Of a stretch of DNA of 64,000 nt, positions 1 to 64,000 are shown one piece after another. The DNA comes from Deltaproteobacteria bacterium (GTDB lineage: Bacteria; JAGRBM01; JAHCIT01). Below the pieces are notes generated by a model that was not told where the DNA came from, did not search any database, and saw only the letters and a program-made list of their open reading frames with translations. The stretch spans positions 1-64,000 of the forward strand of contig JAHCIT010000010.1 of the NCBI GenBank assembly GCA_026129095.1. The letters run 5' to 3'. Each line of letters starts with the position of its first letter. Positions within the stretch are counted from its first letter, which is position 1. The position numbers and the translations under genes are program-made.

Positions 1-122
1 GCCACGCTTCCCTGACTCATTCAAAAAGGAGCAGGTTTGAATAACGGGAAAATGAAGCTACGGGTTTATCTCACACACAATGGTCAGGTGCAGGCATACA
101 TAATAGATGAGGTAAAAACTGT

Positions 123-1604
123 ATGAGCGAAAAACAGAAATCACGCTTCCGCTTGTCGGAGCTTGCGAATACGGCCGGAGTAGCCGGCAAGACTATCCAT
201 TTTTACGTTCGCGAAGGCATTCTTCCGCCCGCGCAGAAAATTCGAGAGAAACTCGCGCTTTACGACGAGACCCACCTTCGGTTGCTCAGGCTTGTGCAAA
301 AGCTGCAACAGGAGAAACATTTACCGCTGGCTTTTATCGGTCAACTGTTCCGACAAGCCAACTACGACCCGGAAGCCCTGGAACTCAGTCTGGTCGCCGG
401 CATGTATGATCGTGTCGCTGCCGGCACAGGTTTCCTGCCAGGAGAAATTGATATTGCCCAAGTTGCAATGGCCGACGATAATTCCGTTTCACCAGAGTTC
501 CGGAACACGTTGGCGGATATGGGGCTGATCAACAGGACCGACGGGCCTCTAAGCGGAGAGGAAAGGAAAATCGTCTGGAGCGTACGTTCCGCTCACGAAA
601 AGGGCGTTCCCTTGGTATTTTTTGCCCAAGTCCTGAAACCGATACAGGCTATCGTATCACGCCAATCCGCCACATTGCTCGAAGCGATCGACGGCGATGC
701 CAGTTTCCGCCAGGTCGCGGAGAAAGTCGGCGAGATCGACCGGTTGATCAACTTTTTTATCGAGGCCACTAAGACCCGTCAGCTCAGGCTTCACTTCGAA
801 AAGTCGTATGAGCAGAGTCCTTTGACAATAGGGAAGCTTCAGAAGCGAATCTACGTGCCGAGCAACGCTTTTCTGGAGAAGTATAAAATACCAGAGCAAA
901 TCGCTTCGATTGAGGATGATTTGCAGCGGAAAAAGAAAGACCGCCATTTACGCCTCGCGCTGACGGAAGCCTACTTGGCAATTGGCAAGTACGAGGAGGC
1001 AGCTGGCGAAGCCAAAACCTTGTTAAAGCATGATAAGGGAGAAGCCGATGCCTTGGTAGCATTGGGGACAGTGTACTCACTGCTGGGACGCACAGACGAC
1101 GCAGTTAAAACCCATGAGCACGCTTACCGGCTACGGCCGGATGATGCGCGAACCGTAGCGTACTATGCGATGGCATGTTTGCTTCAGGCAGCACGTGTGG
1201 GTGGTGTGATATCCCCGGCTCAATGGCTCAAAAAGTCACTTTCTCTTTTCCAGAAGAGTCTCGCACTCACTCCTAGGCGGCCCAAGGATCTCCTCGAAAT
1301 GCTGTTTATGAAGGGCAGAGCTTACACGATTCTGCCTGCGCCGTTAGAAAAGGTGGATGAGGGCATCGAAGCCCTTACAGAGCTTCTTGCCCGTGTGGAC
1401 AAATCGGATGAAAAGACGTTGGATCTGCCGTTTAACGGTTTCAACGAAATCTACCGTATCAATGTCTATTTCTTTCTGGGGGAGGCTTACCACCACAAAG
1501 GCCAAGCAAAGGAAGCCCAGAAGGCCTGGGAGCAGGTCATTCTCCGTGACCCTGGATCGAATTTCGGACAGCACGCGTATCAGGCGATCGGATCACACGC
1601 CTAG
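123..1604 (+). CDS. MerR-family regulator fused to TPR repeats
   Basis: Residues about 9-75 match the MerR winged-helix DNA-binding domain (FRLSELANTAGVAGKTIHFY followed by a REGILPP turn, normally RYYEREGLLPP). The middle (about 80-250) is helical and not recognised. Residues about 265-345 and 440-485 look like TPRs (for example NVYFFLGEAYHHKGQAKEA). MerR proteins bind DNA as dimers; the TPR part would add a protein-interaction or sensing surface. A GAGG ten bases before the ATG supports this start. It is the first gene of a same-strand cluster with three downstream genes, so it probably regulates them; this is inference. The operon looks more A/T-rich than the chromosome further right, in line with acquired DNA. 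Confidence 0.8.
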   Translation: MSEKQKSRFRLSELANTAGVAGKTIHFYVREGILPPAQKIREKLALYDETHLRLLRLVQKLQQEKHLPLAFIGQLFRQANYDPEALELSLVAGMYDRVAAGTGFLPGEIDIAQVAMADDNSVSPEFRNTLADMGLINRTDGPLSGEERKIVWSVRSAHEKGVPLVFFAQVLKPIQAIVSRQSATLLEAIDGDASFRQVAEKVGEIDRLINFFIEATKTRQLRLHFEKSYEQSPLTIGKLQKRIYVPSNAFLEKYKIPEQIASIEDDLQRKKKDRHLRLALTEAYLAIGKYEEAAGEAKTLLKHDKGEADALVALGTVYSLLGRTDDAVKTHEHAYRLRPDDARTVAYYAMACLLQAARVGGVISPAQWLKKSLSLFQKSLALTPRRPKDLLEMLFMKGRAYTILPAPLEKVDEGIEALTELLARVDKSDEKTLDLPFNGFNEIYRINVYFFLGEAYHHKGQAKEAQKAWEQVILRDPGSNFGQHAYQAIGSHA

Positions 1605-1633
1605 GATTATGACGATAATAACTCCGGCGGGTA

Positions 1634-2167
1634 ATGATGCAGTCTTTTAAATTTGAACACCGGTTCTCCCTGCCTCCAGTTCATCTGGTCCGGCTGCTGG
1701 ATGATCTGGCTTTCCGGCAGTATCTCGTCGACAACCTAGCCAATGTTCATGCATCCGAACGGATCCGCTTTGACGACACCGGCTACGAGCGTTTCAAGAC
1801 GATTCGAGTCTATCCTAAAATGAACCTGCCCTCATGGATCGAACGCGCCTTCAAGGATCCCGAAAGTTACTTCGAGATGAATTACCGGCTCGACAAGACA
1901 CGGATGGTGGAAAAAATTGAGGGAACCTCGCACTTTGGCAAAGTAATCGGAGAAGTCGTATACCTGCCCGAAGGGCTCAGTGGTACTATCCGACGTTTTC
2001 AGGGCGAGTTCAGCTGCAGGTTCAGTGTGATTGGCCCAGCGATAGAAAAATTCTACCTCCGGCACATGGGCGACATGCAGGACATGGAGGCCGATCTGAC
2101 TCAAAAATATATTGCCAGCAGGAACGTGGCCGTAATGCCACCCCAGATGAGGAAGTCGCATGTCTGA
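1634..2167 (+). CDS. DUF2505-like SRPBCC-fold protein
   Basis: A 177-residue protein without signal peptide or membrane segment. The order of strands (KTIRVYPKMNLPSWIERAF, then YFEMNYRLDK, MVEKIEGTSHFGKVIGEV, LSGTIRRFQGEFSCRFSVIG, IEKFYLRHM) resembles DUF2505/START-like proteins, which have a deep hydrophobic ligand pocket. Family assignment is by pattern only and moderate. It lies 29 bp after the MerR-TPR gene and its last eight bases overlap the start of the next gene (ATGTCTGA), so the genes are very likely co-translated. A lipid or other hydrophobic ligand is plausible but unproven. Confidence 0.6.
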   Translation: MMQSFKFEHRFSLPPVHLVRLLDDLAFRQYLVDNLANVHASERIRFDDTGYERFKTIRVYPKMNLPSWIERAFKDPESYFEMNYRLDKTRMVEKIEGTSHFGKVIGEVVYLPEGLSGTIRRFQGEFSCRFSVIGPAIEKFYLRHMGDMQDMEADLTQKYIASRNVAVMPPQMRKSHV

Positions 2168-3224
2168 TAAATTGTCGCCAGACCTGGGGCCTTCAGCGCA
2201 TCCGCCGAAGGCGTACGCCGTACCTCCGCCACGAGGTGTGCATCAGATACGTACTTTACTGGGGTTCCCGGGCGTCCCGACAGTCAACTGTTACGTGATC
2301 GAACGTCCGCTGACTCTGGTCGATGCAGGCCTGAATAGCCCCGCTTCGTGGCACTCGTTTGAAGAGCAGTTGAACGCGATGGGCTACCGGCCGGAACAGT
2401 TCGAACGGATACTGATCACCCATGCACACCCCGACCATTTCGGCTTTGCGGAACGGGTACGCAAACTCTCTGGAGCACAGGTTTATATCGGCGAACACTC
2501 CTTCTCCACGTTCGCGTTAAGCGATACGGATGTGGTCGCCCAGCACCGGCAGGTGTACCGGGACTATTTTATCCGCCTGGGTCTTGATGACCAGATATTC
2601 GCGTCGCTGGCAATGATGGGCGAGATGATGCGGTCGATGGCGCCACAAATACATGGGGAGGTCATCCCGGTGAAAGACGGCGACGTCATTCCTTTTGAGG
2701 ATTTTAGCCTTCAGGTTCTCTACACGCCGGGCCACACGCGTGAAATCGTCTGCTATTTTGAGCCGAAGCAGAAATTTATATTTTCGAGCGACCACCTGCT
2801 TCAAGAGACGAGCCCGAATCCGATCATTGACCTTGGCCCCGACGGGGAAAAGGACTATTCTTGTAAGTTTGAGTCACTAGTAAGTTATTACGAGCAAATT
2901 GAGCGGGTCAGGAAACTGGATGTACGATGCGTTTTGCCCGGTCACGGGTTGCCCTTTTCGGGACACGATGCTGTTATTTCCTCCCTACTGGGCTTCTATG
3001 AACTTCGCCAGCACAAGATGCTGAAGGTAATGAACCAAGAAGGACCAATAACGGTCAAGCGACTCGCCGAACTCATGTTTCCCAAAGCGCAGGGCATGCA
3101 AGTTTTTCTTGCAGTCTGCGAGCTCCTTGGAAACCTCGAGGTTATGGCAAAACAACACAAGGTTCGCTCCGAATTTGATGGCCACGTCTACTTATTTGAA
3201 AGACTGCCCGCTAATACGGCATGA
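2160..3224 (+). CDS. metallo-beta-lactamase-fold hydrolase with C-terminal winged helix
   Basis: The metal-binding motif HxHxDH is present as HAHPDH (H88, H90, D92, H93). It is followed by further ligand motifs PGHTREIVCYF, FSSDHLL and a late GHGLP, so both zinc sites look complete. After the GHG motif, residues about 265-345 form a winged-helix-like tail (KRLAELMFPK, AVCELLGNLEVM), as in LACTB2/glyoxalase-II-like hydrolases. Such enzymes cleave thioesters, lactones or phosphodiesters; the substrate here is unknown. The start overlaps the previous stop by eight bases and the stop overlaps the next start by four (ATGA), which indicates translational coupling through the operon. Confidence 0.82.
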   Translation: MSDKLSPDLGPSAHPPKAYAVPPPRGVHQIRTLLGFPGVPTVNCYVIERPLTLVDAGLNSPASWHSFEEQLNAMGYRPEQFERILITHAHPDHFGFAERVRKLSGAQVYIGEHSFSTFALSDTDVVAQHRQVYRDYFIRLGLDDQIFASLAMMGEMMRSMAPQIHGEVIPVKDGDVIPFEDFSLQVLYTPGHTREIVCYFEPKQKFIFSSDHLLQETSPNPIIDLGPDGEKDYSCKFESLVSYYEQIERVRKLDVRCVLPGHGLPFSGHDAVISSLLGFYELRQHKMLKVMNQEGPITVKRLAELMFPKAQGMQVFLAVCELLGNLEVMAKQHKVRSEFDGHVYLFERLPANTA

Positions 3225-3655
3225 AGCTCGACGCAATTAATAGTGATTCCTCTCGGGACGGGCACGATGAAATTAGTGTCAAGGGCGGACTGAAAGTGTA
3301 CCAGCGAGGCGGAGTGACCTTCTCCCGAAAAACCGGACCGGTTATTAAGAAAGAGATTTCATCCTTAGCGTCACCTCAAGATAACCATCAGCGATTCGAG
3401 GCTTGGAAGGCTCAGTTTGCGGGAAAATATGCAGTTGTCCGAGTCGAATTACGAAAGACGGTTGACATGCAGAGCCAAGATTTCGATGTTCTAATCTACC
3501 GTGCCATCGATAAGATGCCCCGTCCGGGCAAGCATGGCCCCTGGAAACTCACCCACGATTACTATCGGGACATCCCGATGCTGCGCGATCGAGGACCGGT
3601 ATCTGGAGTTCTCGCGGGCGAAGTCCCCAATATCATGCAGTCTTACATAGCATGA
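3221..3655 (+). CDS. protein of unknown function, last gene of the MerR-TPR operon
   Basis: A 144-residue soluble protein that I do not recognise. It has no signal peptide, membrane segment or cysteine cluster. The middle (FEAWKAQFAGKYAVVRVELRK) and the end (HDYYRDIPMLRDRGPVSGVL) look like a folded alpha/beta domain. It starts within the stop of the hydrolase gene (ATGA overlap), which is the best evidence that it is real. It may serve the same pathway as the hydrolase and the SRPBCC protein. Confidence 0.6.
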   Translation: MKLDAINSDSSRDGHDEISVKGGLKVYQRGGVTFSRKTGPVIKKEISSLASPQDNHQRFEAWKAQFAGKYAVVRVELRKTVDMQSQDFDVLIYRAIDKMPRPGKHGPWKLTHDYYRDIPMLRDRGPVSGVLAGEVPNIMQSYIA

Positions 3656-3724
3656 GATGGTCGACCGTGCGTAACGCCGGGTGATGACTTACATACCTAC
3701 AGGCAGCTCATCACTCCAGCCGGA

Positions 3725-5176
3725 TCAGAAGCTCCACTTCATCTCGGCGAAAGCCGTTGTGTTGTCCTCGAGGAAGCCGAACTGCGAGACCTTCTTGCCG
3801 CCGTAGACCTCGCCGCCGACGGTCGCCTTCCATTCGTCGGTCAGGGCATAGGAGAGCTTCGGACGGATCAGCCAGTTCGTGCGTTCGAAATTCACGGCTC
3901 CCATCAGGTCGAGATCCAGCGTGTCGCTCCACCACTTCTTGTCCAGCCGGACCGACACCCCGTTCTGGACCGTATCGAGTTGGCCCGTAAACAGGGCATT
4001 GTACTGGGCGAACTGATCGTCCGGCAGGCCCATCGAAGTGTCGTACCGGTGAAAAACGTATTTGCCAAAATATTGTATAATCAGGTTCGCACTTTCGCCG
4101 AAGTCCTTCTCGATCCCGGCGACATAGGAGACGAATGGCGTCTGGATATCGCGTCGGTTCCCGTCCCCGTTTTTCGAATGCACATAGGCCGCTTCGCCCC
4201 GGAACCCCCAGGTCCCGTGTACGGTCACGAAGTCGCCGCCCACGCCGTGAATCCGGTGGTGCGACAGGCCGACGTACCCGGGCGACGTGGGAGACAAGAT
4301 TCCTGGCGGCAGTAGCAGACTGACCTCCGGCAACCGGTTGAAACCGGTAAAATAGGAAACCGACCAGTCGAACCCGCCCGACGAATGATCGATTTTCGCC
4401 GCGTACTCGCCATTCGAGAACTTCACGTCCGGCAGCTGTGGCGCGAACAGGATTCCGGGCACCGCAGGCAGCGGGATCACCGACGCAGTCGGGATCGGCT
4501 GCCAGACACCGGTCAGCCGGAAATCGGACGGCAGGTAGTAGTCCGCCTTCACGCCGAACACACCGGTCCGCTGATCGAAAGGCTCCGGCAGCAGTAGCGT
4601 CATGTTGCGGGCGGAGAGCCAGTCGGTCGGATTGATCTCGTCGGCGCGCCCCCAGACGATGATCTGCTTGCCCACGCGAAGTTCCAGGTCGCCGAACTGG
4701 AGAGTCGCGTACCCCTCGCGAAGCTCCAGCATGACCTCGTCCTGCAGCGTCTGCGTGCGGGCATCGAAATGATTGGGTACCGTCGAGTGGTTCAGGTTCT
4801 GCGCCATGATACGGGCCTCGCCGTACAGCTTGACGTGTTCGCCGTACTGAGGTGCGGATTTCAAGGTCAGGTTCAGCCCGGGATAATGATTGCTGTTGCT
4901 CAACCGCTTGTCGGAACTGAAATAGTCGAACGACGCTGAACCGTGGATTCCGGCATCGCGGACCGGGTTCCAGAGCTTCATGAAGGGCGTCTCCCGGCCC
5001 TCGGGCAGTTCCGGCGCCGCATCCGGACGTGTCGCCACCGCAGGGTCATCCGCTGACGCCGCCGCCGGGACTTCCGCGGCCGGTGCACCAGCAGGCGGAA
5101 CATCGGTTTGCGCCCTGGACATGACCGGCACGAGCACCGCGAGCAGTATCACTGCCAGTGTACGGATATTTTGCAT
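3725..5176 (-). CDS. DUF1302-like outer-membrane beta-barrel protein
   Basis: A signal peptide (MQNIRTLAVILLAVLVPVMS, cleavage probably after SRA) is followed by an Ala/Pro-rich linker. The remainder alternates amphipathic strands rich in Tyr, Trp and Gly and ends in a terminal Phe (MKWSF), as is usual for BAM-inserted outer-membrane barrels. The motif LRVGKQIIVWGRADEINPTDWLSARNM, shortened here to its core VGKQIIVWGRADEINPTD, is characteristic of DUF1302 proteins. I chose the ATG at 5176 over a GTG six bases upstream because GAGGTG precedes it. It is the last gene of the TetR-RND-LolA-like operon and lies seven bases after the LolA-like gene, so it may be the outer-membrane part of that transport system. 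Confidence 0.75.
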   Translation of the reverse strand: MQNIRTLAVILLAVLVPVMSRAQTDVPPAGAPAAEVPAAASADDPAVATRPDAAPELPEGRETPFMKLWNPVRDAGIHGSASFDYFSSDKRLSNSNHYPGLNLTLKSAPQYGEHVKLYGEARIMAQNLNHSTVPNHFDARTQTLQDEVMLELREGYATLQFGDLELRVGKQIIVWGRADEINPTDWLSARNMTLLLPEPFDQRTGVFGVKADYYLPSDFRLTGVWQPIPTASVIPLPAVPGILFAPQLPDVKFSNGEYAAKIDHSSGGFDWSVSYFTGFNRLPEVSLLLPPGILSPTSPGYVGLSHHRIHGVGGDFVTVHGTWGFRGEAAYVHSKNGDGNRRDIQTPFVSYVAGIEKDFGESANLIIQYFGKYVFHRYDTSMGLPDDQFAQYNALFTGQLDTVQNGVSVRLDKKWWSDTLDLDLMGAVNFERTNWLIRPKLSYALTDEWKATVGGEVYGGKKVSQFGFLEDNTTAFAEMKWSF

Positions 5177-5183
5177 GGTCACC

Positions 5184-6002
5184 TCACCGGGTCAGATAGC
5201 GTTCCGTAAACACTTCGTCCTTCACGCCAGTGTTCACCTTCACGTCATCGAACGTGATCTCCGTGATCCCGCCGGTCTGGACGTTCTTCATCGTGATTTT
5301 TTTCGGCATCCACCGGTGAAGCGTCTTGTCAACTTCCCATATGTCTTCGGCGTGGAACTCCTTGAACGGACGTCCGGCAAGGTCCGTGTATTCCCCCTTC
5401 ACCGACATGAATGCGTCGGTGCGGATCCACTGGACTCGCTTGTTACTGCCCGCATTACGCTCCACGTCCTTGCTCACGGGAACCGACTCGACGACGTAGC
5501 AGTCGTTCGCACCGCATTTTTCTATACGTAGCAAAGTGTGCTTCCAATCCTCGACCCGCGGCGTGATCACGTCGCCGTAGGAGAAATCCGACCCCATGAA
5601 ACTGTCCTTTTTGTTCGAGGCGACCAGCCGGCGGATCTTCTTGAGAGCGGGCAGATAGATCCAGATATCGTCGTCGCCGCCGGAGTTCTCCTTCGTCAGC
5701 GTGGCTGTGCCGATCACATCCGGCGGGCTTAGGAACCGCGCCACCCGGGCCTGGTCAATCTGGTTTTCGAGCAGCTTGGAATAGGACTCCACTTTCCGCT
5801 CCCGCTTGATACCTCGGGCGTCTATGAGCGTCATGGTCATCTTCTGCGTCGAGTCCTTCACCTTCTGAGCCATGAAGTTCTTCTTCATGATCTCGATGAC
5901 GTCGGGCGGGCTCTCTTCGGCAACGGCATTCGACCGGTAACCGGATGCCGCGGCGACAAGAGCCGCAATAACGATCGCAAGGGGGCGGGTCTGGGGCTTC
6001 AT
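5184..6002 (-). CDS. LolA-like outer membrane lipoprotein-sorting protein
   Basis: A periplasmic protein of 272 residues with an N-terminal signal peptide (RPLAIVIAALVAAASGY). The body matches the LolA_like family annotated as outer membrane lipoprotein-sorting protein: DIWIYLPALKKIRRLVASNKKDSFMGSDFSYGD, of which SNKKDSFMGSDFSYGD is the most diagnostic stretch. Members have an open beta-barrel that shields acyl chains. GGAG lies six bases before the ATG. Its place between an MMPL/RND exporter and an outer-membrane barrel suggests that it carries a lipid or lipidated cargo across the periplasm. It is a different family from canonical LolA, so the name should not be taken to mean the Lol pathway. 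Confidence 0.85.
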   Translation of the reverse strand: MKPQTRPLAIVIAALVAAASGYRSNAVAEESPPDVIEIMKKNFMAQKVKDSTQKMTMTLIDARGIKRERKVESYSKLLENQIDQARVARFLSPPDVIGTATLTKENSGGDDDIWIYLPALKKIRRLVASNKKDSFMGSDFSYGDVITPRVEDWKHTLLRIEKCGANDCYVVESVPVSKDVERNAGSNKRVQWIRTDAFMSVKGEYTDLAGRPFKEFHAEDIWEVDKTLHRWMPKKITMKNVQTGGITEITFDDVKVNTGVKDEVFTERYLTR

Positions 6003-6034
6003 AGGGATCTCCTTCGGATTTTCCTGGCTTTCTG

Positions 6035-8365
6035 TCAGTGCTTTTCGGGGTCACTGCCGGATGGCATGAACGACTTGGGACGGATGTATTTGAGAAGCGC
6101 CGGCAGAACCGTGATGGCGCCGAGCGAACTGATGACCATCGCCAGCGCCACCAGGATGCCGAGCTTGCGGTGGAAGCCGAACGGCGACAGCGCGAGGCAG
6201 AGATAGCCGGCCGTGATCGCGCTCGACACGAAGAATACCGCCTTGCCCGACGTCCGCATGGACGCGAGGAGCGCCTTGTCGAAATCCGGATTCTTGTGCA
6301 GCTCTTCCTTCATCCGGAAGATGAAATAGAGCGCGTAGTCGGCGCCTATACCGACCGCCATCGGCAGGATGGCGGAAGTCCCGATGTCGAGATTCCAGCC
6401 GGCATAGCCCAGCAACGCGAACTCCCCGAACACCGATAGGACGAGCGGTACGGTCACCAGCAGACCCGCCACAAACGAGCGTAGTACGATCGCGGACAGG
6501 AGGATGACGATCAGCCAGATCTGGCCGATGTTGCGGATCTTGCCCTGCACCATGACCTGGTTCATGGCGTCCGAAGAGGCGATGGAACCGGCGATTTTCA
6601 CATTGTACCCCGGCGGGAATTCTGTCGCGAGATAGCCCTTCACCTTGCCGATAATCGCCTCGGCGATGGAGGTGTTGTCCTTTTTCAGGAACGCCTGGAT
6701 GATCGCCTTGTCGTAAGTCTTGGTGACATAGGCGTCGAAATCGTCGGGGCCCCCGGAGATGGAGTAGAGGAACAGGTACTGGGCCACAAGTTCCCGCGAA
6801 TCGGGGATCGAATCGAACTTCGGGTCGTCAGCGTTCATCGAGCGGTTCATCTTCTTCACGAAATCCACGATGGACATCGTCTTGCCGACGACCTCCTCCT
6901 TCTGGAGCAGATTCTGGAGCCCCTCCATCGCCTCGAGCACCTTCGGGTCCTTCAGGGAGTCCTCGCCCGGCCCCTCCACGACGAAAAGCAGCGTGTTGGT
7001 ACCGGCGAAACGGTCGTTCAGCCAGGTATCGTCCTGGAAAAACTGGTCCTTCGAGCTGAAGTACGGCTTCAGGCTGTTGTCTATATTCACGCGCGACGAA
7101 CCGTAACCCCAAGCCAAGAAGGCGATCGCCGCGACGACGATGATGGTTCTGCTCCCGCCACCGCTTACGAACGGAGCGAGCCGCTCGAGCGTGCCGTCCA
7201 GCAGCTTGCGTTCCACCGACTCGGCGTTGGTTTCGGCGAGCTTGGGGCTCGGCAGCATGGCCCGCATCGCCGGGATGAGCGTCATCTCGATGATCAGGAC
7301 GGCGAAGATGCCGAGGCCTGTAAAAAGACCGAAGGTGCGGATCGTTGTGGTCTGGAACGTCAGCAGCGAGAAAAACGCCAGCATCGCGATCACGCCGGTG
7401 GTCATCATGACAGTTCCCACCTTCACCGTGGAATCGATGACGGCCCGGTGGTTGTCCTTGCTAACGGCGAATTCCTCGTAGTAGCGCTTGAGAATCTGGA
7501 CCGCGTGCCCGGCGCCCACGGCGAGTATCAGGATCGGCGTCGTCGCGTTGAACGGATCAAGCGCGATACCGGCAAGCCCCATCAGCCCAAGGCCCCAGAT
7601 GACCGCGAGCAGCGCGGTGAGCAGCGGCAGGATGAGCCCCTGGAACGTACGGAACGCCTCGTAATGAACAAGGCCGATCACCACGACGGCGATCAGAAAG
7701 TAGATCGCCATCCGTTCGGAGTATTTCGCCATCCACGAAGCGGCGATCGGAAACCCGGAGTAGTGGATCTCGACCGTTCCGTCCGCTTCAGGCCCAATGA
7801 TCTTCTCGATCTCCCGGTGAACCGACGGAAAATCGGGCAGCTCGGGCGTGAAATGGAAGTCCGCGAGGATCGCCGCCGACTTCATGTCTTTCGAGAAGAT
7901 GGAACCGGAATAGAGCGGATTCCTGAGCAGTTTCGTCTTGAGGGTGGCCAGTTCTCCGGGGGACTCGGGCGCGTATTCCATGAACGGCGTCACCGTCATA
8001 CCCTCTTCGGTACCTACGATATCCTTCGCCCGGTTGGCCGACACGGAGAGCACATTCGCCCGGATGATACCCGGTTCGAGCAGCAGCTTGTCGGTGATGC
8101 GCTGGACCTTCTGGAGCAGGGCCGGCTGGAAGATATCGCCGTCCTTCGGCGCGATACCGATCACGACCACGTTCTTCCCGCCAAAGATACTGTCAATCTC
8201 GTTCTGCGCTTTTATATAAGGATGGCCCTGAGGAAGGTTCTTGTCCGGGTCCACTTCGACCCGCAGGTGTCGCAAACTGAACCCCAGGAACAGCGTGACC
8301 GCCACGTTTGCCGCGACTACCCACGCCCGGTAACGAACAATGAATTCGACATATTTACGCAGCAT
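6035..8365 (-). CDS. MMPL/RND-superfamily exporter
   Basis: At 776 residues it has the RND/MMPL layout of two repeats. Each repeat has one N-terminal membrane helix, a large periplasmic loop and a bundle of about five helices. The first bundle starts at IYFLIAVVVIGLVHYEAF and the second at IWLIVILLSAIVLRSF; a GIGADYALYFIFRM motif in the second is typical of the MMPL proton-relay helix. Hydrophobic substrates such as lipids and hopanoids are known for this superfamily. It is coupled to the TetR gene (2-bp gap) and followed by LolA-like and outer-membrane barrel genes, which fits a trans-envelope lipid route. The actual cargo is unknown. Confidence 0.9.
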   Translation of the reverse strand: MLRKYVEFIVRYRAWVVAANVAVTLFLGFSLRHLRVEVDPDKNLPQGHPYIKAQNEIDSIFGGKNVVVIGIAPKDGDIFQPALLQKVQRITDKLLLEPGIIRANVLSVSANRAKDIVGTEEGMTVTPFMEYAPESPGELATLKTKLLRNPLYSGSIFSKDMKSAAILADFHFTPELPDFPSVHREIEKIIGPEADGTVEIHYSGFPIAASWMAKYSERMAIYFLIAVVVIGLVHYEAFRTFQGLILPLLTALLAVIWGLGLMGLAGIALDPFNATTPILILAVGAGHAVQILKRYYEEFAVSKDNHRAVIDSTVKVGTVMMTTGVIAMLAFFSLLTFQTTTIRTFGLFTGLGIFAVLIIEMTLIPAMRAMLPSPKLAETNAESVERKLLDGTLERLAPFVSGGGSRTIIVVAAIAFLAWGYGSSRVNIDNSLKPYFSSKDQFFQDDTWLNDRFAGTNTLLFVVEGPGEDSLKDPKVLEAMEGLQNLLQKEEVVGKTMSIVDFVKKMNRSMNADDPKFDSIPDSRELVAQYLFLYSISGGPDDFDAYVTKTYDKAIIQAFLKKDNTSIAEAIIGKVKGYLATEFPPGYNVKIAGSIASSDAMNQVMVQGKIRNIGQIWLIVILLSAIVLRSFVAGLLVTVPLVLSVFGEFALLGYAGWNLDIGTSAILPMAVGIGADYALYFIFRMKEELHKNPDFDKALLASMRTSGKAVFFVSSAITAGYLCLALSPFGFHRKLGILVALAMVISSLGAITVLPALLKYIRPKSFMPSGSDPEKH

Positions 8366-8367
8366 GG

Positions 8368-9024
8368 TTATTTCCTCTTCTTCAGGGGACGGGACTTTGC
8401 GACCTCGGCCAATGGCGATTCCCCAAATAGCCGAAGCACAAGGCTGGTCATTTCGCCGACATTTCTTCCCGATGGCTGATGGATTTCGGCGGTTATGACC
8501 GCATTCAGGATACCTGAGAGCTTGAGAGTCAGCTCGGTGTCTGAAAATCCCTGAAATTCGCCGGCGGCAATACCCTCGGCAAAAACCTCCGTGAGGCCCT
8601 TCTGAAAACGCTGGTATTTGGCTACGATATTTTGACCGAACTGGGCATGAAGCCGGAGTTCAAAACCCAAGGTTTCGCTCACGAAAAGCCTGAGCAGCAT
8701 GGGGTGCTCTTCGAAATACTGGAGTTCCTCATGGACAGCCGCGGCTATCCGGACCGGTGCCGAACCCTGTACTGCCAGTGCCTTTTCAACCCGGCCCAGC
8801 AGTTCGTCCACGTACATTTTTAGCAGTTCCCGGTACAAGGCATCCTTGCTAGGAAAATGAAGGTACAGTTTGCCCACTGAAAACCGCGCGGCACGGGCGA
8901 CGTCCTGCATGGTGGCGGCTGAGAAGCCCTTCTCCGCAAAAACCTTCAGCGCTGTCTCAAGGATTTCCTGCCGATGGCGAAATGCCTCGTCCTTCTGTCG
9001 CTGTTTGCTGGAATACCGCGGCAT
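8368..9024 (-). CDS. TetR/AcrR-family regulator of the RND operon
   Basis: Residues about 10-60 form a TetR helix-turn-helix (HRQEILETALKVFAEKGFSAATMQDVARAARFSVGKLYLHF, core SAATMQDVARAARFSVGKLY). The remainder is the helical ligand-binding domain and the end is basic (RPLKKRK). A TTG two codons upstream of the ATG is also possible. I chose the ATG because the -10 box ends only seven bases before it, which suggests an almost leaderless mRNA. It is the first gene of the operon, so it probably represses its own promoter and the exporter genes until it binds a hydrophobic effector. Confidence 0.88.
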   Translation of the reverse strand: MPRYSSKQRQKDEAFRHRQEILETALKVFAEKGFSAATMQDVARAARFSVGKLYLHFPSKDALYRELLKMYVDELLGRVEKALAVQGSAPVRIAAAVHEELQYFEEHPMLLRLFVSETLGFELRLHAQFGQNIVAKYQRFQKGLTEVFAEGIAAGEFQGFSDTELTLKLSGILNAVITAEIHQPSGRNVGEMTSLVLRLFGESPLAEVAKSRPLKKRK

Positions 9025-9031
9025 GGACAAA

Positions 9032-9060
9032 GTATTATGAACTTGTATTCATTAAGTCAA
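9032..9060 (-). promoter_or_regulatory. promoter and likely operator of the TetR-RND operon
   Basis: On the minus strand TTGACT (9055-9060) and TAATAC (9032-9037) are 17 bases apart, close to a sigma-70 consensus. The spacer contains TGAATACAAGTTCA, with TGAA/TTCA inverted half-sites, a likely site for TetR autorepression. The ATG at 9024 begins eight bases after the -10 box, so the transcript would have almost no leader. Confidence 0.6.
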
Positions 9061-9139
9061 TAGCCGTTCATTCTAGCGACCTGGACCGGTGTATGTCCCA
9101 AAACTCTATCAGTGCGTCAAAGGGTGCGCGTCATAATTT

Positions 9140-9819
9140 TTACGTTGCCAACGGAGTGGCCAGATCCGGAACACTGGTTCGGTTCCGATTGCGGTACTCG
9201 ACATATTGCCGGAGAGTCTTTCGCAGGTGCTCCTCGTTCAGGACAATTACACGGTCGGTGCACTCGCGTCGGATCGTGCCGATCTCCCGTTCAGCATAGG
9301 CGTTCACGACGGGCGTCCGGGGACGGATCGGCAACTCCCGGATATTCAGGTTGGCCGTTGCCTGGCGGAACTCCTCCCCGTAGATGCTGTCGTTGTCACG
9401 GATCAGAAAACGCGGTGCGGTGTCGTTAGGGAACGCCTGAACAAGCTGACGAGTGGTCCATTCGGCAGTGGGGCGATCGGTCACATTGAAGTGGATGATT
9501 TCCCGCCGGTCGGGGGACAGCATTACGAAACCATAGAGTACATCGAAGGTGACCGTGGGAACGGTAAAGCAGTCGCAGGCGACAATATCCTCGGCATGAT
9601 TTGTGACAAAGGTTTTCCAGATCTGGGGCGGCGGTCTGCGGGGATGGCGGACCCGGTATCTCTCGATTGTCGACTTGGCGACGTGGATACCAGGCATGGC
9701 CAGTTCGCCCTGGATTCGTGGCGACCCCAGAGCGGGTTGGCTCGGCTGATGTCCTGAATGATCCGGATAATATCAGGGTGAATCGAGGGCCGGTCGGGTT
9801 TCTGACGGCTCTTCACACC
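9140..9819 (-). pseudogene. frameshifted, truncated DDE transposase (integrase core) remnant
   Basis: Two reading frames together match one transposase of the rve integrase-core type. The upstream frame gives RPSIHPDIIRIIQDISRANP then LWG near 9732. The match continues one frame over with SPRIQGELAMPGIHVAKSTI and runs to 9140. A single missing base near 9725-9732 explains the switch. The catalytic acidic residues are still visible (the D of ACDCFTVP, the D of IRDND, the E of AEREIG). The N-terminal part is missing, and the usual C-terminal end is replaced by an early stop. No terminal inverted repeats or target duplication were found. It begins right at the stop of the AbiEii toxin gene. Confidence 0.8.
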
Positions 9820-10736
9820 TAGAAACGCCAAGGTCCGCCTGCACGCCATCGGGCTATCCATGTTTTTCCGGTTCCCTTCGCCGCTTCAATCAAGGGTCGA
9901 ACGAAACCAGTGATCTCTGCAATGACCGAGGGCAATCCCGGTTCGCCATCCAGCCCGGATTTTTTCAGGAACCCAGCCCACTGCCTCTGCTTCCCCGTAT
10001 CTTCGTAGAATGACGGCCCGAGCGCTTCAGGCAATGTATCCGGCAGCGGAGTTCCACGCCGCTCGAAGGTCGCCCGGACCGCCTGAACAAGTAGGCCGCC
10101 TTCGAACGAAAAGTTTCGTGAAAGGAACGCCAGATCGTAGAAATCCTTCATACGGCTGTTCACAAGTCCGAGCCTGACCATCGCTTCCAGTTTCTCGGCT
10201 ACGACTGTCTCCCGGGAATAAATCCTTATCTTCGGAGGCGGGGCATCCAGCAGTGCGGGCAGCTCCACATTTTCCGCGTCCGGTGTCATCGCATCTCCAA
10301 ATCCGATGTCCACCTGCACGCGAATGCGCGCAGTATCGAGATGTGCGAGCATTACCGCTCGCACGCCACCGTAGTCCTGATCTTCCCTTATCGGTCCCAC
10401 TTCCAGCGAACCCCGGTCAAACTCGATTCCGTCGTCCGTCGCCGGAATGGCCGCAATTTCCCCGAATATCCGGCGAATACGCGCTTCCCCGGGATCGCCA
10501 AAACCCAACAGATCGAGATCGCGCGTTGGGCGATGCGGCTTGCCGCTCCACAGGACGAACAGGGACGCACCCTTGAGGACGAACTGTTCCCGGTAGCTCG
10601 ATACCGAGAGCCGGTAGAGGAGCCGCTCGTTCGCATAACGGACCAGCAGGAGCTGGAAATCTTCTCCGCGTTCCTTGGCGAGCCGAAGAAGACGCGCCTT
10701 GACGGATCGGGCGGATTTCCCGGATGTGCCGCTCAT
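9819..10736 (-). CDS. abiEii: AbiEii/AbiGii-type nucleotidyltransferase toxin
   Basis: A 305-residue type IV toxin. The nucleotidyltransferase core is visible as LKGASLFVLWSGKPHRPTRDLDLL, with the conserved KGA and the TRDLD acidic pair; further conserved motifs are VAEKLEAMV and SRMKDFYDLAFL. The end, with GGPW close to the C-terminus, is the normal family terminus, so the gene appears intact although a transposase remnant starts at its stop codon. Known family members transfer nucleotides to targets, in some cases tRNA, and cause bacteriostasis. The gene overlaps its antitoxin gene by four bases. Confidence 0.92.
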   Translation of the reverse strand: MSGTSGKSARSVKARLLRLAKERGEDFQLLLVRYANERLLYRLSVSSYREQFVLKGASLFVLWSGKPHRPTRDLDLLGFGDPGEARIRRIFGEIAAIPATDDGIEFDRGSLEVGPIREDQDYGGVRAVMLAHLDTARIRVQVDIGFGDAMTPDAENVELPALLDAPPPKIRIYSRETVVAEKLEAMVRLGLVNSRMKDFYDLAFLSRNFSFEGGLLVQAVRATFERRGTPLPDTLPEALGPSFYEDTGKQRQWAGFLKKSGLDGEPGLPSVIAEITGFVRPLIEAAKGTGKTWIARWRAGGPWRF

Positions 10737-11338
10737 ACGAGTGCCTCCAGGTACGGTTTCATTACCGTGTAAATTCCATCGGCACGGGCGGCCGTGGTAA
10801 GGTTTCCCACACCGGCCCGGTATTTCCTCAAATAATCCTTCAGTGCCAAAAGCGCGGTTTCAAGGCCAACATCGTTCCGGTACCGGAAGCAGTCGGCAAC
10901 CGTCTTTGCCGGCGTCGTGACCCGCACGGTAGCCCCCTCAACAGTCCGCGACTCAACGCCATAAGTCCAGGCAGAGCCGCTGGCGCGTACGATCACCAAC
11001 GGAGGATACGCAACTTTCGGAGTGCGGGCGCGTGTCTCGATCATGCCCCAAACGGCATGCGGCGACTCGGTTGTGAGACCGTGTACCTGCAGCGCACTCA
11101 GCAGGCAGATCGTCATGTGCGGGACGCGCTTGCAGGCCTCGGCAAGCGTATGCAGTTCGGAAGCGGGCGCCTTCGCCGAACGGTAAAGCCCCCGGTCAAC
11201 GCGCTCGATCAGGCCTCGATCAGATAGCCGTTTCAGATACGCCCTTGGGATTCCGTACCGGTCGAGATCCCGGGCGCGAAACGGACCCGTTTCGGCAATC
11301 TTGAGGAGACGGGAGACATTGGTATGGAGCAGAGGCAT
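10733..11338 (-). CDS. abiEi: AbiEi-family antitoxin and autoregulator
   Basis: At 201 residues, the N-terminal winged helix (residues about 8-55, RARDLDRYGIPRAYLKRLSD then GLIERVDRGLYR) is the AbiEi_4/DUF4095-type antitoxin domain. The C-terminal part (TPAKTVADCFRYRNDVGLE, ALKDYLRK) is the domain that is needed for antitoxicity in studied members. AbiEi proteins bind inverted repeats in their own promoter. A perfect palindrome sits three bases before this ATG. The four-base overlap with the toxin gene ensures that the antitoxin is made first. Confidence 0.9.
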   Translation of the reverse strand: MPLLHTNVSRLLKIAETGPFRARDLDRYGIPRAYLKRLSDRGLIERVDRGLYRSAKAPASELHTLAEACKRVPHMTICLLSALQVHGLTTESPHAVWGMIETRARTPKVAYPPLVIVRASGSAWTYGVESRTVEGATVRVTTPAKTVADCFRYRNDVGLETALLALKDYLRKYRAGVGNLTTAARADGIYTVMKPYLEALV

Positions 11339-11341
11339 GAT

Positions 11342-11376
11342 ACTATACGTATAGTTTTATTTTTATTAATATTCAA
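11342..11376 (-). promoter_or_regulatory. abiE promoter with 14-bp palindromic operator
   Basis: On the minus strand TTGAAT (11371-11376) and TATACG (11348-11353) are 17 bases apart. The -10 box lies inside the perfect palindrome ACTATACGTATAGT (11342-11355), so a bound AbiEi dimer would cover it. Nine bases separate the -10 box from the ATG, which implies a very short or absent 5' leader. The surrounding DNA is strongly A/T-rich compared with the flanks. Confidence 0.65.
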
Positions 11377-11480
11377 TATGTATCACCTGCTTACCTGCTC
11401 TAAGTCGGCACCTCAACTCCTATCCTTCTCCTCCTCGGACTTGGGAAATCACACCGACACTGAGATTTTTACGCGACTCC

Positions 11481-11501
11481 GTACAACCTAAGTACAACCT
11501 A
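11481..11501. repeat. short direct repeats, possible recombinase arm sites
   Basis: GTACAACCTA occurs at 11481-11490 and again at 11492-11501 with an 11-bp period, and a related GTAACCTA lies at 11554-11561. They lie 115-135 bp from the tRNA fragment at the presumed island end. Arm-type sites of tyrosine recombinases often look like this, but no integrase gene is in the window, so the role is inference. Confidence 0.35.
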
Positions 11502-11615
11502 TCCGGCGGAAACCGGTGTTTTCAGGCAGACGCCGGCGGATTTCAAAACCTGCGTAACCTATTGATCTCCGGACGGTTCCGGATCGTCATTGACATCTGT
11601 GGAAACTCCCTCGGC

Positions 11616-11664
11616 CGGTCTCATAAGCCGTAGGTCGAGGGTTCGAGTCCCTCCCCAGCCACCA
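11616..11664 (+). other. 3' fragment of a tRNA-Met(CAT) gene, probable attachment site
   Basis: The anticodon arm (CGGT-CTCATAA-GCCG), variable loop, T arm (GAGGG-TTCGAGT-CCCTC), acceptor strand CCCAGCC and encoded ACCA end are all present. The 5' acceptor strand GGCTGGG and the D arm are absent upstream, so this is not a functional tRNA gene. Elements that integrate into tRNA 3' ends leave such a copy at the distal end. The orientation places the island to the left and the intact tRNA gene beyond the left window edge. The 11339-11787 gap contains, besides this, only the abiE promoter and the short repeats. Confidence 0.75.
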
Positions 11665-11787
11665 GTCCAAGTCGTTGAAACTACGGACTAGTTCATGTTC
11701 TGCTGGAGCCATCCCTGTTCTGGCATCGTGGTATTTGGCGCTAGGGTAGTTTCAGGATCGGGAGCCGTTCCGGATTTAGGAGTCCCC

Positions 11788-12357
11788 ATGATGAGACGAC
11801 TGGCCATGGCAATCGCTGCGTTTTCCCTCTGCACCTGGAGCAGTCCGGTTTCCAGTGCGGACCCGGTCCCGCCAGACGCCAAGCCGGGATTTTTTGGTCT
11901 TGAAACCCGCACGCTGGAAGGGGAGCCGGTGAGTTTGGGGCAGTATGCCGGCAAGGTCGCTCTGGTCGTGAATGTGGCGAGCAGGTGCGGGTTCACGTCC
12001 CAGTATGCGGGGCTCGAAAAGCTGTACCAGGACTACAAGGACCGGGGGCTGGTCGTCCTTGGGTTTCCGAGCAATGAGTTCGGCAGCCAGGAGCCCGGCA
12101 CTCCGGAAGAAATCCGCACATTCTGCGAGCGGAAATACCAGGTGACATTCCCCATGTTCGAAAAGGTAAGGACCAAGCCCGGCCCTGAACAATCACCGGT
12201 TTATGCGTTCCTGACGAAAAGCGGAGAAGTCCCGGGCTGGAACTTCGGCAAATACCTTGTCGGCAAGGACGGGCAGGTGAAAGCCTACTATTCCGCCCTG
12301 ACCAAGCCGGAATCGGGAAAACTCATTAAGGCCATAGAAACGGAACTTTCCCGGTAG
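11788..12357 (+). CDS. periplasmic glutathione peroxidase
   Basis: A thiol peroxidase that reduces hydroperoxides. The active site is complete: C67 in NVASRCGFTSQY, Q101 in NEFGSQEPG and W151-N152 in WNFGKYLVG. Cys replaces selenocysteine, as in most bacteria, so thioredoxin rather than glutathione may be the reductant. Residues 1-24 form a signal peptide ending SSADP, so it is exported, which is less common than the cytosolic form. I chose the ATG at 11788 (TAGGAG seven bases upstream) over an in-frame ATG at 11695, which would bury the signal peptide. It is the first gene to the right of the tRNA fragment. Confidence 0.92.
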   Translation: MMRRLAMAIAAFSLCTWSSPVSSADPVPPDAKPGFFGLETRTLEGEPVSLGQYAGKVALVVNVASRCGFTSQYAGLEKLYQDYKDRGLVVLGFPSNEFGSQEPGTPEEIRTFCERKYQVTFPMFEKVRTKPGPEQSPVYAFLTKSGEVPGWNFGKYLVGKDGQVKAYYSALTKPESGKLIKAIETELSR

Positions 12358-12502
12358 TTTCGCCGGGCAGACTCCAGCGGAATCTCCCGCCACCGTTTTG
12401 ATGCCGTATTTGTGGCCCTACCGAAACGGGTGGAACGCTGGCGCTTGTGCGCATCCCGTGAAAGGATGACCAACAGCACGCTGCCCGGAAAGGCCGTTCA
12501 TT

Positions 12503-13708
12503 ATGGATTTCGAGTTTTCTGAACAGGTGAAAACCGCCGTCGGCATGGTGACGGAGTTTGTTGACAAGGAGCTGATCCCGCTCGAGGGGGAACTATTGGC
12601 GCGCGGATTCAATGCGATGATGCCGGTGATACGGGAAAAGCAGCGGCTGGTCCGGCAGATGGGGCTGTGGGCACCGGGGTTCCCGAAGGATCTGGGTGGA
12701 CTGGGGCTAAAGGTCGCCGAGTTTGCGCCGGTTTCGGAAGCACTGGGCCGTAGTCCGCTCGGCCATTTCGTTTTCTGGTGCCAGGCCCCGGATGCTGGAA
12801 ATGTCGAGATACTCCACCGTTACGGGACGGAGGAGCAGAAAAGACAGTATCTGGAACCGCTCATCGCGGGGGAAATCCGGAGCTGCTTTTCCATGACCGA
12901 ACCGGAGATGCCCGGATCGAACCCGGTCATGCTGGAGACAACAGCTGTAAAGGATGGCGACAGCTACGTCATCAATGGACAGAAGTGGTTCACCAGTTCG
13001 GCCGATGGAGCAAAGTTTGCCATTGTCATGGCAGTCACGAACCCGGACTCTCCGCCGCACCTCAGGGCCAGCATGATCATCGTTCCGACGGATGCCCCCG
13101 GTTTCAACCGGGTGCGGAACATCTCGATCATGGGCCATGCGGGGGAAGGGTATGCAAGCCACGCTGAAATCCTGTACCAGTCCTGCCGTGTGCCGGTCAC
13201 GAACCGGCTCGGTGGTGAGGGAATGGGCTTCGTGATCGCGCAGGACCGGCTCGGGCCGGGACGCATCCATCATTGCATGCGGTGGATTGGCATCTGCCGC
13301 CGGTCGCTGGAACTGTTGTGCGCGCGGGCGGCCGAACGCAGGATTGACGAAGATGGCCGGACGCTCGCGACCCGGCAGACGATCCAGACCTGGGTTGCTG
13401 AGGCGGAGGCTGGAATCCAGGCGGCCCGGCTGATGACGCTGCATGCCGCATGGAAGATCGATACTCAGGGTGCCAAGGCTGCCCGGAACGAAATATCCGC
13501 CATCAAGTTTACCGTGGCCAACACCATGCAGCAGATCATCGACCGCGCCATTCAGGTTCATGGCGGACTCGGGATGACCGATGACACCATACTGTCATAT
13601 TACTGGCGGCACGAGCGGGCAGCCCGGATCTATGACGGGGCCGATGAGGTCCACAAAACGAGTCTCGGCAAGCGGATACTGGACAGTTATGTGAAAAGAC
13701 AGCGGTAG
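12503..13708 (+). CDS. acyl-CoA dehydrogenase, ACAD10/11-like
   Basis: A flavoprotein of 401 residues with the normal acyl-CoA dehydrogenase order: helical N-terminal domain, middle beta domain (CFSMTEPEMPGSNP, FTSSADGAKF) and C-terminal helical domain (IQVHGGLGMTDDTILSYYWR). The segment where many family members carry the catalytic Glu reads YDGADEVHK, with Asp, which I recall as typical of the ACAD10/11 branch. Only 16 bp separate it from the next open frame, and its neighbour is an APH-like kinase. The two would therefore correspond to the domains that are fused in animal ACAD10/11. Confidence 0.9.
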   Translation: MDFEFSEQVKTAVGMVTEFVDKELIPLEGELLARGFNAMMPVIREKQRLVRQMGLWAPGFPKDLGGLGLKVAEFAPVSEALGRSPLGHFVFWCQAPDAGNVEILHRYGTEEQKRQYLEPLIAGEIRSCFSMTEPEMPGSNPVMLETTAVKDGDSYVINGQKWFTSSADGAKFAIVMAVTNPDSPPHLRASMIIVPTDAPGFNRVRNISIMGHAGEGYASHAEILYQSCRVPVTNRLGGEGMGFVIAQDRLGPGRIHHCMRWIGICRRSLELLCARAAERRIDEDGRTLATRQTIQTWVAEAEAGIQAARLMTLHAAWKIDTQGAKAARNEISAIKFTVANTMQQIIDRAIQVHGGLGMTDDTILSYYWRHERAARIYDGADEVHKTSLGKRILDSYVKRQR

Positions 13709-13751
13709 TTCCCCCGGCCAGGCTGTGGCGGAGGATGAGGAGGGACCGGAA

Positions 13752-14840
13752 TTGAGCACACCTGACAGTCCCGCTGGCGGGCTTGGACCCGTACGGGAGG
13801 CGCATCGCTTTGATGAGGCCGCACTTGGCGAGTTCGCTCGCCGGCATGTCCCCGGTTTTGAGGGGCCGCTTGTGGTGCAGCAGTTCGAGGGCGGGCAGTC
13901 AAATCCGACTTTCCTGCTGCAGACGCCGGGCCGTCAATACATCCTTCGCAAGAAACCGCCGGGACAGCTTCTTCCATCTGCACATGCCATTGAGCGTGAA
14001 TACCGGATATTGAAGGCGCTGGAACCCACGGGCGTGCCGGTACCGAAGGTCCATGTGCTTTGTGAGGATCCTGCTGTTATCGGGACGCCTTTTTATGTGA
14101 TGGAACGGGTTGAAGGCAGGATATTCCGAAATCCCACCATGCCGGAAGCCAGATCGCCCGATGAGCGCCGTGGGATTTATTTGGATATGGCCAGGGTACT
14201 TGCCCGGATTCACAAGGTGGACTGGAAAGCTGCCGGACTGGAAGGGTACGGCAAGACCGGCAACTACATGCTCCGGCAGATCGAGCGGTGGACGGCCCAG
14301 TATGAAGCCACCCGGACGGATACTATCGACAGCATGGAAAAGCTGATTCGCTGGATGCCGGATAACGTGCCGGATGCCGGGCACCTGACGATCGCCCACG
14401 GCGACTACCGGCTCGAAAACCTGATAATTCACCCGCAGGAGCCGCACGCAGTCGCCGTTCTGGACTGGGAACTTTCGACTCTCGGCCATCCGCTGGCCGA
14501 CCTGGCGTACTGCTGCATGCTGTATCACCTGCCACCCAACCCTTCGAGCGGAAATCTGGGCGCTTCCAGCGGCCTTATGGGGACGAATTTTGTGGGACTT
14601 GGCATCCCTCCGGAAAAGGATTTCATCAGTGCCTATGCGGCGGAGATGGGTGATAGCGGCGGGGTGGCAGACTATGATTTTTTCGTCGCTTTCGGGATGT
14701 TCCGGCTCGCTGCCATCGTGCAGGGGGTGTACAAGCGCGGGCTTGATGGAAATGCCAGTTCGACAAAGGCCGCAACCTACGGCCCGATCGTGAAATTCCT
14801 GGCTGATGCGGCAATGCATCAGTTGAAAGGCCGGCTGTAG
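13752..14840 (+). CDS. APH-like phosphotransferase, putative 4-hydroxyacyl-CoA kinase
   Basis: The protein-kinase-like APH fold is clear: FEGGQSNPTFLLQTPG (nucleotide loop), YILRKKPPG (Lys), the catalytic loop HGDYRLENLIIH and the metal site VLDWELSTLGHPLADLAY. The TTG at 13752 has an AGGAGG eight bases upstream; a GTG at 13725 is in frame but has no such site. This subfamily is commonly annotated as aminoglycoside phosphotransferase. Beside an ACAD10/11-like dehydrogenase, phosphorylation of hydroxyacyl-CoA is more likely than drug resistance, by analogy with LvaA and ACAD10/11. Confidence 0.88.
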   Translation: MSTPDSPAGGLGPVREAHRFDEAALGEFARRHVPGFEGPLVVQQFEGGQSNPTFLLQTPGRQYILRKKPPGQLLPSAHAIEREYRILKALEPTGVPVPKVHVLCEDPAVIGTPFYVMERVEGRIFRNPTMPEARSPDERRGIYLDMARVLARIHKVDWKAAGLEGYGKTGNYMLRQIERWTAQYEATRTDTIDSMEKLIRWMPDNVPDAGHLTIAHGDYRLENLIIHPQEPHAVAVLDWELSTLGHPLADLAYCCMLYHLPPNPSSGNLGASSGLMGTNFVGLGIPPEKDFISAYAAEMGDSGGVADYDFFVAFGMFRLAAIVQGVYKRGLDGNASSTKAATYGPIVKFLADAAMHQLKGRL

Positions 14841-14924
14841 GAAGAATCTAGGGCATATTCTCCTACGCCCTTGAGAGGCTTAAACCCGTTTTGGGGCACG
14901 CTCCCCCAGATTCTGCTTATTTAC

Positions 14925-14953
14925 TTGACACCCGACCGAACGGTCGGTAAGGT
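14925..14953 (+). promoter_or_regulatory. promoter/operator of the TetR-diiron protein operon
   Basis: TTGACA (14925-14930) is followed by the inverted repeat ACCGA-ACGG-TCGGT (14935-14948) exactly where the promoter spacer should be. A weak -10 (TAAGGT, 14948-14953) completes the site. The repeat has the size and form of TetR-family operators, and the regulator gene starts 39 bp further on, so autoregulation is likely. Confidence 0.6.
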
Positions 14954-14991
14954 GACTTGGGTCAGTTACGTGGAGGTAATTACTCAACGTC

Positions 14992-15669
14992 ATGTCGGCG
15001 GCCGAGACTACCAAAACCCCCCATATCGTGCGGCACCCTTCCCAGGACCGCATCTTGGACGTCTGCGAGCAGCTTTTTGCAGACCGGGGCTTCTCAGGCG
15101 TGGGGCTGGCTGAAGTTGCCGAGCGGGCGGGACTTTCCAAGTCGAGCCTGTTTCACCATTTCAAGAGCAAGACGGAGATCTATGCCTCGGTGCTGGAACG
15201 CCTTTTCAAGCGGCTGCATGAGGCACTGGAAGCCGAGATCAATGTGGCCGCCGGGCCTTGGGCACAACTCGACCGGGTAGTGGATATCTGGGTCGGTTTC
15301 ATGGCCGACAACCCGAATACGGCGAAGCTCCTGCTCCGGTCGATGGTCGAGCGTGACTTCGAGGATGAAGGGCTTACCCGCGAGGAACTGGCCCGGCGTC
15401 ACGGACTTTACATGCGGCTGATCATCCAGCGCGTGATTGTGCTGATGAAAACCGGAATCGAGCAGGGTGCCTTCCGCCAGCAGCCGGTCGGGCACTTCGT
15501 GCAGACACTGATTGGCGCAACGATATTCCATTTCGCCTCGGGCGAATTCGGGAAGGACATGCTGGGGGGCGACATTTTTGAGCCCCGCCGCGTGGAGGCG
15601 CGCAAGACCGAAATGAAGAATTTCCTCCGCCACGGACTCGGATACGGGCCGGGAGCGAAGGACAGTTAA
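14992..15669 (+). CDS. TetR/AcrR-family regulator
   Basis: Residues about 12-60 are a TetR helix-turn-helix (RILDVCEQLFADRGFSGVGL, AERAGLSKSSLFHHFKSKTE). The remaining helices form the ligand and dimer domain; RMTEMKNF-like C-terminal helices follow TLIGATIFHF. The GGAGG lies 15 bases before the ATG, which is longer than ideal, but no other start is in frame nearby. It is followed after 20 bp by the diiron protein gene with its own AAGGAG, and both end at the terminator at 16801. It may also control the ACAD/kinase genes upstream. Confidence 0.88.
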   Translation: MSAAETTKTPHIVRHPSQDRILDVCEQLFADRGFSGVGLAEVAERAGLSKSSLFHHFKSKTEIYASVLERLFKRLHEALEAEINVAAGPWAQLDRVVDIWVGFMADNPNTAKLLLRSMVERDFEDEGLTREELARRHGLYMRLIIQRVIVLMKTGIEQGAFRQQPVGHFVQTLIGATIFHFASGEFGKDMLGGDIFEPRRVEARKTEMKNFLRHGLGYGPGAKDS

Positions 15670-15689
15670 CCCACCCAAGGAGACCCATT

Positions 15690-16778
15690 ATGGAACTGCT
15701 CAATCCTGAACACCGCAAGATGTATGGCAAGTTCGCCGGTATCGAATGGAACGACCAGACGGAGATCAAGCGGATGCGCTCCCAGCTCGACTTTGATGCG
15801 CCGCTGGAGGTTTCATGGGACTGGGACTACGTGGGGGAGGCGGAGGAACTTCGCCGGTTATACGAGATCAGCAAGGTCCGCCAGTGGAATGCGGAAACCG
15901 ATCTCGACTGGAAAATCAGCATAGATCCCGCCGCCCACTGGGGCATGGACCCGAAGTATTCGGTCATCTGCCAGCTTCTCAAGCTGGGCGGTGCCAGTGA
16001 AGCACAGCAGCGCGAGGCTGCCTGGGAAAACATGGCCTATATCTGCTCCCAGCTTCTTCATGGAGAGCAGGCAGCGCTCCAGATATGCGGCCAGCTTACC
16101 AATACCTGCCCCGACATCGACATGAAGTTCTACGCTGGCGCGCAGACTTTCGATGAAGTTCGCCATATTGAGGCTTTCGCCAAGTTCCTTCAGAGAAAGG
16201 TGGGAAAGATCTATCCCGTCGATCCCAACATCAAGTTTCTGCTCGAGGAACTGCTCAAGGCCGATTCATGGCAGAAAAAGACTCTCGGCATGCAGACCCT
16301 GTTCGAGGGAATGGCTCTCGGCATCATGGGCATGCTGGAGGATGGAACGGATATCCCCTTCCTGAAAGAGATGCTGAAGCGCGTCCGGCTGGACGAGTCC
16401 CGTCATGCAGCTTTCGGTATCATCAGCATGAAAATGACGATGGAGTCGGCGGAGACTTCGCCGGAACTGAAAGCTGAACTTGAGGACTGGGCTTTCGGCA
16501 TTCTGGAATGCCTGAATGCCGGCCAGTATCATGGACCCCTGTCGGAGCTGGGCCCCAAATATGGCATTAACGCCTCGGCCGTGACACCGGTGCTGTACCA
16601 CAGCAAGGATGCCATCGAGGCGAAGTCGCTCATGTATACCCACGCCGTGATTCCGCACCTGAAGAAGCTCGGCCTCATTACCGAGCGCACGGCGGGTAAA
16701 TACCGGGAGATCGGTCTCGTCAAGGATATGGACAAGATCAGCACCGAGTCCCGGGTGACCCAGGGTGCATTCGACTGA
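15690..16778 (+). CDS. ferritin-like diiron protein, putative oxidase/oxygenase
   Basis: At 362 residues it carries a complete R2-like diiron site in two symmetrical halves: E126 with E156-V-R-H159 (FDEVRH), and E206 with E236-S-R-H239 (LDESRHAAFG). The spacing between the paired glutamates is identical (29 residues). Such four-helix proteins include ribonucleotide reductase R2, acyl-ACP desaturases and AurF-type N-oxygenases. I cannot choose among the last groups, but a lipid or acyl substrate fits the neighbouring acyl-CoA dehydrogenase. It is probably controlled by the TetR protein encoded directly upstream. Confidence 0.8.
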   Translation: MELLNPEHRKMYGKFAGIEWNDQTEIKRMRSQLDFDAPLEVSWDWDYVGEAEELRRLYEISKVRQWNAETDLDWKISIDPAAHWGMDPKYSVICQLLKLGGASEAQQREAAWENMAYICSQLLHGEQAALQICGQLTNTCPDIDMKFYAGAQTFDEVRHIEAFAKFLQRKVGKIYPVDPNIKFLLEELLKADSWQKKTLGMQTLFEGMALGIMGMLEDGTDIPFLKEMLKRVRLDESRHAAFGIISMKMTMESAETSPELKAELEDWAFGILECLNAGQYHGPLSELGPKYGINASAVTPVLYHSKDAIEAKSLMYTHAVIPHLKKLGLITERTAGKYREIGLVKDMDKISTESRVTQGAFD

Positions 16779-16800
16779 AGTTGAAACCGGTTCAGCCGGA

Positions 16801-16830
16801 AAAGGGCGTCTCTATTGAGACGCCCTTTTT
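16801..16830 (+). terminator. strong intrinsic terminator
   Basis: A perfect stem GGGCGTCTC (16804-16812), loop TATT and GAGACGCCC (16817-16825) are followed by TTTTT. Flanking AAA and TTT extend the pairing to 12 bp. It closes the TetR-diiron protein operon. Confidence 0.92.
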
Positions 16831-16916
16831 CATTGTCGGATATGACAGGTGCCTGTTTACACAATCCACATGGCGGGCGATGATGGGAAGAGGACAAGAG
16901 GAGAGGAGCGGACACC

Positions 16917-17699
16917 ATGCCTCATGTCATTGTTACAGGTGCATCGAAAGGAATTGGGAAGGAGATCGCCAGAGAGCTGGCCAGGCGGAAGCATGATCTC
17001 GTTCTGGTGGCACGCACGCAGAAGCTTCTGGAAGAACTGGCTACCGAACTCAAGCAGAGGCATGGCGTCAATGCCGTTCCGGTAGCGCTGGATCTGACCG
17101 ACATGGCTTCCATTGACAGGCTCCCGGGGATCCTCGATGGGCGCGGGATTAGCGTAACAGGGCTTGTCAACAATGCCGGCTTTGGGACGATCGGCGAGTT
17201 CGATACGATCGACGCTTCAACCGAAGACCAGATGATCACCCTGAACGTTCGTGCGCTGACGCGTCTCACGCACCTTTATATCCCCCGGTTCAAGAGTGCT
17301 CGCAAGGGTTTTGTCATGAATGTCGCCTCGATGGCAGGGCTGATGCCGATGGCTGGCATGGCCACCTACAGTGCGACGAAGGCTTTTGTGGTATCCTTTT
17401 CGCGCTCGCTGGATGCCGAATATGGCCGGAACGGCATCCAGATATTGTGCATTTGTCCCGGGGTTACCCAGACGGAGTTTCTTGACGTGCAGGGAGCGAA
17501 CCACAGCGCACTGCCGCCGGGCCTGATGCAGGGGCCCAAGGAAGTGGCCCGTTATGCCGTTGAGCAGCTTGATGCTGGCGCGACGTTCGGTGTTCCCGGC
17601 ACGTTGAACAAGATTGGTGCCGCACTTGCCGCTGTGGTTCCGCAAGGTGTTATCGCCCGTCTTGCCTACCGGATCACGCGGCCCGCCTCGAAGAAGTAG
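16917..17699 (+). CDS. short-chain dehydrogenase/reductase (SDR)
   Basis: A classical NAD(P)-dependent SDR of 260 residues. The cofactor loop is TGASKGIG (residues 7-14), the structural motif NNAGFGTIG follows, and the catalytic Ser-Tyr-Lys set is present in NVASMAGLMPMAGMATYSATK, with Tyr and Lys in TYSATK. Lys and Arg after the first beta-strand suggest NADPH. The C-terminus (ALAAVVPQGVIARLAYRIT) is like that of members annotated as acyl/steroid dehydrogenases. AGGAG precedes the ATG. It stands behind the terminator and so is transcribed apart from the diiron gene. Confidence 0.88.
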   Translation: MPHVIVTGASKGIGKEIARELARRKHDLVLVARTQKLLEELATELKQRHGVNAVPVALDLTDMASIDRLPGILDGRGISVTGLVNNAGFGTIGEFDTIDASTEDQMITLNVRALTRLTHLYIPRFKSARKGFVMNVASMAGLMPMAGMATYSATKAFVVSFSRSLDAEYGRNGIQILCICPGVTQTEFLDVQGANHSALPPGLMQGPKEVARYAVEQLDAGATFGVPGTLNKIGAALAAVVPQGVIARLAYRITRPASKK

Positions 17700-17770
17700 G
17701 ATGGTTGCCCCGACAGGCCGCTGTGCTACGGTGGGTGCCCCTTCTGGTAGCTATGGCGGGAGGCTTGCCG

Positions 17771-18835
17771 GTGGCTGAGACAACAGACGATACAAGGTTT
17801 GCCAACATTCTGGTCACAGGTGGCTGTGGTTTCATCGGCTCGAACCTGATTCGTGTGCTGACGGAAGAAAACCTGGTCCCGGGGCTTGAGTTTATTGCGA
17901 ACCTGGATGCCCTGACATACGCCGGGAACCGTTCGAACCTGGCCGATCTGGAAGGTGACACCCGCTACCGCCTGATTCATGCCGATATCTGCGATGCCGC
18001 CCGGATGGACAATATTTTCCGGCATGGCCAGTTCGATGCCGTGCTGCATCTGGCAGCCGAAAGCCATGTGGACCGTTCGCTGATGGGGCCGGAGGCGTTC
18101 TTCCGGACGAATGTGATGGGCACGGCCGTAATGCTTGACGCTGCCCGCCGCCACAAGGTCCGGCGATTCGTGATGGTCTCGACTGACGAGGTGTACGGCT
18201 CCCTGCCGGATGACAGCGCATCCCGTTTCCGGGAGACGACACCGCTGGATCCCACTAGTCCCTATGCGGCGAGCAAGGCAGCTTCTGATCTGGCAGCGCT
18301 GAGTTTCGCCAAGAGTTTCGGGATGGACGTGGTGGTGACCCGTTCATCGAACAATTACGGCCCTTACCAGTTTCCCGAGAAGATGATCCCGCTGATGACG
18401 ATCAATGCCCTCAATGATCAGCCCCTGCCTGTGTATGGGGATGGACGAAATATCCGGGACTGGATACATGCCCGTGACCATGCCCGCGGGATTGTTGCAG
18501 CGCTGTTCCGTGGCCGGGCCGGGGCGATCTATAATCTTGGTGCACACAATGAACGCCGGAATCTGGAACTGGTGGAGCGCATTCTCGACATTCTCCAGAA
18601 ACCCAGGTCACTGATCCGGTTCGTCACAGACCGGGCGGCACATGATCTGCGATATGCCATTGACGCCACCCGTGCGCGGGAAGAACTCGCATGGGAGCCT
18701 CAGGCTGATTTTGGCGGAGCGTTTGAGCAGACGGTTCGCTGGTACGTGGATAACCGTGCATGGTGGGAGGCAATCATTCATGGCCCCTACCGGGACTACT
18801 ACCGGAAGCTGTACGGCGAGAGGCTGGCGGGTTAG
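17771..18835 (+). CDS. rfbB: dTDP-glucose 4,6-dehydratase
   Basis: An extended-SDR enzyme that converts dTDP-glucose to dTDP-4-keto-6-deoxyglucose for deoxysugars of surface glycans. Visible motifs are TGGCGFIGSNLIRV (NAD binding), AAESHVDRS, STDEVYGS, the catalytic SPYAASKAASD and the late DIRDWIHARDH-type segment (NIRDWIHARDHARG). GGGAGG seven bases before the GTG at 17771 supports that start; upstream in-frame starts give a hydrophobic tail unlike the family. Other rml genes are not adjacent. Its TAG stop overlaps the TAA of the convergent gene. Confidence 0.9.
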   Translation: MAETTDDTRFANILVTGGCGFIGSNLIRVLTEENLVPGLEFIANLDALTYAGNRSNLADLEGDTRYRLIHADICDAARMDNIFRHGQFDAVLHLAAESHVDRSLMGPEAFFRTNVMGTAVMLDAARRHKVRRFVMVSTDEVYGSLPDDSASRFRETTPLDPTSPYAASKAASDLAALSFAKSFGMDVVVTRSSNNYGPYQFPEKMIPLMTINALNDQPLPVYGDGRNIRDWIHARDHARGIVAALFRGRAGAIYNLGAHNERRNLELVERILDILQKPRSLIRFVTDRAAHDLRYAIDATRAREELAWEPQADFGGAFEQTVRWYVDNRAWWEAIIHGPYRDYYRKLYGERLAG

Positions 18836-19791
18836 CGCACGACTTTCACGTCGTGTTTTTCCTCGGCAGCGAATACGAGCGCATTTACTGCGACATCTTC
18901 CAGCCGGCCAATCCGCTTCAGGATGGCGAGGTTGATTCCCAGTTCGTAGTTTTTGGGCCATTCCATGGGTAACTGCTCAATGGGACTGCCAAGCAGTACC
19001 CGACTGGCCATTTCTGCAAGCTGGAGTCCGGCTGCATGGCCGGATGGGGACAGCGAGATGGAAGCTCCGGCATTCACATGGACCGGGTTGAAGGTATATA
19101 GCGGCGTGCTTTCCCGGAGCGAGAATCTCAACAGTTCACGCAGGTTGTCAGACTTCAGGATCATCGGGTCATCGGGAACCCAGAGCATCTCCACCTTGCC
19201 TGCGAGGTTTGCGAGTGCGCGCTCGACATCCTGATCGACGTCCACCTTGAACTTGAACATGGCGACGCCAGCCTCACGGGCGGCCTCTTCCATCCAGTTC
19301 ACTTCAAACCCGGAGTTGCTGGGATTGTAGACGACGCCCACCCGCCGCATGCCGGGATAGATCTTGCGGAGCATGGCGATCTGTTCCTGGGCACGAATCG
19401 TGTAGTTGATGCCGCGCATTCTGGGTCCCCTGAGCTGGGTGGTCTGGGTATCCACGGCATAGGTAAAGAGCACTGGTGTATCGGTGAGCAGCTCCCGGGC
19501 GACCATTGCGGCCCGGGTGCCCAGAGCCACGACAAGGGCAGGTTTTGCCTTGTTTAGCTCCTGGAGCTGCTTGCGGAGCGTTTCGCGTTCGGATGGCAGC
19601 TCCACCAGTTCGATGGGACGGATGAGGGCCATGCCCTTTTTGAACCCCTCGATAAGAGCCAGCATCTGCGAATCGGCGTCGGAGTAGAGCACCCTTACGG
19701 GTTCCTGTGCTCGGGTTATTCCAGGTAACACGAGGAGAACAAACAGGGCGGTTAACGTGCCAAGAGCGGCAAAATGGCGGATGTGGCGCAT
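18832..19791 (-). CDS. orphan ABC_sub_bind periplasmic substrate-binding protein
   Basis: A signal peptide (RHFAALGTLTALFVLLVLPG, cleavage near RAQ) precedes a two-lobed periplasmic protein (ALVVALGTRAAMVARELL, VGVVYNPSNSGFEVNW, SLSPSGHAAGLQLAEMA). This matches the ABC_sub_bind/DUF534 family, related to amino-acid and sugar-binding type-1 proteins. I chose the ATG at 19791 because it begins the signal peptide. No ABC permease or ATPase is nearby, so it may act as a sensor. It follows the pseudokinase-FGE gene by 13 bp and is probably co-transcribed. Confidence 0.85.
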   Translation of the reverse strand: MRHIRHFAALGTLTALFVLLVLPGITRAQEPVRVLYSDADSQMLALIEGFKKGMALIRPIELVELPSERETLRKQLQELNKAKPALVVALGTRAAMVARELLTDTPVLFTYAVDTQTTQLRGPRMRGINYTIRAQEQIAMLRKIYPGMRRVGVVYNPSNSGFEVNWMEEAAREAGVAMFKFKVDVDQDVERALANLAGKVEMLWVPDDPMILKSDNLRELLRFSLRESTPLYTFNPVHVNAGASISLSPSGHAAGLQLAEMASRVLLGSPIEQLPMEWPKNYELGINLAILKRIGRLEDVAVNALVFAAEEKHDVKVVR

Positions 19792-19804
19792 GGGCCGGGT
19801 CCCT

Positions 19805-22054
19805 TTACTTGCAGCACCGGTATCCGATCTGTGGATCCCGGGTCGAGGGCTGGAAACTCTCACGGTAGGCACAGCGGGTCGCCCAGTCGGGCCGGGCATG
19901 GGAACCGCCGCGCACCACCTTGTCACCACTCTGTTCCGACCAGGCGGTTGATGTCCACTCTCTCAGATTGCCTGACAGATCGAAGGCCCCGTAAGGATTG
20001 GTACACTGGTTGAATCGACCGGCCGGGGCCAGCGGACGGTCTGCGCCGGACTGGTCGCGGGTATTGCAGGCGCGGGGATTGAACAGGTCGCCGTACGGGT
20101 AGCGGGTTTCCTTGGGCCCCTTGCAGGCCTTTTCCCATTCAGCTTCGGAACAGAGGCGCTTGCCCTCGCTCTCGCAGGCAGACTTTGCGTCGTTCCAGGT
20201 CACGTTGGCCCGGGGCTGGGAGCCTTCCTGGTTGGGCGATTCATATTTGTCGATGCAGAAATCCGGCACACCAGTCGGAACCAGTGTCTTTTCGGCAAAA
20301 TCACGGGCGCTGTCGTCCGCCGCCGACCCCATCTTGAAACTGCCGCCCGGTACAAAGGCCATTCCGGCTGGGCACCTGCCAGAAGGAGCAGGCGGGGGCG
20401 GATCGGCGGCAGCAACAGGCTTGGGCTTTTCCGGCTCTTTCGGTGGTGCCTTGGGCTCGGGCTTTGGCACAGGCGGAGGAGGTGGCTTGGGTGCCGTTTC
20501 GACTTTCGCCGGTTTGGTTTCAACTGGCGGTTTCGCGGCCGGTTCAGGCGTCGAGATTGAGACGGATGCGGTGGGGGCTGGCGGCGCGGGAGGAGTTTCC
20601 TCGACCTTTACTGGTTCAGGTTTGGCTGGAGGTGGAGGCGCTGTGGGCTTTTCTTCTTTCACGCTGGTCACAGGCTCGGAACTGGCGACTGGAACGGGCT
20701 CATCGCCACCCTTCAGCGCGAAATAGGCGCCCACCGCGGCCAGTATAGCGACCATTGCCACAATCAGGGCGACCGGTGGGCCCTTCTTGGCCGCCGGTGG
20801 CTGCCAAGTGTCTGGTATGGCTGCCGGTGGAGGCGCAGCGGGTCTCGGTGCGGAAGGAGCAGATGGCGGCACCTGGGCCGGAGGTGGTGGCTGGGGCGCT
20901 GGCGTCTGAGGCCGTGGCGGTGGTTCGGGCTCGGTCCTGGGCAGCGGCTCTGCTTTTGCCGGTGGAGGCGGCTCGGCGGGTTTTGGCGGTTCTAGTGGCT
21001 TGGAGGCAGCCCTTTCCGCCGGGGGAGGAGGAGGCGGTGGCGGTGGGGGGGCGGCCTTCTTTGGCACTGGCGGCTTCGATACGGGCTTGGGCGTCGGCGG
21101 GGCCGCGACCTTTTCTGCGGCAAGCAGGGCGTCTCGCCAGCGAGTGAGCACTTCGCCCGCGGTAGTGGGCCGCTGCCGGGGGTCTTCGGAAAGGCAGTCG
21201 GCGATAAGATCGTCGATCTCGTCAGGGACTTCTTCCATGACGTCCGAGGGCGAAATCCCGGGTGCCGGGGTTTGCAGCGAGATCATCTCAAACAGCACCG
21301 CACCCAGGCTGTAGATATCGTCCGAGGGAGAAGGCGTTTCTCCCGAGAGGAACTGCGGGGATGCGTAAGCCGCTGTCCGGTGCCGGGCGGCCGCTGCCTG
21401 GCGGCTGGCCGGAGGAATCAGGGCCGAGAGGCCAAACTCGGTCAGCTTCAGCCCTTCAGGCTGAATGAGGATGTTGGCAGGTGTCAGCGCCAGATGCGGG
21501 ACACCTGCGGCATGCCCGGCCTCGAAGGCCGAGACGATCTGCGCAAGAATCGGCTCAACCTCGCTCAGCTTGAAAGGCCGCCGCTCGGAGAGCCGAACGT
21601 CGAGGAGCTTGCGTAGCGACAGGCCGCCGATGAACTCCATTGTGACATAGGCGCGAGCACCGTCCGTTCCCGCTTCATAGAGCTTGACGCACCCGGCATG
21701 CAGTACGTCACGGCTCTTGCGGAACAGGGACTTGAACTGCTTGCGGGAGCCCTCGTCGCTAAGCCATTCGGAATTGACGATCCGGAGAGCGATCTGTGCG
21801 TCCACGTCACGGTCGTGGGCCCGGTAAACGTGGCCAACCAGGCCTTCGCCGATATCTCCACGGATTTCGTAACGCTGGGCGAGAATGTCACCGGTTTTGA
21901 TCTGGCCGCCGCCACTACCGTCCGCTGAAGGCTGCTCGGCGCCGCAGGTGTCGCAGACGGGAGCCGGGTCCGGAATCGAATCACCGCAGTTCCAGCACGT
22001 CTTCAAGATCCGATGCGCCCCCTGGATAGCCTTAAAATACGCCGGTACGCGCAT
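19805..22054 (-). CDS. membrane pseudokinase fused to an FGE/sulfatase-modifying-factor domain
   Basis: Order: a C4 zinc ribbon (C20, C23, C34, C37), a Ser/Thr-kinase-like domain (about 60-310), a long Pro/Ala-rich linker, a membrane helix (about 426-446), a second Pro-rich linker and an FGE-type domain (about 558-749, from CPAGMAFVPGGSFKMGS). The glycine loop is kept, but the kinase Lys is Arg (R91), HRD is HLA (187-189) and DFG is EFG (206-208). It is therefore probably a pseudokinase. The FGE domain has one Cys where catalytic FGEs have a copper-binding pair (RCAYRESF), so it is likely non-catalytic too. With one membrane helix, the kinase part would be cytosolic and the FGE part periplasmic. 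Confidence 0.85.
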   Translation of the reverse strand: MRVPAYFKAIQGAHRILKTCWNCGDSIPDPAPVCDTCGAEQPSADGSGGGQIKTGDILAQRYEIRGDIGEGLVGHVYRAHDRDVDAQIALRIVNSEWLSDEGSRKQFKSLFRKSRDVLHAGCVKLYEAGTDGARAYVTMEFIGGLSLRKLLDVRLSERRPFKLSEVEPILAQIVSAFEAGHAAGVPHLALTPANILIQPEGLKLTEFGLSALIPPASRQAAAARHRTAAYASPQFLSGETPSPSDDIYSLGAVLFEMISLQTPAPGISPSDVMEEVPDEIDDLIADCLSEDPRQRPTTAGEVLTRWRDALLAAEKVAAPPTPKPVSKPPVPKKAAPPPPPPPPPPAERAASKPLEPPKPAEPPPPAKAEPLPRTEPEPPPRPQTPAPQPPPPAQVPPSAPSAPRPAAPPPAAIPDTWQPPAAKKGPPVALIVAMVAILAAVGAYFALKGGDEPVPVASSEPVTSVKEEKPTAPPPPAKPEPVKVEETPPAPPAPTASVSISTPEPAAKPPVETKPAKVETAPKPPPPPVPKPEPKAPPKEPEKPKPVAAADPPPPAPSGRCPAGMAFVPGGSFKMGSAADDSARDFAEKTLVPTGVPDFCIDKYESPNQEGSQPRANVTWNDAKSACESEGKRLCSEAEWEKACKGPKETRYPYGDLFNPRACNTRDQSGADRPLAPAGRFNQCTNPYGAFDLSGNLREWTSTAWSEQSGDKVVRGGSHARPDWATRCAYRESFQPSTRDPQIGYRCCK

Positions 22055-22090
22055 ACCGGTGCCTTTTTCTGGTGAAGGCAGCCAGTTTCC

Positions 22091-22193
22091 CGGTGAGCCG
22101 GAAACGTGCGGCGCGTTTGGGGGAGTCTACGCGCGCAAGGGTGCGGAATTCAAGAGCGTTTGGGCAGTTCGGGATGGCTTCGGTGAGCCGGAA
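22091..22193. repeat. two 13-bp direct repeats upstream of the pseudokinase gene
   Basis: CGGTGAGCCGGAA occurs at 22091-22103 and 22181-22193, exactly 90 bp apart. They flank the candidate promoter of the pseudokinase-FGE gene, so a regulator could bind both. The inner CCGG of each copy can also pair. Confidence 0.4.
22124..22153 (-). promoter_or_regulatory. candidate promoter of the pseudokinase-FGE gene
   Basis: On the minus strand TTGAAT (22148-22153) and TAGACT (22124-22129) are 18 bases apart, 69 bases before the ATG at 22054. The match is moderate, but it lies between two 13-bp direct repeats. Confidence 0.4.
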
Positions 22194-22211
22194 CGATACG
22201 CCCGGAAATGT

Positions 22212-22958
22212 TTAGTTTACCCAGCCCCCGGACGGGGGCTCATCGTTTCTGTCTACCACTCTGAAGCCCTGTCTTTTCCGCAACCGGTTCAGTTTGGCCC
22301 GGTAGTAGCGTTCCCGCAGGCCGAACCCGCGGAAGCGGTGCCGTCCGCGGGCCCAGTACCAGGCGACCGGAGCCCCCCCGAGGACATACAGGATACGGGC
22401 CAGGGAGAACTGGCGCTCGATCTCGCTGAACACGACGACCGCCACGATAACGATGACGAGCCATTTCACCTTGATGGGCAGGACGAAGAAGGCGAGGATT
22501 TCCTGCTCCGGTTCGCGCAGTGCCCAGAGGATGAGGAAGTTGACAATAAGTCCTCCTGCTCCGGCGGCAATTGCTGTATGGCTCCCTGTGAAGGCGGCTG
22601 CGATGGCTCCTAGCAGTCCTGCGGACAGGGCCGAAAAGCAGAGAAACCAGGCGAAACGTTCCGAGCCATCGATCCGTTCCTGGCGGGCTCCAAATACCCA
22701 GAGCATGTAGCCATAGAGCAGGGTGGTAATGATGGACGTGTTGACAAACGGGAAGGTGAGCAGCCGCCAGACCTGAAATCCCTGGAGCGCGGCCACCGGG
22801 TCCAGGATGAGAAAAGCAGTTAATGCAGGCGATACGAGCGACAGCAGATAGACCGATGCGATGGTGACGATGACGATACGGGTGACGCCGGGGATGGCAC
22901 TCCAGCCCGGAGGGCCCTGAAAACGGTATTGCGTCTGATGTGGACCGTAAGGAGCCAT
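22212..22958 (-). CDS. rhomboid-like membrane protein lacking catalytic residues
   Basis: At 248 residues with about six membrane helices, the fold pattern is rhomboid: VWRLLTFPFVNTS, an early helix pair, and GAGGLIVNFLILW where GxSGxxxxL is expected. The nucleophile Ser is Gly (G135), and the His before LGG is Val (V192 in YVLGGAPVAW). It should not be a protease, in line with pseudo-rhomboids such as Derlins that bind or handle membrane proteins. The C-terminal part is basic and cytosolic. It lies 158 bp upstream of the pseudokinase gene on the same strand. Confidence 0.7.
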   Translation of the reverse strand: MAPYGPHQTQYRFQGPPGWSAIPGVTRIVIVTIASVYLLSLVSPALTAFLILDPVAALQGFQVWRLLTFPFVNTSIITTLLYGYMLWVFGARQERIDGSERFAWFLCFSALSAGLLGAIAAAFTGSHTAIAAGAGGLIVNFLILWALREPEQEILAFFVLPIKVKWLVIVIVAVVVFSEIERQFSLARILYVLGGAPVAWYWARGRHRFRGFGLRERYYRAKLNRLRKRQGFRVVDRNDEPPSGGWVN

Positions 22959-23002
22959 GACGGTTTCGAGTATAGAAGCAATCGGGGGAAGGTAAACCGA
23001 AC

Positions 23003-23296
23003 CTATTTCTTGCCGAACAGTCCTTCGAGCGCGGCCTTGGCCTTTGCCTTGGGGTCCGTTTTTCCAGAGGGATCACCGCTGGTGCGGATATGGAACCAGT
23101 CGCAGAAGTTTGGCCGGTCCTTGTCCACCACGCGGTCAGCCTGGGGCTCTCGGCATTCATTGTAGGCACTGGTGTCATAGTGCCTGCAGTGCAGGCAGAC
23201 ATGAAGGTCGGCGCCGCACACCTGGCAGGTGTCGCGGCGGCCGACCGGTTCAGTGACGGAGATGGTTTTTCCGCAGGCGGGGCAGGGAACTTCCAT
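23003..23296 (-). CDS. small multi-cysteine zinc-ribbon protein
   Basis: A 97-residue protein with CxxC pairs at CPACG, CQVCG and CLHC plus two further cysteines (NECRE, NFCDW). It could hold two or three zinc ions. The end KTDPKAKAKAALEGLFGKK is basic. There is no signal peptide. I recognise the type (short bacterial zinc-ribbon protein of unknown role) but not a function. It is the upstream neighbour of the rhomboid-like gene, 44 bp away, so an operon is likely. Confidence 0.75.
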   Translation of the reverse strand: MEVPCPACGKTISVTEPVGRRDTCQVCGADLHVCLHCRHYDTSAYNECREPQADRVVDKDRPNFCDWFHIRTSGDPSGKTDPKAKAKAALEGLFGKK

Positions 23297-23316
23297 GCCG
23301 CTACTCTAGCACAGGG

Positions 23317-24126
23317 TCAGTTTTCGGGTGGAGTATCTCCCCGTTCACGGCGGTCCTTCATCTCCTTGATGGCCTTTTCGAACTTCTCGCGCTGTTCGGG
23401 CTTTAGCACCTCCAGAATGCGCTTCCGGGTCGTTTCGCGGAGGCTGGAAAACTCCTCGCGGACACCTTCACCGTGAGTGCGCACCTGCTCTCGGACCTTG
23501 CCAAAGGCGGAGATCATTTTTTCGGCATCGGCATCGGACATCTTTACCTCATTGAATACCCGGTCACGGAGCTGGCTATAAGCACGCATGGCCTTCCCCA
23601 TATCCTTGCCCTTGCGGTGCTCTTTGCCGGGGCGGTCCTTGTCTGCTTGCTCACCGGCAGGTGCTTCACGGCCGGGGCCACGGCGGTCGCGCCGTTCGCT
23701 TTCGGAGCGGGCCTCTTCGTCATCGAGGATCGCGCTGATCTGTTCCTTGCGCTTGTCGCTGAACACAGCGGTCAGTTCCTTGCGGACAGTCCCCTTCAGG
23801 GTGTCGCCTGCGGCGTGCATCTTGCGCCGGATGCGGATGCGCTGGTCTTCGGTTTCATCGAGAATCTTGTGAATCTGGGAGCGCTGCTCTTTCGTGAGGT
23901 CAAGACGGTCCAGAAGACGCATGATTCGGGCCGAATAGTCTTCGTGCTGCGCCAGCCAGCCAGACTGGTGGTGCCGCCCGTGCCGCCGGGCACTTTCAGA
24001 TGCGGCTGCTGGCGGTTTCATCGAAGTCTCATGACTGCGCGCATGGGCGGGTGCGTGGATAGCCCCCAGTGCGAGCGCGCCAAGTGCAATTATGGATGTG
24101 AAAAGAACAGGTTTACGGTGCATCAT
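23317..24126 (-). CDS. periplasmic LTxxQ (Spy/CpxP/CnrX-like) protein
   Basis: A signal peptide (HRKPVLFTSIIALGALALGA) is followed by a His-rich stretch (RRHGRHHQSGWLAQH) and a long, charged, all-helical body. Two LTxxQ-type motifs are visible (LDLTKEQRSQIHKIL and VLKPEQREKFEKAI), so it belongs to the Spy/CpxP/ZraP/CnrX group that senses metal or envelope stress. The ATG at 24126 was chosen because it starts the signal peptide. It is encoded 44 bp after the anti-sigma gene and would be the periplasmic sensor of the set. Confidence 0.82.
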   Translation of the reverse strand: MMHRKPVLFTSIIALGALALGAIHAPAHARSHETSMKPPAAASESARRHGRHHQSGWLAQHEDYSARIMRLLDRLDLTKEQRSQIHKILDETEDQRIRIRRKMHAAGDTLKGTVRKELTAVFSDKRKEQISAILDDEEARSESERRDRRGPGREAPAGEQADKDRPGKEHRKGKDMGKAMRAYSQLRDRVFNEVKMSDADAEKMISAFGKVREQVRTHGEGVREEFSSLRETTRKRILEVLKPEQREKFEKAIKEMKDRRERGDTPPEN

Positions 24127-24170
24127 TTTCTGTTTTCTCCCGGCCATTAAGGAGGCCGCTGGTTTGGCCG

Positions 24171-24662
24171 TCAGGCATCGCCAAGGAATACCCATGCAAT
24201 GCCGGCCAGATTCGTATCGTCGTCTGCGGAGCTTTCGCTCTCGCCGCCGGAGATCGACCACAACGTCAGGTCAATGGCGGCGATCTCTTCATCCAGACGT
24301 CCGAAGAGGGCAGAAGTTTCATCGGGTGCTGCAAGTCCGTTTTCGGGATCACTTTCCAGATTCCAGGTCCAGACGATCTGTTCGGCTGGGCTAGCGGTTT
24401 CATCTATGGCGTACGGAGCGGGAAGAACATCGGGTTGTGGCGGGAACACCGGTACACCGATAGTGACGAACAGTACGGCGACAGCCGCTACCAGAGCAGC
24501 TATTGGCCCCAGCATGAACCGCGATGACCGGGGACGTTCGGCCGCTGCAGCGCGTGCGGCGGCAAGCCGTGTGCGGGAAAGCGGCGTCGAACCGGTATGC
24601 CGCTGCTCCTGGAAAAACCGGGCGATATCGGTGTCTAGCTGGCTATCTCTTTTCTCGGTCAT
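24171..24662 (-). CDS. membrane anti-sigma factor-like protein
   Basis: At 163 residues, the charged N-terminal 48 residues (DTDIARFFQEQRHTGSTPLS) would face the cytoplasm. One membrane helix follows (about 50-72, FMLGPIAALVAAVAVLFVTI), then an acidic periplasmic tail. No HxxxCxxC zinc anti-sigma motif is present. It starts within the stop of the ECF sigma gene (four-base overlap), which is the main evidence for its role as the cognate anti-sigma factor. Confidence 0.7.
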   Translation of the reverse strand: MTEKRDSQLDTDIARFFQEQRHTGSTPLSRTRLAAARAAAAERPRSSRFMLGPIAALVAAVAVLFVTIGVPVFPPQPDVLPAPYAIDETASPAEQIVWTWNLESDPENGLAAPDETSALFGRLDEEIAAIDLTLWSISGGESESSADDDTNLAGIAWVFLGDA

Positions 24663-25243
24663 GATCCCTCCGCTCCCATCCCGATGGCTGCCATTTTCAG
24701 TCTTTTCCGGGCCCGGTGGAGACGGACTTTCACCAGTGCCGACGGGCGGCGGACGATTCTGGCGAGCCGTTCGAGTGTGAACCCCTCGACTTCAACGAGC
24801 CACAACAGGTCGCGGTCGGAATCAGAAAGCGTTTCAAACGCCTGCTGGATGCGGGCCAGCCGCTGACGGAGATATGCATGCCGTTCAGGGTTCGCGCTGG
24901 CATCGGTCGGCTCCCATCCACCGCTTTCTGTCTTGTTTTCCATATCCATTATTGCATCCAGTGATTCGGTCTTTTGCCGTTTCCGGCTCCTAAGCCTATC
25001 GATCACGGCATTCCGCGTTGTGCGCCAGAGCCAGGCATCCTGCTGAATGCGCGATTCGAATATGGGACCGCTTTCCAGATACCGCCGGAATACATCCTGA
25101 ACGGTGTCCTCTCCTGCAGTGGTATTGCCCAGCAGTTTTGCCGAGTAGCGGGCAAGCACTCCCGATAGCCGCTCCCAGAGTGCCTCGACATCCTCAACCG
25201 GTTCCCGCTGTTCCACAGGGCGGGGTATGGGGGGCTCAGCCAC
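24659..25243 (-). CDS. ECF-family RNA polymerase sigma factor
   Basis: Region 2 is visible as GEDTVQDVFRRYLE and AWLWRTTRNAVIDRLRSRKR, and region 4 as LSDSDRDLLWLVEVEGFTL followed by LARIVRRPSALVKVRLHRAR. At 194 residues with no other domains this is a typical ECF sigma factor. The start is a GTG with AGGAG 12 bases upstream. It is the first gene of a three-gene set with a membrane anti-sigma and a periplasmic LTxxQ protein, so release on an envelope signal is likely. Confidence 0.9.
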   Translation of the reverse strand: MAEPPIPRPVEQREPVEDVEALWERLSGVLARYSAKLLGNTTAGEDTVQDVFRRYLESGPIFESRIQQDAWLWRTTRNAVIDRLRSRKRQKTESLDAIMDMENKTESGGWEPTDASANPERHAYLRQRLARIQQAFETLSDSDRDLLWLVEVEGFTLERLARIVRRPSALVKVRLHRARKRLKMAAIGMGAEGS

Positions 25244-25330
25244 GAAGGCGCTCTGCTCCTGTCAGTTAGGAACGATTTTGTGGGGTTCTGGTTGCAGGTT
25301 GATTCTAACCTATCGAAATTAAAAGGGGAT

Positions 25331-25360
25331 TTGACCTTTGGGCCCATATGGCCATATATT
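25331..25360 (+). promoter_or_regulatory. promoter with tandem operator-like repeats for the RHH gene
   Basis: TTGACC (25331-25336) and TATATT (25355-25360) are 18 bases apart. Two abutting 8-bp repeats, CCATATGG (25344-25351) and CCATATAT (25352-25359), cover the spacer and the -10 box. Ribbon-helix-helix repressors bind such tandem half-sites, so autoregulation is a reasonable prediction. Confidence 0.5.
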
Positions 25361-25400
25361 GTTTCCCTGTCGCACATCCCGGCCGAGGGACCGTTTTGTC

Positions 25401-25610
25401 ATGGCCTCGAACAAGGTCGTCACGACCATCTACATCACCCGGGACCAGGAAGAGCAGCTGAAGGCCCTGTCCCAGCGTACCAAGGTGCCAATGGCGGAAT
25501 ATATCCGCCAAGGGATTAGTCTGATTCTGAAGAAATACGAGGAAGAGATCCCGGGTCAGCGGTCGCTGTTTGACGAGGAAGCTGTTTCCACGCTGCGTCG
25601 AGACGAATAA
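25401..25610 (+). CDS. ribbon-helix-helix DNA-binding protein
   Basis: A 69-residue protein. The N-terminal strand VVTTIYITRDQEEQLKAL and the following helices (SQRTKVPMAEYIRQGISLIL) match the MetJ/Arc-type ribbon-helix-helix fold. I chose the ATG at 25401 rather than one at 25338 because family members begin just before the beta-strand. It may be a free regulator or an orphan antitoxin; no toxin gene is next to it. Its last 95 bases overlap the convergent rsmA gene. Confidence 0.8.
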   Translation: MASNKVVTTIYITRDQEEQLKALSQRTKVPMAEYIRQGISLILKKYEEEIPGQRSLFDEEAVSTLRRDE

Positions 25611-26388
25611 ACGCCGCAGGCGGGTGTGATTCGGCCCGCGATTTCGGGTCCAGCCCGGCCGTTTCCAGCAGTTTTGCGGTTTCCGTCGAGCCTGCGCCAA
25701 GCCCCCGTTGCAGCGAGTTGCTGATGGTCTTGCGCCGGTAGGCGAAGGCCGCCCGTACCACCCGGCTGCGCTGCCGGGCCTCATGGCCCTCCACGGCTGA
25801 GGGAAGCGGCCGGAGACTGACCACAGCCGACTGGACCTTGGGCACTGGCCGGAACGCCTGCGGCGGAACCAGAAACTCCTTTTTTACGGCACACTGGAGC
25901 TGCATGGCCACCGAGAGCGCTCCATATTCTTTCGTTGATGGACGGGCAGCAAGTCGTGCTGCCACCTCGTTCTGGAGCATCAGTACCGCCAATTCCCATC
26001 GGCGGGCCGATTCGACCAGCCTGAACAGGATTTCCGTCGAAATGGAGTAGGGCAGGTTGGCCGCGATCCGGCAGGCGCCACTATCGGCAAAAAATGTCTC
26101 CCAGTCGATATCCAGTGCATCGGCCCGGACAATCGAAAGGGCCGGGTTCGGGAGGATTTGAGGGAGCCGTTCAGCCAGCCGGTGGTCTACCTCTACCGTC
26201 TTGACCCTCATGCCATGCGCGAGAAGTTCCCGCGTGAGCGCGCCATCTCCGGGACCGATCTCGATGATCGTGGAGCCGGCAGGGAGGTTCTCTGATGCGA
26301 GCGCGGCAATCTTGCGGCTGATGTTGCGGTCGATGAGAAAATTCTGGCCGAGTTTTTTTGACGGCCTGAATGTCGTCGCAGCCGGCAT
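25516..26388 (-). CDS. rsmA: 16S rRNA (adenine1518-N6/adenine1519-N6)-dimethyltransferase
   Basis: RsmA/KsgA dimethylates two adjacent adenines in helix 45 of 16S rRNA late in small-subunit assembly. Motifs: KKLGQNFLID, SAM-binding EIGPGDGALTREL, DALDIDW, and the catalytic NLPYSIST. The ATG at 26388 lies seven bases after tsaD and gives a normal length of 290 residues; upstream starts would overlap tsaD. The last 25 residues (QLPRQTATADPGSLPRISSE) extend past the usual end and are encoded in the overlap with the RHH gene. Confidence 0.95.
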   Translation of the reverse strand: MPAATTFRPSKKLGQNFLIDRNISRKIAALASENLPAGSTIIEIGPGDGALTRELLAHGMRVKTVEVDHRLAERLPQILPNPALSIVRADALDIDWETFFADSGACRIAANLPYSISTEILFRLVESARRWELAVLMLQNEVAARLAARPSTKEYGALSVAMQLQCAVKKEFLVPPQAFRPVPKVQSAVVSLRPLPSAVEGHEARQRSRVVRAAFAYRRKTISNSLQRGLGAGSTETAKLLETAGLDPKSRAESHPPAAFIRLDAAWKQLPRQTATADPGSLPRISSESD

Positions 26389-26395
26389 GGGCCGA

Positions 26396-27466
26396 TTACC
26401 TCCCCGTCCTGGGCTTCTTCCGGGCAGGGATTTCCGACCCGGCGGGGAGAGTGTCGGCAACCGGCCAGCGGGAGCGGGCACTGATGGCCAGGCCGTCGGG
26501 TTTTTCTCCCCGTTGGATACGGCCATGGGCGGCACGGGCGATCATTGCCGCATTATCGGTGCAGAAGCTGAGCGGCGGGAAGAAGAACGTCAGCCCCTTT
26601 TTCGTGAGTTTTTCCGCTTCGGCACGCAAACAGGAGTTTGCCGCTACGCCCCCAGCCACCACGATGGCAGGAATGCCGAATGCCTTGGCCGCCCTTTCGC
26701 AGCGGCTGAGCAGCGCTTTGACCACGCTTTGCTGAAGTGAAGCGGCAAAATGGGCAGTACCGGTTTCCGTGAGCGGCTTTTCCCCGCCATGTGTCACATC
26801 CCGGTGTTTGTACAGGAGCGCCGTCTTGAGACCTGAAAACGAGAGGTCATAGGGGCTCCCGGTAATCCGGGGGACGGGCAACGGGAAAACAGAAGCGTCG
26901 CCGCTCCGTGCGGCGAGGTCGATGGCCGGACCTCCCGGATATCCGAGCCCCAGCACCTTGGCACACTTGTCGAATGCTTCACCGGCGGCATCGTCGCGGG
27001 TTGCGCCGATCTGCCGGCACATTCCGGGCGCTTCGATAACGTACAGGCTCGTATGGCCACCCGAGACCAGCAGTGCAATACAGGGAGCAGGAGGCGCACC
27101 GGGGGCGAGTTCAATGGAGGCAAGGTGCCCTTCGAGGTGATTGATTCCGTAAAGCGGAACGTCAGTGGCGAAAGAAAGTCCTTTGGCAAAGTTGAGCCCT
27201 ACATGAAGGCAGCCAGCCAGACCCGGCCCGGCTGTGGCGGCGATGGCGTCGAGGCTGGCCGGATCAAGACCGGTTTCCCGCCGGAGTTTCCCGTAAAGTG
27301 CGGGCAGGATCTCGAGGTGTTTTCTCGCAGCCAGTTCCGGAACAACGCCGCCATACTGTGCATGATCTCGGATCTGGGAATAAACCAGCGATGACACCAC
27401 ATGGCCGTCATTGAGCAGGGCGACCGCTGTTTCGTCGCAGGAAGTTTCGATGCCGAGGATTTTCAA
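26396..27466 (-). CDS. tsaD: tRNA N6-adenosine threonylcarbamoyltransferase
   Basis: TsaD transfers threonylcarbamoyl to A37 of ANN-decoding tRNAs with TsaB and TsaE. Diagnostic motifs: LGIETSCDETAVAL, metal ligands HLEGHLASIEL, nucleotide loop LLVSGGHTSLY, and VAGGVAANSCLR. The length of 356 is close to the usual 340; the last 15 residues are a basic tail. It sits between a CpoB-like lipoprotein gene (13 bp) and rsmA (7 bp) in one operon. tsaB and tsaE are not in the window. Confidence 0.96.
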   Translation of the reverse strand: MKILGIETSCDETAVALLNDGHVVSSLVYSQIRDHAQYGGVVPELAARKHLEILPALYGKLRRETGLDPASLDAIAATAGPGLAGCLHVGLNFAKGLSFATDVPLYGINHLEGHLASIELAPGAPPAPCIALLVSGGHTSLYVIEAPGMCRQIGATRDDAAGEAFDKCAKVLGLGYPGGPAIDLAARSGDASVFPLPVPRITGSPYDLSFSGLKTALLYKHRDVTHGGEKPLTETGTAHFAASLQQSVVKALLSRCERAAKAFGIPAIVVAGGVAANSCLRAEAEKLTKKGLTFFFPPLSFCTDNAAMIARAAHGRIQRGEKPDGLAISARSRWPVADTLPAGSEIPARKKPRTGR

Positions 27467-27479
27467 GTGACAGTCCGGA

Positions 27480-28295
27480 CTATTTCAGATCAGCCTGGGC
27501 CTTGGCCCGGAATGGCGAATCCGGATAACGCTTGATGAGTTTCTTGAGAAACGCGTTGGCAGTGTCGCGATTACCCTTTTCAGCGAATGATTTTGCCTCG
27601 TAGTAGAGTGCCTCGGCGGCCTCGGGGAAATCGGGATACCGCTTGGTGATGTCGTCGAAGACCAGGATCGCATCGCTGTATGCCTTCTGCCGGTAGTGGA
27701 TATGGCCGAGCAGGAGCAGGGCCTGGGCCCGTTCACGGGGACTCGGGTTGCGGTTGAGAACCGCATCTACACCGCCACGGGCCTTCACCCAATCACCAGC
27801 CTGGATATAGTCCAGAATGACCGGGAAGGCGTCGCTGCCCTCGGGAACAGGAGGGGCAGAGGGGGTCAGGCTGACACCGATGCGGCTGGCGTCTTTCTGT
27901 GCCGGACTTTTCGTGAGGCCGGTTTTTTGTTCCAATGCCGCGATCTGCGCCTGCTTGGCCTTGAGGCGGTCTTCGAGCTGCTGGACCCGGTTTTCAAGCA
28001 CCGAACGTTCCATCATGCCGCTTTCCTGGGTCTGGCGGACCAGTTCGAGCGCCTGGAGCGCTTCATCAAGCGACTTACGAATGCTGTCGATATCCTCACG
28101 GAACTGTCGATCCCGTTCTTCAAGCTGGACAAGACGTTTGTCCACGGTGCCCATGTCAACGCGGTCGTGCTCAAAGCGGAGAAGTTTCTCTTCCAGTTTC
28201 CGGCCCTGGTCAGCTGCGTAGAAGCAGCCTCCCGAGGCCAGCAAAACGAGGGTTGCGAAAAGGGCCCGGTTGCCAGTTCGCCTTCTCTCTGGCAT
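27480..28295 (-). CDS. CpoB/YbgF-like TPR lipoprotein
   Basis: The signal peptide ends in the lipobox LLASGGC (Cys24), so it is a lipoprotein. A coiled coil spans about 35-125, and the C-terminal part has TPRs (ALLLLGHIHYRQKAYSDAIL, ALYYEAKSFAEKGNRDTANA). The order matches CpoB/YbgF of the Tol-Pal system, which coordinates cell-wall synthesis with outer-membrane constriction. tol and pal genes are not nearby, and BamD-like proteins are an alternative. The ATG at 28295 begins the signal peptide. It diverges from ffh across 52 bp. Confidence 0.8.
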   Translation of the reverse strand: MPERRRTGNRALFATLVLLASGGCFYAADQGRKLEEKLLRFEHDRVDMGTVDKRLVQLEERDRQFREDIDSIRKSLDEALQALELVRQTQESGMMERSVLENRVQQLEDRLKAKQAQIAALEQKTGLTKSPAQKDASRIGVSLTPSAPPVPEGSDAFPVILDYIQAGDWVKARGGVDAVLNRNPSPRERAQALLLLGHIHYRQKAYSDAILVFDDITKRYPDFPEAAEALYYEAKSFAEKGNRDTANAFLKKLIKRYPDSPFRAKAQADLK

Positions 28296-28347
28296 GAATA
28301 GACCGCCACGGAATTGATAGCTGAAACCCGTGGCGAAGGACCGTTTC

Positions 28348-29700
28348 ATGTTCGATTCCCTGAGTGACCGGCTAACTGGCGCGATCCGCTCTTTGACGGG
28401 CAAGACCCGCCTGTCCGAGAAAAACATCGATGAGGTACTCGGGCAGGTCCGGACAAGCCTGCTGGAGGCTGACGTCAATTTTCACGTCGTTCGTGATCTG
28501 GTCAAGCGGTTGCGGGAAAAATCCCTCGGTACCGAGGTTCCGGCCGGTATCCAGCCGTCGGAAATGTTTCTCAAGCTGGTTTTTGACGAATTGGTGGGGC
28601 TGCTGGGGGGGGGAGACCCGGAACTGAACATCCGGGTTGCACCGCCAGCGATCATCCTGATGGTCGGTCTTCAGGGATCGGGCAAGACGACCTCCACTGG
28701 TAAGCTGGCAAGGCATCTTCGGGACGATCTGGGACGCAAGCCCTATCTGGTCCCGGCCGACGTTTACCGTCCGGCAGCGGTTGAACAGCTCAAGACCCTT
28801 GGCCGCCAGCTCGGAGTACCCGTTCACGACACTCCGGCAACCGGGGCTGACCCGGTGGCCGAAGCGCAGAAGGCCGTCGAGGAGGCACAGCGGCAGGGTT
28901 ATGACACGGTGCTGGTCGATACGGCCGGCCGTCTGCAAATCGATGATGAGCTGATGCAGGAGCTCGACCGGCTTCAGGAAGTCCTGAAGCCTCATGAAAT
29001 CCTGTTCGTCGCCGATGCCATGACGGGGCAGGAAGCAGTAAACGTCGTCAAGGAGTTTCATGACCGCCTGGATCTGGATGGTGTGATTCTCACCAAGATG
29101 GACGGCGATGCCCGTGGCGGAGCGGCGCTCTCCATCAAATCCGTGACTGGCACTCCGGTCAAATTCGTCGGTGTCGGGGAAAAACTCGATGCACTCCAGC
29201 CGTTTCATCCGAACCGCATCGCCCAGCGTATTCTTGGCATGGGTGATCTCCAGACGCTTGCCGAGAAGGCTCAAAGGGCCATTGACCAGCAGGCAGCGCA
29301 ACGGATCGAAAAGAAACTCTTTACCAACGAGTTCAACCTGGATGATTTCCGCGAGGCGATGGTCCAGATGAACCGGATGGGGAGCTTTTCGTCGCTGGTA
29401 GGAATGATTCCGGGCCTGGGCGGCATGTTCAAGCAGGCGAAGCAGCTTCAGGGTGCTGAGGCGGAACTGAAGAAGACCATGGCAATCATCAACTCCATGA
29501 CGATCCAGGAACGGAATGACCATACGATCATCAACGGGAACCGGCGCAAGCGTATTGCCGCCGGGAGCGGGACGAACGTCAACGAGGTGAACAAGCTTCT
29601 CAAGAACTTTGTTCAAATGAAAAAGATGATGAAGCAGTTCAGCAAGATGGGACCGGCCGACATGATGCGCATGATGCGCCAGGGACCGGGCGGGATGTGA
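28348..29700 (+). CDS. ffh: signal recognition particle protein Ffh
   Basis: The GTPase of the bacterial SRP binds signal sequences and 4.5S RNA and docks with FtsY. The N domain is followed by the G motifs GLQGSGKTTSTGKLA, DTAGRLQID and TKMDGDARGGA, then the Met-rich M domain (PGLGGMFKQAK, KQFSKMGPADMMRMM). It ends with GPGGM, as expected. I chose the ATG at 28348 (AAGGA seven bases upstream) over a GTG 18 bases earlier; the protein is then 450 residues. Confidence 0.96.
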   Translation: MFDSLSDRLTGAIRSLTGKTRLSEKNIDEVLGQVRTSLLEADVNFHVVRDLVKRLREKSLGTEVPAGIQPSEMFLKLVFDELVGLLGGGDPELNIRVAPPAIILMVGLQGSGKTTSTGKLARHLRDDLGRKPYLVPADVYRPAAVEQLKTLGRQLGVPVHDTPATGADPVAEAQKAVEEAQRQGYDTVLVDTAGRLQIDDELMQELDRLQEVLKPHEILFVADAMTGQEAVNVVKEFHDRLDLDGVILTKMDGDARGGAALSIKSVTGTPVKFVGVGEKLDALQPFHPNRIAQRILGMGDLQTLAEKAQRAIDQQAAQRIEKKLFTNEFNLDDFREAMVQMNRMGSFSSLVGMIPGLGGMFKQAKQLQGAEAELKKTMAIINSMTIQERNDHTIINGNRRKRIAAGSGTNVNEVNKLLKNFVQMKKMMKQFSKMGPADMMRMMRQGPGGM

Positions 29701-29711
29701 CTCCGGCGTCC

Positions 29712-32189
29712 CTAATGGACGACTTCCTCTTCTTCGCCGTCTTTCGCTGGGGTCTCGACGGGCGCAGCCTCTGGGACCGAATCGGAACCCTTGATGAACG
29801 GCTTGGGTTGCTCCACGAAGGCATGGGTCAGCACCTCATCCATCGTCTCTACGGGGATAATCTCGAGGGCTTTCAGGATAGGCTTCGGTATTTCGCCAAG
29901 ATCCTTCTCGTTTTCCTTCGGAATCAGCACGGTCTTGAGGCCTCCGCGGTGAGCAGCAAGGATTTTCTCCTTGAGGCCGCCGATGGGAAGAACCCGGCCC
30001 CGCAGGGTGATTTCCCCGGTCATGGCGATGTCAGCCCGTACCGGAATCCGCGAAAAGGCCGAGGCCAGGGAAGTTGCCAGCGCGATGCCAGCCGATGGGC
30101 CATCCTTGGGTGTGGCGCCTTCAGGCACGTGGACGTGAGTATCGGTCTTGGCGATCTCTTCGTCAGTGACACCGAGCCAAGCTGACCGGCTTTTTACAAA
30201 CGACAGCGCCGCCTGCGCCGATTCCTGCATCACCTCGCCCAGCTTGCCGGTGATGGTGATCTTGCCCTTCCCGGGCACGGTGGAAACCTCGATCTGCAGG
30301 AGTTCGCCGCCGACCTCAGTCCAGGCAAGTCCCGTTGTCAGGCCAATCTGGTTTTCCAGCTCGGCGCGGCCATAGCGGAACTTCCGAACCCCAAGGAACT
30401 TTTCCACCTGGGCCGGCGTCACCTTCACCTTGTCCAGGGCAGGATCTTCGACGAGCTTCCGGGCCACTTTCCGGCAGATGGAGCCAATTTCCCGTTCCAG
30501 GCTCCGGACACCCGCCTCGCGTGTGTAGTAACGGATGATCTCGGCTATGGCCGCCTGCGAGAACTCCACGCGGTCGGCGGCGAGCCCGTTCGCTTCAAGC
30601 TGCTTGCTGAGAAGATGTGAACGGGCAATTTCGAGTTTTTCCTGCTCGGTATAGCCGGGGATGCGGATCACTTCCATGCGGTCCAGCAGCGGCGGCGGAA
30701 TCGACTGGAGTGAGTTGGCCGTGGCGATGAACAGCACGTTGGAGAGATCGTAATCGAGATCAAGATAGTGGTCGTTGAAGGTATTGTTCTGCTCAGGGTC
30801 GAGCACTTCGAGCATGGCCGATGCCGGATCGCCACGGAAATCTGATGACATCTTCTCTATCTCGTCCAGCAGGAACACGGGGTTCGATGCTCCGGCCTTC
30901 TTGATGGACTGGACGATCTTGCCCGGCATGGCGCCGATGTAGGTCCGGCGATGCCCCCGGATCTCTGCCTCGTCGCGTACGCCGCCCAGGCTGATGCGGA
31001 CGAACTTGCGGTTCATGGACCGGGCGATGGACCGGCCAAGCGAGGTCTTGCCGACACCCGGTGGGCCCACGAGGCACAGGATCGGCCCGCGGATCTTCTT
31101 CACAAGCTGAAGTACGGCGAGGTACTCCAGTATCCGGTCCTTCACCTTCTCGAGGCCGTAATGGTCCTCGTCGAGGATACGCGCCGCTTCCTTGAGGTCA
31201 ATCTTGTCTTCAGTCGTTTCCTTCCAGGGAAGCGAGAGAATCCAGTCAATATAGGAACGGACAACGGTCGCCTCGGCAGACATGGGCGACATCATCTTGA
31301 GCTTTTTCAGCTCCTTGGTGGCTTTCTTGAAAGCCTCCTCGGAAAGGAACGGTTCCTTGGCCTTGATCTTCTCGTCCAGTTCAGCGAACTCGTTCTTGAA
31401 CTCGTCGCGGTCGCCCAGTTCTTTCTGGATCGCCCGCATCTGCTCATTCAGGTAGTAGTCGCGCTGCGAGCGTTCCATCGACTTCTTGACGTTGGACTTG
31501 ATCTTGCGTTCCAGCTGGACGATCTCGACCTCGCTCGTCATCAGTTCGAGAATCTTCTGGAGACGGACCGATGGATCGATCAGTTCCAGCAGTCCCTGCC
31601 GGTCGGGCAGCTTGATCTGAAGATGCTGGACTACGGTATCGGCAAGCCGTGCCGGCTCATCGATCTGGCTCACCTGGAGCACGGTCTCGGCCTGCACGCG
31701 CTTGGAAATCTTCACGTAGGTCTCGAACGTGCTCACGACGCTGCGGCACAGGGCGCGCAGTTCGTTTTCCGGCATGGCGGGGATCTCGTCGAGCGGTTCA
31801 GCCTGCACCTCGAAAAACCGGGGATTTTCCAGGAAACGGCTTATCCGGATGCGGCGGCGGCCCTCGACGAGAACCTTCACGGTGCGGTCCGGCGTACGAA
31901 GGAGCTGGAGTACGTGGGAGAGCGTGCCGATACTGTGAATGTCCTCCGGTGAGGGATCGTTGGTCTTGGCCACGCGCTGGGCGGCCATGACGATCATCCG
32001 GTCGCCTTTCATGGCTTCCTCAAGTGCGGCTATGGATTTTTCCCGGCCGACATAAAGCGGAATGACCGAATAGGGGAAGACTATGATGTCGCGTAGCGGC
32101 AGTAACGGCCATTTCTGGCCGCCCTCGGAGCCGTCCTTCGATGGATCGTCCTTCTTCTTGCCGTCAGCGGAATCGGTCTTGAAAAACAT
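29712..32189 (-). CDS. lon: ATP-dependent protease Lon (first copy)
   Basis: At 825 residues it has the LonA order: N-terminal substrate domain ([20 protein letters not shown]), AAA+ module with Walker [12 protein letters not shown] near residue 370, and a protease domain. The catalytic Ser lies in KDGPSAG (about 698) and the Lys in GGLKEK (about 740). It degrades misfolded and regulatory proteins. It follows clpP and clpX on the same strand with a 68-bp gap, the classical arrangement. Convergent with ffh, with 11 bp between. Confidence 0.97.
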
Positions 32190-32257
32190 GCGTCGTCACC
32201 TGTCTGCCGCCCCGGAGCCCTCAGGCAGACGCCGGGAACATCGTAAAGGATATCGCC

Positions 32258-33511
32258 TCAGGCCGTTTCCTTCTGGAGCACGACGAGGGGGTCTTCCTTT
32301 TTCAGCACCACGTCCTCGCTGATGAGGACTTCACGGATGTCCTTGCGGGAGGGGATTTCGTACATGATATCGAGCATCACGTTCTCGAGGATTGCACGAA
32401 GGCCGCGGGCACCCGACTTCTTCCGGATGGCGTCTTCGGCGACGGCGCTCAGGGCGCCATCGGTGAACTTGAGCTTGACGCCTTCCATCTCAAACAGTTT
32501 TTTGTACTGCTTGACGATGGCGTTGCGGGGCTTGGTAAGGATGTCCACCAGCGCAGCGGGGTCGAGTTCGTGCAGGGTGGCCACGATGGGCAGCCGTCCT
32601 ATGAACTCGGGGATCATGCCGAACTTGAGCAGGTCTTCGGTTTCCACCTGCTGAAGGGTTTGTCCGAGGTCACGCCGTTCCTTGCGGCTGCGGACGTCGC
32701 TGGCAAACCCGATGCCCTTGTTGGCGACCCGTTTTTCTATAATGTCATCGAGGCCGTGGAACGCGCCGCCACAGATGAACAGGATATTCGTCGTGTTGAT
32801 CTGGAGGAAATCCTGCTGGGGGTGCTTGCGGCCGCCTTTGGGCGGAACGTTGGCGAGCGTGCCTTCGAGAATCTTGAGGAGGGCCTGTTGTACGCCTTCG
32901 CCCGAAACGTCACGGGTAATAGACGGGTTTTCACCCTTGCGTGCAATCTTGTCGATCTCGTCGATATAGACGATCCCCCGGATCGTGCGCTCCACGTCCT
33001 GCCCGGCGTTGTTGTACAGGTTGAGGATGATGTTTTCGACATCCTCGCCGACGTAGCCCGCCTCGGTGAGCGTCGTTGCATCGGCCGTGGCGAATGGCAC
33101 GTCAATGATCCGTGCAAGCGTCTGGGCAAGCAGCGTCTTGCCGCTGCCGGTAGGGCCAATCAGGAGGATATTCGACTTCTGGAGTTCGACGTCGCCGGCA
33201 CCCACCTTGGAATAGATGCGCTTGTAGTGGTTGTGGACGGCGACCGACAGGATCTTCTTGGCACGTTCCTGTCCGATCACATAGTCGTCCAGAACCCGCT
33301 TGATTTCGCTGGGGAGCGGAAGCTGCTTCTTCTTCAGCCGTCCCGCACGTTCATTCTCGGTTTCCTCGGCGATGATGTCGTTGCAGAGCTCGATGCACTC
33401 GTCACAGATGTAGACGTTAGGACCGGCGATGAGTTTCTTCACTTCACGCTGGCTCTTGCCGCAGAAGCTGCAGGTGAGGTTTTCGCCTTTCTTGTCGGTC
33501 TCTTTATTCAC
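32258..33511 (-). CDS. clpX: ClpXP unfoldase subunit ClpX
   Basis: The AAA+ unfoldase of ClpXP. The N-terminal zinc domain has four Cys (CSFCGKS and CDECIELC), followed by Walker [13 protein letters not shown], Walker [11 protein letters not shown], the IGF loop region for ClpP docking ([11 protein letters not shown]) and the C-terminal domain. At 417 residues it is normal length. It lies 18 bp after clpP and is certainly co-transcribed. Confidence 0.98.
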
Positions 33512-33529
33512 GTCATCTCCATGGGTTTC

Positions 33530-34150
33530 TCAGGACTTGCGGTCGCCATTGCCGCCCGCCACAGGCGCAGGACGGCGGTCCCATACCTGATCAATGATAC
33601 CATATTGAACGGCTTCTGACGCGGAGAGGAAATAGTCCCGGTCGGTGTCCCGTTCCACCTGTTCAATAGGTTTACCGCTGTGGCTGGACAGGATTTCGTT
33701 CAGCTCCTGCTTCATCCGGAGGATTTCCCTTGCCTGGATATGAATGTCGCTCGCCTGCCCCTGAAAACCACCCATCGGCTGGTGAATCATGATTCTGGAG
33801 TGTTTTAGTGCAATACGCTTTCCCTTGGCGCCGGCAGCCAGGAGCACTGCGCCCATGCTGGCAGCCTGTCCGACGCAGATCGTCATGACGTCCGGCCGGA
33901 TGTATTGCATCGTGTCGTAGATGGCGAGCCCGCTCGTCACGTGTCCGCCAGGTGAATTTATATAAAGGTAGATGTCCCGTTCGGGGTCTTCGCTCTCCAG
34001 AAAGAGGAGCTGGGCGATGATCAGGTTCGCCACGATGTCGTCAATAGGCGTCCCGAGGACGACAATCCGGTCTTTCAGCAGCCGGGAGTAGATATCGTAT
34101 CCGCGTTCGCCGCGGTTCGTCTGTTCAACGACGATGGGTATAAAACTCAT
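33530..34150 (-). CDS. clpP: ClpP protease subunit
   Basis: A serine peptidase that forms the tetradecameric barrel of ClpXP. Catalytic Ser lies in [11 protein letters not shown], His in [11 protein letters not shown], and Asp in [11 protein letters not shown]-type segment ([11 protein letters not shown]). At 206 residues it is full length. Trigger factor (tig), often just upstream, is not present; a cardiolipin-synthase-like gene lies there instead. Confidence 0.98.
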
Positions 34151-34311
34151 AATTCGCGCTGGTCATCCTGCTGGGGACACGCGGCAATCATACCCCCCGC
34201 ATGCCCGAAAGCAAGGTGCGGAAGAGGCCATTCATGCCCCTTATTGTCCTTGTAGCGACTCAAATCACCATGACGAGTATCATTGATGGACATCTACTTA
34301 TTGAGATGTGA

Positions 34312-35529
34312 TCACATGAGCCGCCGCAGCGACCAGGCAAAGCGGCCAAGCAGACGTTTCCACCATGGCCACTGTTCATATTCCTCTGGGGTGAGCTGAT
34401 CCGAATCGCGGAGATCCTGTTCAAACTGCAGGGCGAACTGTTCTGCTACACCCGTGTCGAACACCATCGCCTGAAGTTCCTGGTTGTGAAGGAAGCTCCT
34501 GTGGTCGAGGTTTGTCGAACCGCAAATCACCAGTCCCTGGTCGATTACGGCGGTCTTGGCGTGCAGGATCCGGCCCAGGTATTCGTAAATCTCCACACCC
34601 GCCCGGAGCAGTTCGGCATAGATTCCCCACGAGGCGAAACGGGTCATCGGCACGTCGGAAACTCCGGGAATGATAAGCCGCACCCGGATTCCGCGGCGGG
34701 CGGCACTGATGATCGCCTCCCGGATTTTCCGGTCGGGAACGAAGTAGCTGTTGGTAATCAGAAGCCGCTCACGGGCTGCCTTGAATGCGAAGATATATGA
34801 CCGGCGGAGCGCAGCCCGTTCGCGGCGGAGCGTTTCAGTGGTAATCAGCACCTTGCTTCGTCCGCTTTCGGCAGGCACTGGCGGGCTGATGGGGTTGATC
34901 CGCTCGCCCGTCTGCTCGAACCAGCATTTGAAGAAGGAGAGCGTAAGCTGATGTACCGCTGGCCCCTCAATCCTGAGGTGCGTGTCGCGGAATGCCGGAC
35001 GTCCCGGTGCGTCCATGTATTCGTCGCCGATGTTGCAGCCGCCGGTAAAGCCGATGCGGTTGTCTGCCACGAGGATTTTCCGGTGGTTGCGGGCGTTCAG
35101 TTTACGGAACGACTGGAGCAGAGTTACCGGATGAAATGGCAGTACATGTGCACCCACTGTGACGAGCCCGTCCAGAAGCTCGCGCGCCTCGTTAGATCCA
35201 AAATCATCGTAAATGACGAACACCTCGACGCCCCGGAGGGCCGCTTCGCGGAGTGCATCCGCGAAGGCCCGCCCGGTGGCATCGTTCCGGTGAATATAGG
35301 TTTCATACAGGATCCGGCGGCGGGCGGCGCGCACCGTTTCGATCATTGCCGGAATGGCCCGCGTGCCATCCACCAGCATTTCGACATGGTTGCCACCGGC
35401 AATCCGGTAGTCTGACAGTGACTGGAGGTAGAGGATTCCCTCAGGCGACAGCCCGCGGGCCCATCGCCGGAACTCCGTTCGGAGCCGGGTGGCGATGGCG
35501 TGGCCTCGGCTGGGCTGGCGACGAGACAT
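34312..35529 (-). CDS. cardiolipin synthase-like phospholipase D protein
   Basis: Two HKD motifs are present: NHRKILVADNRIGFTGGCN and LHAKTAVIDQGLVICGSTNLD. It lacks the N-terminal membrane helices of ClsA and therefore resembles ClsB. Such enzymes join phosphatidyl groups to glycerol or phosphatidylglycerol to make cardiolipin. At 405 residues it is near the ClsB size. The stop codon is followed by an A/T-rich 160-bp gap before clpP that has no obvious gene. Confidence 0.88.
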   Translation of the reverse strand: MSRRQPSRGHAIATRLRTEFRRWARGLSPEGILYLQSLSDYRIAGGNHVEMLVDGTRAIPAMIETVRAARRRILYETYIHRNDATGRAFADALREAALRGVEVFVIYDDFGSNEARELLDGLVTVGAHVLPFHPVTLLQSFRKLNARNHRKILVADNRIGFTGGCNIGDEYMDAPGRPAFRDTHLRIEGPAVHQLTLSFFKCWFEQTGERINPISPPVPAESGRSKVLITTETLRRERAALRRSYIFAFKAARERLLITNSYFVPDRKIREAIISAARRGIRVRLIIPGVSDVPMTRFASWGIYAELLRAGVEIYEYLGRILHAKTAVIDQGLVICGSTNLDHRSFLHNQELQAMVFDTGVAEQFALQFEQDLRDSDQLTPEEYEQWPWWKRLLGRFAWSLRRLM

Positions 35530-35600
35530 GATGGCTACAGCGTTGCCAGCCAGAGGGACTGTTGTCTACGCCTTACCGGAAAGATTATCAGGAAAGGTAC

Positions 35601-37712
35601 ATGAGTATTTCCTGTCACCAGACAAGGCATCTTTTCGCCGTCGCTGCAGCGATCCTGATGCTGGCCACAGTTCCTGCCCGGCCCGAAGAACCCCAGGCAG
35701 ATGTAGCGGAGCTGCCGCCCGATGAGGCACAGCTCTTCCGGGAGGCTGATGATGCGATTCGCCGGGGGGATCATGAATGGGCACTCGAACACCTGCAGAA
35801 GTTCATTCAGAGCCATCCGGCCTCGGCGGCTGCACCCCGGGCCCATTTGGAGCGGGGAATCATCCTCGAACACCAGGAACGGTATGAACTGTCGGCTGCT
35901 GCCTACGAACAGGCGGTAAGGATGGCGGGCGAGGCTTCCCGTTCAGTAGAGGCTCGCCTGAACCTGTCGGGCGTTTACCGGCGGCTTGGGCGCTTCGGCG
36001 ATATCCCCGGTATTCTGGAACCAATCGAGTGGATCGACCTGGATCCGGAACAGCGGATGACGCTTTACCGGCGGCGGGCAGCTGCTTACGAGGCGCTGGG
36101 GCAGGAAGACGAGGCGCGGCTCGACCGGCTTCGGCTCTGGCAGGTCCTGGTTCCGGGAACCGAGCGTACTGCTCTTGAGCTGCTGCTGATCGATGACATC
36201 AGGCGCATCGAAGACGAAAAGGCGGCCGAAGAGAAGCTTCGTGCTCCGAATCTCCCGCCATTTTATGAATCGGCGCTGCTGGAGCGGCTGCTGGAACTCC
36301 GGATCCAGTCGAAGAACCTTGCGGGCAGTCTCGATGTGATCGACCGGTATCTGCTCCGGTTTCCGAAGGACAAGCGCGCACGGCTCATGGAAACCCGCCG
36401 CCGCGACCTGATGCAGGCGAGCGAGGTGGATACCCGGGCGGTGGGCGTTTTGCTGCCAGTGTCTGCCCGCGGGGCGCTTGGCTACTTTGCCGAGCGTGCC
36501 CGGAAAGCCATTGATGCTGCTGTTGCCCGCACTTCCCGCAAGACAGGTGCAGACACGATTCGCATCATTGTAAGAGATACAGGTGGACGGGCCGAACAGG
36601 CAGTCGCGGCCCTGAACGATCTGGTCAGCACCGAAAAGGTGGTCGCCGTGGTGGGACCGGTCGGCGGCTCGGAGGTCAGGGCGGTTGCCCAGCGGGCTGC
36701 CGAACTGGGGATCCCTGTTTTCGCGTTGTCACCAGCCGACGACCTTCCCGGTGCGGGAAGTTTCGTTTTCCGGATGATTCCAACTGCAAATGAACAGGTG
36801 TCAGCCATCGTTGCCCATGCGCGCGGCAGCCTGGGGCTGAAGAATTTCGCGGCTCTGTATCCCGATACACCGCTGGGCCAGGCGTTGTTCAGCCATTATG
36901 TCGATGAGGTGGAACGGTTTGGTGGCCGCCTCACCGGGGCTGAAAAGTACGACACGCGGGCCGCCGACTTTAAGGCACCGCTTTACCGGCTTGCCGGACT
37001 CCAGTGGGCCGACGCCCGGCGTTATGAGGCGCAGCGCAACAAGTCCCTGAAGGGATGGACCCCGTATTCGCCCAGAAAAATGGACGAGATCGAACGTCAC
37101 TGGCTGAAGGTAAGCGGCCGTGAGGACATGAAGCTGAAACCCCGTCCGGAATTGCCGCCTGTTGTGGACTACGACGCGCTGTTTATCGCTGGCATGGCCC
37201 AGCGGGTGGGTCTTATCCTCCCACAGATTACCTTCCGTGATGTGCGTGGCGCACAGCTTTACGGATTTTCCGAATGGAACGACCCAGAACTGTTCCTCCG
37301 GGCTGGTGGACAGGCAGATGGCGCGATTATCGTGGATGGATTCCACCCGGCACTGGAGCATCCGGATGCTGCCGCGTTTATCAGGGCGTTTACGCCTCTG
37401 GATCCGCCAGTGAAACCGTCGTCCGGAGCAGGCGGAACGCCAGCCGGCCCGCCGTCAGCCGCTTCTCCGGCACCTGATGACCGGCCGCCAGGGATGTTCG
37501 AGGCTCGCGCCTATGACGCCATCGGTCTTATCGTCGATGCATCCAGCCAGCTCGGTATTCCTTCGCGTACGGGCTTGGCCTTGCGTCTGCTCTCCCCCGG
37601 TGGGTACTCTGCTCTTGGCGGCCGGATCCGGTTTTACCCGGATGGCCGGGCCGACCTGCCGCTGGTCCTGCTTGAGGCCCGCGGCCGGGAGTTCGTCCTG
37701 CTTGCCCGCTAG
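35601..37712 (+). CDS. LpoA-like periplasmic protein: TPRs plus type-1 periplasmic-binding fold
   Basis: A signal peptide (QTRHLFAVAAAILMLATVPA) is followed by TPR-like helices (about 45-225, for example ALEHLQKFIQSHPASAAAPR). From about residue 285 it has a two-lobed periplasmic-binding domain (VGVLLPVSARGALGYFAERA, VVAVVGPVGGSEVRAVAQ, FALSPADDLPG). This layout is that of penicillin-binding-protein activators (LpoA) and Leu/Ile/Val-binding relatives. A Pro/Ala-rich linker lies near 620-645. The ATG at 35601 has AGGA seven bases upstream. Its TAG stop shares a base with a GTG of the next lon frame. Confidence 0.8.
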   Translation: MSISCHQTRHLFAVAAAILMLATVPARPEEPQADVAELPPDEAQLFREADDAIRRGDHEWALEHLQKFIQSHPASAAAPRAHLERGIILEHQERYELSAAAYEQAVRMAGEASRSVEARLNLSGVYRRLGRFGDIPGILEPIEWIDLDPEQRMTLYRRRAAAYEALGQEDEARLDRLRLWQVLVPGTERTALELLLIDDIRRIEDEKAAEEKLRAPNLPPFYESALLERLLELRIQSKNLAGSLDVIDRYLLRFPKDKRARLMETRRRDLMQASEVDTRAVGVLLPVSARGALGYFAERARKAIDAAVARTSRKTGADTIRIIVRDTGGRAEQAVAALNDLVSTEKVVAVVGPVGGSEVRAVAQRAAELGIPVFALSPADDLPGAGSFVFRMIPTANEQVSAIVAHARGSLGLKNFAALYPDTPLGQALFSHYVDEVERFGGRLTGAEKYDTRAADFKAPLYRLAGLQWADARRYEAQRNKSLKGWTPYSPRKMDEIERHWLKVSGREDMKLKPRPELPPVVDYDALFIAGMAQRVGLILPQITFRDVRGAQLYGFSEWNDPELFLRAGGQADGAIIVDGFHPALEHPDAAAFIRAFTPLDPPVKPSSGAGGTPAGPPSAASPAPDDRPPGMFEARAYDAIGLIVDASSQLGIPSRTGLALRLLSPGGYSALGGRIRFYPDGRADLPLVLLEARGREFVLLAR

Positions 37713-37771
37713 TGCCGGTCCCACGCCGCACCAGCCTGCCGAAAGGAATCCAAGCGGAGGCCGCCGTCGAT

Positions 37772-40210
37772 ATGCAGAAGGAAACCGTCACCACCGTCGC
37801 GCTTCCCGTCAGGGACATGGTCGTATTTCCTGAAGCGACGGTATCCCTGTTTGTCTCGTCGCCATGGGCGGTCGATCTTGCGGAGCAGGCGCTGGAGTCC
37901 CAGCGGAGCATCTTCGCCGTCTGCCAGAAGAACGCCGAGCGGGAGCATCCGGCCCGTGAAGACGTGTACGACACCGGTACGCTGATACAGATCGTGCGGA
38001 TCGTCCCGCTGGCCGATAGCCGCGTCAAGCTGCTTGTCCGGGGCTTGGAGCGCGGGCGTATCGAAAAGTGGCATCCCGAGGGCCCGACGGCACGGGTGCG
38101 CGTTGCAGTGCTGCATTCCCCGCAACTGACGCAGGCAGCACGTCTCCGGGCCGATGCGCTGGCTCTCGCGGTACGCGAAACACTGGAAAGGATTTCGCAG
38201 CTTGGACGGAGCGTAAGCCCGGAGCTGGTATCATCGCTTGAGCATCTCGAAACGCCGGGAGCGCTTGCTGACGCGGTTGCCTCAAACCTTTACCTGCCGG
38301 TAGCCGATGCACAAAGGATACTGGAGGCAGCAGACCCGATTGACCGGCTGGAAGCCCTGATGGCCGTGCTGACGCACGAGGCACAGGTGCTCACGATCCG
38401 TGCCGAGATACAGAACCGCGCACGCGAGGAGTTTGGGCGCTCCCAGCGGGAGTTTCACCTGCGCGAGCAGCTCCGGGCCATCAGGAGCGAACTGGGCGAA
38501 CAGGACGCGCGTTCGCCCGATGTGAACGATTACGAAAAAAAGATCACTGAGGCAAAGCTGCCTGCCTATGCCGAGGCTGAGGCACGCAAGCAGCTCAAGC
38601 GGCTCGACCAGATGCATTCCGATTCGGCCGAGTCATCCATCATCAAGAACTACCTCGACTGCCTGTGCGAACTGCCATGGGCGAAGGCATCCGCCGACGA
38701 GATCGATATCACCAAGGCCCGCACGGTACTGAATGAAGACCATTATGATCTGGAGAAGATCAAGCAGCGGATTGTCGAGCATCTGGGCGTCCTGAAGCTG
38801 AAAAAGAGCCTTCGCGGACAGATACTCTGCTTCGTCGGACCGCCGGGAGTCGGGAAAACCTCGCTCGGTAAGTCGATCGCCCGGGCGATGGGCCGAAAGT
38901 TCCACCGGATCAGTGTGGGCGGTGTTCGGGACGAGGCTGAAATCCGTGGCCATCGCCGGACTTATGTGGGTGCCATGCCCGGCCGGATAATCCAGGGACT
39001 CAAGACAGCCGGGGCCAATAATCCGGTGTTCATGCTCGATGAGATCGATAAGGTGGGCAGTGATTTTCGTGGCGACCCGGCTTCGGCCCTGCTGGAAGTG
39101 CTGGACCCGGAGCAGAATGCGGCCTTTACGGACCATTTCCTCGGTATCCCGTTCGACCTGTCGGGCGTTTTTTTCATCGCCACGGCCAACGATACGAGCA
39201 CGATTCCGTCGGCGCTGCTGGACCGAATGGAGGTGGTTGAGCTGGCGGGGTACTCCGAGGAGGAAAAGCTCCATATCGCACGGCAGTATCTGATTCCCAA
39301 GCAGGTCGAGGCGACGGGACTTCCGGCAGGTTCGCTCGAGATTGCCGATGATGCGCTGAGCTTTCTTATCAATGCCTATACGCGGGAATCAGGGCTGAGA
39401 AACCTGGACCGGGTGCTGGGGTCGGTTTGCCGCAAGCTCGCGCTGCCGCTGGCCGAGGGTGAGGCGAACCCATCGTTTGCTGTCAGCCGGAAGCGGCTTG
39501 AAAAACTGCTTGGGCCACCCAAGTTTGATCCCTATGTCGAGCCACCTGAGGATGAGGTAGGTGTGGTCACAGGGCTTGCCTGGACTCCCCATGGCGGCGA
39601 GCCGCTCTATCTGGAAGTGCAGACCCATGCCGGGAAGCGCGGGCTGATACTGTCCGGGCAGCTTGGTGATGTGATGAAGGAGAGTGCGAACACAGCCCTT
39701 TCCTATGTGCGCACCAGGGCCGATCTGGGCGCCCCGCAGGGATTTCTCGATACCAATGAGATTCACATCCATGCCCCCGAAGGTGCCATTCCAAAGGATG
39801 GGCCCTCGGCGGGCATCGCCATCGCCGTGGCGCTACTGTCGATTCTCACAGGACGCAAGGTGCGGAAAAGTGTTGCCATGACTGGCGAGATCACCCTCAG
39901 GGGTAAGGTTCTGCCGGTAGGGGGGCTCAAGGAGAAGTTTCTTGCCGCCCGGCGTATAGGCACTACAACCGTTGTGATCCCCTGGCAGAACCAGAAGGAC
40001 CTTGTTGACATTCCCCCGAGCCTGCTGAAATCGTTCAGAATCGTCCCGGCCAAGACCATGGACGACGTGATTCCGGTCACGCTGGCCGGCTTGGGTTCAG
40101 GCAGCACCGAGCCGGCGGTTTCGCGGCCGCCAGCACGGCGGTCGCCATCACCCAAGGCGCGGCCGGGCACACATGCGGCGGGTCAACGCATCCAGCGTAT
40201 CCGGCGTTAG
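37772..40210 (+). CDS. second Lon protease, with basic C-terminal tail
   Basis: It is full-length LonA-type: N-terminal domain (VALPVRDMVVFPEATVSLFV), AAA+ module with Walker [12 protein letters not shown] (about 357), and protease domain with Ser in KDGPSAG (about 678) and Lys in GGLKEK (about 719). After the usual end it has about 37 residues rich in Arg, Pro and Ser (RPPARRSPSPKARPGTHAAG), absent from the first Lon. Start: ATG at 37772, or GTG at 37712, which shares a base with the previous stop (TAGTG). Two lon genes are known in myxobacteria, where one (BsgA/LonD) serves development. Confidence 0.93.
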   Translation: MQKETVTTVALPVRDMVVFPEATVSLFVSSPWAVDLAEQALESQRSIFAVCQKNAEREHPAREDVYDTGTLIQIVRIVPLADSRVKLLVRGLERGRIEKWHPEGPTARVRVAVLHSPQLTQAARLRADALALAVRETLERISQLGRSVSPELVSSLEHLETPGALADAVASNLYLPVADAQRILEAADPIDRLEALMAVLTHEAQVLTIRAEIQNRAREEFGRSQREFHLREQLRAIRSELGEQDARSPDVNDYEKKITEAKLPAYAEAEARKQLKRLDQMHSDSAESSIIKNYLDCLCELPWAKASADEIDITKARTVLNEDHYDLEKIKQRIVEHLGVLKLKKSLRGQILCFVGPPGVGKTSLGKSIARAMGRKFHRISVGGVRDEAEIRGHRRTYVGAMPGRIIQGLKTAGANNPVFMLDEIDKVGSDFRGDPASALLEVLDPEQNAAFTDHFLGIPFDLSGVFFIATANDTSTIPSALLDRMEVVELAGYSEEEKLHIARQYLIPKQVEATGLPAGSLEIADDALSFLINAYTRESGLRNLDRVLGSVCRKLALPLAEGEANPSFAVSRKRLEKLLGPPKFDPYVEPPEDEVGVVTGLAWTPHGGEPLYLEVQTHAGKRGLILSGQLGDVMKESANTALSYVRTRADLGAPQGFLDTNEIHIHAPEGAIPKDGPSAGIAIAVALLSILTGRKVRKSVAMTGEITLRGKVLPVGGLKEKFLAARRIGTTTVVIPWQNQKDLVDIPPSLLKSFRIVPAKTMDDVIPVTLAGLGSGSTEPAVSRPPARRSPSPKARPGTHAAGQRIQRIRR

Positions 40211-40309
40211 TTTTCGGCCCTTTTAAGGGGGCGTGGTCCGTTCTCACGGGTACCTGCCCAGGGAGATTGCAGGCGGTGCCGCATCAGGGACGGTCCGCAG
40301 GTTATAGCG

Positions 40310-43300
40310 ATGGCCAAGCAGCACATCCTGATTGTTGATGACGACTCCAAGAGTCTCAGGGTGCTTGAGATATCACTCAAGAAGTCGGGCTTTTCCGTCA
40401 CGACTGCCAGCAACGGGATCGACGCGCTGGAAAAGGTCGCCGTATCGGTTCCCGAACTGATCATCTCCGACGTCAAGATGCCGAAGATGAACGGTTACCA
40501 GTTCTGCCAGCGCATCAAGGACGATCCCAAGCTCGCTACGATTCCGTTCATCTTCCTCACGTCCCAGCGGTCGGTGGAGGACAAGGTTCGGGGGCTCGAG
40601 CTTGGCGTGGACGACTACCTGACCAAGCCGATCTATATCCGCGAACTGATCGCACGGGTGCGTCTGCTGCTCCAGAAGAAGGAGAAAGAAACGCTGGAGC
40701 GTGTGGACCAGCAGAACATGTTCCAGGGGGCCCTGTCGGACCTTGGCGTTGTGGACCTGCTGCAGACGATCGAAATCGGCCGGAAGACAGGGCTTATCCT
40801 GCTCACTTCCGGCGACAAGAGTGGTGTGATGTATGTCCAGAATGGACGGGTGATCGATTCCATTTGCGGTAACCTCCGTGGCGCCCGCGCCGTATACCGG
40901 CTGCTCACCTGGAATGACGGTGCGTTCAAGATCGATTTCAAACCGGTGTACCGGCAGGAAACGATCGAGCTGTCCACTCAGGCGCTCATCATGGAGGGCA
41001 TGCGGCGGCTGGACGAATTCGAGCGTCTGGCCGAGCAGCTTCCGCCACTTGATTCGGTTCTGGTGATTGATCCCCAGGAACTGCTCCAGCAGTACCCGGA
41101 GGGGTTCCCGAGCAAGGCGGGCGAAATCATCCAGCTGTTCAACGGCAAGCGGACGATTCTGGAAGTAGCCGACGAATGTGGCCTGGACGACCTGCCAGCG
41201 CTCAACATCATGTCGAAGTTTTACTTTCAGGGCCTACTGAAGGAACTTCGCACCGAGAGCGCCAATGTAGTGGTACAGCCCAATGGGGCCATCACGATGC
41301 CCGGTCCCAATCCGGCTGCGACCATGAGCAAGGTAGTCCCCGACGAGCCGTCGGCAGGTGAAGCCGGAATAGTGAATGCGGGGCAGGGTGTCGAGATTGA
41401 TATCGATGACGCCGAACTCGTGCGTCCACCGGATGCGCCGGCGGAGTCGTCAGCCATTCCTAAACAGGCGGAATCACCGCTGTCTGAATCCCGTATGCGT
41501 GAGATGCTCGATGAAGTCGCCCAGACCGAATCGGGTGGCGATGATGAGATCGAGTTTAATGCTCCTGAGACGCCTCAGCAGCGGCGGCACCTCCGGGCAG
41601 TGCCATCGGCTGCGGTCGCTGAAAAGCATGACGAAGAAACCGACCCCACGATGGCGGCCGGAAAGCGGCCAGCCAATATGGTACCGCCAGCGCCGGTCTC
41701 GCGGCCTCCGGCCAGGCCTTCAGTCCCTCCGGCAGCCACTCCACCTGCTCCGCCCGCATCCCTGCCCCCTCAGCCGGAGAAATCCCAACCGCCTGCCGTG
41801 GTTTCGCAGGTTTCGGCGCCCACGCCGCCGGTGAGGCAACCGGCCACTGCAAGGCTCGACGAAGTGGAAGCTGAAGAGGTTGATGATAATCTTCCCGTCG
41901 GCCAGATCGGCGAATCCGGAAGCCGGCCGGTCATCATTGCGGTGGTGGCAAGTGTCGCGGTCACACTGCTCGTCGTCTTTGGGGCCGGGACATTCATATT
42001 CAGCAGCTATCTGAAGCCGCTTCTGGACCGCATGGCGGGTCAAGCCGGGGTCGCGTCTCCATCTGCTGTGGCCGCTTACGATCTTGAATCTCTCGACCGG
42101 CTGATTGCGGCCTATGCTCCGGCAGAGCTCCGGAGCGCCATCCAGCAGATTGACCGGACCGGTTCTGGCGGTGAGCCGGAACTTCTGATCCGTCATGCCG
42201 TTGCCACGGCCCGGCTGGGTTTCCTCCTGGAAGATATGCGTCTGGTGACGCAGGCAGGGCTGGAGTTCGACCGGCTGCCGGCTGCCATGCGGGAGGCGGC
42301 CGCCGGTAAGCTCGTTCAGGCGGAAATCGAGGTTTACCGTGATCGGAACGAACTGGCCCGCCAGTTGGCCGCTGCTGTCCAGGAGATGACACCCCCGCTG
42401 GGGCCCATCGAGACCGCACAGGCAGAAACGGTACGTGCCCTTGCCATTATGAAGCTGGGCCAGCCGGAAGTAGCCAGCCAGATGCTGTCCCCGCTGGCCA
42501 CCCGCTTTCCCGATCTGATCATGCCGCGGTACGTACTTGCCTGGATACTGACCGGGGCAGGTAATGCGGCCGACGCAACTGTTTGGTCTGGCGATCTCGT
42601 CCGGAAAAATCCCAACCATTCGGCCGGCCATCTGCTGGCAGCGCGGAACTTCCGCCGTTCACGTGACACCGGAAATGCGCTGGAAGCACTGGCCCGTGCC
42701 GAGGTAGCCGATCCGTCGGATCCCCGGCCGGGGCTGGAACGCGCCGATCTGCGTGTAAAGGAAACAGGCGAGCTGACACTGGCTGCCAGCGAAGTGGACA
42801 GCCTGCTGGCCCGGGACTCGGTTCGTTCCAACAGCAATTTCCACGCTTGGGCACTGGCGCTCAAGGCGCTCATTCTTGCTGAGAGGGGAAGCAAGGCCGA
42901 AGCCCGCGTGGTGTACGAGCAGGCCCGGGCCCTGGACCGTACCCGCCCGGAATTGGACCGGATCCAGAAAGCACTGGCGGAGCCAGCGGCGGCTCCGGCA
43001 GTCGCTGGCGTGAGTGCCGCCACCCCCCGGCCACGCCCTGAGCGCGCTGAACCTGACTATGCGGCCGAAGGCCGCGCTGCGCTCCGGCGTGGTCAGCACA
43101 AGCGGGCTTCCGACCTGCTGGCAAAAGCGGTCGAGACGAAGCCGGACGATGGCCAGTTGTGGTTCGATCTCGGAATCGCGTCGATCGAGAGTGATAATAC
43201 AGGTCGTGCACTGAACGCGTTTGCCAACGCCGCTCTGCACGATCCCAACCGGGCTGAAACACATTTTTACCTTGGCCAGCTCTACTCCTCGACCCGCAAG

Positions 43301-43405
43301 AACAACATGGCTGTCCAGTCGTACGAACGATTTCTCAAGCTTGCTCCGGATCACCCCAAGGCCCCACTGGCCCGGGCCATTCTCCCCAAACTGAAGGCGA
43401 AGTAG
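40310..43405 (+). CDS. response regulator with DUF4388, membrane helix and TPR tail
   Basis: At 1031 residues: a CheY-like receiver (residues 1-122; ILIVDDDSKSL, acceptor Asp in LIISDVKMPKMNG, Lys in DDYLTKP), a DUF4388/PATAN domain (about 135-235, FQGALSDLGVVDLLQTIEIG), a second helical region, a long Pro-rich linker, a membrane helix (about 540-562, VIIAVVASVAVTLLVVFGAG) and C-terminal TPRs (about 600-1025). DUF4388 regulators are common in deltaproteobacteria, for example in gliding and adhesion. The membrane helix would put the TPRs in the periplasm while the receiver is cytosolic. No partner kinase is adjacent. thiL begins directly after its stop. Confidence 0.88.
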   Translation: MAKQHILIVDDDSKSLRVLEISLKKSGFSVTTASNGIDALEKVAVSVPELIISDVKMPKMNGYQFCQRIKDDPKLATIPFIFLTSQRSVEDKVRGLELGVDDYLTKPIYIRELIARVRLLLQKKEKETLERVDQQNMFQGALSDLGVVDLLQTIEIGRKTGLILLTSGDKSGVMYVQNGRVIDSICGNLRGARAVYRLLTWNDGAFKIDFKPVYRQETIELSTQALIMEGMRRLDEFERLAEQLPPLDSVLVIDPQELLQQYPEGFPSKAGEIIQLFNGKRTILEVADECGLDDLPALNIMSKFYFQGLLKELRTESANVVVQPNGAITMPGPNPAATMSKVVPDEPSAGEAGIVNAGQGVEIDIDDAELVRPPDAPAESSAIPKQAESPLSESRMREMLDEVAQTESGGDDEIEFNAPETPQQRRHLRAVPSAAVAEKHDEETDPTMAAGKRPANMVPPAPVSRPPARPSVPPAATPPAPPASLPPQPEKSQPPAVVSQVSAPTPPVRQPATARLDEVEAEEVDDNLPVGQIGESGSRPVIIAVVASVAVTLLVVFGAGTFIFSSYLKPLLDRMAGQAGVASPSAVAAYDLESLDRLIAAYAPAELRSAIQQIDRTGSGGEPELLIRHAVATARLGFLLEDMRLVTQAGLEFDRLPAAMREAAAGKLVQAEIEVYRDRNELARQLAAAVQEMTPPLGPIETAQAETVRALAIMKLGQPEVASQMLSPLATRFPDLIMPRYVLAWILTGAGNAADATVWSGDLVRKNPNHSAGHLLAARNFRRSRDTGNALEALARAEVADPSDPRPGLERADLRVKETGELTLAASEVDSLLARDSVRSNSNFHAWALALKALILAERGSKAEARVVYEQARALDRTRPELDRIQKALAEPAAAPAVAGVSAATPRPRPERAEPDYAAEGRAALRRGQHKRASDLLAKAVETKPDDGQLWFDLGIASIESDNTGRALNAFANAALHDPNRAETHFYLGQLYSSTRKNNMAVQSYERFLKLAPDHPKAPLARAILPKLKAK

Positions 43406-44431
43406 GTGGGCAGCCTTCCCCATGAATTTGCGCTGATCCGGGCGCTCGGCCGGGTTGCCACCAAGGCAGACGCATCGCTTGTGCTGACAGTGGGGGACGA
43501 CTGCGCCGCCTGGAAACCGGCGCACGGAAAGCTCCAGATTGCCACGACCGATACGCTTGTGGAGGGGGTCCATTTCCTCCGGTCCGATGCCGAACCCCGG
43601 CTGATCGGCCGCAAGGCGATGGGTGCGAACCTGTCGGATATAGCCGCCATGGGCGGGACCCCGCGTTATGCGCTCGTGGCCCTTTCCATCCCGATGAAGG
43701 GCTGGAGCGGCAGGGATGTGCTCGGCATCTATGAGGGGCTTCTCGCGGCGGGTTCCCCCCAAGGTGTCAGGATAGCGGGCGGGAATATCACCCGCTCCTC
43801 TGGAAAGCTCGAAATCACCATTACTCTCACTGGGGAAGTGAAGCCGGGCGCGATGCTGAAACGATCTGGCGCCAGGGTCGGGGATTCCATCTACGTCACC
43901 GGAGTGCCGGGCCGGGCCGCCATGTGGCTCGACCTGAAGCGCCGGAAAGCCGGGTCACGGGCCGTGCGCGAACTGTTCCGGTTGGCCCACTACCAGCCCG
44001 AGCCACCCCTGGAGTTCGCCCGGCGCCTGTCGGGGGAGGCGGGGGGAAAGAAGGCTGCCACGGCTGCCGTGGATATATCCGACGGCCTGCTGGCCGATCT
44101 CGGTCACCTGATTGAGTTGTCCGGTGTTCCAGGTGCGATCATGGAGGCGGATAAACTGCCGTCGTCTGTCGCCCACCTTCTTTACCGGCAAGCGGCAGGG
44201 CCGTCAGGTACCAGCCGGCTTCTCCGTATCGCGCTCACCGGGGGCGAGGACTACGAACTCCTTTTCACCGCCCCGCCGTCAAATGACAGCCGGGTCCGCG
44301 CACTCGCTGCCGAAACAGGCGTCCGGGTGAGCCGTATCGGGAGGATCACTCATTCGAGTGGCATCCGGGTGGTTGACGGGAAGGGGCGAAAGCTCCCTGT
44401 TGGGGGCCACGGCGGCTGGCGGCATTTCTAG
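43406..44431 (+). CDS. thiL: thiamine-monophosphate kinase
   Basis: ThiL phosphorylates thiamine monophosphate to thiamine diphosphate with ATP. Motifs: EFALIRALG at the N-terminus, LTVGDDCAAW, TTDTLVEGVHFL, GRKAMGANLSDIAAMGG and later DISDGLLADLGHL and TGGEDYELLF. Length 341 is normal. The GTG start abuts the TAG of the response-regulator gene, so translation is coupled. No TPP riboswitch was seen. Confidence 0.95.
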   Translation: MGSLPHEFALIRALGRVATKADASLVLTVGDDCAAWKPAHGKLQIATTDTLVEGVHFLRSDAEPRLIGRKAMGANLSDIAAMGGTPRYALVALSIPMKGWSGRDVLGIYEGLLAAGSPQGVRIAGGNITRSSGKLEITITLTGEVKPGAMLKRSGARVGDSIYVTGVPGRAAMWLDLKRRKAGSRAVRELFRLAHYQPEPPLEFARRLSGEAGGKKAATAAVDISDGLLADLGHLIELSGVPGAIMEADKLPSSVAHLLYRQAAGPSGTSRLLRIALTGGEDYELLFTAPPSNDSRVRALAAETGVRVSRIGRITHSSGIRVVDGKGRKLPVGGHGGWRHF

Positions 44432-44456
44432 GAGTTCCAGTCATAGCAAAGTGAAA

Positions 44457-44479
44457 GGGCCGCCTGAGTCAGGCGGCCC
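44457..44479 (-). terminator. terminator-like hairpin between thiL and the lipoprotein gene
   Basis: GGGCCGCCTGA and TCAGGCGGCCC pair around one central base; about nine base pairs would form with a five-base loop. On the minus strand the stem is followed by TTTCACTTT, so it should end the lipoprotein transcript and may also slow transcription from thiL. Confidence 0.65.
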
Positions 44480-44504
44480 CGAAGGTCAACCAGAACAGGA
44501 GCGG

Positions 44505-45365
44505 TCAATAGTCCCAGTTATAGCAGTACGAAGTTTCGGCGTTTAAAAAACCATCATAGTCGGCGTTTGAGAAGCCGGTGTTAAACACGTACAAATAGCT
44601 CATTTCGGACGCGTAGTTCACGTCAACCTCAAGGACGTCAAGCTCGAACTCCACATCTGTATCACCGAACAGGGTTCCTGTCAGCTTTGCATCATCACTG
44701 CAGTTGTTCGGCGTAAAGAGCGGACAAGCGGCGGCTGAGAGGTCCGTGTCCAGAATCCCGAAAAACTCCGAACTCAGAAACACCCCGTGGAGTTCGTTGT
44801 CCCTGGAAATGAGCGCCACGCGTCCGTGGTGGCTCTCTTCGGTTTTGTAGAGACTGAAATACCCGCGGGCAATGGCCGTATCGGCATCACTGGTTTCGAG
44901 GCCTGCGGCATGGGCCAGCAGGCCGCTTTCGGCTCCGGAGGAGCCTTTCCCCAGAAGCACACCTGTTCCGCTGATTGTGCCAGTGATGCTCAGCTCCAGA
45001 TCATGATCGAGAATTTCGGCCTCGAAGTCGGTGCCCACAGCCGTGCCTTCCACCTCATACTCATCGCCATAGCCGTCATCTTCACCCGGCAGGGAGGACA
45101 GGGGAACACCGTAATAATCGGTAAAGGTCCCGGTGATGGTGCCGTCCTCATCCACGGTCAGTTGTAGGAGGCCAAAGGTCTCCATTGCGACGTCATAGTG
45201 AAAACCGCTGCAATCCACATAGTTGTCTTCATACCCGGCGGCGAACCCCGCCACATAGTCACCGGGAAGGAATGTTGCTCCGGGAGCCGCACCGTTGCTG
45301 CCGCAGGCTGCGGCTGATAGGGCCAATGCAAGGCCGGTGACGGCACTCAAAAAGATATTGCGCAT
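44505..45365 (-). CDS. acidic secreted lipoprotein, function unknown
   Basis: A signal peptide (MRNIFLSAVTGLALALSAAA) ends at Cys21 in a relaxed lipobox, so it is probably a lipoprotein. The mature part is very acidic and beta-rich (TVDEDGTITGTFTDYYG, EYEVEGTAVGTDFEAEIL, LELSITGTISG) and contains two further Cys pairs. Repeating strand pairs suggest a beta-barrel or lipocalin-like fold, but I do not recognise the family. AGGAG six bases before the ATG at 45365 supports the start. Confidence 0.75.
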   Translation of the reverse strand: MRNIFLSAVTGLALALSAAACGSNGAAPGATFLPGDYVAGFAAGYEDNYVDCSGFHYDVAMETFGLLQLTVDEDGTITGTFTDYYGVPLSSLPGEDDGYGDEYEVEGTAVGTDFEAEILDHDLELSITGTISGTGVLLGKGSSGAESGLLAHAAGLETSDADTAIARGYFSLYKTEESHHGRVALISRDNELHGVFLSSEFFGILDTDLSAAACPLFTPNNCSDDAKLTGTLFGDTDVEFELDVLEVDVNYASEMSYLYVFNTGFSNADYDGFLNAETSYCYNWDY

Positions 45366-45407
45366 GGAATCTCCTGTTTCGGCCTGAAAGGCACCGTGTT
45401 TGCCCAT

Positions 45408-45436
45408 TTACTATGCGAACGAGGGACAGGGGTCAA
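45408..45436 (-). promoter_or_regulatory. candidate promoter of the acidic lipoprotein gene
   Basis: On the minus strand TTGACC (45431-45436) and TAGTAA (45408-45413) are 17 bases apart, giving a leader of about 35 bases. The -10 box is weak. Confidence 0.35.
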
Positions 45437-45482
45437 GGTGGATGCTCGGACTACCACCCTGCAATCCGGAAGATGTGACGGT

Positions 45483-46325
45483 TCAGCCTTCAGCCATCCG
45501 TCGCAAATCGAGCGGCTCGAAAAAGTCCGGCCGGTAAGCCCGGAGCAGGGGAGCTTCCTCGCGGGCCAGCTGCACAAACTTCCGGAACGATGCGCCGGGA
45601 AGTTCCTTTACACCTGTCTCGTAGGGCAGGAAGAAGTTGTCATAATGGATGGGCATGAGGGCTTTCGGTTGGCATAGCTTCAGGATTCGGGGCAGGAACT
45701 GGTGTGTGCTCTGGTGTCCGGCGACACAGGGGCAGAGAATATCCGACCGGGCGTCGGAAAGTGCCTCGTCCTCCAGGTCGGCCGAACCGAGCACCAGCGT
45801 GCTCACACCCCCGGCCTCGATTCGGTAGATAAACACCGGGCCCACCCGGTAGTCCCATGCCCGTTTGGGGGTAATCGGATGATCGACTTCTCCTTCCAGC
45901 GGAACGCGCCCGAACAGGAACCGCGAGTGCCGTGACCGGTAGACCTTCACGCGGAACGGCCCGAACTCGAGGAGTTCGCCCCCTCTGACAATGACCAGCC
46001 GGTCCTCTGGAACACCTCGCCCCCGGCACAGGTTGTAGGTCGTGGAGGAGCCGACGATGGTAGCGCCCGTGAGCCTCTCGACCACGGGCGCATCAAGCAG
46101 ATGATCGAAGTGGCTATGGGTGATGAGCACGGCGTCGGCGGCCAGGGGCAGGTGGCGGCGGATGATTTCATCACGGCTCGCCGCCCGGCCGGTCACGAAT
46201 TCGGCCAGCGTGAGCCGGGTATAGTAGGGGTCCACCAGCAGCACATGGCCGTCCATCTGGAACTGGAGCCCGGCCGTACCGAGCCAGGTGAGGGTGGGAC
46301 CGGTGTTATCGGGAGTTTCCGGCAT
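45483..46325 (-). CDS. UlaG-like metallo-beta-lactamase-fold hydrolase
   Basis: The N-terminal strand TLTWLGTAGLQFQMDGHVLLVDPYY (core TWLGTAGLQF) and the metal motif ITHSHFDHLLDAP are those of the UlaG/NAPE-PLD branch. Later ligands are in LGSADLED and PIHYDNFF. Related enzymes hydrolyse phosphodiesters such as N-acyl phosphatidylethanolamine or lactones. It starts at an ATG that shares its A with the previous TGA (TGATG). It is the last gene of the glycan-export operon, though its role there is unknown. Confidence 0.82.
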   Translation of the reverse strand: MPETPDNTGPTLTWLGTAGLQFQMDGHVLLVDPYYTRLTLAEFVTGRAASRDEIIRRHLPLAADAVLITHSHFDHLLDAPVVERLTGATIVGSSTTYNLCRGRGVPEDRLVIVRGGELLEFGPFRVKVYRSRHSRFLFGRVPLEGEVDHPITPKRAWDYRVGPVFIYRIEAGGVSTLVLGSADLEDEALSDARSDILCPCVAGHQSTHQFLPRILKLCQPKALMPIHYDNFFLPYETGVKELPGASFRKFVQLAREEAPLLRAYRPDFFEPLDLRRMAEG

Positions 46326-46588
46326 CAAGGATTGCCCAGGCTTTCGAGAAAGTTCTTGACGAGTCCGCGCCAGCGGTGTGTGTAGCCACCGGGTGTACCT
46401 CCGGCGAACGCCTGCATGGAGAGATCCTTGACGATACTGTTCACCATCTCCGCTGCTTCCGGAGGGATCGTGTCCAGATAGGTATCCATGGAGACACCGC
46501 GCACGAAAGCATCCAGTGCGTTTTTGACAGCGGCGAAGCCGTCATCGGTGAGTTCGATCATCCGGCTCTGGTAACGGAGGGTGGGCAT
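46325..46588 (-). CDS. small protein of unknown function in the glycan-export operon
   Basis: An 87-residue soluble helical protein (TDDGFAAVKNALDAFVRGVS, PPEAAEMVNSIVKDLSMQAF) that I do not recognise. The start could also be a TTG at 46624 that overlaps the permease gene. Its stop is coupled to the next ATG, and codon use is like that of the neighbours, so it is likely real. Confidence 0.6.
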   Translation of the reverse strand: MPTLRYQSRMIELTDDGFAAVKNALDAFVRGVSMDTYLDTIPPEAAEMVNSIVKDLSMQAFAGGTPGGYTHRWRGLVKNFLESLGNP

Positions 46589-46610
46589 GACGGGAAGGGA
46601 TACCTTGTAT

Positions 46611-47381
46611 TCAGACCCGGTCAACCAGCACCGGGTAGCGGTGGCTGTACCAGAATACCCCTGCCGCCAGCAGGGCGAGGTTCAGGAGCAGGGCCACACC
46701 CCATACTTCCGGCGGCCCCACGCGCCCTTCGATCACCACGAGACGTCCCAGCACCGCCCACTGCGCCAGCGGGTTGAACCCAAGGGAGGCGGTGCCGAGA
46801 AAGCCGGGGAGTTTTTCCTGGGGATAGAAAACAGGCGAGAGAAACAGCCATCCCTGCAATGCCCAGTGCAGGAGCGGCTGGAGTTCGCGCCGCTCGATGA
46901 AAAAGGCGGCTGCCAGTAGCGACAGGCCGGTCAGGCCGGCGATCTGTATGCCGATCACCGCGGGGACCAGCAGCATGGTGGGATGTCCGCGACCCACGAC
47001 GGTGAGAATCAGGATGCCCGCAGTCGTGGCGATCCCTTGGGTGATGAGGGCAGGCCCGCAGGGGACCAGCGGAACCAGATACTTGTTGACCGGGTAGCAG
47101 CGGATGAGCTGGGCGCGCTCGAACATGGAAACGCTCGCCCGGACGAGCGACTCCTGCAGCGCCAGGAAGGGTAGCAGGCCCAGGAACAGGGCCGACACGT
47201 AGCCAGTCAGTCCGCCGCCACCGAACCGGACATCCAGAACCCCGAAAAAGACCACGGTCATGAACAACAGGTAAAACATCGGCTGGAACAGCACCCAGAA
47301 CTTGGCGGCGAAGCTTCCGCCATAGCGGATCTTGAGGTCCGTGATGACCAGGTTGCGGTAAATCCGCCAGATACCCTTCAT
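46611..47381 (-). CDS. polysaccharide ABC exporter permease (Wzm-like)
   Basis: A 256-residue inner-membrane protein with six predicted helices. IWRIYRNLVITDLKIRYGGS at the N-terminus and the late PVFYPQEKLPGFLGTASLGFNPLAQW motif are typical of the ABC-2 family that exports O-antigen or teichoic-acid-like polymers on undecaprenyl diphosphate. It overlaps the ATPase gene by four bases. Confidence 0.9.
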   Translation of the reverse strand: MKGIWRIYRNLVITDLKIRYGGSFAAKFWVLFQPMFYLLFMTVVFFGVLDVRFGGGGLTGYVSALFLGLLPFLALQESLVRASVSMFERAQLIRCYPVNKYLVPLVPCGPALITQGIATTAGILILTVVGRGHPTMLLVPAVIGIQIAGLTGLSLLAAAFFIERRELQPLLHWALQGWLFLSPVFYPQEKLPGFLGTASLGFNPLAQWAVLGRLVVIEGRVGPPEVWGVALLLNLALLAAGVFWYSHRYPVLVDRV

Positions 47382-48595
47382 GGCTGGGGCTCTCCGGGCT
47401 GGCTCCCGCCCCGCTGAAACGGGTTCCAGATGACCGGGAGCGTGACGACGCCGGAGCGATGGGCCCGGTCGCCCTTGCTGTTGTTCACGGCAAATACCCG
47501 CCGGTTCTGCATGGGATCGTGGTAGCCAACCAGCAGCCCTTCAGGAATGACAGCAACATTCAGACCAAAATTACCGGTAACGAGCGGCAGGCTGTCTATG
47601 CAGCCTTCCACATGCATTGTCCGGCCCGCCGCTCCACGTACGGGATAGGCGAACTGGCTGATCATGATACCGTCTTCCCGGTGCACGTAAAAAAAGAGGT
47701 CGTAATCAGCCACGGTCCCGTCGGCGACCGAGTCCAGTTCGAAGCCGAACCAGCCTCCGGTCTGGAACTGGCGTGCCTGTACCCTGTCGCGTCCGAACAG
47801 GCGGAAATTCCGGATTTGTACCGGGATATGTTGTGGCTGATAGTTCACCCACTGGCCCGAAAGTCCCCATATGCCCATGGCGACCTGCCGCCGGTCGCCG
47901 GCCGAACGCTGGTAGGTATCGATTACTTCGCCGCTGGGTCCATCCGCCATGAGGCGCCCGGATTCCAGCCACAGGGTCCGGCGGCACATGTGTTCCACGC
48001 GGTATAGGTCATGGGAGGCGAAGATGACCGATGTGCCACGATCAAGGATCGAGGCGATCTTGCGGTTGCACTTGATCTGGAACTCCTCATCGCCCACGAG
48101 CAGCACTTCGTCCAGCAGGAGGATGTCACCCGTCTCAACCGTGGCGGCGGCGAACCCCAGGCGCAGGATCATTCCCTGTGAATAGGTGGCGAGTGGTTTT
48201 CCCAGCCGGTCGCCAAGACCGCTGAAACTGGCCGCCTCGTTCCATGCAATCTCCATGCGATCTTCGGGGATGCCGCGAAGCAGGAGTGCAAGACGGAGGT
48301 TCTCGGCGCCCGACAGAACGGCCGAGAAAGGGGCCGTGAGCTCAAGGACACTTGATACCCGGCCGCTCAGGGCAATTGTGCCGCGTGTGGGAGTAAGAAC
48401 TCCGGCAGCGAGCCGGAGCAGGGTGGTTTTCCCGGCCCCATTGGGGCCGACGAGACCGACCGATTCGCCCGGCTGGATCGTGAAATTCACGTCTGCCAGG
48501 GCCCAGATGCCGCCCGCCGGGTTATTGGTAGCGGCGGGCGGAACTCCCCGCCCGAACCATTTGGAAAGCCCCGAGGCTTTTAAACCGCCGGTCAT
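47378..48595 (-). CDS. polysaccharide ABC exporter ATPase with carbohydrate-binding domain (Wzt-like)
   Basis: The ATPase half (about 1-235) has Walker A GPNGAGKTTLLRL, a signature TYSQGMILRLGFAAA and Walker B ILLLDEVLLVGDEEF, the VGD/E variant usual in Wzt. The C-terminal half (about 255-400) is a beta-sandwich like the O-antigen-end-binding domain, which recognises the finished polymer. I chose the ATG at 48595, which overlaps the methyltransferase stop by four bases (ATGA); an upstream start gives an Arg/Pro-rich tail. Confidence 0.92.
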   Translation of the reverse strand: MTGGLKASGLSKWFGRGVPPAATNNPAGGIWALADVNFTIQPGESVGLVGPNGAGKTTLLRLAAGVLTPTRGTIALSGRVSSVLELTAPFSAVLSGAENLRLALLLRGIPEDRMEIAWNEAASFSGLGDRLGKPLATYSQGMILRLGFAAATVETGDILLLDEVLLVGDEEFQIKCNRKIASILDRGTSVIFASHDLYRVEHMCRRTLWLESGRLMADGPSGEVIDTYQRSAGDRRQVAMGIWGLSGQWVNYQPQHIPVQIRNFRLFGRDRVQARQFQTGGWFGFELDSVADGTVADYDLFFYVHREDGIMISQFAYPVRGAAGRTMHVEGCIDSLPLVTGNFGLNVAVIPEGLLVGYHDPMQNRRVFAVNNSKGDRAHRSGVVTLPVIWNPFQRGGSQPGEPQP

Positions 48596-49527
48596 CGGGA
48601 TTCCGTCCTGTCCGGAACGCCGTCCGGCCCCGGTGTATCGCCGGGACGGCGGCGGAAACCTTCGGGGAGCAACCACTCGGGCACGGCGAGGTCGAGGCGA
48701 GAGGCTCCCCGCGCCATCTGGTGAAGAAGCCGGTAGAGAACCGATTGGCGCAGGTCCCTCAGGCCGGCCTTGAGCCCGGTTACCTCCTGCGTGAGCTGGT
48801 GGATCACCTGCCGGTATCCGCTGGTACTTTCTACCTCAAAACGGGACAAGGGCCCCAGTGCACTGGTGTTCTGGATGCCGGCACCGAGTTTCCGCATGGA
48901 GGCGACCGCCGTCCAGCCACGATGCTCAAGGTCCGGAAGCCGGACAGACATTTCCTCGTGTCCGACGGGCAGCACGGTTGCTCCAGCATAGGTGACGAGC
49001 CGGAACAGCCGGACGTGGGGAAAGTGCTGGCGAAGGAGACCCATGAAACGGCCCTGGCTGAACTTCACGCGATGATGGGGGTTTGAACCGGTCAGGAGTT
49101 CGTCATTGGGCACACTAATAATGACATGCCCGTCTGGCCTGACCACACGGCGGAACTCGGCCACGGCGGCGCCGGGCTCTTCCAGATGCTCGATCACTTC
49201 CATGGCGCAGACAAGATCAAAGGACCGGTCGGCATAAGGGAGCGTTTCTGCCATACCCTGCTGGAGATGAACGTTCTCGCCCAGCCGCTCGCGTGCGGCG
49301 GTAATGGCCTCTGGTGACCGGTCGAGCCCGAATAGTTCGGTGGCACCAGTGTCCCGCGCCAGACCGAGGAAAATCCCCTCACCACAGCCCACATCCAGAA
49401 CCCGGCGGCTAGGCGCGAGCTGGGCGGCGAAGCGGTAGCGGGCCTCGTGCTCGAGCGAAAGCTGGGTAAGCCGGGAATAGCCAGCCCGGGTGAGCCGCTC
49501 GGGGATGTTCAAGGGGTCAGGGTTCAT
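48592..49527 (-). CDS. SAM-dependent methyltransferase of the glycan operon
   Basis: A class I methyltransferase: motif I VLDVGCGEGIFLGLA, then FGLDRSPEAI, MAETLPYADRSFDLVCAMEV and VIEHLEEPG. A C-terminal helical tail (about 245-290, HQLTQEVTGLKAGLRDLRQS) may be a coiled coil. In Wzm/Wzt systems a terminal methyl group can mark chain end and serve as the export signal, so this is a likely role. It is the first gene of the operon. The ATG at 49527 was preferred to an in-frame start 30 bases upstream. Confidence 0.88.
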   Translation of the reverse strand: MNPDPLNIPERLTRAGYSRLTQLSLEHEARYRFAAQLAPSRRVLDVGCGEGIFLGLARDTGATELFGLDRSPEAITAARERLGENVHLQQGMAETLPYADRSFDLVCAMEVIEHLEEPGAAVAEFRRVVRPDGHVIISVPNDELLTGSNPHHRVKFSQGRFMGLLRQHFPHVRLFRLVTYAGATVLPVGHEEMSVRLPDLEHRGWTAVASMRKLGAGIQNTSALGPLSRFEVESTSGYRQVIHQLTQEVTGLKAGLRDLRQSVLYRLLHQMARGASRLDLAVPEWLLPEGFRRRPGDTPGPDGVPDRTESR

Positions 49528-49593
49528 CGTGGAGCCCAGTATACCGGATTCAGGCAAAAGACACGCCGGCGCGAATCACGGACAAAAGAAGTG

Positions 49594-49977
49594 CTATGCC
49601 CCGTTCATCCCGATTCCAAGCAAACCGGCGCAGGTGCGTGAAATCTCGGTGACGTTGGACGGCTTGCGCAAAAACTGGTTTGCGCCTTCGCGGACGGCGA
49701 CGATGCGGAGGTCAATGGCCGAATAGAAAAGTACCGGCATCTCCTTCCCAGCGGGGCTGTTCCGGAGCCGTTTGAGCGTTTCGAGACCGTCAATGTTCGG
49801 CATCAGATGATCCAGAACCATCAGGTCAAACTGTTCCTTTTCGAGCAGTTCCAGTGCATCCAGTCCTGACGGCACTGTCGTAACGGAGACGTCCAGCATC
49901 CGCTCCAGCGTTGTCTTGAGGAGCTTCGAGAGATTGGGGTCGTCATCGCAGACGAGAACGCGCTTGGCTACGGTCAC
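49594..49977 (-). CDS. single-domain response regulator (CheY-like)
   Basis: At 127 residues it consists of a receiver only: acidic pair in LVCDDDPNLSKLL, phospho-acceptor Asp in LMVLDHLMPNIDG, and Lys in QFLRKPSN. The Thr/Ser position is FYSAID. There is no output domain, so it acts by protein contact. The GTG at 49977 starts just before the first strand. A 73-residue gene ends seven bases upstream, and both are probably co-transcribed. Confidence 0.82.
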   Translation of the reverse strand: MTVAKRVLVCDDDPNLSKLLKTTLERMLDVSVTTVPSGLDALELLEKEQFDLMVLDHLMPNIDGLETLKRLRNSPAGKEMPVLFYSAIDLRIVAVREGANQFLRKPSNVTEISRTCAGLLGIGMNGA

Positions 49978-49984
49978 TGGTATC

Positions 49985-50206
49985 TCAGATACGCCGCCGG
50001 ATTTCGTCGGCGAACTCGGGCCGCTTGAGCCGGGCAGAGGCGAGGAAATGGGACAAACCGAGCCGGAAATCGTTTTCCTGTCCGGTTTCCCGGTAACGCC
50101 GGTCCAGCACGTCAAGCCGGACTGACCAGTCTTCGGCCGTCCAGGACAGCTCGTGTGCCTGGATCAGGGCCTGAATAACCGGAGGGTTCTTGCGCGGTGA
50201 TGGCAT
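49985..50206 (-). CDS. small helical protein of unknown function upstream of the response regulator
   Basis: A 73-residue basic protein (DWSVRLDVLDRRYRETGQEN, SHFLASARLKRPEFADEIRR). I do not recognise it. Its main support is that it ends seven bases before the regulator gene with matching codon use. It may contact the regulator or its kinase. Confidence 0.55.
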   Translation of the reverse strand: MPSPRKNPPVIQALIQAHELSWTAEDWSVRLDVLDRRYRETGQENDFRLGLSHFLASARLKRPEFADEIRRRI

Positions 50207-50249
50207 AGGCGAATCCCGGGTGCTTGACGGCCTTGAGCCGTTAAATCCG

Positions 50250-50287
50250 GGCCTTGTTTAGCCCCCCTCACTCGGTAGGGCAAGGCC
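50250..50287 (-). terminator. imperfect hairpin between two small genes
   Basis: GGCCTTG (50250-50256) and CAAGGCC (50281-50287) pair, with inner CCC/GGG pairs. No T-tract follows on either strand, so it may be a weak terminator for the FecR-like gene or an RNA structure. Nothing else is visible in 50207-50392. Confidence 0.3.
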
Positions 50288-50392
50288 ACCGGAAGATAGG
50301 ATTGTCCTGGCCGAATCTGGAGTGAGGCTGGCCTCTTTAGGCTTGGGGTACGGCCCAGACGCAGACTGACTTCTGGTGGACTTGAGGCTGCA

Positions 50393-50674
50393 CTATTTCA
50401 TCAGCCGGTGACCCAGCTCATTTTCATCAAGGAACGAGAGAAAGTAGATTTGCCCGCGTTCCCGGCCGCTCAGGATGAACGCCGGGTCATGTTCTCCACG
50501 GAGCTCCATGACGGCACCGGCTTCCAGGCGGAAGCGGGTACCAGCCGGGAGGGTATCGCCGGGTTTCAGGGGGAAACGATCCTGTTTGCGGGCTGTCAGC
50601 CGTGCGGCCTCTCCCTGAAGCCGTATGACGGCGACTTCACCTCTGATTCGAATAGACTCGAACGGTACGGCCAT
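50393..50674 (-). CDS. short FecR-like protein
   Basis: At 93 residues, the segment PLKPGDTLPAGTRFRLEAGAVMEL matches the core of FecR-like domains (PL..GD.L..GTRI.TG..S.L.L), here shown as KPGDTLPAGTRFRLEAGA. There is no signal peptide or membrane helix, unlike real FecR anti-sigma regulators. Its 5' end lies 70 bp from the divergent histidine kinase if that gene starts at 50745. Assignment is tentative. Confidence 0.55.
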   Translation of the reverse strand: MAVPFESIRIRGEVAVIRLQGEAARLTARKQDRFPLKPGDTLPAGTRFRLEAGAVMELRGEHDPAFILSGRERGQIYFLSFLDENELGHRLMK

Positions 50675-50744
50675 AATACCGTTAGCCTGTCATGGGGCGT
50701 TTCGGCCAGCAAGCCGGACGTCCAGACGTGCCGGAGGTAGCAGT

Positions 50745-51737
50745 CTGATCCCTCGCACCAAACAGCGGGCAAGTGTCGCACGGACGGTCACGTTCGGCGT
50801 ACTGCTGACCATCGCGGCCGTGACGCTCACTGTGGGCTGGAATATCCTGATGGTGCGGGACTATCTGCACCTGCGCCAGCTTAAGGAGCGGATCGGAGCC
50901 TCGCACTGGGTGGTGCTGGGGTTCGGGTCGCTTTTTTTCGCCCTTATCATCACCGGACTCATCCTGTTCATCATCCGGCTGGTCCGGCAGATACGGCTGA
51001 ACGAGCAGCAACAGTCGTTCATCGATTCGATCACCCATGAGCTGAAGACACCCCTGGCGTCGCTGTCGCTCTATCTCGAAACGCTGCAGAGCCGTGACGT
51101 GGACCCGCCAATACGAAACGAGTTCTACGGGACCATGCGCAAGGAACTCGACCGGCTGAACCGGGTTATCGACGAGGTACTCCAAGTCCAGACGATTGAT
51201 GCATTTGACTACCGGGACCGGTTCCAGACGGTGGGACTGGGGCAGTTGCTTGATGAATGCGTACGGGATGCCAGGGAGCGGTACGGTTTGGCTGCGGAGC
51301 AGTGTGACTGGAGCCGGACCGGAGACGCGGCCGTATGGGGTGACATGGAACTGCTCCGGGTGCTGTTCCGCAACCTGCTGGATAACGCAGTCAAGTATAG
51401 CGGCGACCGGATCCGTATCCGGATCGCGATGGATTGCACGGTTCCCGGACAGGCGGTTGTCACGGTATCCGACGAAGGTGTCGGGATATCGACTTCCGCG
51501 CTGGGCTATGTGTTTGACCGGTTTTATCGCGCCCCGGACGATCAGGTGAAACGACGGTCTGGTTCTGGTCTTGGCCTGTATCTCGCCGCCCGGTCCGTTG
51601 GCCTGCACAAGGGAAAGATCGAGGCACTGTCAGAAGGCGAGGGTAAGGGGACGACGTTCCGGGTCATTCTGCCTGTGATGGACGAGGCCGCGCTCGCCGC
51701 CGTTTCCGGTGTGCAGATGGAGCAGACCCATGCCTAA
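50745..51737 (+). CDS. membrane sensor histidine kinase, possible CTG start
   Basis: Two membrane helices (about 13-35 and 60-82) flank a short periplasmic loop, followed by HisKA (His in DSITHELKTPLASL) and HATPase motifs (NLLDNAVKYSG, DEGVGIS, GSGLGLYLA). Start choice is unusual. CTG at 50745 has GGAGG seven bases upstream and begins just before the first helix. The only in-frame standard start nearby is ATG 50625, which has a poor ribosome site, adds 40 odd residues and overlaps the FecR-like gene. It overlaps the regulator gene by eight bases. Confidence 0.85.
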   Translation: MIPRTKQRASVARTVTFGVLLTIAAVTLTVGWNILMVRDYLHLRQLKERIGASHWVVLGFGSLFFALIITGLILFIIRLVRQIRLNEQQQSFIDSITHELKTPLASLSLYLETLQSRDVDPPIRNEFYGTMRKELDRLNRVIDEVLQVQTIDAFDYRDRFQTVGLGQLLDECVRDARERYGLAAEQCDWSRTGDAAVWGDMELLRVLFRNLLDNAVKYSGDRIRIRIAMDCTVPGQAVVTVSDEGVGISTSALGYVFDRFYRAPDDQVKRRSGSGLGLYLAARSVGLHKGKIEALSEGEGKGTTFRVILPVMDEAALAAVSGVQMEQTHA

Positions 51738-52455
51738 GCTGCTGCTGGTGGAGGACGATACGGCACTCGCGCGGGGACTCCAGTTCAACTTGGACCAGGA
51801 GGGTTTCGAAGTAACGGTCGTGGATGACGGCCGGGTGGCGAGTGACCGCGTGCAGAAGGAAAAATTCGATCTCGTCGTGCTCGATGGCATGCTGCCGGGA
51901 ATGGACGGTACCGAAGTGGTACGCAGCATGCGCAAGGCCGATAACTATACGCCGGTGCTGATGCTCACGGCCCGTTCCCTGCCGGATGACCATATGCGAG
52001 GCCTCGAAGCCGGAGCGGATGACTATCTTACCAAACCGTTCGATTTCCGGGTACTGCTGGCACATATCAACGGGTTGCTTCGCCGGGAGCAGTGGCTGAA
52101 AGGGAATGGTTCGACCGGTACAGGAGGCCCGGTCCGGATGGGGGTAGCCACGGTGGATTTCGCCCGGCACGAACTGGTCCGGGAGGGAGAGCATCATACG
52201 CTGACCATGAAGGAAGCGATGCTGCTGAAGCTGTTTGCCACCAACCCCGGCAGGCTGGTCCCCCGCGCCGAATTGCTGGAAAAGGTATGGGATCTGCGGC
52301 CGGACACCAATACCCGAACGGCGGACGCTTTCATCGTCCGGCTCCGGCGGTTTATCGAGAAAGACCCGGTGGAACCCCAGTATCTTGTTACGGTGCGGGG
52401 CCTTGGGTACCGGTACGATCCGGAAGGTTCCGGCGAACCTCCCGCTTCCATGTGA
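51730..52455 (+). CDS. OmpR/PhoB-family response regulator
   Basis: Receiver (LLLVEDDTALARG, Asp in LVVLDGMLPGMDG, Thr in MLTARS, Lys in DDYLTKPFDF) followed by a winged-helix output domain (LTMKEAMLLKLFATNPGRLV, TRTADAFIVRLRRFIE, RGLGYRYDP). The ATG lies inside the stop of the kinase gene (ATGCCTAA), so the pair is translationally coupled and cognate. Target genes are unknown. Confidence 0.93.
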   Translation: MPKLLLVEDDTALARGLQFNLDQEGFEVTVVDDGRVASDRVQKEKFDLVVLDGMLPGMDGTEVVRSMRKADNYTPVLMLTARSLPDDHMRGLEAGADDYLTKPFDFRVLLAHINGLLRREQWLKGNGSTGTGGPVRMGVATVDFARHELVREGEHHTLTMKEAMLLKLFATNPGRLVPRAELLEKVWDLRPDTNTRTADAFIVRLRRFIEKDPVEPQYLVTVRGLGYRYDPEGSGEPPASM

Positions 52456-52500
52456 TAGAGTCGCTGCCTCAAATGCATCAAGGAAAGGCGGACCTCAGGC

Positions 52501-53409
52501 ATGGCCCAGCGCCCGACACCCGTTCCCTCTGAAAAACTGTCGCTGTGGAGGCGCATCGCACTCCATGTCTGGGGCGAGCCCACGTCGCCCACGATCTGCG
52601 CGACCCGTGACTACGATGTCGAGAACGCCATTCGGTTTCTGGACTGGTACAACAGCGCCCATGAAACGCACGTCACGATGACTGCGCTGCTTATCAAGGC
52701 AGCGGCGCTCAGTATCCAGAAATACCCGGAACTGAACCGGCGGATTGTGGCTGGACGTCTTTACGACCTTCCCACGATCGATATCGCCGCGCCGGTGAAC
52801 CTGGGAGGCCAGGGCGAGACGGCGATGATCCTGATCCGGGACGCGGACAAAAAAACGCTCGATGAAATCGCCACTGACCTGAAAGGACGGGTCAGGGCGA
52901 CAAAGGAGACCAGTTCGAAGCTGGAAAACCAGAACGAGATCGGAAAAATTATCGATGCCGTTCCTCCGTTCATATTGGGAGCGGTCGTTCGGGTGGCGAA
53001 GTTTGCCGTGACAAATTTCAATATCGCCGAGCTGGTTCCGAACATGGATATGAGCCCCGGCAGTTTTTCAGTCAGCTCACTCGGCATGAATGAGGCAGCG
53101 ACGTTCACGGGTCTCGCCCTCATGCCGCCTGCCGGCATGGGTGTGGTGGGATCAATGATCGTGGGGCGGGTCGAGCCTAAGCCAGTCGCCGAAAATGGAA
53201 AGGTGGTGATCCGGCACCGGTTGCCGCTCATGGCATTTTTTGATCACCGCGCTGTGGATGGCTGGAAGATCACCCGTTACGGGCAGTTCTGGCAGGATTT
53301 CCTGAAAAATCCCGGCGCCTTCCTCGATATCGAGTGGGACATGAACGGACCATCCCGGTCAAAAGGACCGAAGACAGCGAAGCCAAGACGCGGCATGAAG
53401 AACAAATAG
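52501..53409 (+). CDS. lipoyl-less 2-oxoacid dehydrogenase E2-type acyltransferase
   Basis: At 302 residues it contains only the catalytic acyltransferase domain of E2 enzymes: a mobile first strand (TMTALLIKAAALSIQKYPEL, core of the E2 fold), PVNLGGQGETAMILIRDADK, SVSSLGM, and DHRAVDGWK with the catalytic HRxxDG-type signature. Lipoyl and E1/E3-binding domains are missing, and no E1 or E3 genes are near. It may transfer acyl groups from CoA to another acceptor. The basic C-terminus (SRSKGPKTAKPRRGMKNK) is unusual. Confidence 0.85.
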   Translation: MAQRPTPVPSEKLSLWRRIALHVWGEPTSPTICATRDYDVENAIRFLDWYNSAHETHVTMTALLIKAAALSIQKYPELNRRIVAGRLYDLPTIDIAAPVNLGGQGETAMILIRDADKKTLDEIATDLKGRVRATKETSSKLENQNEIGKIIDAVPPFILGAVVRVAKFAVTNFNIAELVPNMDMSPGSFSVSSLGMNEAATFTGLALMPPAGMGVVGSMIVGRVEPKPVAENGKVVIRHRLPLMAFFDHRAVDGWKITRYGQFWQDFLKNPGAFLDIEWDMNGPSRSKGPKTAKPRRGMKNK

Positions 53410-53418
53410 GCGGGCCTC

Positions 53419-55263
53419 TCATCCCAAGGACGGGGGCCGGACCGGCAGGATTACCGTCATTGTCGTGCCCTCACCAGGGGCGCTTTTCACCTCGATGCGG
53501 CCGCCATGGGCTTCGACCGATCGGTGAGTGATGGCGAGGCCAAGGCCTGCTCCCCGGTTCTTGGTCGTAAAAAACGGTTCAAAAATACGCTCCTGCATTT
53601 CCGGCGGAATCCCCTTGCCGGTATCGGTTACGGTAACGCGGCACCACTCCTGGTCGCAGGCAATGTGTGTGCGGATCGTACCCGAGTTGTTCATTGCATG
53701 CGCGGCATTGATGAGCAGGTTCAGGAACACTCCGCGGAGAAGCTCCGTATCGCCTGTGCAGCGGGCCTGGTCCCCGGATAACTCGACATGGACTTGCCGG
53801 AAGTCGGCATCCTGTGATGCGTTTCTGACAGTCTCCTGAAAGAGGGAAACCAGATCGAGTGGCATAAACCGGGGCACTCGTGGCCGGGCATAGTTGAGCA
53901 GCTCGGTCATGGTCTTATGGAGGGTATCAATCCGGTCAAGGATACTCTGGATGATCTTGAGGTCGGGGTTGTCGGCGGGCATCCGGCGGGCGATCACCTG
54001 AAGGGCCCCGCTGATTCCGGCGAGCGGGTTCTTCACCTCGTGGGCCACGACGGCCGACATTTCCCCAAGCCTTGCCAGTGTGGCCTGTTCCTGCATCTGC
54101 CTGACCGTGCGCTGCCGGGCCGTTTCGGCCTCCACCATCGGAGTGATGTCGAACCGGATCGACACGTACTGATAGGGCTTTTCGTCCCGCCCCAGAAACG
54201 GGATAATGGTCGTGGCTACCCAGTAAAAGCTTCCGTCTTTCCGCTTGTTGCGAATGATCCCACGCCAGGTTTTCCCTGACTGGATCGTGTTCCAGAGATT
54301 TTCCATAAAGGGCCTGGGGTGCAGACCGGAGTTCAGTATCCGGTGGTCGCGGCCAAGTAGCTCGTCACGCGAGTAACCGGATATCTCGCAGAACCGGTCA
54401 TTGGCATAGGTAATGAGCCCCTTGCTATCGGCAATGGCGACAATGGCGGCCTGATCGAGTGCGAACTTATAATCCTCCAGGTTCTTAAATGACTGCTGCA
54501 GGTCTTCCTGGTAACGGCTGAGTTCGCTGCGGGACCGGGCGAGCTGGTCCTGGGCGCGGCGTGAATCGGTCACGTCGATGCCGGAACTGATGGTCCCGGC
54601 AATGCGGCCGCGACCGTCCCTCAACTCGGTATTTCGCCAGGAAATAGTCCGGATTTCGCCCGTGCCGGTAAGCACCGGATTTTCAAACCGTTCAATCCGG
54701 GTACCGTCGCTCCTCAGGTTCATGCTGTGGACGAGGGCGATCTGGCCGCGGTGGCTGGGCGGGATAAATGATTCGATCCAGTTTTTTCCGATGATCTCTG
54801 CTTCGGGCAGACCCAGCAGCCGGCTGCCCGCCTCATTGATCCGCAGGACGGTTCCTGCGGGATCGAGCACGACATAAATGATGTCCGCAGTGTCCAGATA
54901 GTTTTTGAGTTCTGTTGCACTCGCCGCTGCTCCCGGCTCGATACGCTGGCGGAGCAGAACGATGTATGCCGTGAGCCAGATGCCGGTGAGGGGCAGCAGC
55001 ATGGCCGCGAGCGAGGCGGCCAGAGTTTCTCCACTGGCCGGAGCATGGAGAATGACGGCCGCTAGTGACGAGAGCAGGGCCAGCAGGAAGGTGACGGCCC
55101 GGTACGGCTGCAGGACGGCTATGACCACAGGCAAAACCAGCGCCGCATCAATCGCCGCACCATCCGGCGCCCACGGCGAATGATGCCATGCCGTTGCACC
55201 GGCTATGAGGGCGCAACCTGCGCCAATAGTCAGGGCTGTCCGTGTGGAGTCCTTTATAGCCAT
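53419..55263 (-). CDS. membrane PAS-domain sensor histidine kinase
   Basis: At 614 residues it has about four N-terminal membrane helices (12-120), two PAS domains (about 135-255 and 270-385; [20 protein letters not shown] in the second), HisKA (His in [17 protein letters not shown]) and HATPase ([28 protein letters not shown]). The H-box with HEVKNPL is NtrB-like. No response regulator is next to it, so it is an orphan kinase. It is convergent with the acyltransferase gene, nine bases apart. Confidence 0.92.
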
Positions 55264-55319
55264 TCTGGAAACAGCATGCCGCGCCGCGTGGTGGGCGAAA
55301 CTGATTTAAGTCATATGGC

Positions 55320-56804
55320 TCAGATTGAAATGCCGGGCGTATAGTCCGGCACGGGCCCGCGGATCGGGAAATGGCGCAAATCCCGGTCGATGACGGCCTG
55401 CAGAAAGTCGTTCACCCAGCGACCGATGTTATCCCGCTCGACGATACGGCGGAGCTTACGCATACGCGTCCGTCTTTCTTCCGGAGACATGATAATCGCC
55501 TGGTGAATAGCTGCACCCATCCCTTCGATATCGAAGGGATTGACGAGCAGGGCCCCGGACTGGAGCTGGCCGGCCGAACCGGCGAATTCACTTAAGATCA
55601 GTGCTCCATTCAGGTCGGACTTGCAGGCGCAATACTCCTTGGCGACAAGATTCATACCGTCTTTCAGCGGCGTCACCAGGGCTACGTCGGCGACCCGGTA
55701 GTTGGCGAGCAGTTCAGCCCGGTTGAGATTCCGGTAGAAGTAGTGGATCGGCACCCAGCCGAGCTGGCTGAACTGACCGTTGATCCTGCTGACGAGCTGC
55801 TCGATTTCGGTCTTGAGTTGCCGGTACTGAGGGATGATCTGGCGGCTGGGAACTACGACCTGTACGAAAGTGACGTGCCCCTGCAGTTCAGGATGCTTTT
55901 TCAGGGCTTCCTCAAACGCCCGAAGCCGGTGGGGGATCCCTTTGGTATAATCCAAGCGGTCCACGCCGAGAACGATCTGCCGGTTTGGCAATTCACGATG
56001 GATTTTTTCCGAACGGGCAATAACAGATGGTTCCTGCGCACCTCTGGAAAATTCATGGAAATCGATACCGATAGGGAAGCTACCGACACGAAGTTTTCGT
56101 CTGCCAAAGGTGATGTCGGAGAGCGGGCCACGGGTTTTGATCCTCACTCCATCCACCAGCATCCGGACGCATTGGAGGAACTTCCGGTGATCACGGATGG
56201 TCTGGAAACCAACCAGATCGAACTGCAACAGGCCCCGCAGGACATCGGCTCGCCAAGGTAGCTTGATGAAGTTGTCCGGAGACGGAAACGGCGTGTGCAG
56301 GAAGAACCCAATCCGGTTGGGTACTTTCCGGTTACGTAACTCATGGGCTACGTTCATCAGGTGATAGTCATGCACCCACAGAAAGTCTCCTGGCTCAAGG
56401 GAGTGGATAATCACGTCGGCAAACCTTCTGTTCACACGCCGGTAGGCTTCCCAGTACGAGGGGTCGAAATTGCAGGGTGTAATGAAATCATGGAACAGGG
56501 GCCAGATGATCTCGTTGGAAAAGCCAAGATAGAATCTGTCCACGTCGTTCTGGCTGAGTGGTACCGGTTTCAGGAAAAAGCCGGTGTCGTCATGATAGTC
56601 GCTGAGGAGCTGCTCGGTGTTGGCCTTTGGATCGGAGGTGCCGGGCCATCCGATCCACATGCCGCCACGGCTCCTAAGTAGCGGCGTCAGCGCCGTCACA
56701 AGGCCCCCTGAACTGGGTTTTGCCTGCCAGCGGTTCCCGGTCTGTTCGACGGTTACTGGCAGCCGGTTGGCCACGATGACCAGCCTTTGAGTATTCCTTT
56801 TCAT
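55320..56804 (-). CDS. otsA: trehalose-6-phosphate synthase
   Basis: OtsA (GT20) joins glucose from UDP-glucose to glucose-6-phosphate. Motifs: [47 protein letters not shown] and [12 protein letters not shown]. At 494 residues it is close to E. coli OtsA. The start shares one base with the otsB stop (TAATG). It is the last gene of the trehalose operon. Confidence 0.96.
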
Positions 56805-57628
56805 TACTCTGTTACCCTGGATATTTTTCCGGTACCCAAGCGGAGGCTGAGCCAGCTTTCCAGTAATCCCTGAAGCTCTTCGGGCGATTCCAGGCGCCAG
56901 TGGGCGGCGGTAGGCCGGGTGGCGGGGCCAACCTGTATCCCCAGTGCATTATCCGGCAGCACTGCAAAGGCGTCCTCATCGGTCAGATCGTCGCCCGCAT
57001 AAATGGCGAAGGTATTGGGAGGAGATTCGGAAATGATTTGCGAGACGGCCGTTCCCTTGTTGGTTTCCCCTGCTTTCAGTTCCAGTCCGCCATCGAAGGG
57101 GTGCAGCAGCAGTTCATGGTTATGTGCGATCTCTCCCCATGCCGCAGCAGTCCAGTGCCGGATACGGACGATCTCTCCGGAAGAGAGCCCACGCCAGTGG
57201 ATCGCCACCGAGGCGGCTTTCCGTTCAATCTGCGGGGAAAAGCCGGCATCGCTGGCGACTTTCATGGCCAGGTCAAGGCCGGCCCGTGCGAGTGCGGGGG
57301 GCTTCCGCCGGTCCAGTTGTCCACTGGAACGGCGGACCTCCCACCCATGGGCACCCCAGATATCGGGAAGGGGATCGAAGCGGAGCAGTGCAGCCACTTC
57401 ATCGGCTGGTCGCCCGCTGACAATAGCCACATGGACGGCCGGGGCGTTCATCCACGACTTGAGGACGGGCAGCACCCAGGGTGACGGGTACGCCAGATGT
57501 CTGTCAGCCTGGAATGGGGCGAGAGTCCCGTCATAGTCGAGCATCAAGACCAGTTCAGTGCCATTGGTGATTCGCCGGTTGACCGCATCGGGGTCAGGCT
57601 GGGGTCGAAGCACCTTCACTGGAGGCAT
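56804..57628 (-). CDS. otsB: trehalose-6-phosphate phosphatase
   Basis: A HAD-superfamily phosphatase. Motif I is LMLDYDGTLAPF, motif II is in VAIVSGRPADEVA, and the late acidic motif is YAGDDLTDEDAFAVL. It removes phosphate from the OtsA product. It is seven bases after treT and directly followed by otsA. Confidence 0.95.
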   Translation of the reverse strand: MPPVKVLRPQPDPDAVNRRITNGTELVLMLDYDGTLAPFQADRHLAYPSPWVLPVLKSWMNAPAVHVAIVSGRPADEVAALLRFDPLPDIWGAHGWEVRRSSGQLDRRKPPALARAGLDLAMKVASDAGFSPQIERKAASVAIHWRGLSSGEIVRIRHWTAAAWGEIAHNHELLLHPFDGGLELKAGETNKGTAVSQIISESPPNTFAIYAGDDLTDEDAFAVLPDNALGIQVGPATRPTAAHWRLESPEELQGLLESWLSLRLGTGKISRVTE

Positions 57629-57635
57629 TACCTTT

Positions 57636-58880
57636 CTAATCCAGTTCTATTCGCGGTCCAGCACCGGTGGCGAGAGCAACCATGAGTGTGAGGTATTCTC
57701 TCAGGTGCCGGGTGATCAGGAAGTTGTCGCGAACGAACTTCCGGGCCGTCTTCCCCATTGAAGATGCCAGCTGGGGATGTCCCAGCAGGTAACGGATACG
57801 GATGGCCGCACCTTCCGGAGTGCTGACGAGGAAGCCAGTGTGGTGATTGATCACCTGGAGCCGGATTCCACCGGTGTCTCCGCCGATTACCGGTTTCCCT
57901 TTCCATAGCGCTTCCGTGACGGTGAGGCCGAACCCCTCACGGGTCGATTTCTGCAGGACGATATCGGAAGCCCGCTGGAGCGCGTTGATCGTCCGGTGTG
58001 CATCGGAAGGCAGCAGGAGAAGATGCAGGTCGGGGTCGTCTCCGGCGGCATTGCGGACTTCGTTCAGGACTGCGGCTCCCTCCGGGTCGTCGTCGGCACC
58101 GCCGCCGGCCAGTACGAGCTGAAGTCCCGGCACATAGCTTTTCGCCAGCCGGTAGGCGGCGATCACGCCGACCGGATCCTTAAAACGGTCAAAGCGGGAC
58201 ACTTGGGTGATGATCGGCCGGTTGCGATCGAGATTAAACCGTTCGCAGGTGGCGACGATTTCCGTCTCGGGCAGATCTGTGTTTTTCTCGCTCAGGGGAT
58301 CGATGCTGGGCGGAATCAGGTATTGGGGGTGCGGGAGTGATTGAGCGAAGTCGGCCAGCGAAAAAATACTGGCATCATAGTGGCCTACAATTTCACGCAA
58401 GTATTTCCAGACCGGCCGATGAGGACGGCTCGCATCGATATGACAGCGCCAGACCCATTTGCCTCGCCGGTTTGGACAATGCTCCAGGAGCCGTGCCGGC
58501 TGGGGATCATGGATGAAAACGATATCGGCTTCTTCAAGAACAGGACGCAAACGCTCGGCATTCCGGGCATTCGTTTCCTCATAGGAGCGGAGCAGTGAAT
58601 CCGGAATCGCAATGTGCTCACCCTGCAAGGCGTTATGAAAACTCTTGGTGCAGACGTAAAAGTCCGGATTGCCATCAATGACTTCCCAGGAAGCATCTAT
58701 TCCCAGTTCGTGCTTGAGAGGTATGAGCCGGTGAAGGATTTCGGCGACACCTCCTCCGGCGCGGGTGGAGTTGACGTGAACCACCTTGAGGCCTTTCAGA
58801 TGGCGGCCAAGCTGGCGAAGGTGGTTGATGACATCCGGACCGGTGGCCGGGAGATAGTCGTCGAGTTTCAGTATTCCCAT
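57636..58880 (-). CDS. treT: trehalose synthase TreT-like glycosyltransferase
   Basis: A GT4 enzyme of 414 residues. TreT makes trehalose from NDP-glucose and glucose in one reversible step. Visible: LKGLKVVHVNSTRAGGGVAE (acceptor-side loop; STRAGGGVAEILHRL is typical), HIDASRPHRPVWKYL, and the retaining EX7E motif in STREGFGLTVTEALWKGKP. I chose the ATG at 58880 (GGAG nine bases upstream); the long in-frame extension upstream covers the previous gene. It gives this operon a second, OtsAB-independent trehalose route. Confidence 0.9.
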   Translation of the reverse strand: MGILKLDDYLPATGPDVINHLRQLGRHLKGLKVVHVNSTRAGGGVAEILHRLIPLKHELGIDASWEVIDGNPDFYVCTKSFHNALQGEHIAIPDSLLRSYEETNARNAERLRPVLEEADIVFIHDPQPARLLEHCPNRRGKWVWRCHIDASRPHRPVWKYLREIVGHYDASIFSLADFAQSLPHPQYLIPPSIDPLSEKNTDLPETEIVATCERFNLDRNRPIITQVSRFDRFKDPVGVIAAYRLAKSYVPGLQLVLAGGGADDDPEGAAVLNEVRNAAGDDPDLHLLLLPSDAHRTINALQRASDIVLQKSTREGFGLTVTEALWKGKPVIGGDTGGIRLQVINHHTGFLVSTPEGAAIRIRYLLGHPQLASSMGKTARKFVRDNFLITRHLREYLTLMVALATGAGPRIELD

Positions 58881-58884
58881 GCCG

Positions 58885-59571
58885 TCACGCTCCTTTCCCG
58901 CCGAGATGACGTGCAAACAGTGAACCGAGACGGGAACGGAGTTCCGCGAGCGAGGCCAGGTACGGGTCGACACTTCGTATGTTCGTTCGAAGCTGGTCGT
59001 ACGCCGGGCCGAGACCTTCCAGCCAGACGCTGAAGTCATCCGTCTTGAGCGGCTCGCGGCGGCGGGCATCGATGAAATGGTAGTAAATGCTGCCAAGAGA
59101 CAGCTTTGGCATCAGGTCAATGAAGTCTTCCGGGCGGGCGGCTGAAAAGTGGGTGTCCAGAATCACAAGCTGTCCGCGGATGAAGTGGATCGCCTCCCCT
59201 GATTTCGCCCACGGCACATGCTCCATGCTGTCGAGCCGTTCCTCGATGATATCCACCAGTTCGCGGCGGAGTTCATCCAGGTCATGGAAGTCGGAGGGGT
59301 CAACGACTGCGAGCCGTTCGGCGAGCACGGCATCATGCAGGCCGTGCCGTGCCCAGACGGCGAAGTCGTTGCTGTATTCGGGGTCGTCGAACTGCGGACG
59401 GAGCAGTCCGCCCCAAAAATGATGGTAAATGCTCTCGGCATCCACCGTGAGCAGGTGGTCGCGGAACTCACGCAGGTTCTGGGCCCGCCGGCCGGTGGCG
59501 ATAGAGATCAACGCGCAATCCTTGATGGCAAAAGGGCGGTCCTGTGGACCGCCAGTGGCTGGAGTAGCCAT
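58885..59571 (-). CDS. DUF5752 family protein, first gene of the trehalose operon
   Basis: A soluble protein of 228 residues that appears internally duplicated. AESIYHHFWGGLLRPQFDDP and LGSIYYHFIDARRREPLKTD are similar and each is followed by a DFAVW or DFSVW segment. This pattern is DUF5752, which I recall beside TreT-type genes in many bacteria. Function is unknown; a regulatory or substrate-binding role in trehalose metabolism is inferred from context. GAGGA eight bases before the ATG supports the start; treT begins four bases after its stop. Confidence 0.82.
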   Translation of the reverse strand: MATPATGGPQDRPFAIKDCALISIATGRRAQNLREFRDHLLTVDAESIYHHFWGGLLRPQFDDPEYSNDFAVWARHGLHDAVLAERLAVVDPSDFHDLDELRRELVDIIEERLDSMEHVPWAKSGEAIHFIRGQLVILDTHFSAARPEDFIDLMPKLSLGSIYYHFIDARRREPLKTDDFSVWLEGLGPAYDQLRTNIRSVDPYLASLAELRSRLGSLFARHLGGKGA

Positions 59572-59611
59572 GACGGAAGTCCTCAAATTGGTCCTAAGGG
59601 TTGATAGTTAT

Positions 59612-59673
59612 CCCCGCATATAAGCGGGGCGCTGATTGGCTGCCAGTATAGCTTGAATGGCACTTTTTCCCAA
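59612..59673 (-). promoter_or_regulatory. promoter and hairpin leader of the trehalose operon
   Basis: On the minus strand TTGGGA (59668-59673) and TATACT (59645-59650) are 17 bases apart. The leader of about 65 bases contains a perfect stem CCCCGC/GCGGGG with an ATATAA loop (59612-59629). No T-tract follows the stem, so it is not an obvious terminator; it may affect mRNA stability or act after kup. Confidence 0.5.
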
Positions 59674-59693
59674 GGCGTGAAACGGCCGTCGCA

Positions 59694-61643
59694 CTACATC
59701 TCGATCTGGACGCCGACCTCGATCACGCGGGAGGGGGGCAGGCCAAAGTAGGCCATCGATTGCCGGGCTGCTCGTGAGATGAGTGAAAACAGCTTTTCAC
59801 GCCAGATGGCCATTCCCCTGCGCTTTGAAGGGATCAGCGTCTCCCGTCCGAGGACATAGGTAAGGTCCATTGGGTTCAGGCTGAGCCCATGATCCTTGCA
59901 CAGGGGAAGGATCAGCGGGATATTCGGTGACTGCATGAAACCGTACCGGATCAGCACGCGGTAGAACCCCTCGCCCAGTTCCTGGACCTCAATGCCCTCG
60001 CGGATGTTGGCAAACGGGGTTTCAAGGGTTTCGACTGTGAGCAGGACCACCCGCTCATGGACCACGCGGGAGTAGCGGAGCAGGTGGAGCAGCGAGTGGG
60101 GCACGCCGGCCGCGCTGCCGGTGAGATATACCGCCGTCCCCTTGACCCTCGGAATGCTGTTGTCATGGATGTCACGGAGCAGCACTTCCAGCGGGATATG
60201 CAGTTCGCGCAGCCGCTCACCCAGGATCTCCCGTCCGCGGCGCCAGGTGGTCATCACCGTGAATACGAGGGCGCCAACCAGAAGCGGAAGCCACCCACCC
60301 TCATGGACCTTGATGATGTTGGTGGAGAAAAACGCCAGATCTATGGACAGAAACAGAACGGTGACCGGAATCGCCGCCCAGGCGGGCCACTTCCAGAGGT
60401 GACGCATGAGGATGAATGCGAGCGTGGTGGTGATGACCATCGTAGTCGTCACGGCGACGCCGTAGGCATGCGCGAGCGAACTGGAGCTGCGGAACTCGAG
60501 CACAACGAGGATGGTCGCTGCCAGCAGCAGCCAGTTCACGACCGGGACATAGATCTGGCCGATTTCCTCGGAGGAGGTGTGGCGGATTTCGAGCCGGGGC
60601 AGGTATCCGAGCTGGACCGCCTGCCGTGTGATCGAGAAGACGCCGGAGATGAGCGCCTGCGAGGCGATGACAGTCGCCGTGCTGGCCAGCACGATCAGCG
60701 GATAGAGGAACCAGCGGGGCGCCAGCAGGTAAAAAGGGTTCCGGGCTGCCTCTGGATCGGTGAGCAGCAGGGCGCCCTGGCCAAAGTAGTTGGCAAGCAG
60801 GGCAGGGAATACAAGGCCATACCAGCCGATCCGGATCGGTTTTTTCCCGAAATGTCCCATGTCGGCATAGATCGACTCGCATCCGGTGACGGCCAGAAAC
60901 ACGAAGCCGAGGACCACGAATGCCTGGTGCCCATAATCCAGGAAAAACCGGACGGCATGGACCGGATTCACTGCCCCGAGGATCTGCGGCGCGGCCCCGA
61001 TGGCATTGACGCCGAGGCCGAACAGGGTGGCAAACCAGACCACGATGATCGGGCCGAATACCGATGCCACCTTTCCTGTACCGAACTTCTGCACAGAAAA
61101 GAGTCCGAACAGGATACAGATGGAAATGGGAACGACATATTGTCCAAGTCCGGGCGCGGCGATCTCGAGCCCCTCGACGGCGCTCATGACTGAAATGGCC
61201 GGGGTGATGAGCCCATCGCCGTACAGCAACGCTGCGCCGAAGATACCCACAGGAATGGCAAACCAGTGGAGGTGCCTGGCCGGAGACTCGCCGCGGGGAG
61301 GCGCAATCATTGCCATGAGCGACAGGATGCCGCCCTCGCCCTTGTTGTCGGCCCGGAGAATCAGAACGAGATACTTGACCGATACGATCAGCGTCAGGGC
61401 CCAGAAGATGAGTGAAACAACACCCATGACCGAGCCTTCACTCACCGGAACCGAATGGCTGCCGCTGAAGCATTCCCGGATGGCATAGAGGGGGCTTGTG
61501 CCGATGTCGCCGAATACGACGCCAAGGCTGCCGAGAACAAGGACACCAAGCCGGCCGTGGCCCGCCGGGGAACGTCCGGCTGTGCTGCCGGCTGAACTGG
61601 CGGCGTCCGGGCCTTGTGGGGGTGATGGGGGGGTGGAACTCAT
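59694..61643 (-). CDS. kup: potassium uptake protein Kup
   Basis: A low-affinity K+/H+ symporter with 12 membrane helices and a cytosolic C-terminal domain. The N-terminal signature GSLGVVFGDIGTSPLYAI is clear; other family segments are ADNKGEGGILSLMA and EIGQIYVPVVNWLL. Length 649 is normal. The first 25 residues are an Ala/Ser/Pro-rich extension. Potassium uptake beside a trehalose operon fits osmotic adaptation. No c-di-AMP riboswitch was recognised upstream. Confidence 0.96.
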   Translation of the reverse strand: MSSTPPSPPQGPDAASSAGSTAGRSPAGHGRLGVLVLGSLGVVFGDIGTSPLYAIRECFSGSHSVPVSEGSVMGVVSLIFWALTLIVSVKYLVLILRADNKGEGGILSLMAMIAPPRGESPARHLHWFAIPVGIFGAALLYGDGLITPAISVMSAVEGLEIAAPGLGQYVVPISICILFGLFSVQKFGTGKVASVFGPIIVVWFATLFGLGVNAIGAAPQILGAVNPVHAVRFFLDYGHQAFVVLGFVFLAVTGCESIYADMGHFGKKPIRIGWYGLVFPALLANYFGQGALLLTDPEAARNPFYLLAPRWFLYPLIVLASTATVIASQALISGVFSITRQAVQLGYLPRLEIRHTSSEEIGQIYVPVVNWLLLAATILVVLEFRSSSSLAHAYGVAVTTTMVITTTLAFILMRHLWKWPAWAAIPVTVLFLSIDLAFFSTNIIKVHEGGWLPLLVGALVFTVMTTWRRGREILGERLRELHIPLEVLLRDIHDNSIPRVKGTAVYLTGSAAGVPHSLLHLLRYSRVVHERVVLLTVETLETPFANIREGIEVQELGEGFYRVLIRYGFMQSPNIPLILPLCKDHGLSLNPMDLTYVLGRETLIPSKRRGMAIWREKLFSLISRAARQSMAYFGLPPSRVIEVGVQIEM

Positions 61644-61794
61644 GTGCTTGGCAAAAGGTGGAACGGGACGGCGGAAACCGGCGGAACCCTCCTGCCTTTA
61701 TGGATGTGCGTTAGCCAGCCCGTTCGGGTAGGGCAAGTTGGGTTCTGGCCCCGCTCTTTCCGAAACCTGCTGCTGCCGCTAGGCTCGGCCCCCT

Positions 61795-62568
61795 GTGTAC
61801 GGGACATACGATCTTTCCCAATTCCATCTGGCCGCGCTGATTGCCGCCGGTATCGCGTCCGGCTTCATCAATACCGTGGCCGGGGGCGGTTCCCTGCTCA
61901 CGCTCCCGGCGCTGATGCTGATCGGGCTTCCGGCGGACCTGGCCAACGGAACGAACCGCCTGTCGGTGCTGGCCCAGTCGGCTTCGACCGTGCATGGTTT
62001 CCACAGTGCCGGAAAGTTCGATACGAAAGCGGCGGTGGCGATACTGGGGCCCGCAGTCGCTGGTTCCCTTGCCGGCTCGGTGGCCGCAGCCTGGCTTCCC
62101 CCAGGAATCCTCAAACCCGCTCTGCTGGTTTCGATGGTGGCGATCACGGTCCTCGTTGTTGCCCGTCCCGACTGGATGACTCCGCCGGAGGATCAGCGGC
62201 CCTATACCGTGGCAGAGCGGCCGTCGGCGGTCTTCTGGCTGTTTGGTGTCGGAGTTTACGGCGGCTTCGTGCAGGGTGGGGTTGGCTTCCTGTCGCTGAT
62301 GCTGCTGTGCGGACTGCTTCGTTATGATCTTGTCCGTGCCCACGCGCTCAAGATTGCCATTTCTGGAGTATTCGGTGTCGTGCCACTGGCGGTGTTCCTG
62401 TTCGCCGGGCAGGTCCTCTGGATACCCGGGCTCATACTCGCCGCAGCGACCGTAGTGGGCTCGCGTCTGGGTGTCCGGTTCGCCATCGGTGCCAGCCAGC
62501 AGGCACTGAGATGGTTTCTGCTCGTCGCCGTCGTCGTGGCGACAGCGGCGGCGTTCATAAAAGGGTAG
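61795..62568 (+). CDS. TauE/SafE-family (TSUP) membrane permease
   Basis: At 257 residues with about eight helices in two repeats. The N-terminal motif SGFINTVAGGGSLLTLPALM is the family signature, and the second repeat has GGFVQGGVGFLSLMLLC. Members export or import sulfite, sulfoacetate, taurine-derived and other organosulfur anions. The start is a GTG at 61795 just before the first helix. Its TAG is followed directly by the TAA of the convergent molybdoenzyme gene. Confidence 0.9.
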   Translation: MYGTYDLSQFHLAALIAAGIASGFINTVAGGGSLLTLPALMLIGLPADLANGTNRLSVLAQSASTVHGFHSAGKFDTKAAVAILGPAVAGSLAGSVAAAWLPPGILKPALLVSMVAITVLVVARPDWMTPPEDQRPYTVAERPSAVFWLFGVGVYGGFVQGGVGFLSLMLLCGLLRYDLVRAHALKIAISGVFGVVPLAVFLFAGQVLWIPGLILAAATVVGSRLGVRFAIGASQQALRWFLLVAVVVATAAAFIKG

Positions 62569-64000
62569 TTACGCCCTTACCACTTCCACCGGTACACCGT
62601 TCAGGATGGCGTTGCCGACAATCGGTTCCAGCAGCCTGTCATCGGTGAGATCGTTGCAGCTCACCCCGGCAAATTCGCTGGCGACGCCAAGTTTGACACC
62701 TGGCCGTGCATGGCCCCATCCGTGGGGCAGACTCACGACTCCGGGCAGTATCTCGTCGGAAACAGCAATCTTCGTTGTGACTTCTCCCACGCGGCTTTTG
62801 ATACGGACACTGTCGTGATTCCTGAAACCGAGCCTTTCGGCATCGTCCGGGTGCATGATGAGATCGCACCGGACGCCGCCTTTCACCAGCGATCTGGCGT
62901 TGTGGGCCCAGGAGTTGTTAGTCCGCAGGTCACGGCGGCCAATCAGCAGCAGCTTGCCGTTGGGCTTCTGCCCGTTGGCCGCAGCGAGTTCACGCATCTG
63001 GCCTTCCAGGCGCCTGAGCTCGCCGAGCATCAGCTCGTGATCAAGGTGGATTTTCCGGTCCTTGCTCTGCAGCACCCGGTCGAGCGCGGGGCGAAGCGGC
63101 CCCAGATCTATTCCCTTGGGATTTTCCTCCAGCTTTTTCAGCGACAGGCCGCGCTTCCACGGCAGGAACTTGTCGCCATAGGGACCGGTGCGGAGCAGAA
63201 GATCCAGGATCGTTCGCGGAGTGGGCATCACCTTTGCCATCCGGGCGGCCCTTGCCGCCAGTTTTGCGGCCGGGTTTTTCGACTTTTTCTCGATGAGGCG
63301 CAGGTTTAGGTCAGTAAGGATATCCGATTCATGCATCGTGCCGGGTTCGGGCTCCAGCACCGGCGGGGAGTATTTCGTCGTATTCCGGACTGCGAACATA
63401 TGGAAAGCGAACTCGTAGTTGTCGTGCTCCAGTGACCACGTGGGCGGCAGGATAATGTGCGCGTGGCGGGTGGTTTCGTTGGTGTAGATGTCGAATGCCA
63501 CATAGAACTCAAGCTGGCTGAACGCCTTGTCGAGCTGGTTGCCATTCGGCGTGGAGAGCACCGGATTACCTGCGATCGTGACCATGCCGCGTATCTGCCC
63601 GTCACCGGGGGTGAGAATCTCCTCGGCGAGACAGGCGACCGGCAGTTCGCCGTTGAACTCCGGGACGCCACGTACCCGGCTCCGCCAGACGTCGCGGTGA
63701 CCCTGAAGCCCCAGACGCGGGGCGTTGGGGAGCAGATCCACCGCCGGATGGGTGAACATGGCACCGCCCTCGCGGTCCAGGTTACCTGTGACCAGATTGA
63801 GCGCATCCACCAGCCACGACGAAAGCGTGCCGAACTCGTGCAGACAGGTGCCGATGCGGCCGTAGCAGACGGCCGATGGCGCACCGGCGAAGTCCCGTGC
63901 GAGTTGCCGGATCTTTTCGGCGGGGAGGTCCAGCGCCGGAGCCACGGCTTCCGGCGTAAAAGGAACCGTTTTCGATCTCACGGCGTCAAGGCCGGTCGTC
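62569..64000 (-). CDS. molybdopterin oxidoreductase, C-terminal part (runs off the window)
   Basis: The open frame continues without a stop to base 64000, so the N-terminal part (iron-sulfur motif) lies outside. Seen are the end of the catalytic domain (YGRIGTCLHEFGTLSSWLVD, NLDREGGAMFTHP, ILPPTWSLEHDNYEFAF) and the C-terminal molybdopterin dinucleotide-binding domain (LLIGRRDLRTNNSWAHNA, VSLPHGWGHARPG). It is of the DMSO-reductase superfamily, closest in pattern to formate-dehydrogenase-like or thiosulfate-reductase-like proteins with a bis-MGD cofactor. Substrate cannot be told from this part. Confidence 0.9.
   Translation of the reverse strand, partial: TTGLDAVRSKTVPFTPEAVAPALDLPAEKIRQLARDFAGAPSAVCYGRIGTCLHEFGTLSSWLVDALNLVTGNLDREGGAMFTHPAVDLLPNAPRLGLQGHRDVWRSRVRGVPEFNGELPVACLAEEILTPGDGQIRGMVTIAGNPVLSTPNGNQLDKAFSQLEFYVAFDIYTNETTRHAHIILPPTWSLEHDNYEFAFHMFAVRNTTKYSPPVLEPEPGTMHESDILTDLNLRLIEKKSKNPAAKLAARAARMAKVMPTPRTILDLLLRTGPYGDKFLPWKRGLSLKKLEENPKGIDLGPLRPALDRVLQSKDRKIHLDHELMLGELRRLEGQMRELAAANGQKPNGKLLLIGRRDLRTNNSWAHNARSLVKGGVRCDLIMHPDDAERLGFRNHDSVRIKSRVGEVTTKIAVSDEILPGVVSLPHGWGHARPGVKLGVASEFAGVSCNDLTDDRLLEPIVGNAILNGVPVEVVRA

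Follow-up and report, generated by a model that had tools for sequence, protein, structure and literature searches.

Fusions of a Ser/Thr kinase with a C-terminal DUF323/FGE (NirV-like) domain have been known from chlamydiae since 2005 (Krupa & Srinivasan, PMC1262709). Receptor kinases of the PknB/StkP/PknA type have an N-terminal cytosolic kinase, one transmembrane (TM) helix and an extracytoplasmic sensor. Bacterial pseudokinases, on which experimental work is described as sparse, have been catalogued as the families ActPs1-3, GLW, CP1, DYD and DLHK (O'Boyle et al. 2025, PMC12599244). The text of that catalogue makes no mention of sulfatase or formylglycine domains, zinc or Myxococcota, and does not match the architecture described here; literature searches for a zinc ribbon-kinase-TM-FGE architecture returned nothing specific.

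Here we analyzed a stretch of 64,000 nucleotides (the window) that encodes a protein with kinase and FGE domains in one chain, as in the chlamydial Pkn1-kind fusions (PMC1262709). The open reading frame at 19805-22054 on the minus strand encodes 749 aa, and its reading frame is open to an ATG at 22054. The true start is likely the TTG at 22006 (MKTCWNCG...), because this is where an orthologue from the same order has its start. The gene, its domains and the gene directly downstream are arranged as follows:

19805..22006, minus strand: receptor gene, encoding zinc ribbon, pseudokinase, Pro-rich linker, TM helix, Pro-rich linker and FGE-like domain; TTG start likely.
21941..21997, minus strand: zinc ribbon CWNCGDSIPDPAPVCDTCG, from Pfam Zn_Ribbon_1 and a conserved C4 pattern.
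21119..21892, minus strand: pseudokinase domain, from Pfam Pkinase, a structure model and a residue census with controls.
20714..20776, minus strand: TM helix, residues ~427-447 with AAKK just before, predicted from sequence.
19808..20380, minus strand: FGE-like ectodomain, from Pfam FGE-sulfatase (3.7e-31) and a structure model; it has ten conserved Cys but lacks the copper-binding pair.
18832..19791, minus strand: partner gene for a secreted ABC_sub_bind (PF04392) binding protein, from Pfam (4e-27) and a signal peptide MRHIRHFAALGTLTALFVLLVLPGITRAQ.

Pfam and the sequence agreed with the fusion of zinc ribbon, kinase domain, single TM helix and FGE-like domain that an earlier note on this DNA had read here. 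Pfam Pkinase matched residues 62-299 (5.7e-31) and FGE-sulfatase residues 609-748 (109.1 bits, cut-off 23.3). Zn_Ribbon_1 at residues 20-40 scored 19 bits, under the curated cut-off of 25, and its CxxC..CxxC pattern was kept in ~77 of the 84 homologues. Two Pro-rich linkers, with 51/119 and 39/106 Pro, flank the TM helix, and by the positive-inside rule the N-terminus would lie inside. PknB, StkP and PknA gave the best sequence and fold matches, but in the window family an FGE-like domain replaces the PASTA repeats, a zinc ribbon is present at the N-terminus, and the catalytic residues are lost or relaxed. A zinc ribbon and an ABC_sub_bind partner, both present in the window family, go unmentioned for the chlamydial fusions in the portion of the report covered here (PMC1262709), and the family is further marked by the lost alphaC-Glu and HRD-Arg and by ten ectodomain cysteines. 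A Sigma-70 promoter scan gave no match.

A full-length homologue with the same domain order and 45% identity was found in one other genome of the window's phylum, and further full-length homologues with this domain order were found in other phyla. A search with a 15-member profile (threshold E<=1e-50) matched 123 of the 146 genomes in a Myxococcota-like phylum (that of G029), a count in which part of the matches are separate stretches of one long protein. In three other phyla 8/9, 2/2 and 1/1 genomes matched, a few of them with kinase-only matches. Several small phyla are represented in the family. The architecture had been called unusual in the earlier note, a description that these frequencies do not support. 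The window protein is one member of a widespread, apparently undescribed family of bacterial membrane receptors.

In the kinase domain of the window protein, the glycine loop (GEGLVG) is intact and all three catalytic motifs are altered, as had been noted before: the b3 Lys is replaced by Arg91 (IALRIV), HRD by HLA at residues 187-189 (HLALTPAN) and DFG by EFG at residues 206-208 (TEFG). The alphaC-Glu position is occupied by Leu110, so that the residue set of an active Hanks-type Ser/Thr kinase is broken at b3, alphaC, HRD-Asp (Ala) and DFG-Asp (Glu), with the Asn present. The domain has a kinase fold (model pLDDT 93.3, resembling PknA, PknB and PknI) with changed catalytic motifs, which is the definition of a pseudokinase; its b3 Lys to Arg change is shared with ActPs2 (PMC12599244). 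The three substitutions are not conserved in orthologues, since the b3 Arg was found in the window copy only among 84, the nearest relative reads Lys/HGD/EFG, and 52 of the 85 homologous ORFs retain b3 Lys, HRD-Asp, Asn and DFG-Asp together. Judged by these residues, the window copy is the extreme of the family in kinase degradation, and nucleotide binding in this copy may itself be weakened, given Arg for the b3 Lys and Glu for the DFG-Asp.

Because 52 of the 85 keep these four residues, some members may be active, and for these motifs the intact orthologues that the earlier note had named as counting against its pseudokinase idea do exist. It could be argued that most members are active atypical (non-RD) PknB-type Ser/Thr receptor kinases, such as PknG shows to exist, and that the window copy, whose nearest relative still carries Lys and HGD, represents lineage-specific decay. 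We consider this unlikely, though it deserves to be taken seriously, as the alphaC-Glu is missing in 66/84 members and the complete set including it was found in just 9/84. The pseudokinase idea thus survives family-wide, on residues other than those first pointed out.

As a control, 42 further kinases encoded at these loci were placed on the alignment model used for the family, and the comparison showed where the losses lie. The alphaC-Glu was present in 18/84 family members versus 39/40 controls, the HRD-Arg in 2/84 versus 37/41, and the catalytic HRD-Asp in 54/84 versus 40/41. Residues that hold the nucleotide were kept in the family (b3 Lys 83/84, Asn 83/84, DFG-Asp 76/84); all three occurred together in 76/84, not including the window copy, and in 24 of the 30 members without the catalytic Asp. 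A mixed composition is also known from CP1, about 40% of which are pseudokinases (PMC12599244). The catalytic state changed 14 times on a tree of the family, at least 10 of them on starred branches; this tree was built by a quick method without the motif columns, has several long branches, gives no direction of change and includes no chlamydial kinase-FGE sequence. Between the near-identical sisters L216 and L217 (HSD and HSN), the catalytic Asp differed at very short distance with the remainder unchanged, which further argues against an active kinase in most members. The simplest reading of this pattern would be selection for a nucleotide-holding fold and not for phosphotransfer.

The ectodomain belongs to the FGE-sulfatase superfamily (PF03781 fold) by its profile score and by a TM-score of ~0.8, by query length, to FGE, SUMF2 and PvdO. 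Its model (pLDDT 96.8) matched the folds of CalU17, SUMF2, FGE and PvdO. In an alignment to human FGE, the Cys of TRCAYR fell on C346 and GYRCC on C365. We take C336 and C341 of human FGE to be the copper cysteines and C346 to be a structural one, and the entries for C336S and C341S that accompany this alignment agree with these roles. Both copper cysteines are therefore missing in the window protein. The proposal that the domain is non-catalytic stood, and the accompanying statement that one of the paired cysteines is lacking needed correction to both. No family member has a Cys in that stretch (a pattern parsed 82/85, and 3 were inspected by eye), and the two copper cysteines of a formylglycine-generating enzyme (SUMF1) are absent from the window protein and all members examined; on this alignment, the domain cannot be such an enzyme. 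SUMF2/pFGE (PDB 1y4j), which gave the closest solved sequence (E 2.9e-14) and the second-best fold, likewise has an FGE fold without FGE activity. The window domain differs from SUMF2 in being shorter, with ~23% identity, in its fusion to a TM helix and a pseudokinase, and in having ten cysteines of its own.

These ten cysteines were conserved in 83-85 of the 85 members and are precisely the ones that the window protein has outside the membrane, a pattern consistent with five periplasmic disulfides. The shared fold had also suggested a hypervariable ligand-binding role like that of the variable proteins of diversity-generating retroelements. This was ruled out because the ectodomain is strongly conserved, with a mean column identity of 50%.

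The partner gene, on which the earlier note was silent, starts with an ATG at 19791, 13 bp beyond the receptor stop. We surveyed 89 distinct receptor ORFs, of which 84 had enough downstream flank or a match to be counted. An ABC_sub_bind gene lay directly downstream of the receptor in 41/84 distinct loci, including one case (L193) that rests on a weak 25-bit match. In L112 and L115, from other phyla, a gene for a TonB-dependent receptor separated the kinase-FGE gene from that of the binding protein, one further locus had a fragment-like ABC_sub_bind match, and 40/84 had no such gene nearby. In the closest relative (G001), the receptor is followed at the contig end by the beginning of the ABC gene, the remainder of which opens another contig. 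Since the receptor gene adjoins a binding-protein gene here and in about half of the relatives, receptor and binding protein probably sense as a pair. Linkage to the ABC gene and catalytic state showed no correlation beyond chance (median p 0.5).

The reverse search gave 58 matches of at least 266 bits to the binding-protein profile in the 146 genomes, 55 of which lay right behind a receptor, as read from coordinates, with six doubtful cases retrieved and confirmed. Two of the others (G065 and G080) had neither a receptor nor a TM kinase-like ORF at the binding-protein gene. The third, in G118 (L270:2280-4239), had no full receptor; a TM kinase-like ORF without an FGE domain directly preceded its ABC gene, which belongs to the linked subfamily. 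Docking on the FGE-like domain would therefore not be required everywhere. The partner shares PF04392 with the TrpX-type binding proteins but scored 68.8 bits against NF041285 (cut-off 390), short of an assignment to the tryptophan ABC transporter, and no permease or ATPase gene was found beside it among the neighbours examined.

The absence of the gene from 40 loci and the occurrence of ABC genes of the subfamily elsewhere, as in the phylum of G021, where the gene is located away from the receptor, would fit an ABC_sub_bind neighbour without functional relation to the receptor, for example a transporter binding subunit that shares the operon by chance. We hold this to be very improbable, as the two genes are found together in distant phyla whose outer neighbours differ, even with an inserted gene, and the counts within one phylum and the lack of permease or ATPase genes among the neighbours examined likewise speak against it. 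The window's own genome has two PF04392 genes only, and the second one (G000:C4:65737-66591, L267), which scored 274 bits with the receptor-linked profile, had no receptor domain next to it.

A rhomboid/Derlin-like membrane protein (22212-22958, minus strand; Pfam Rhomboid 8e-11, DER1 1e-6) is encoded just upstream of the receptor in the window; read by eye, it has GAGG at the expected GxSG serine and no C-terminal histidine, and may therefore be inactive. This gene was not linked to the receptor in other loci, and the rhomboid, Spy-like and RfbB neighbours of the window receptor were not common to other receptor loci. The ORF at 23003-23296 (minus strand) encodes a 97-aa Cys-rich protein with no Pfam or NCBIfam match. 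Its homologues occur in L031, L156/L175, L186 and L188, loci from the clade whose kinases are most degraded, and lie downstream of the receptor at a distance of at most ~0.7 kb. In L271, a TonB-dependent receptor gene directly precedes the binding-protein gene; L112, L115 and L271 span two other phyla. In Myxococcota-like loci (L173, L182, L214 and related ones), dUTPase and M23 peptidase genes were often located upstream of the pair and an adenylosuccinate lyase gene downstream.

The M23 peptidase gene would suit a structural scaffold in envelope biogenesis, in which the domains hold proteins together across the membrane instead of sensing, as in EssB/YukC of type VII secretion, a transmembrane scaffold pseudokinase (PMC12599244). 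Such a role appears improbable to us, because the gene is linked to a family of ligand-binding proteins and, in two phyla, also to a TonB-dependent receptor, which suggests ligand handling.

With moderate confidence, we favour a nucleotide-binding pseudokinase receptor that does not phosphorylate and works with the secreted binding protein encoded downstream. The receptor would be a single-pass protein with the zinc ribbon and pseudokinase inside and the Cys-rich FGE-like domain outside, and in most relatives the pseudokinase would have kept its nucleotide-holding residues while its catalytic ones were lost or relaxed. Most likely, the ABC-type binding protein takes up a small ligand and docks on the receptor, whose pseudokinase, together with the zinc ribbon, relays the signal inward to a cytosolic partner, with an output that is a change of shape or partner and not phosphorylation. 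The earlier suggestion of a periplasmic signal relayed to the cytosol by modules without catalysis thus gains support as a possibility. More tentatively, and as a proposal that may well fail, we suggest an undescribed class of transmembrane signalling, in which a secreted ABC-type binding protein acts through an FGE-fold ectodomain on a zinc-ribbon pseudokinase that would serve as a nucleotide-dependent switch without phosphotransfer; this class would be near-universal in one large Myxococcota-like phylum and scattered over several others.

With nucleotide-holding residues kept and the catalytic base repeatedly changed, the family offers a natural test of the importance of phosphotransfer. Myxobacteria include culturable laboratory species, the receptor is near-universal in their phylum and a binding-protein gene is linked to it, which makes this question directly testable.
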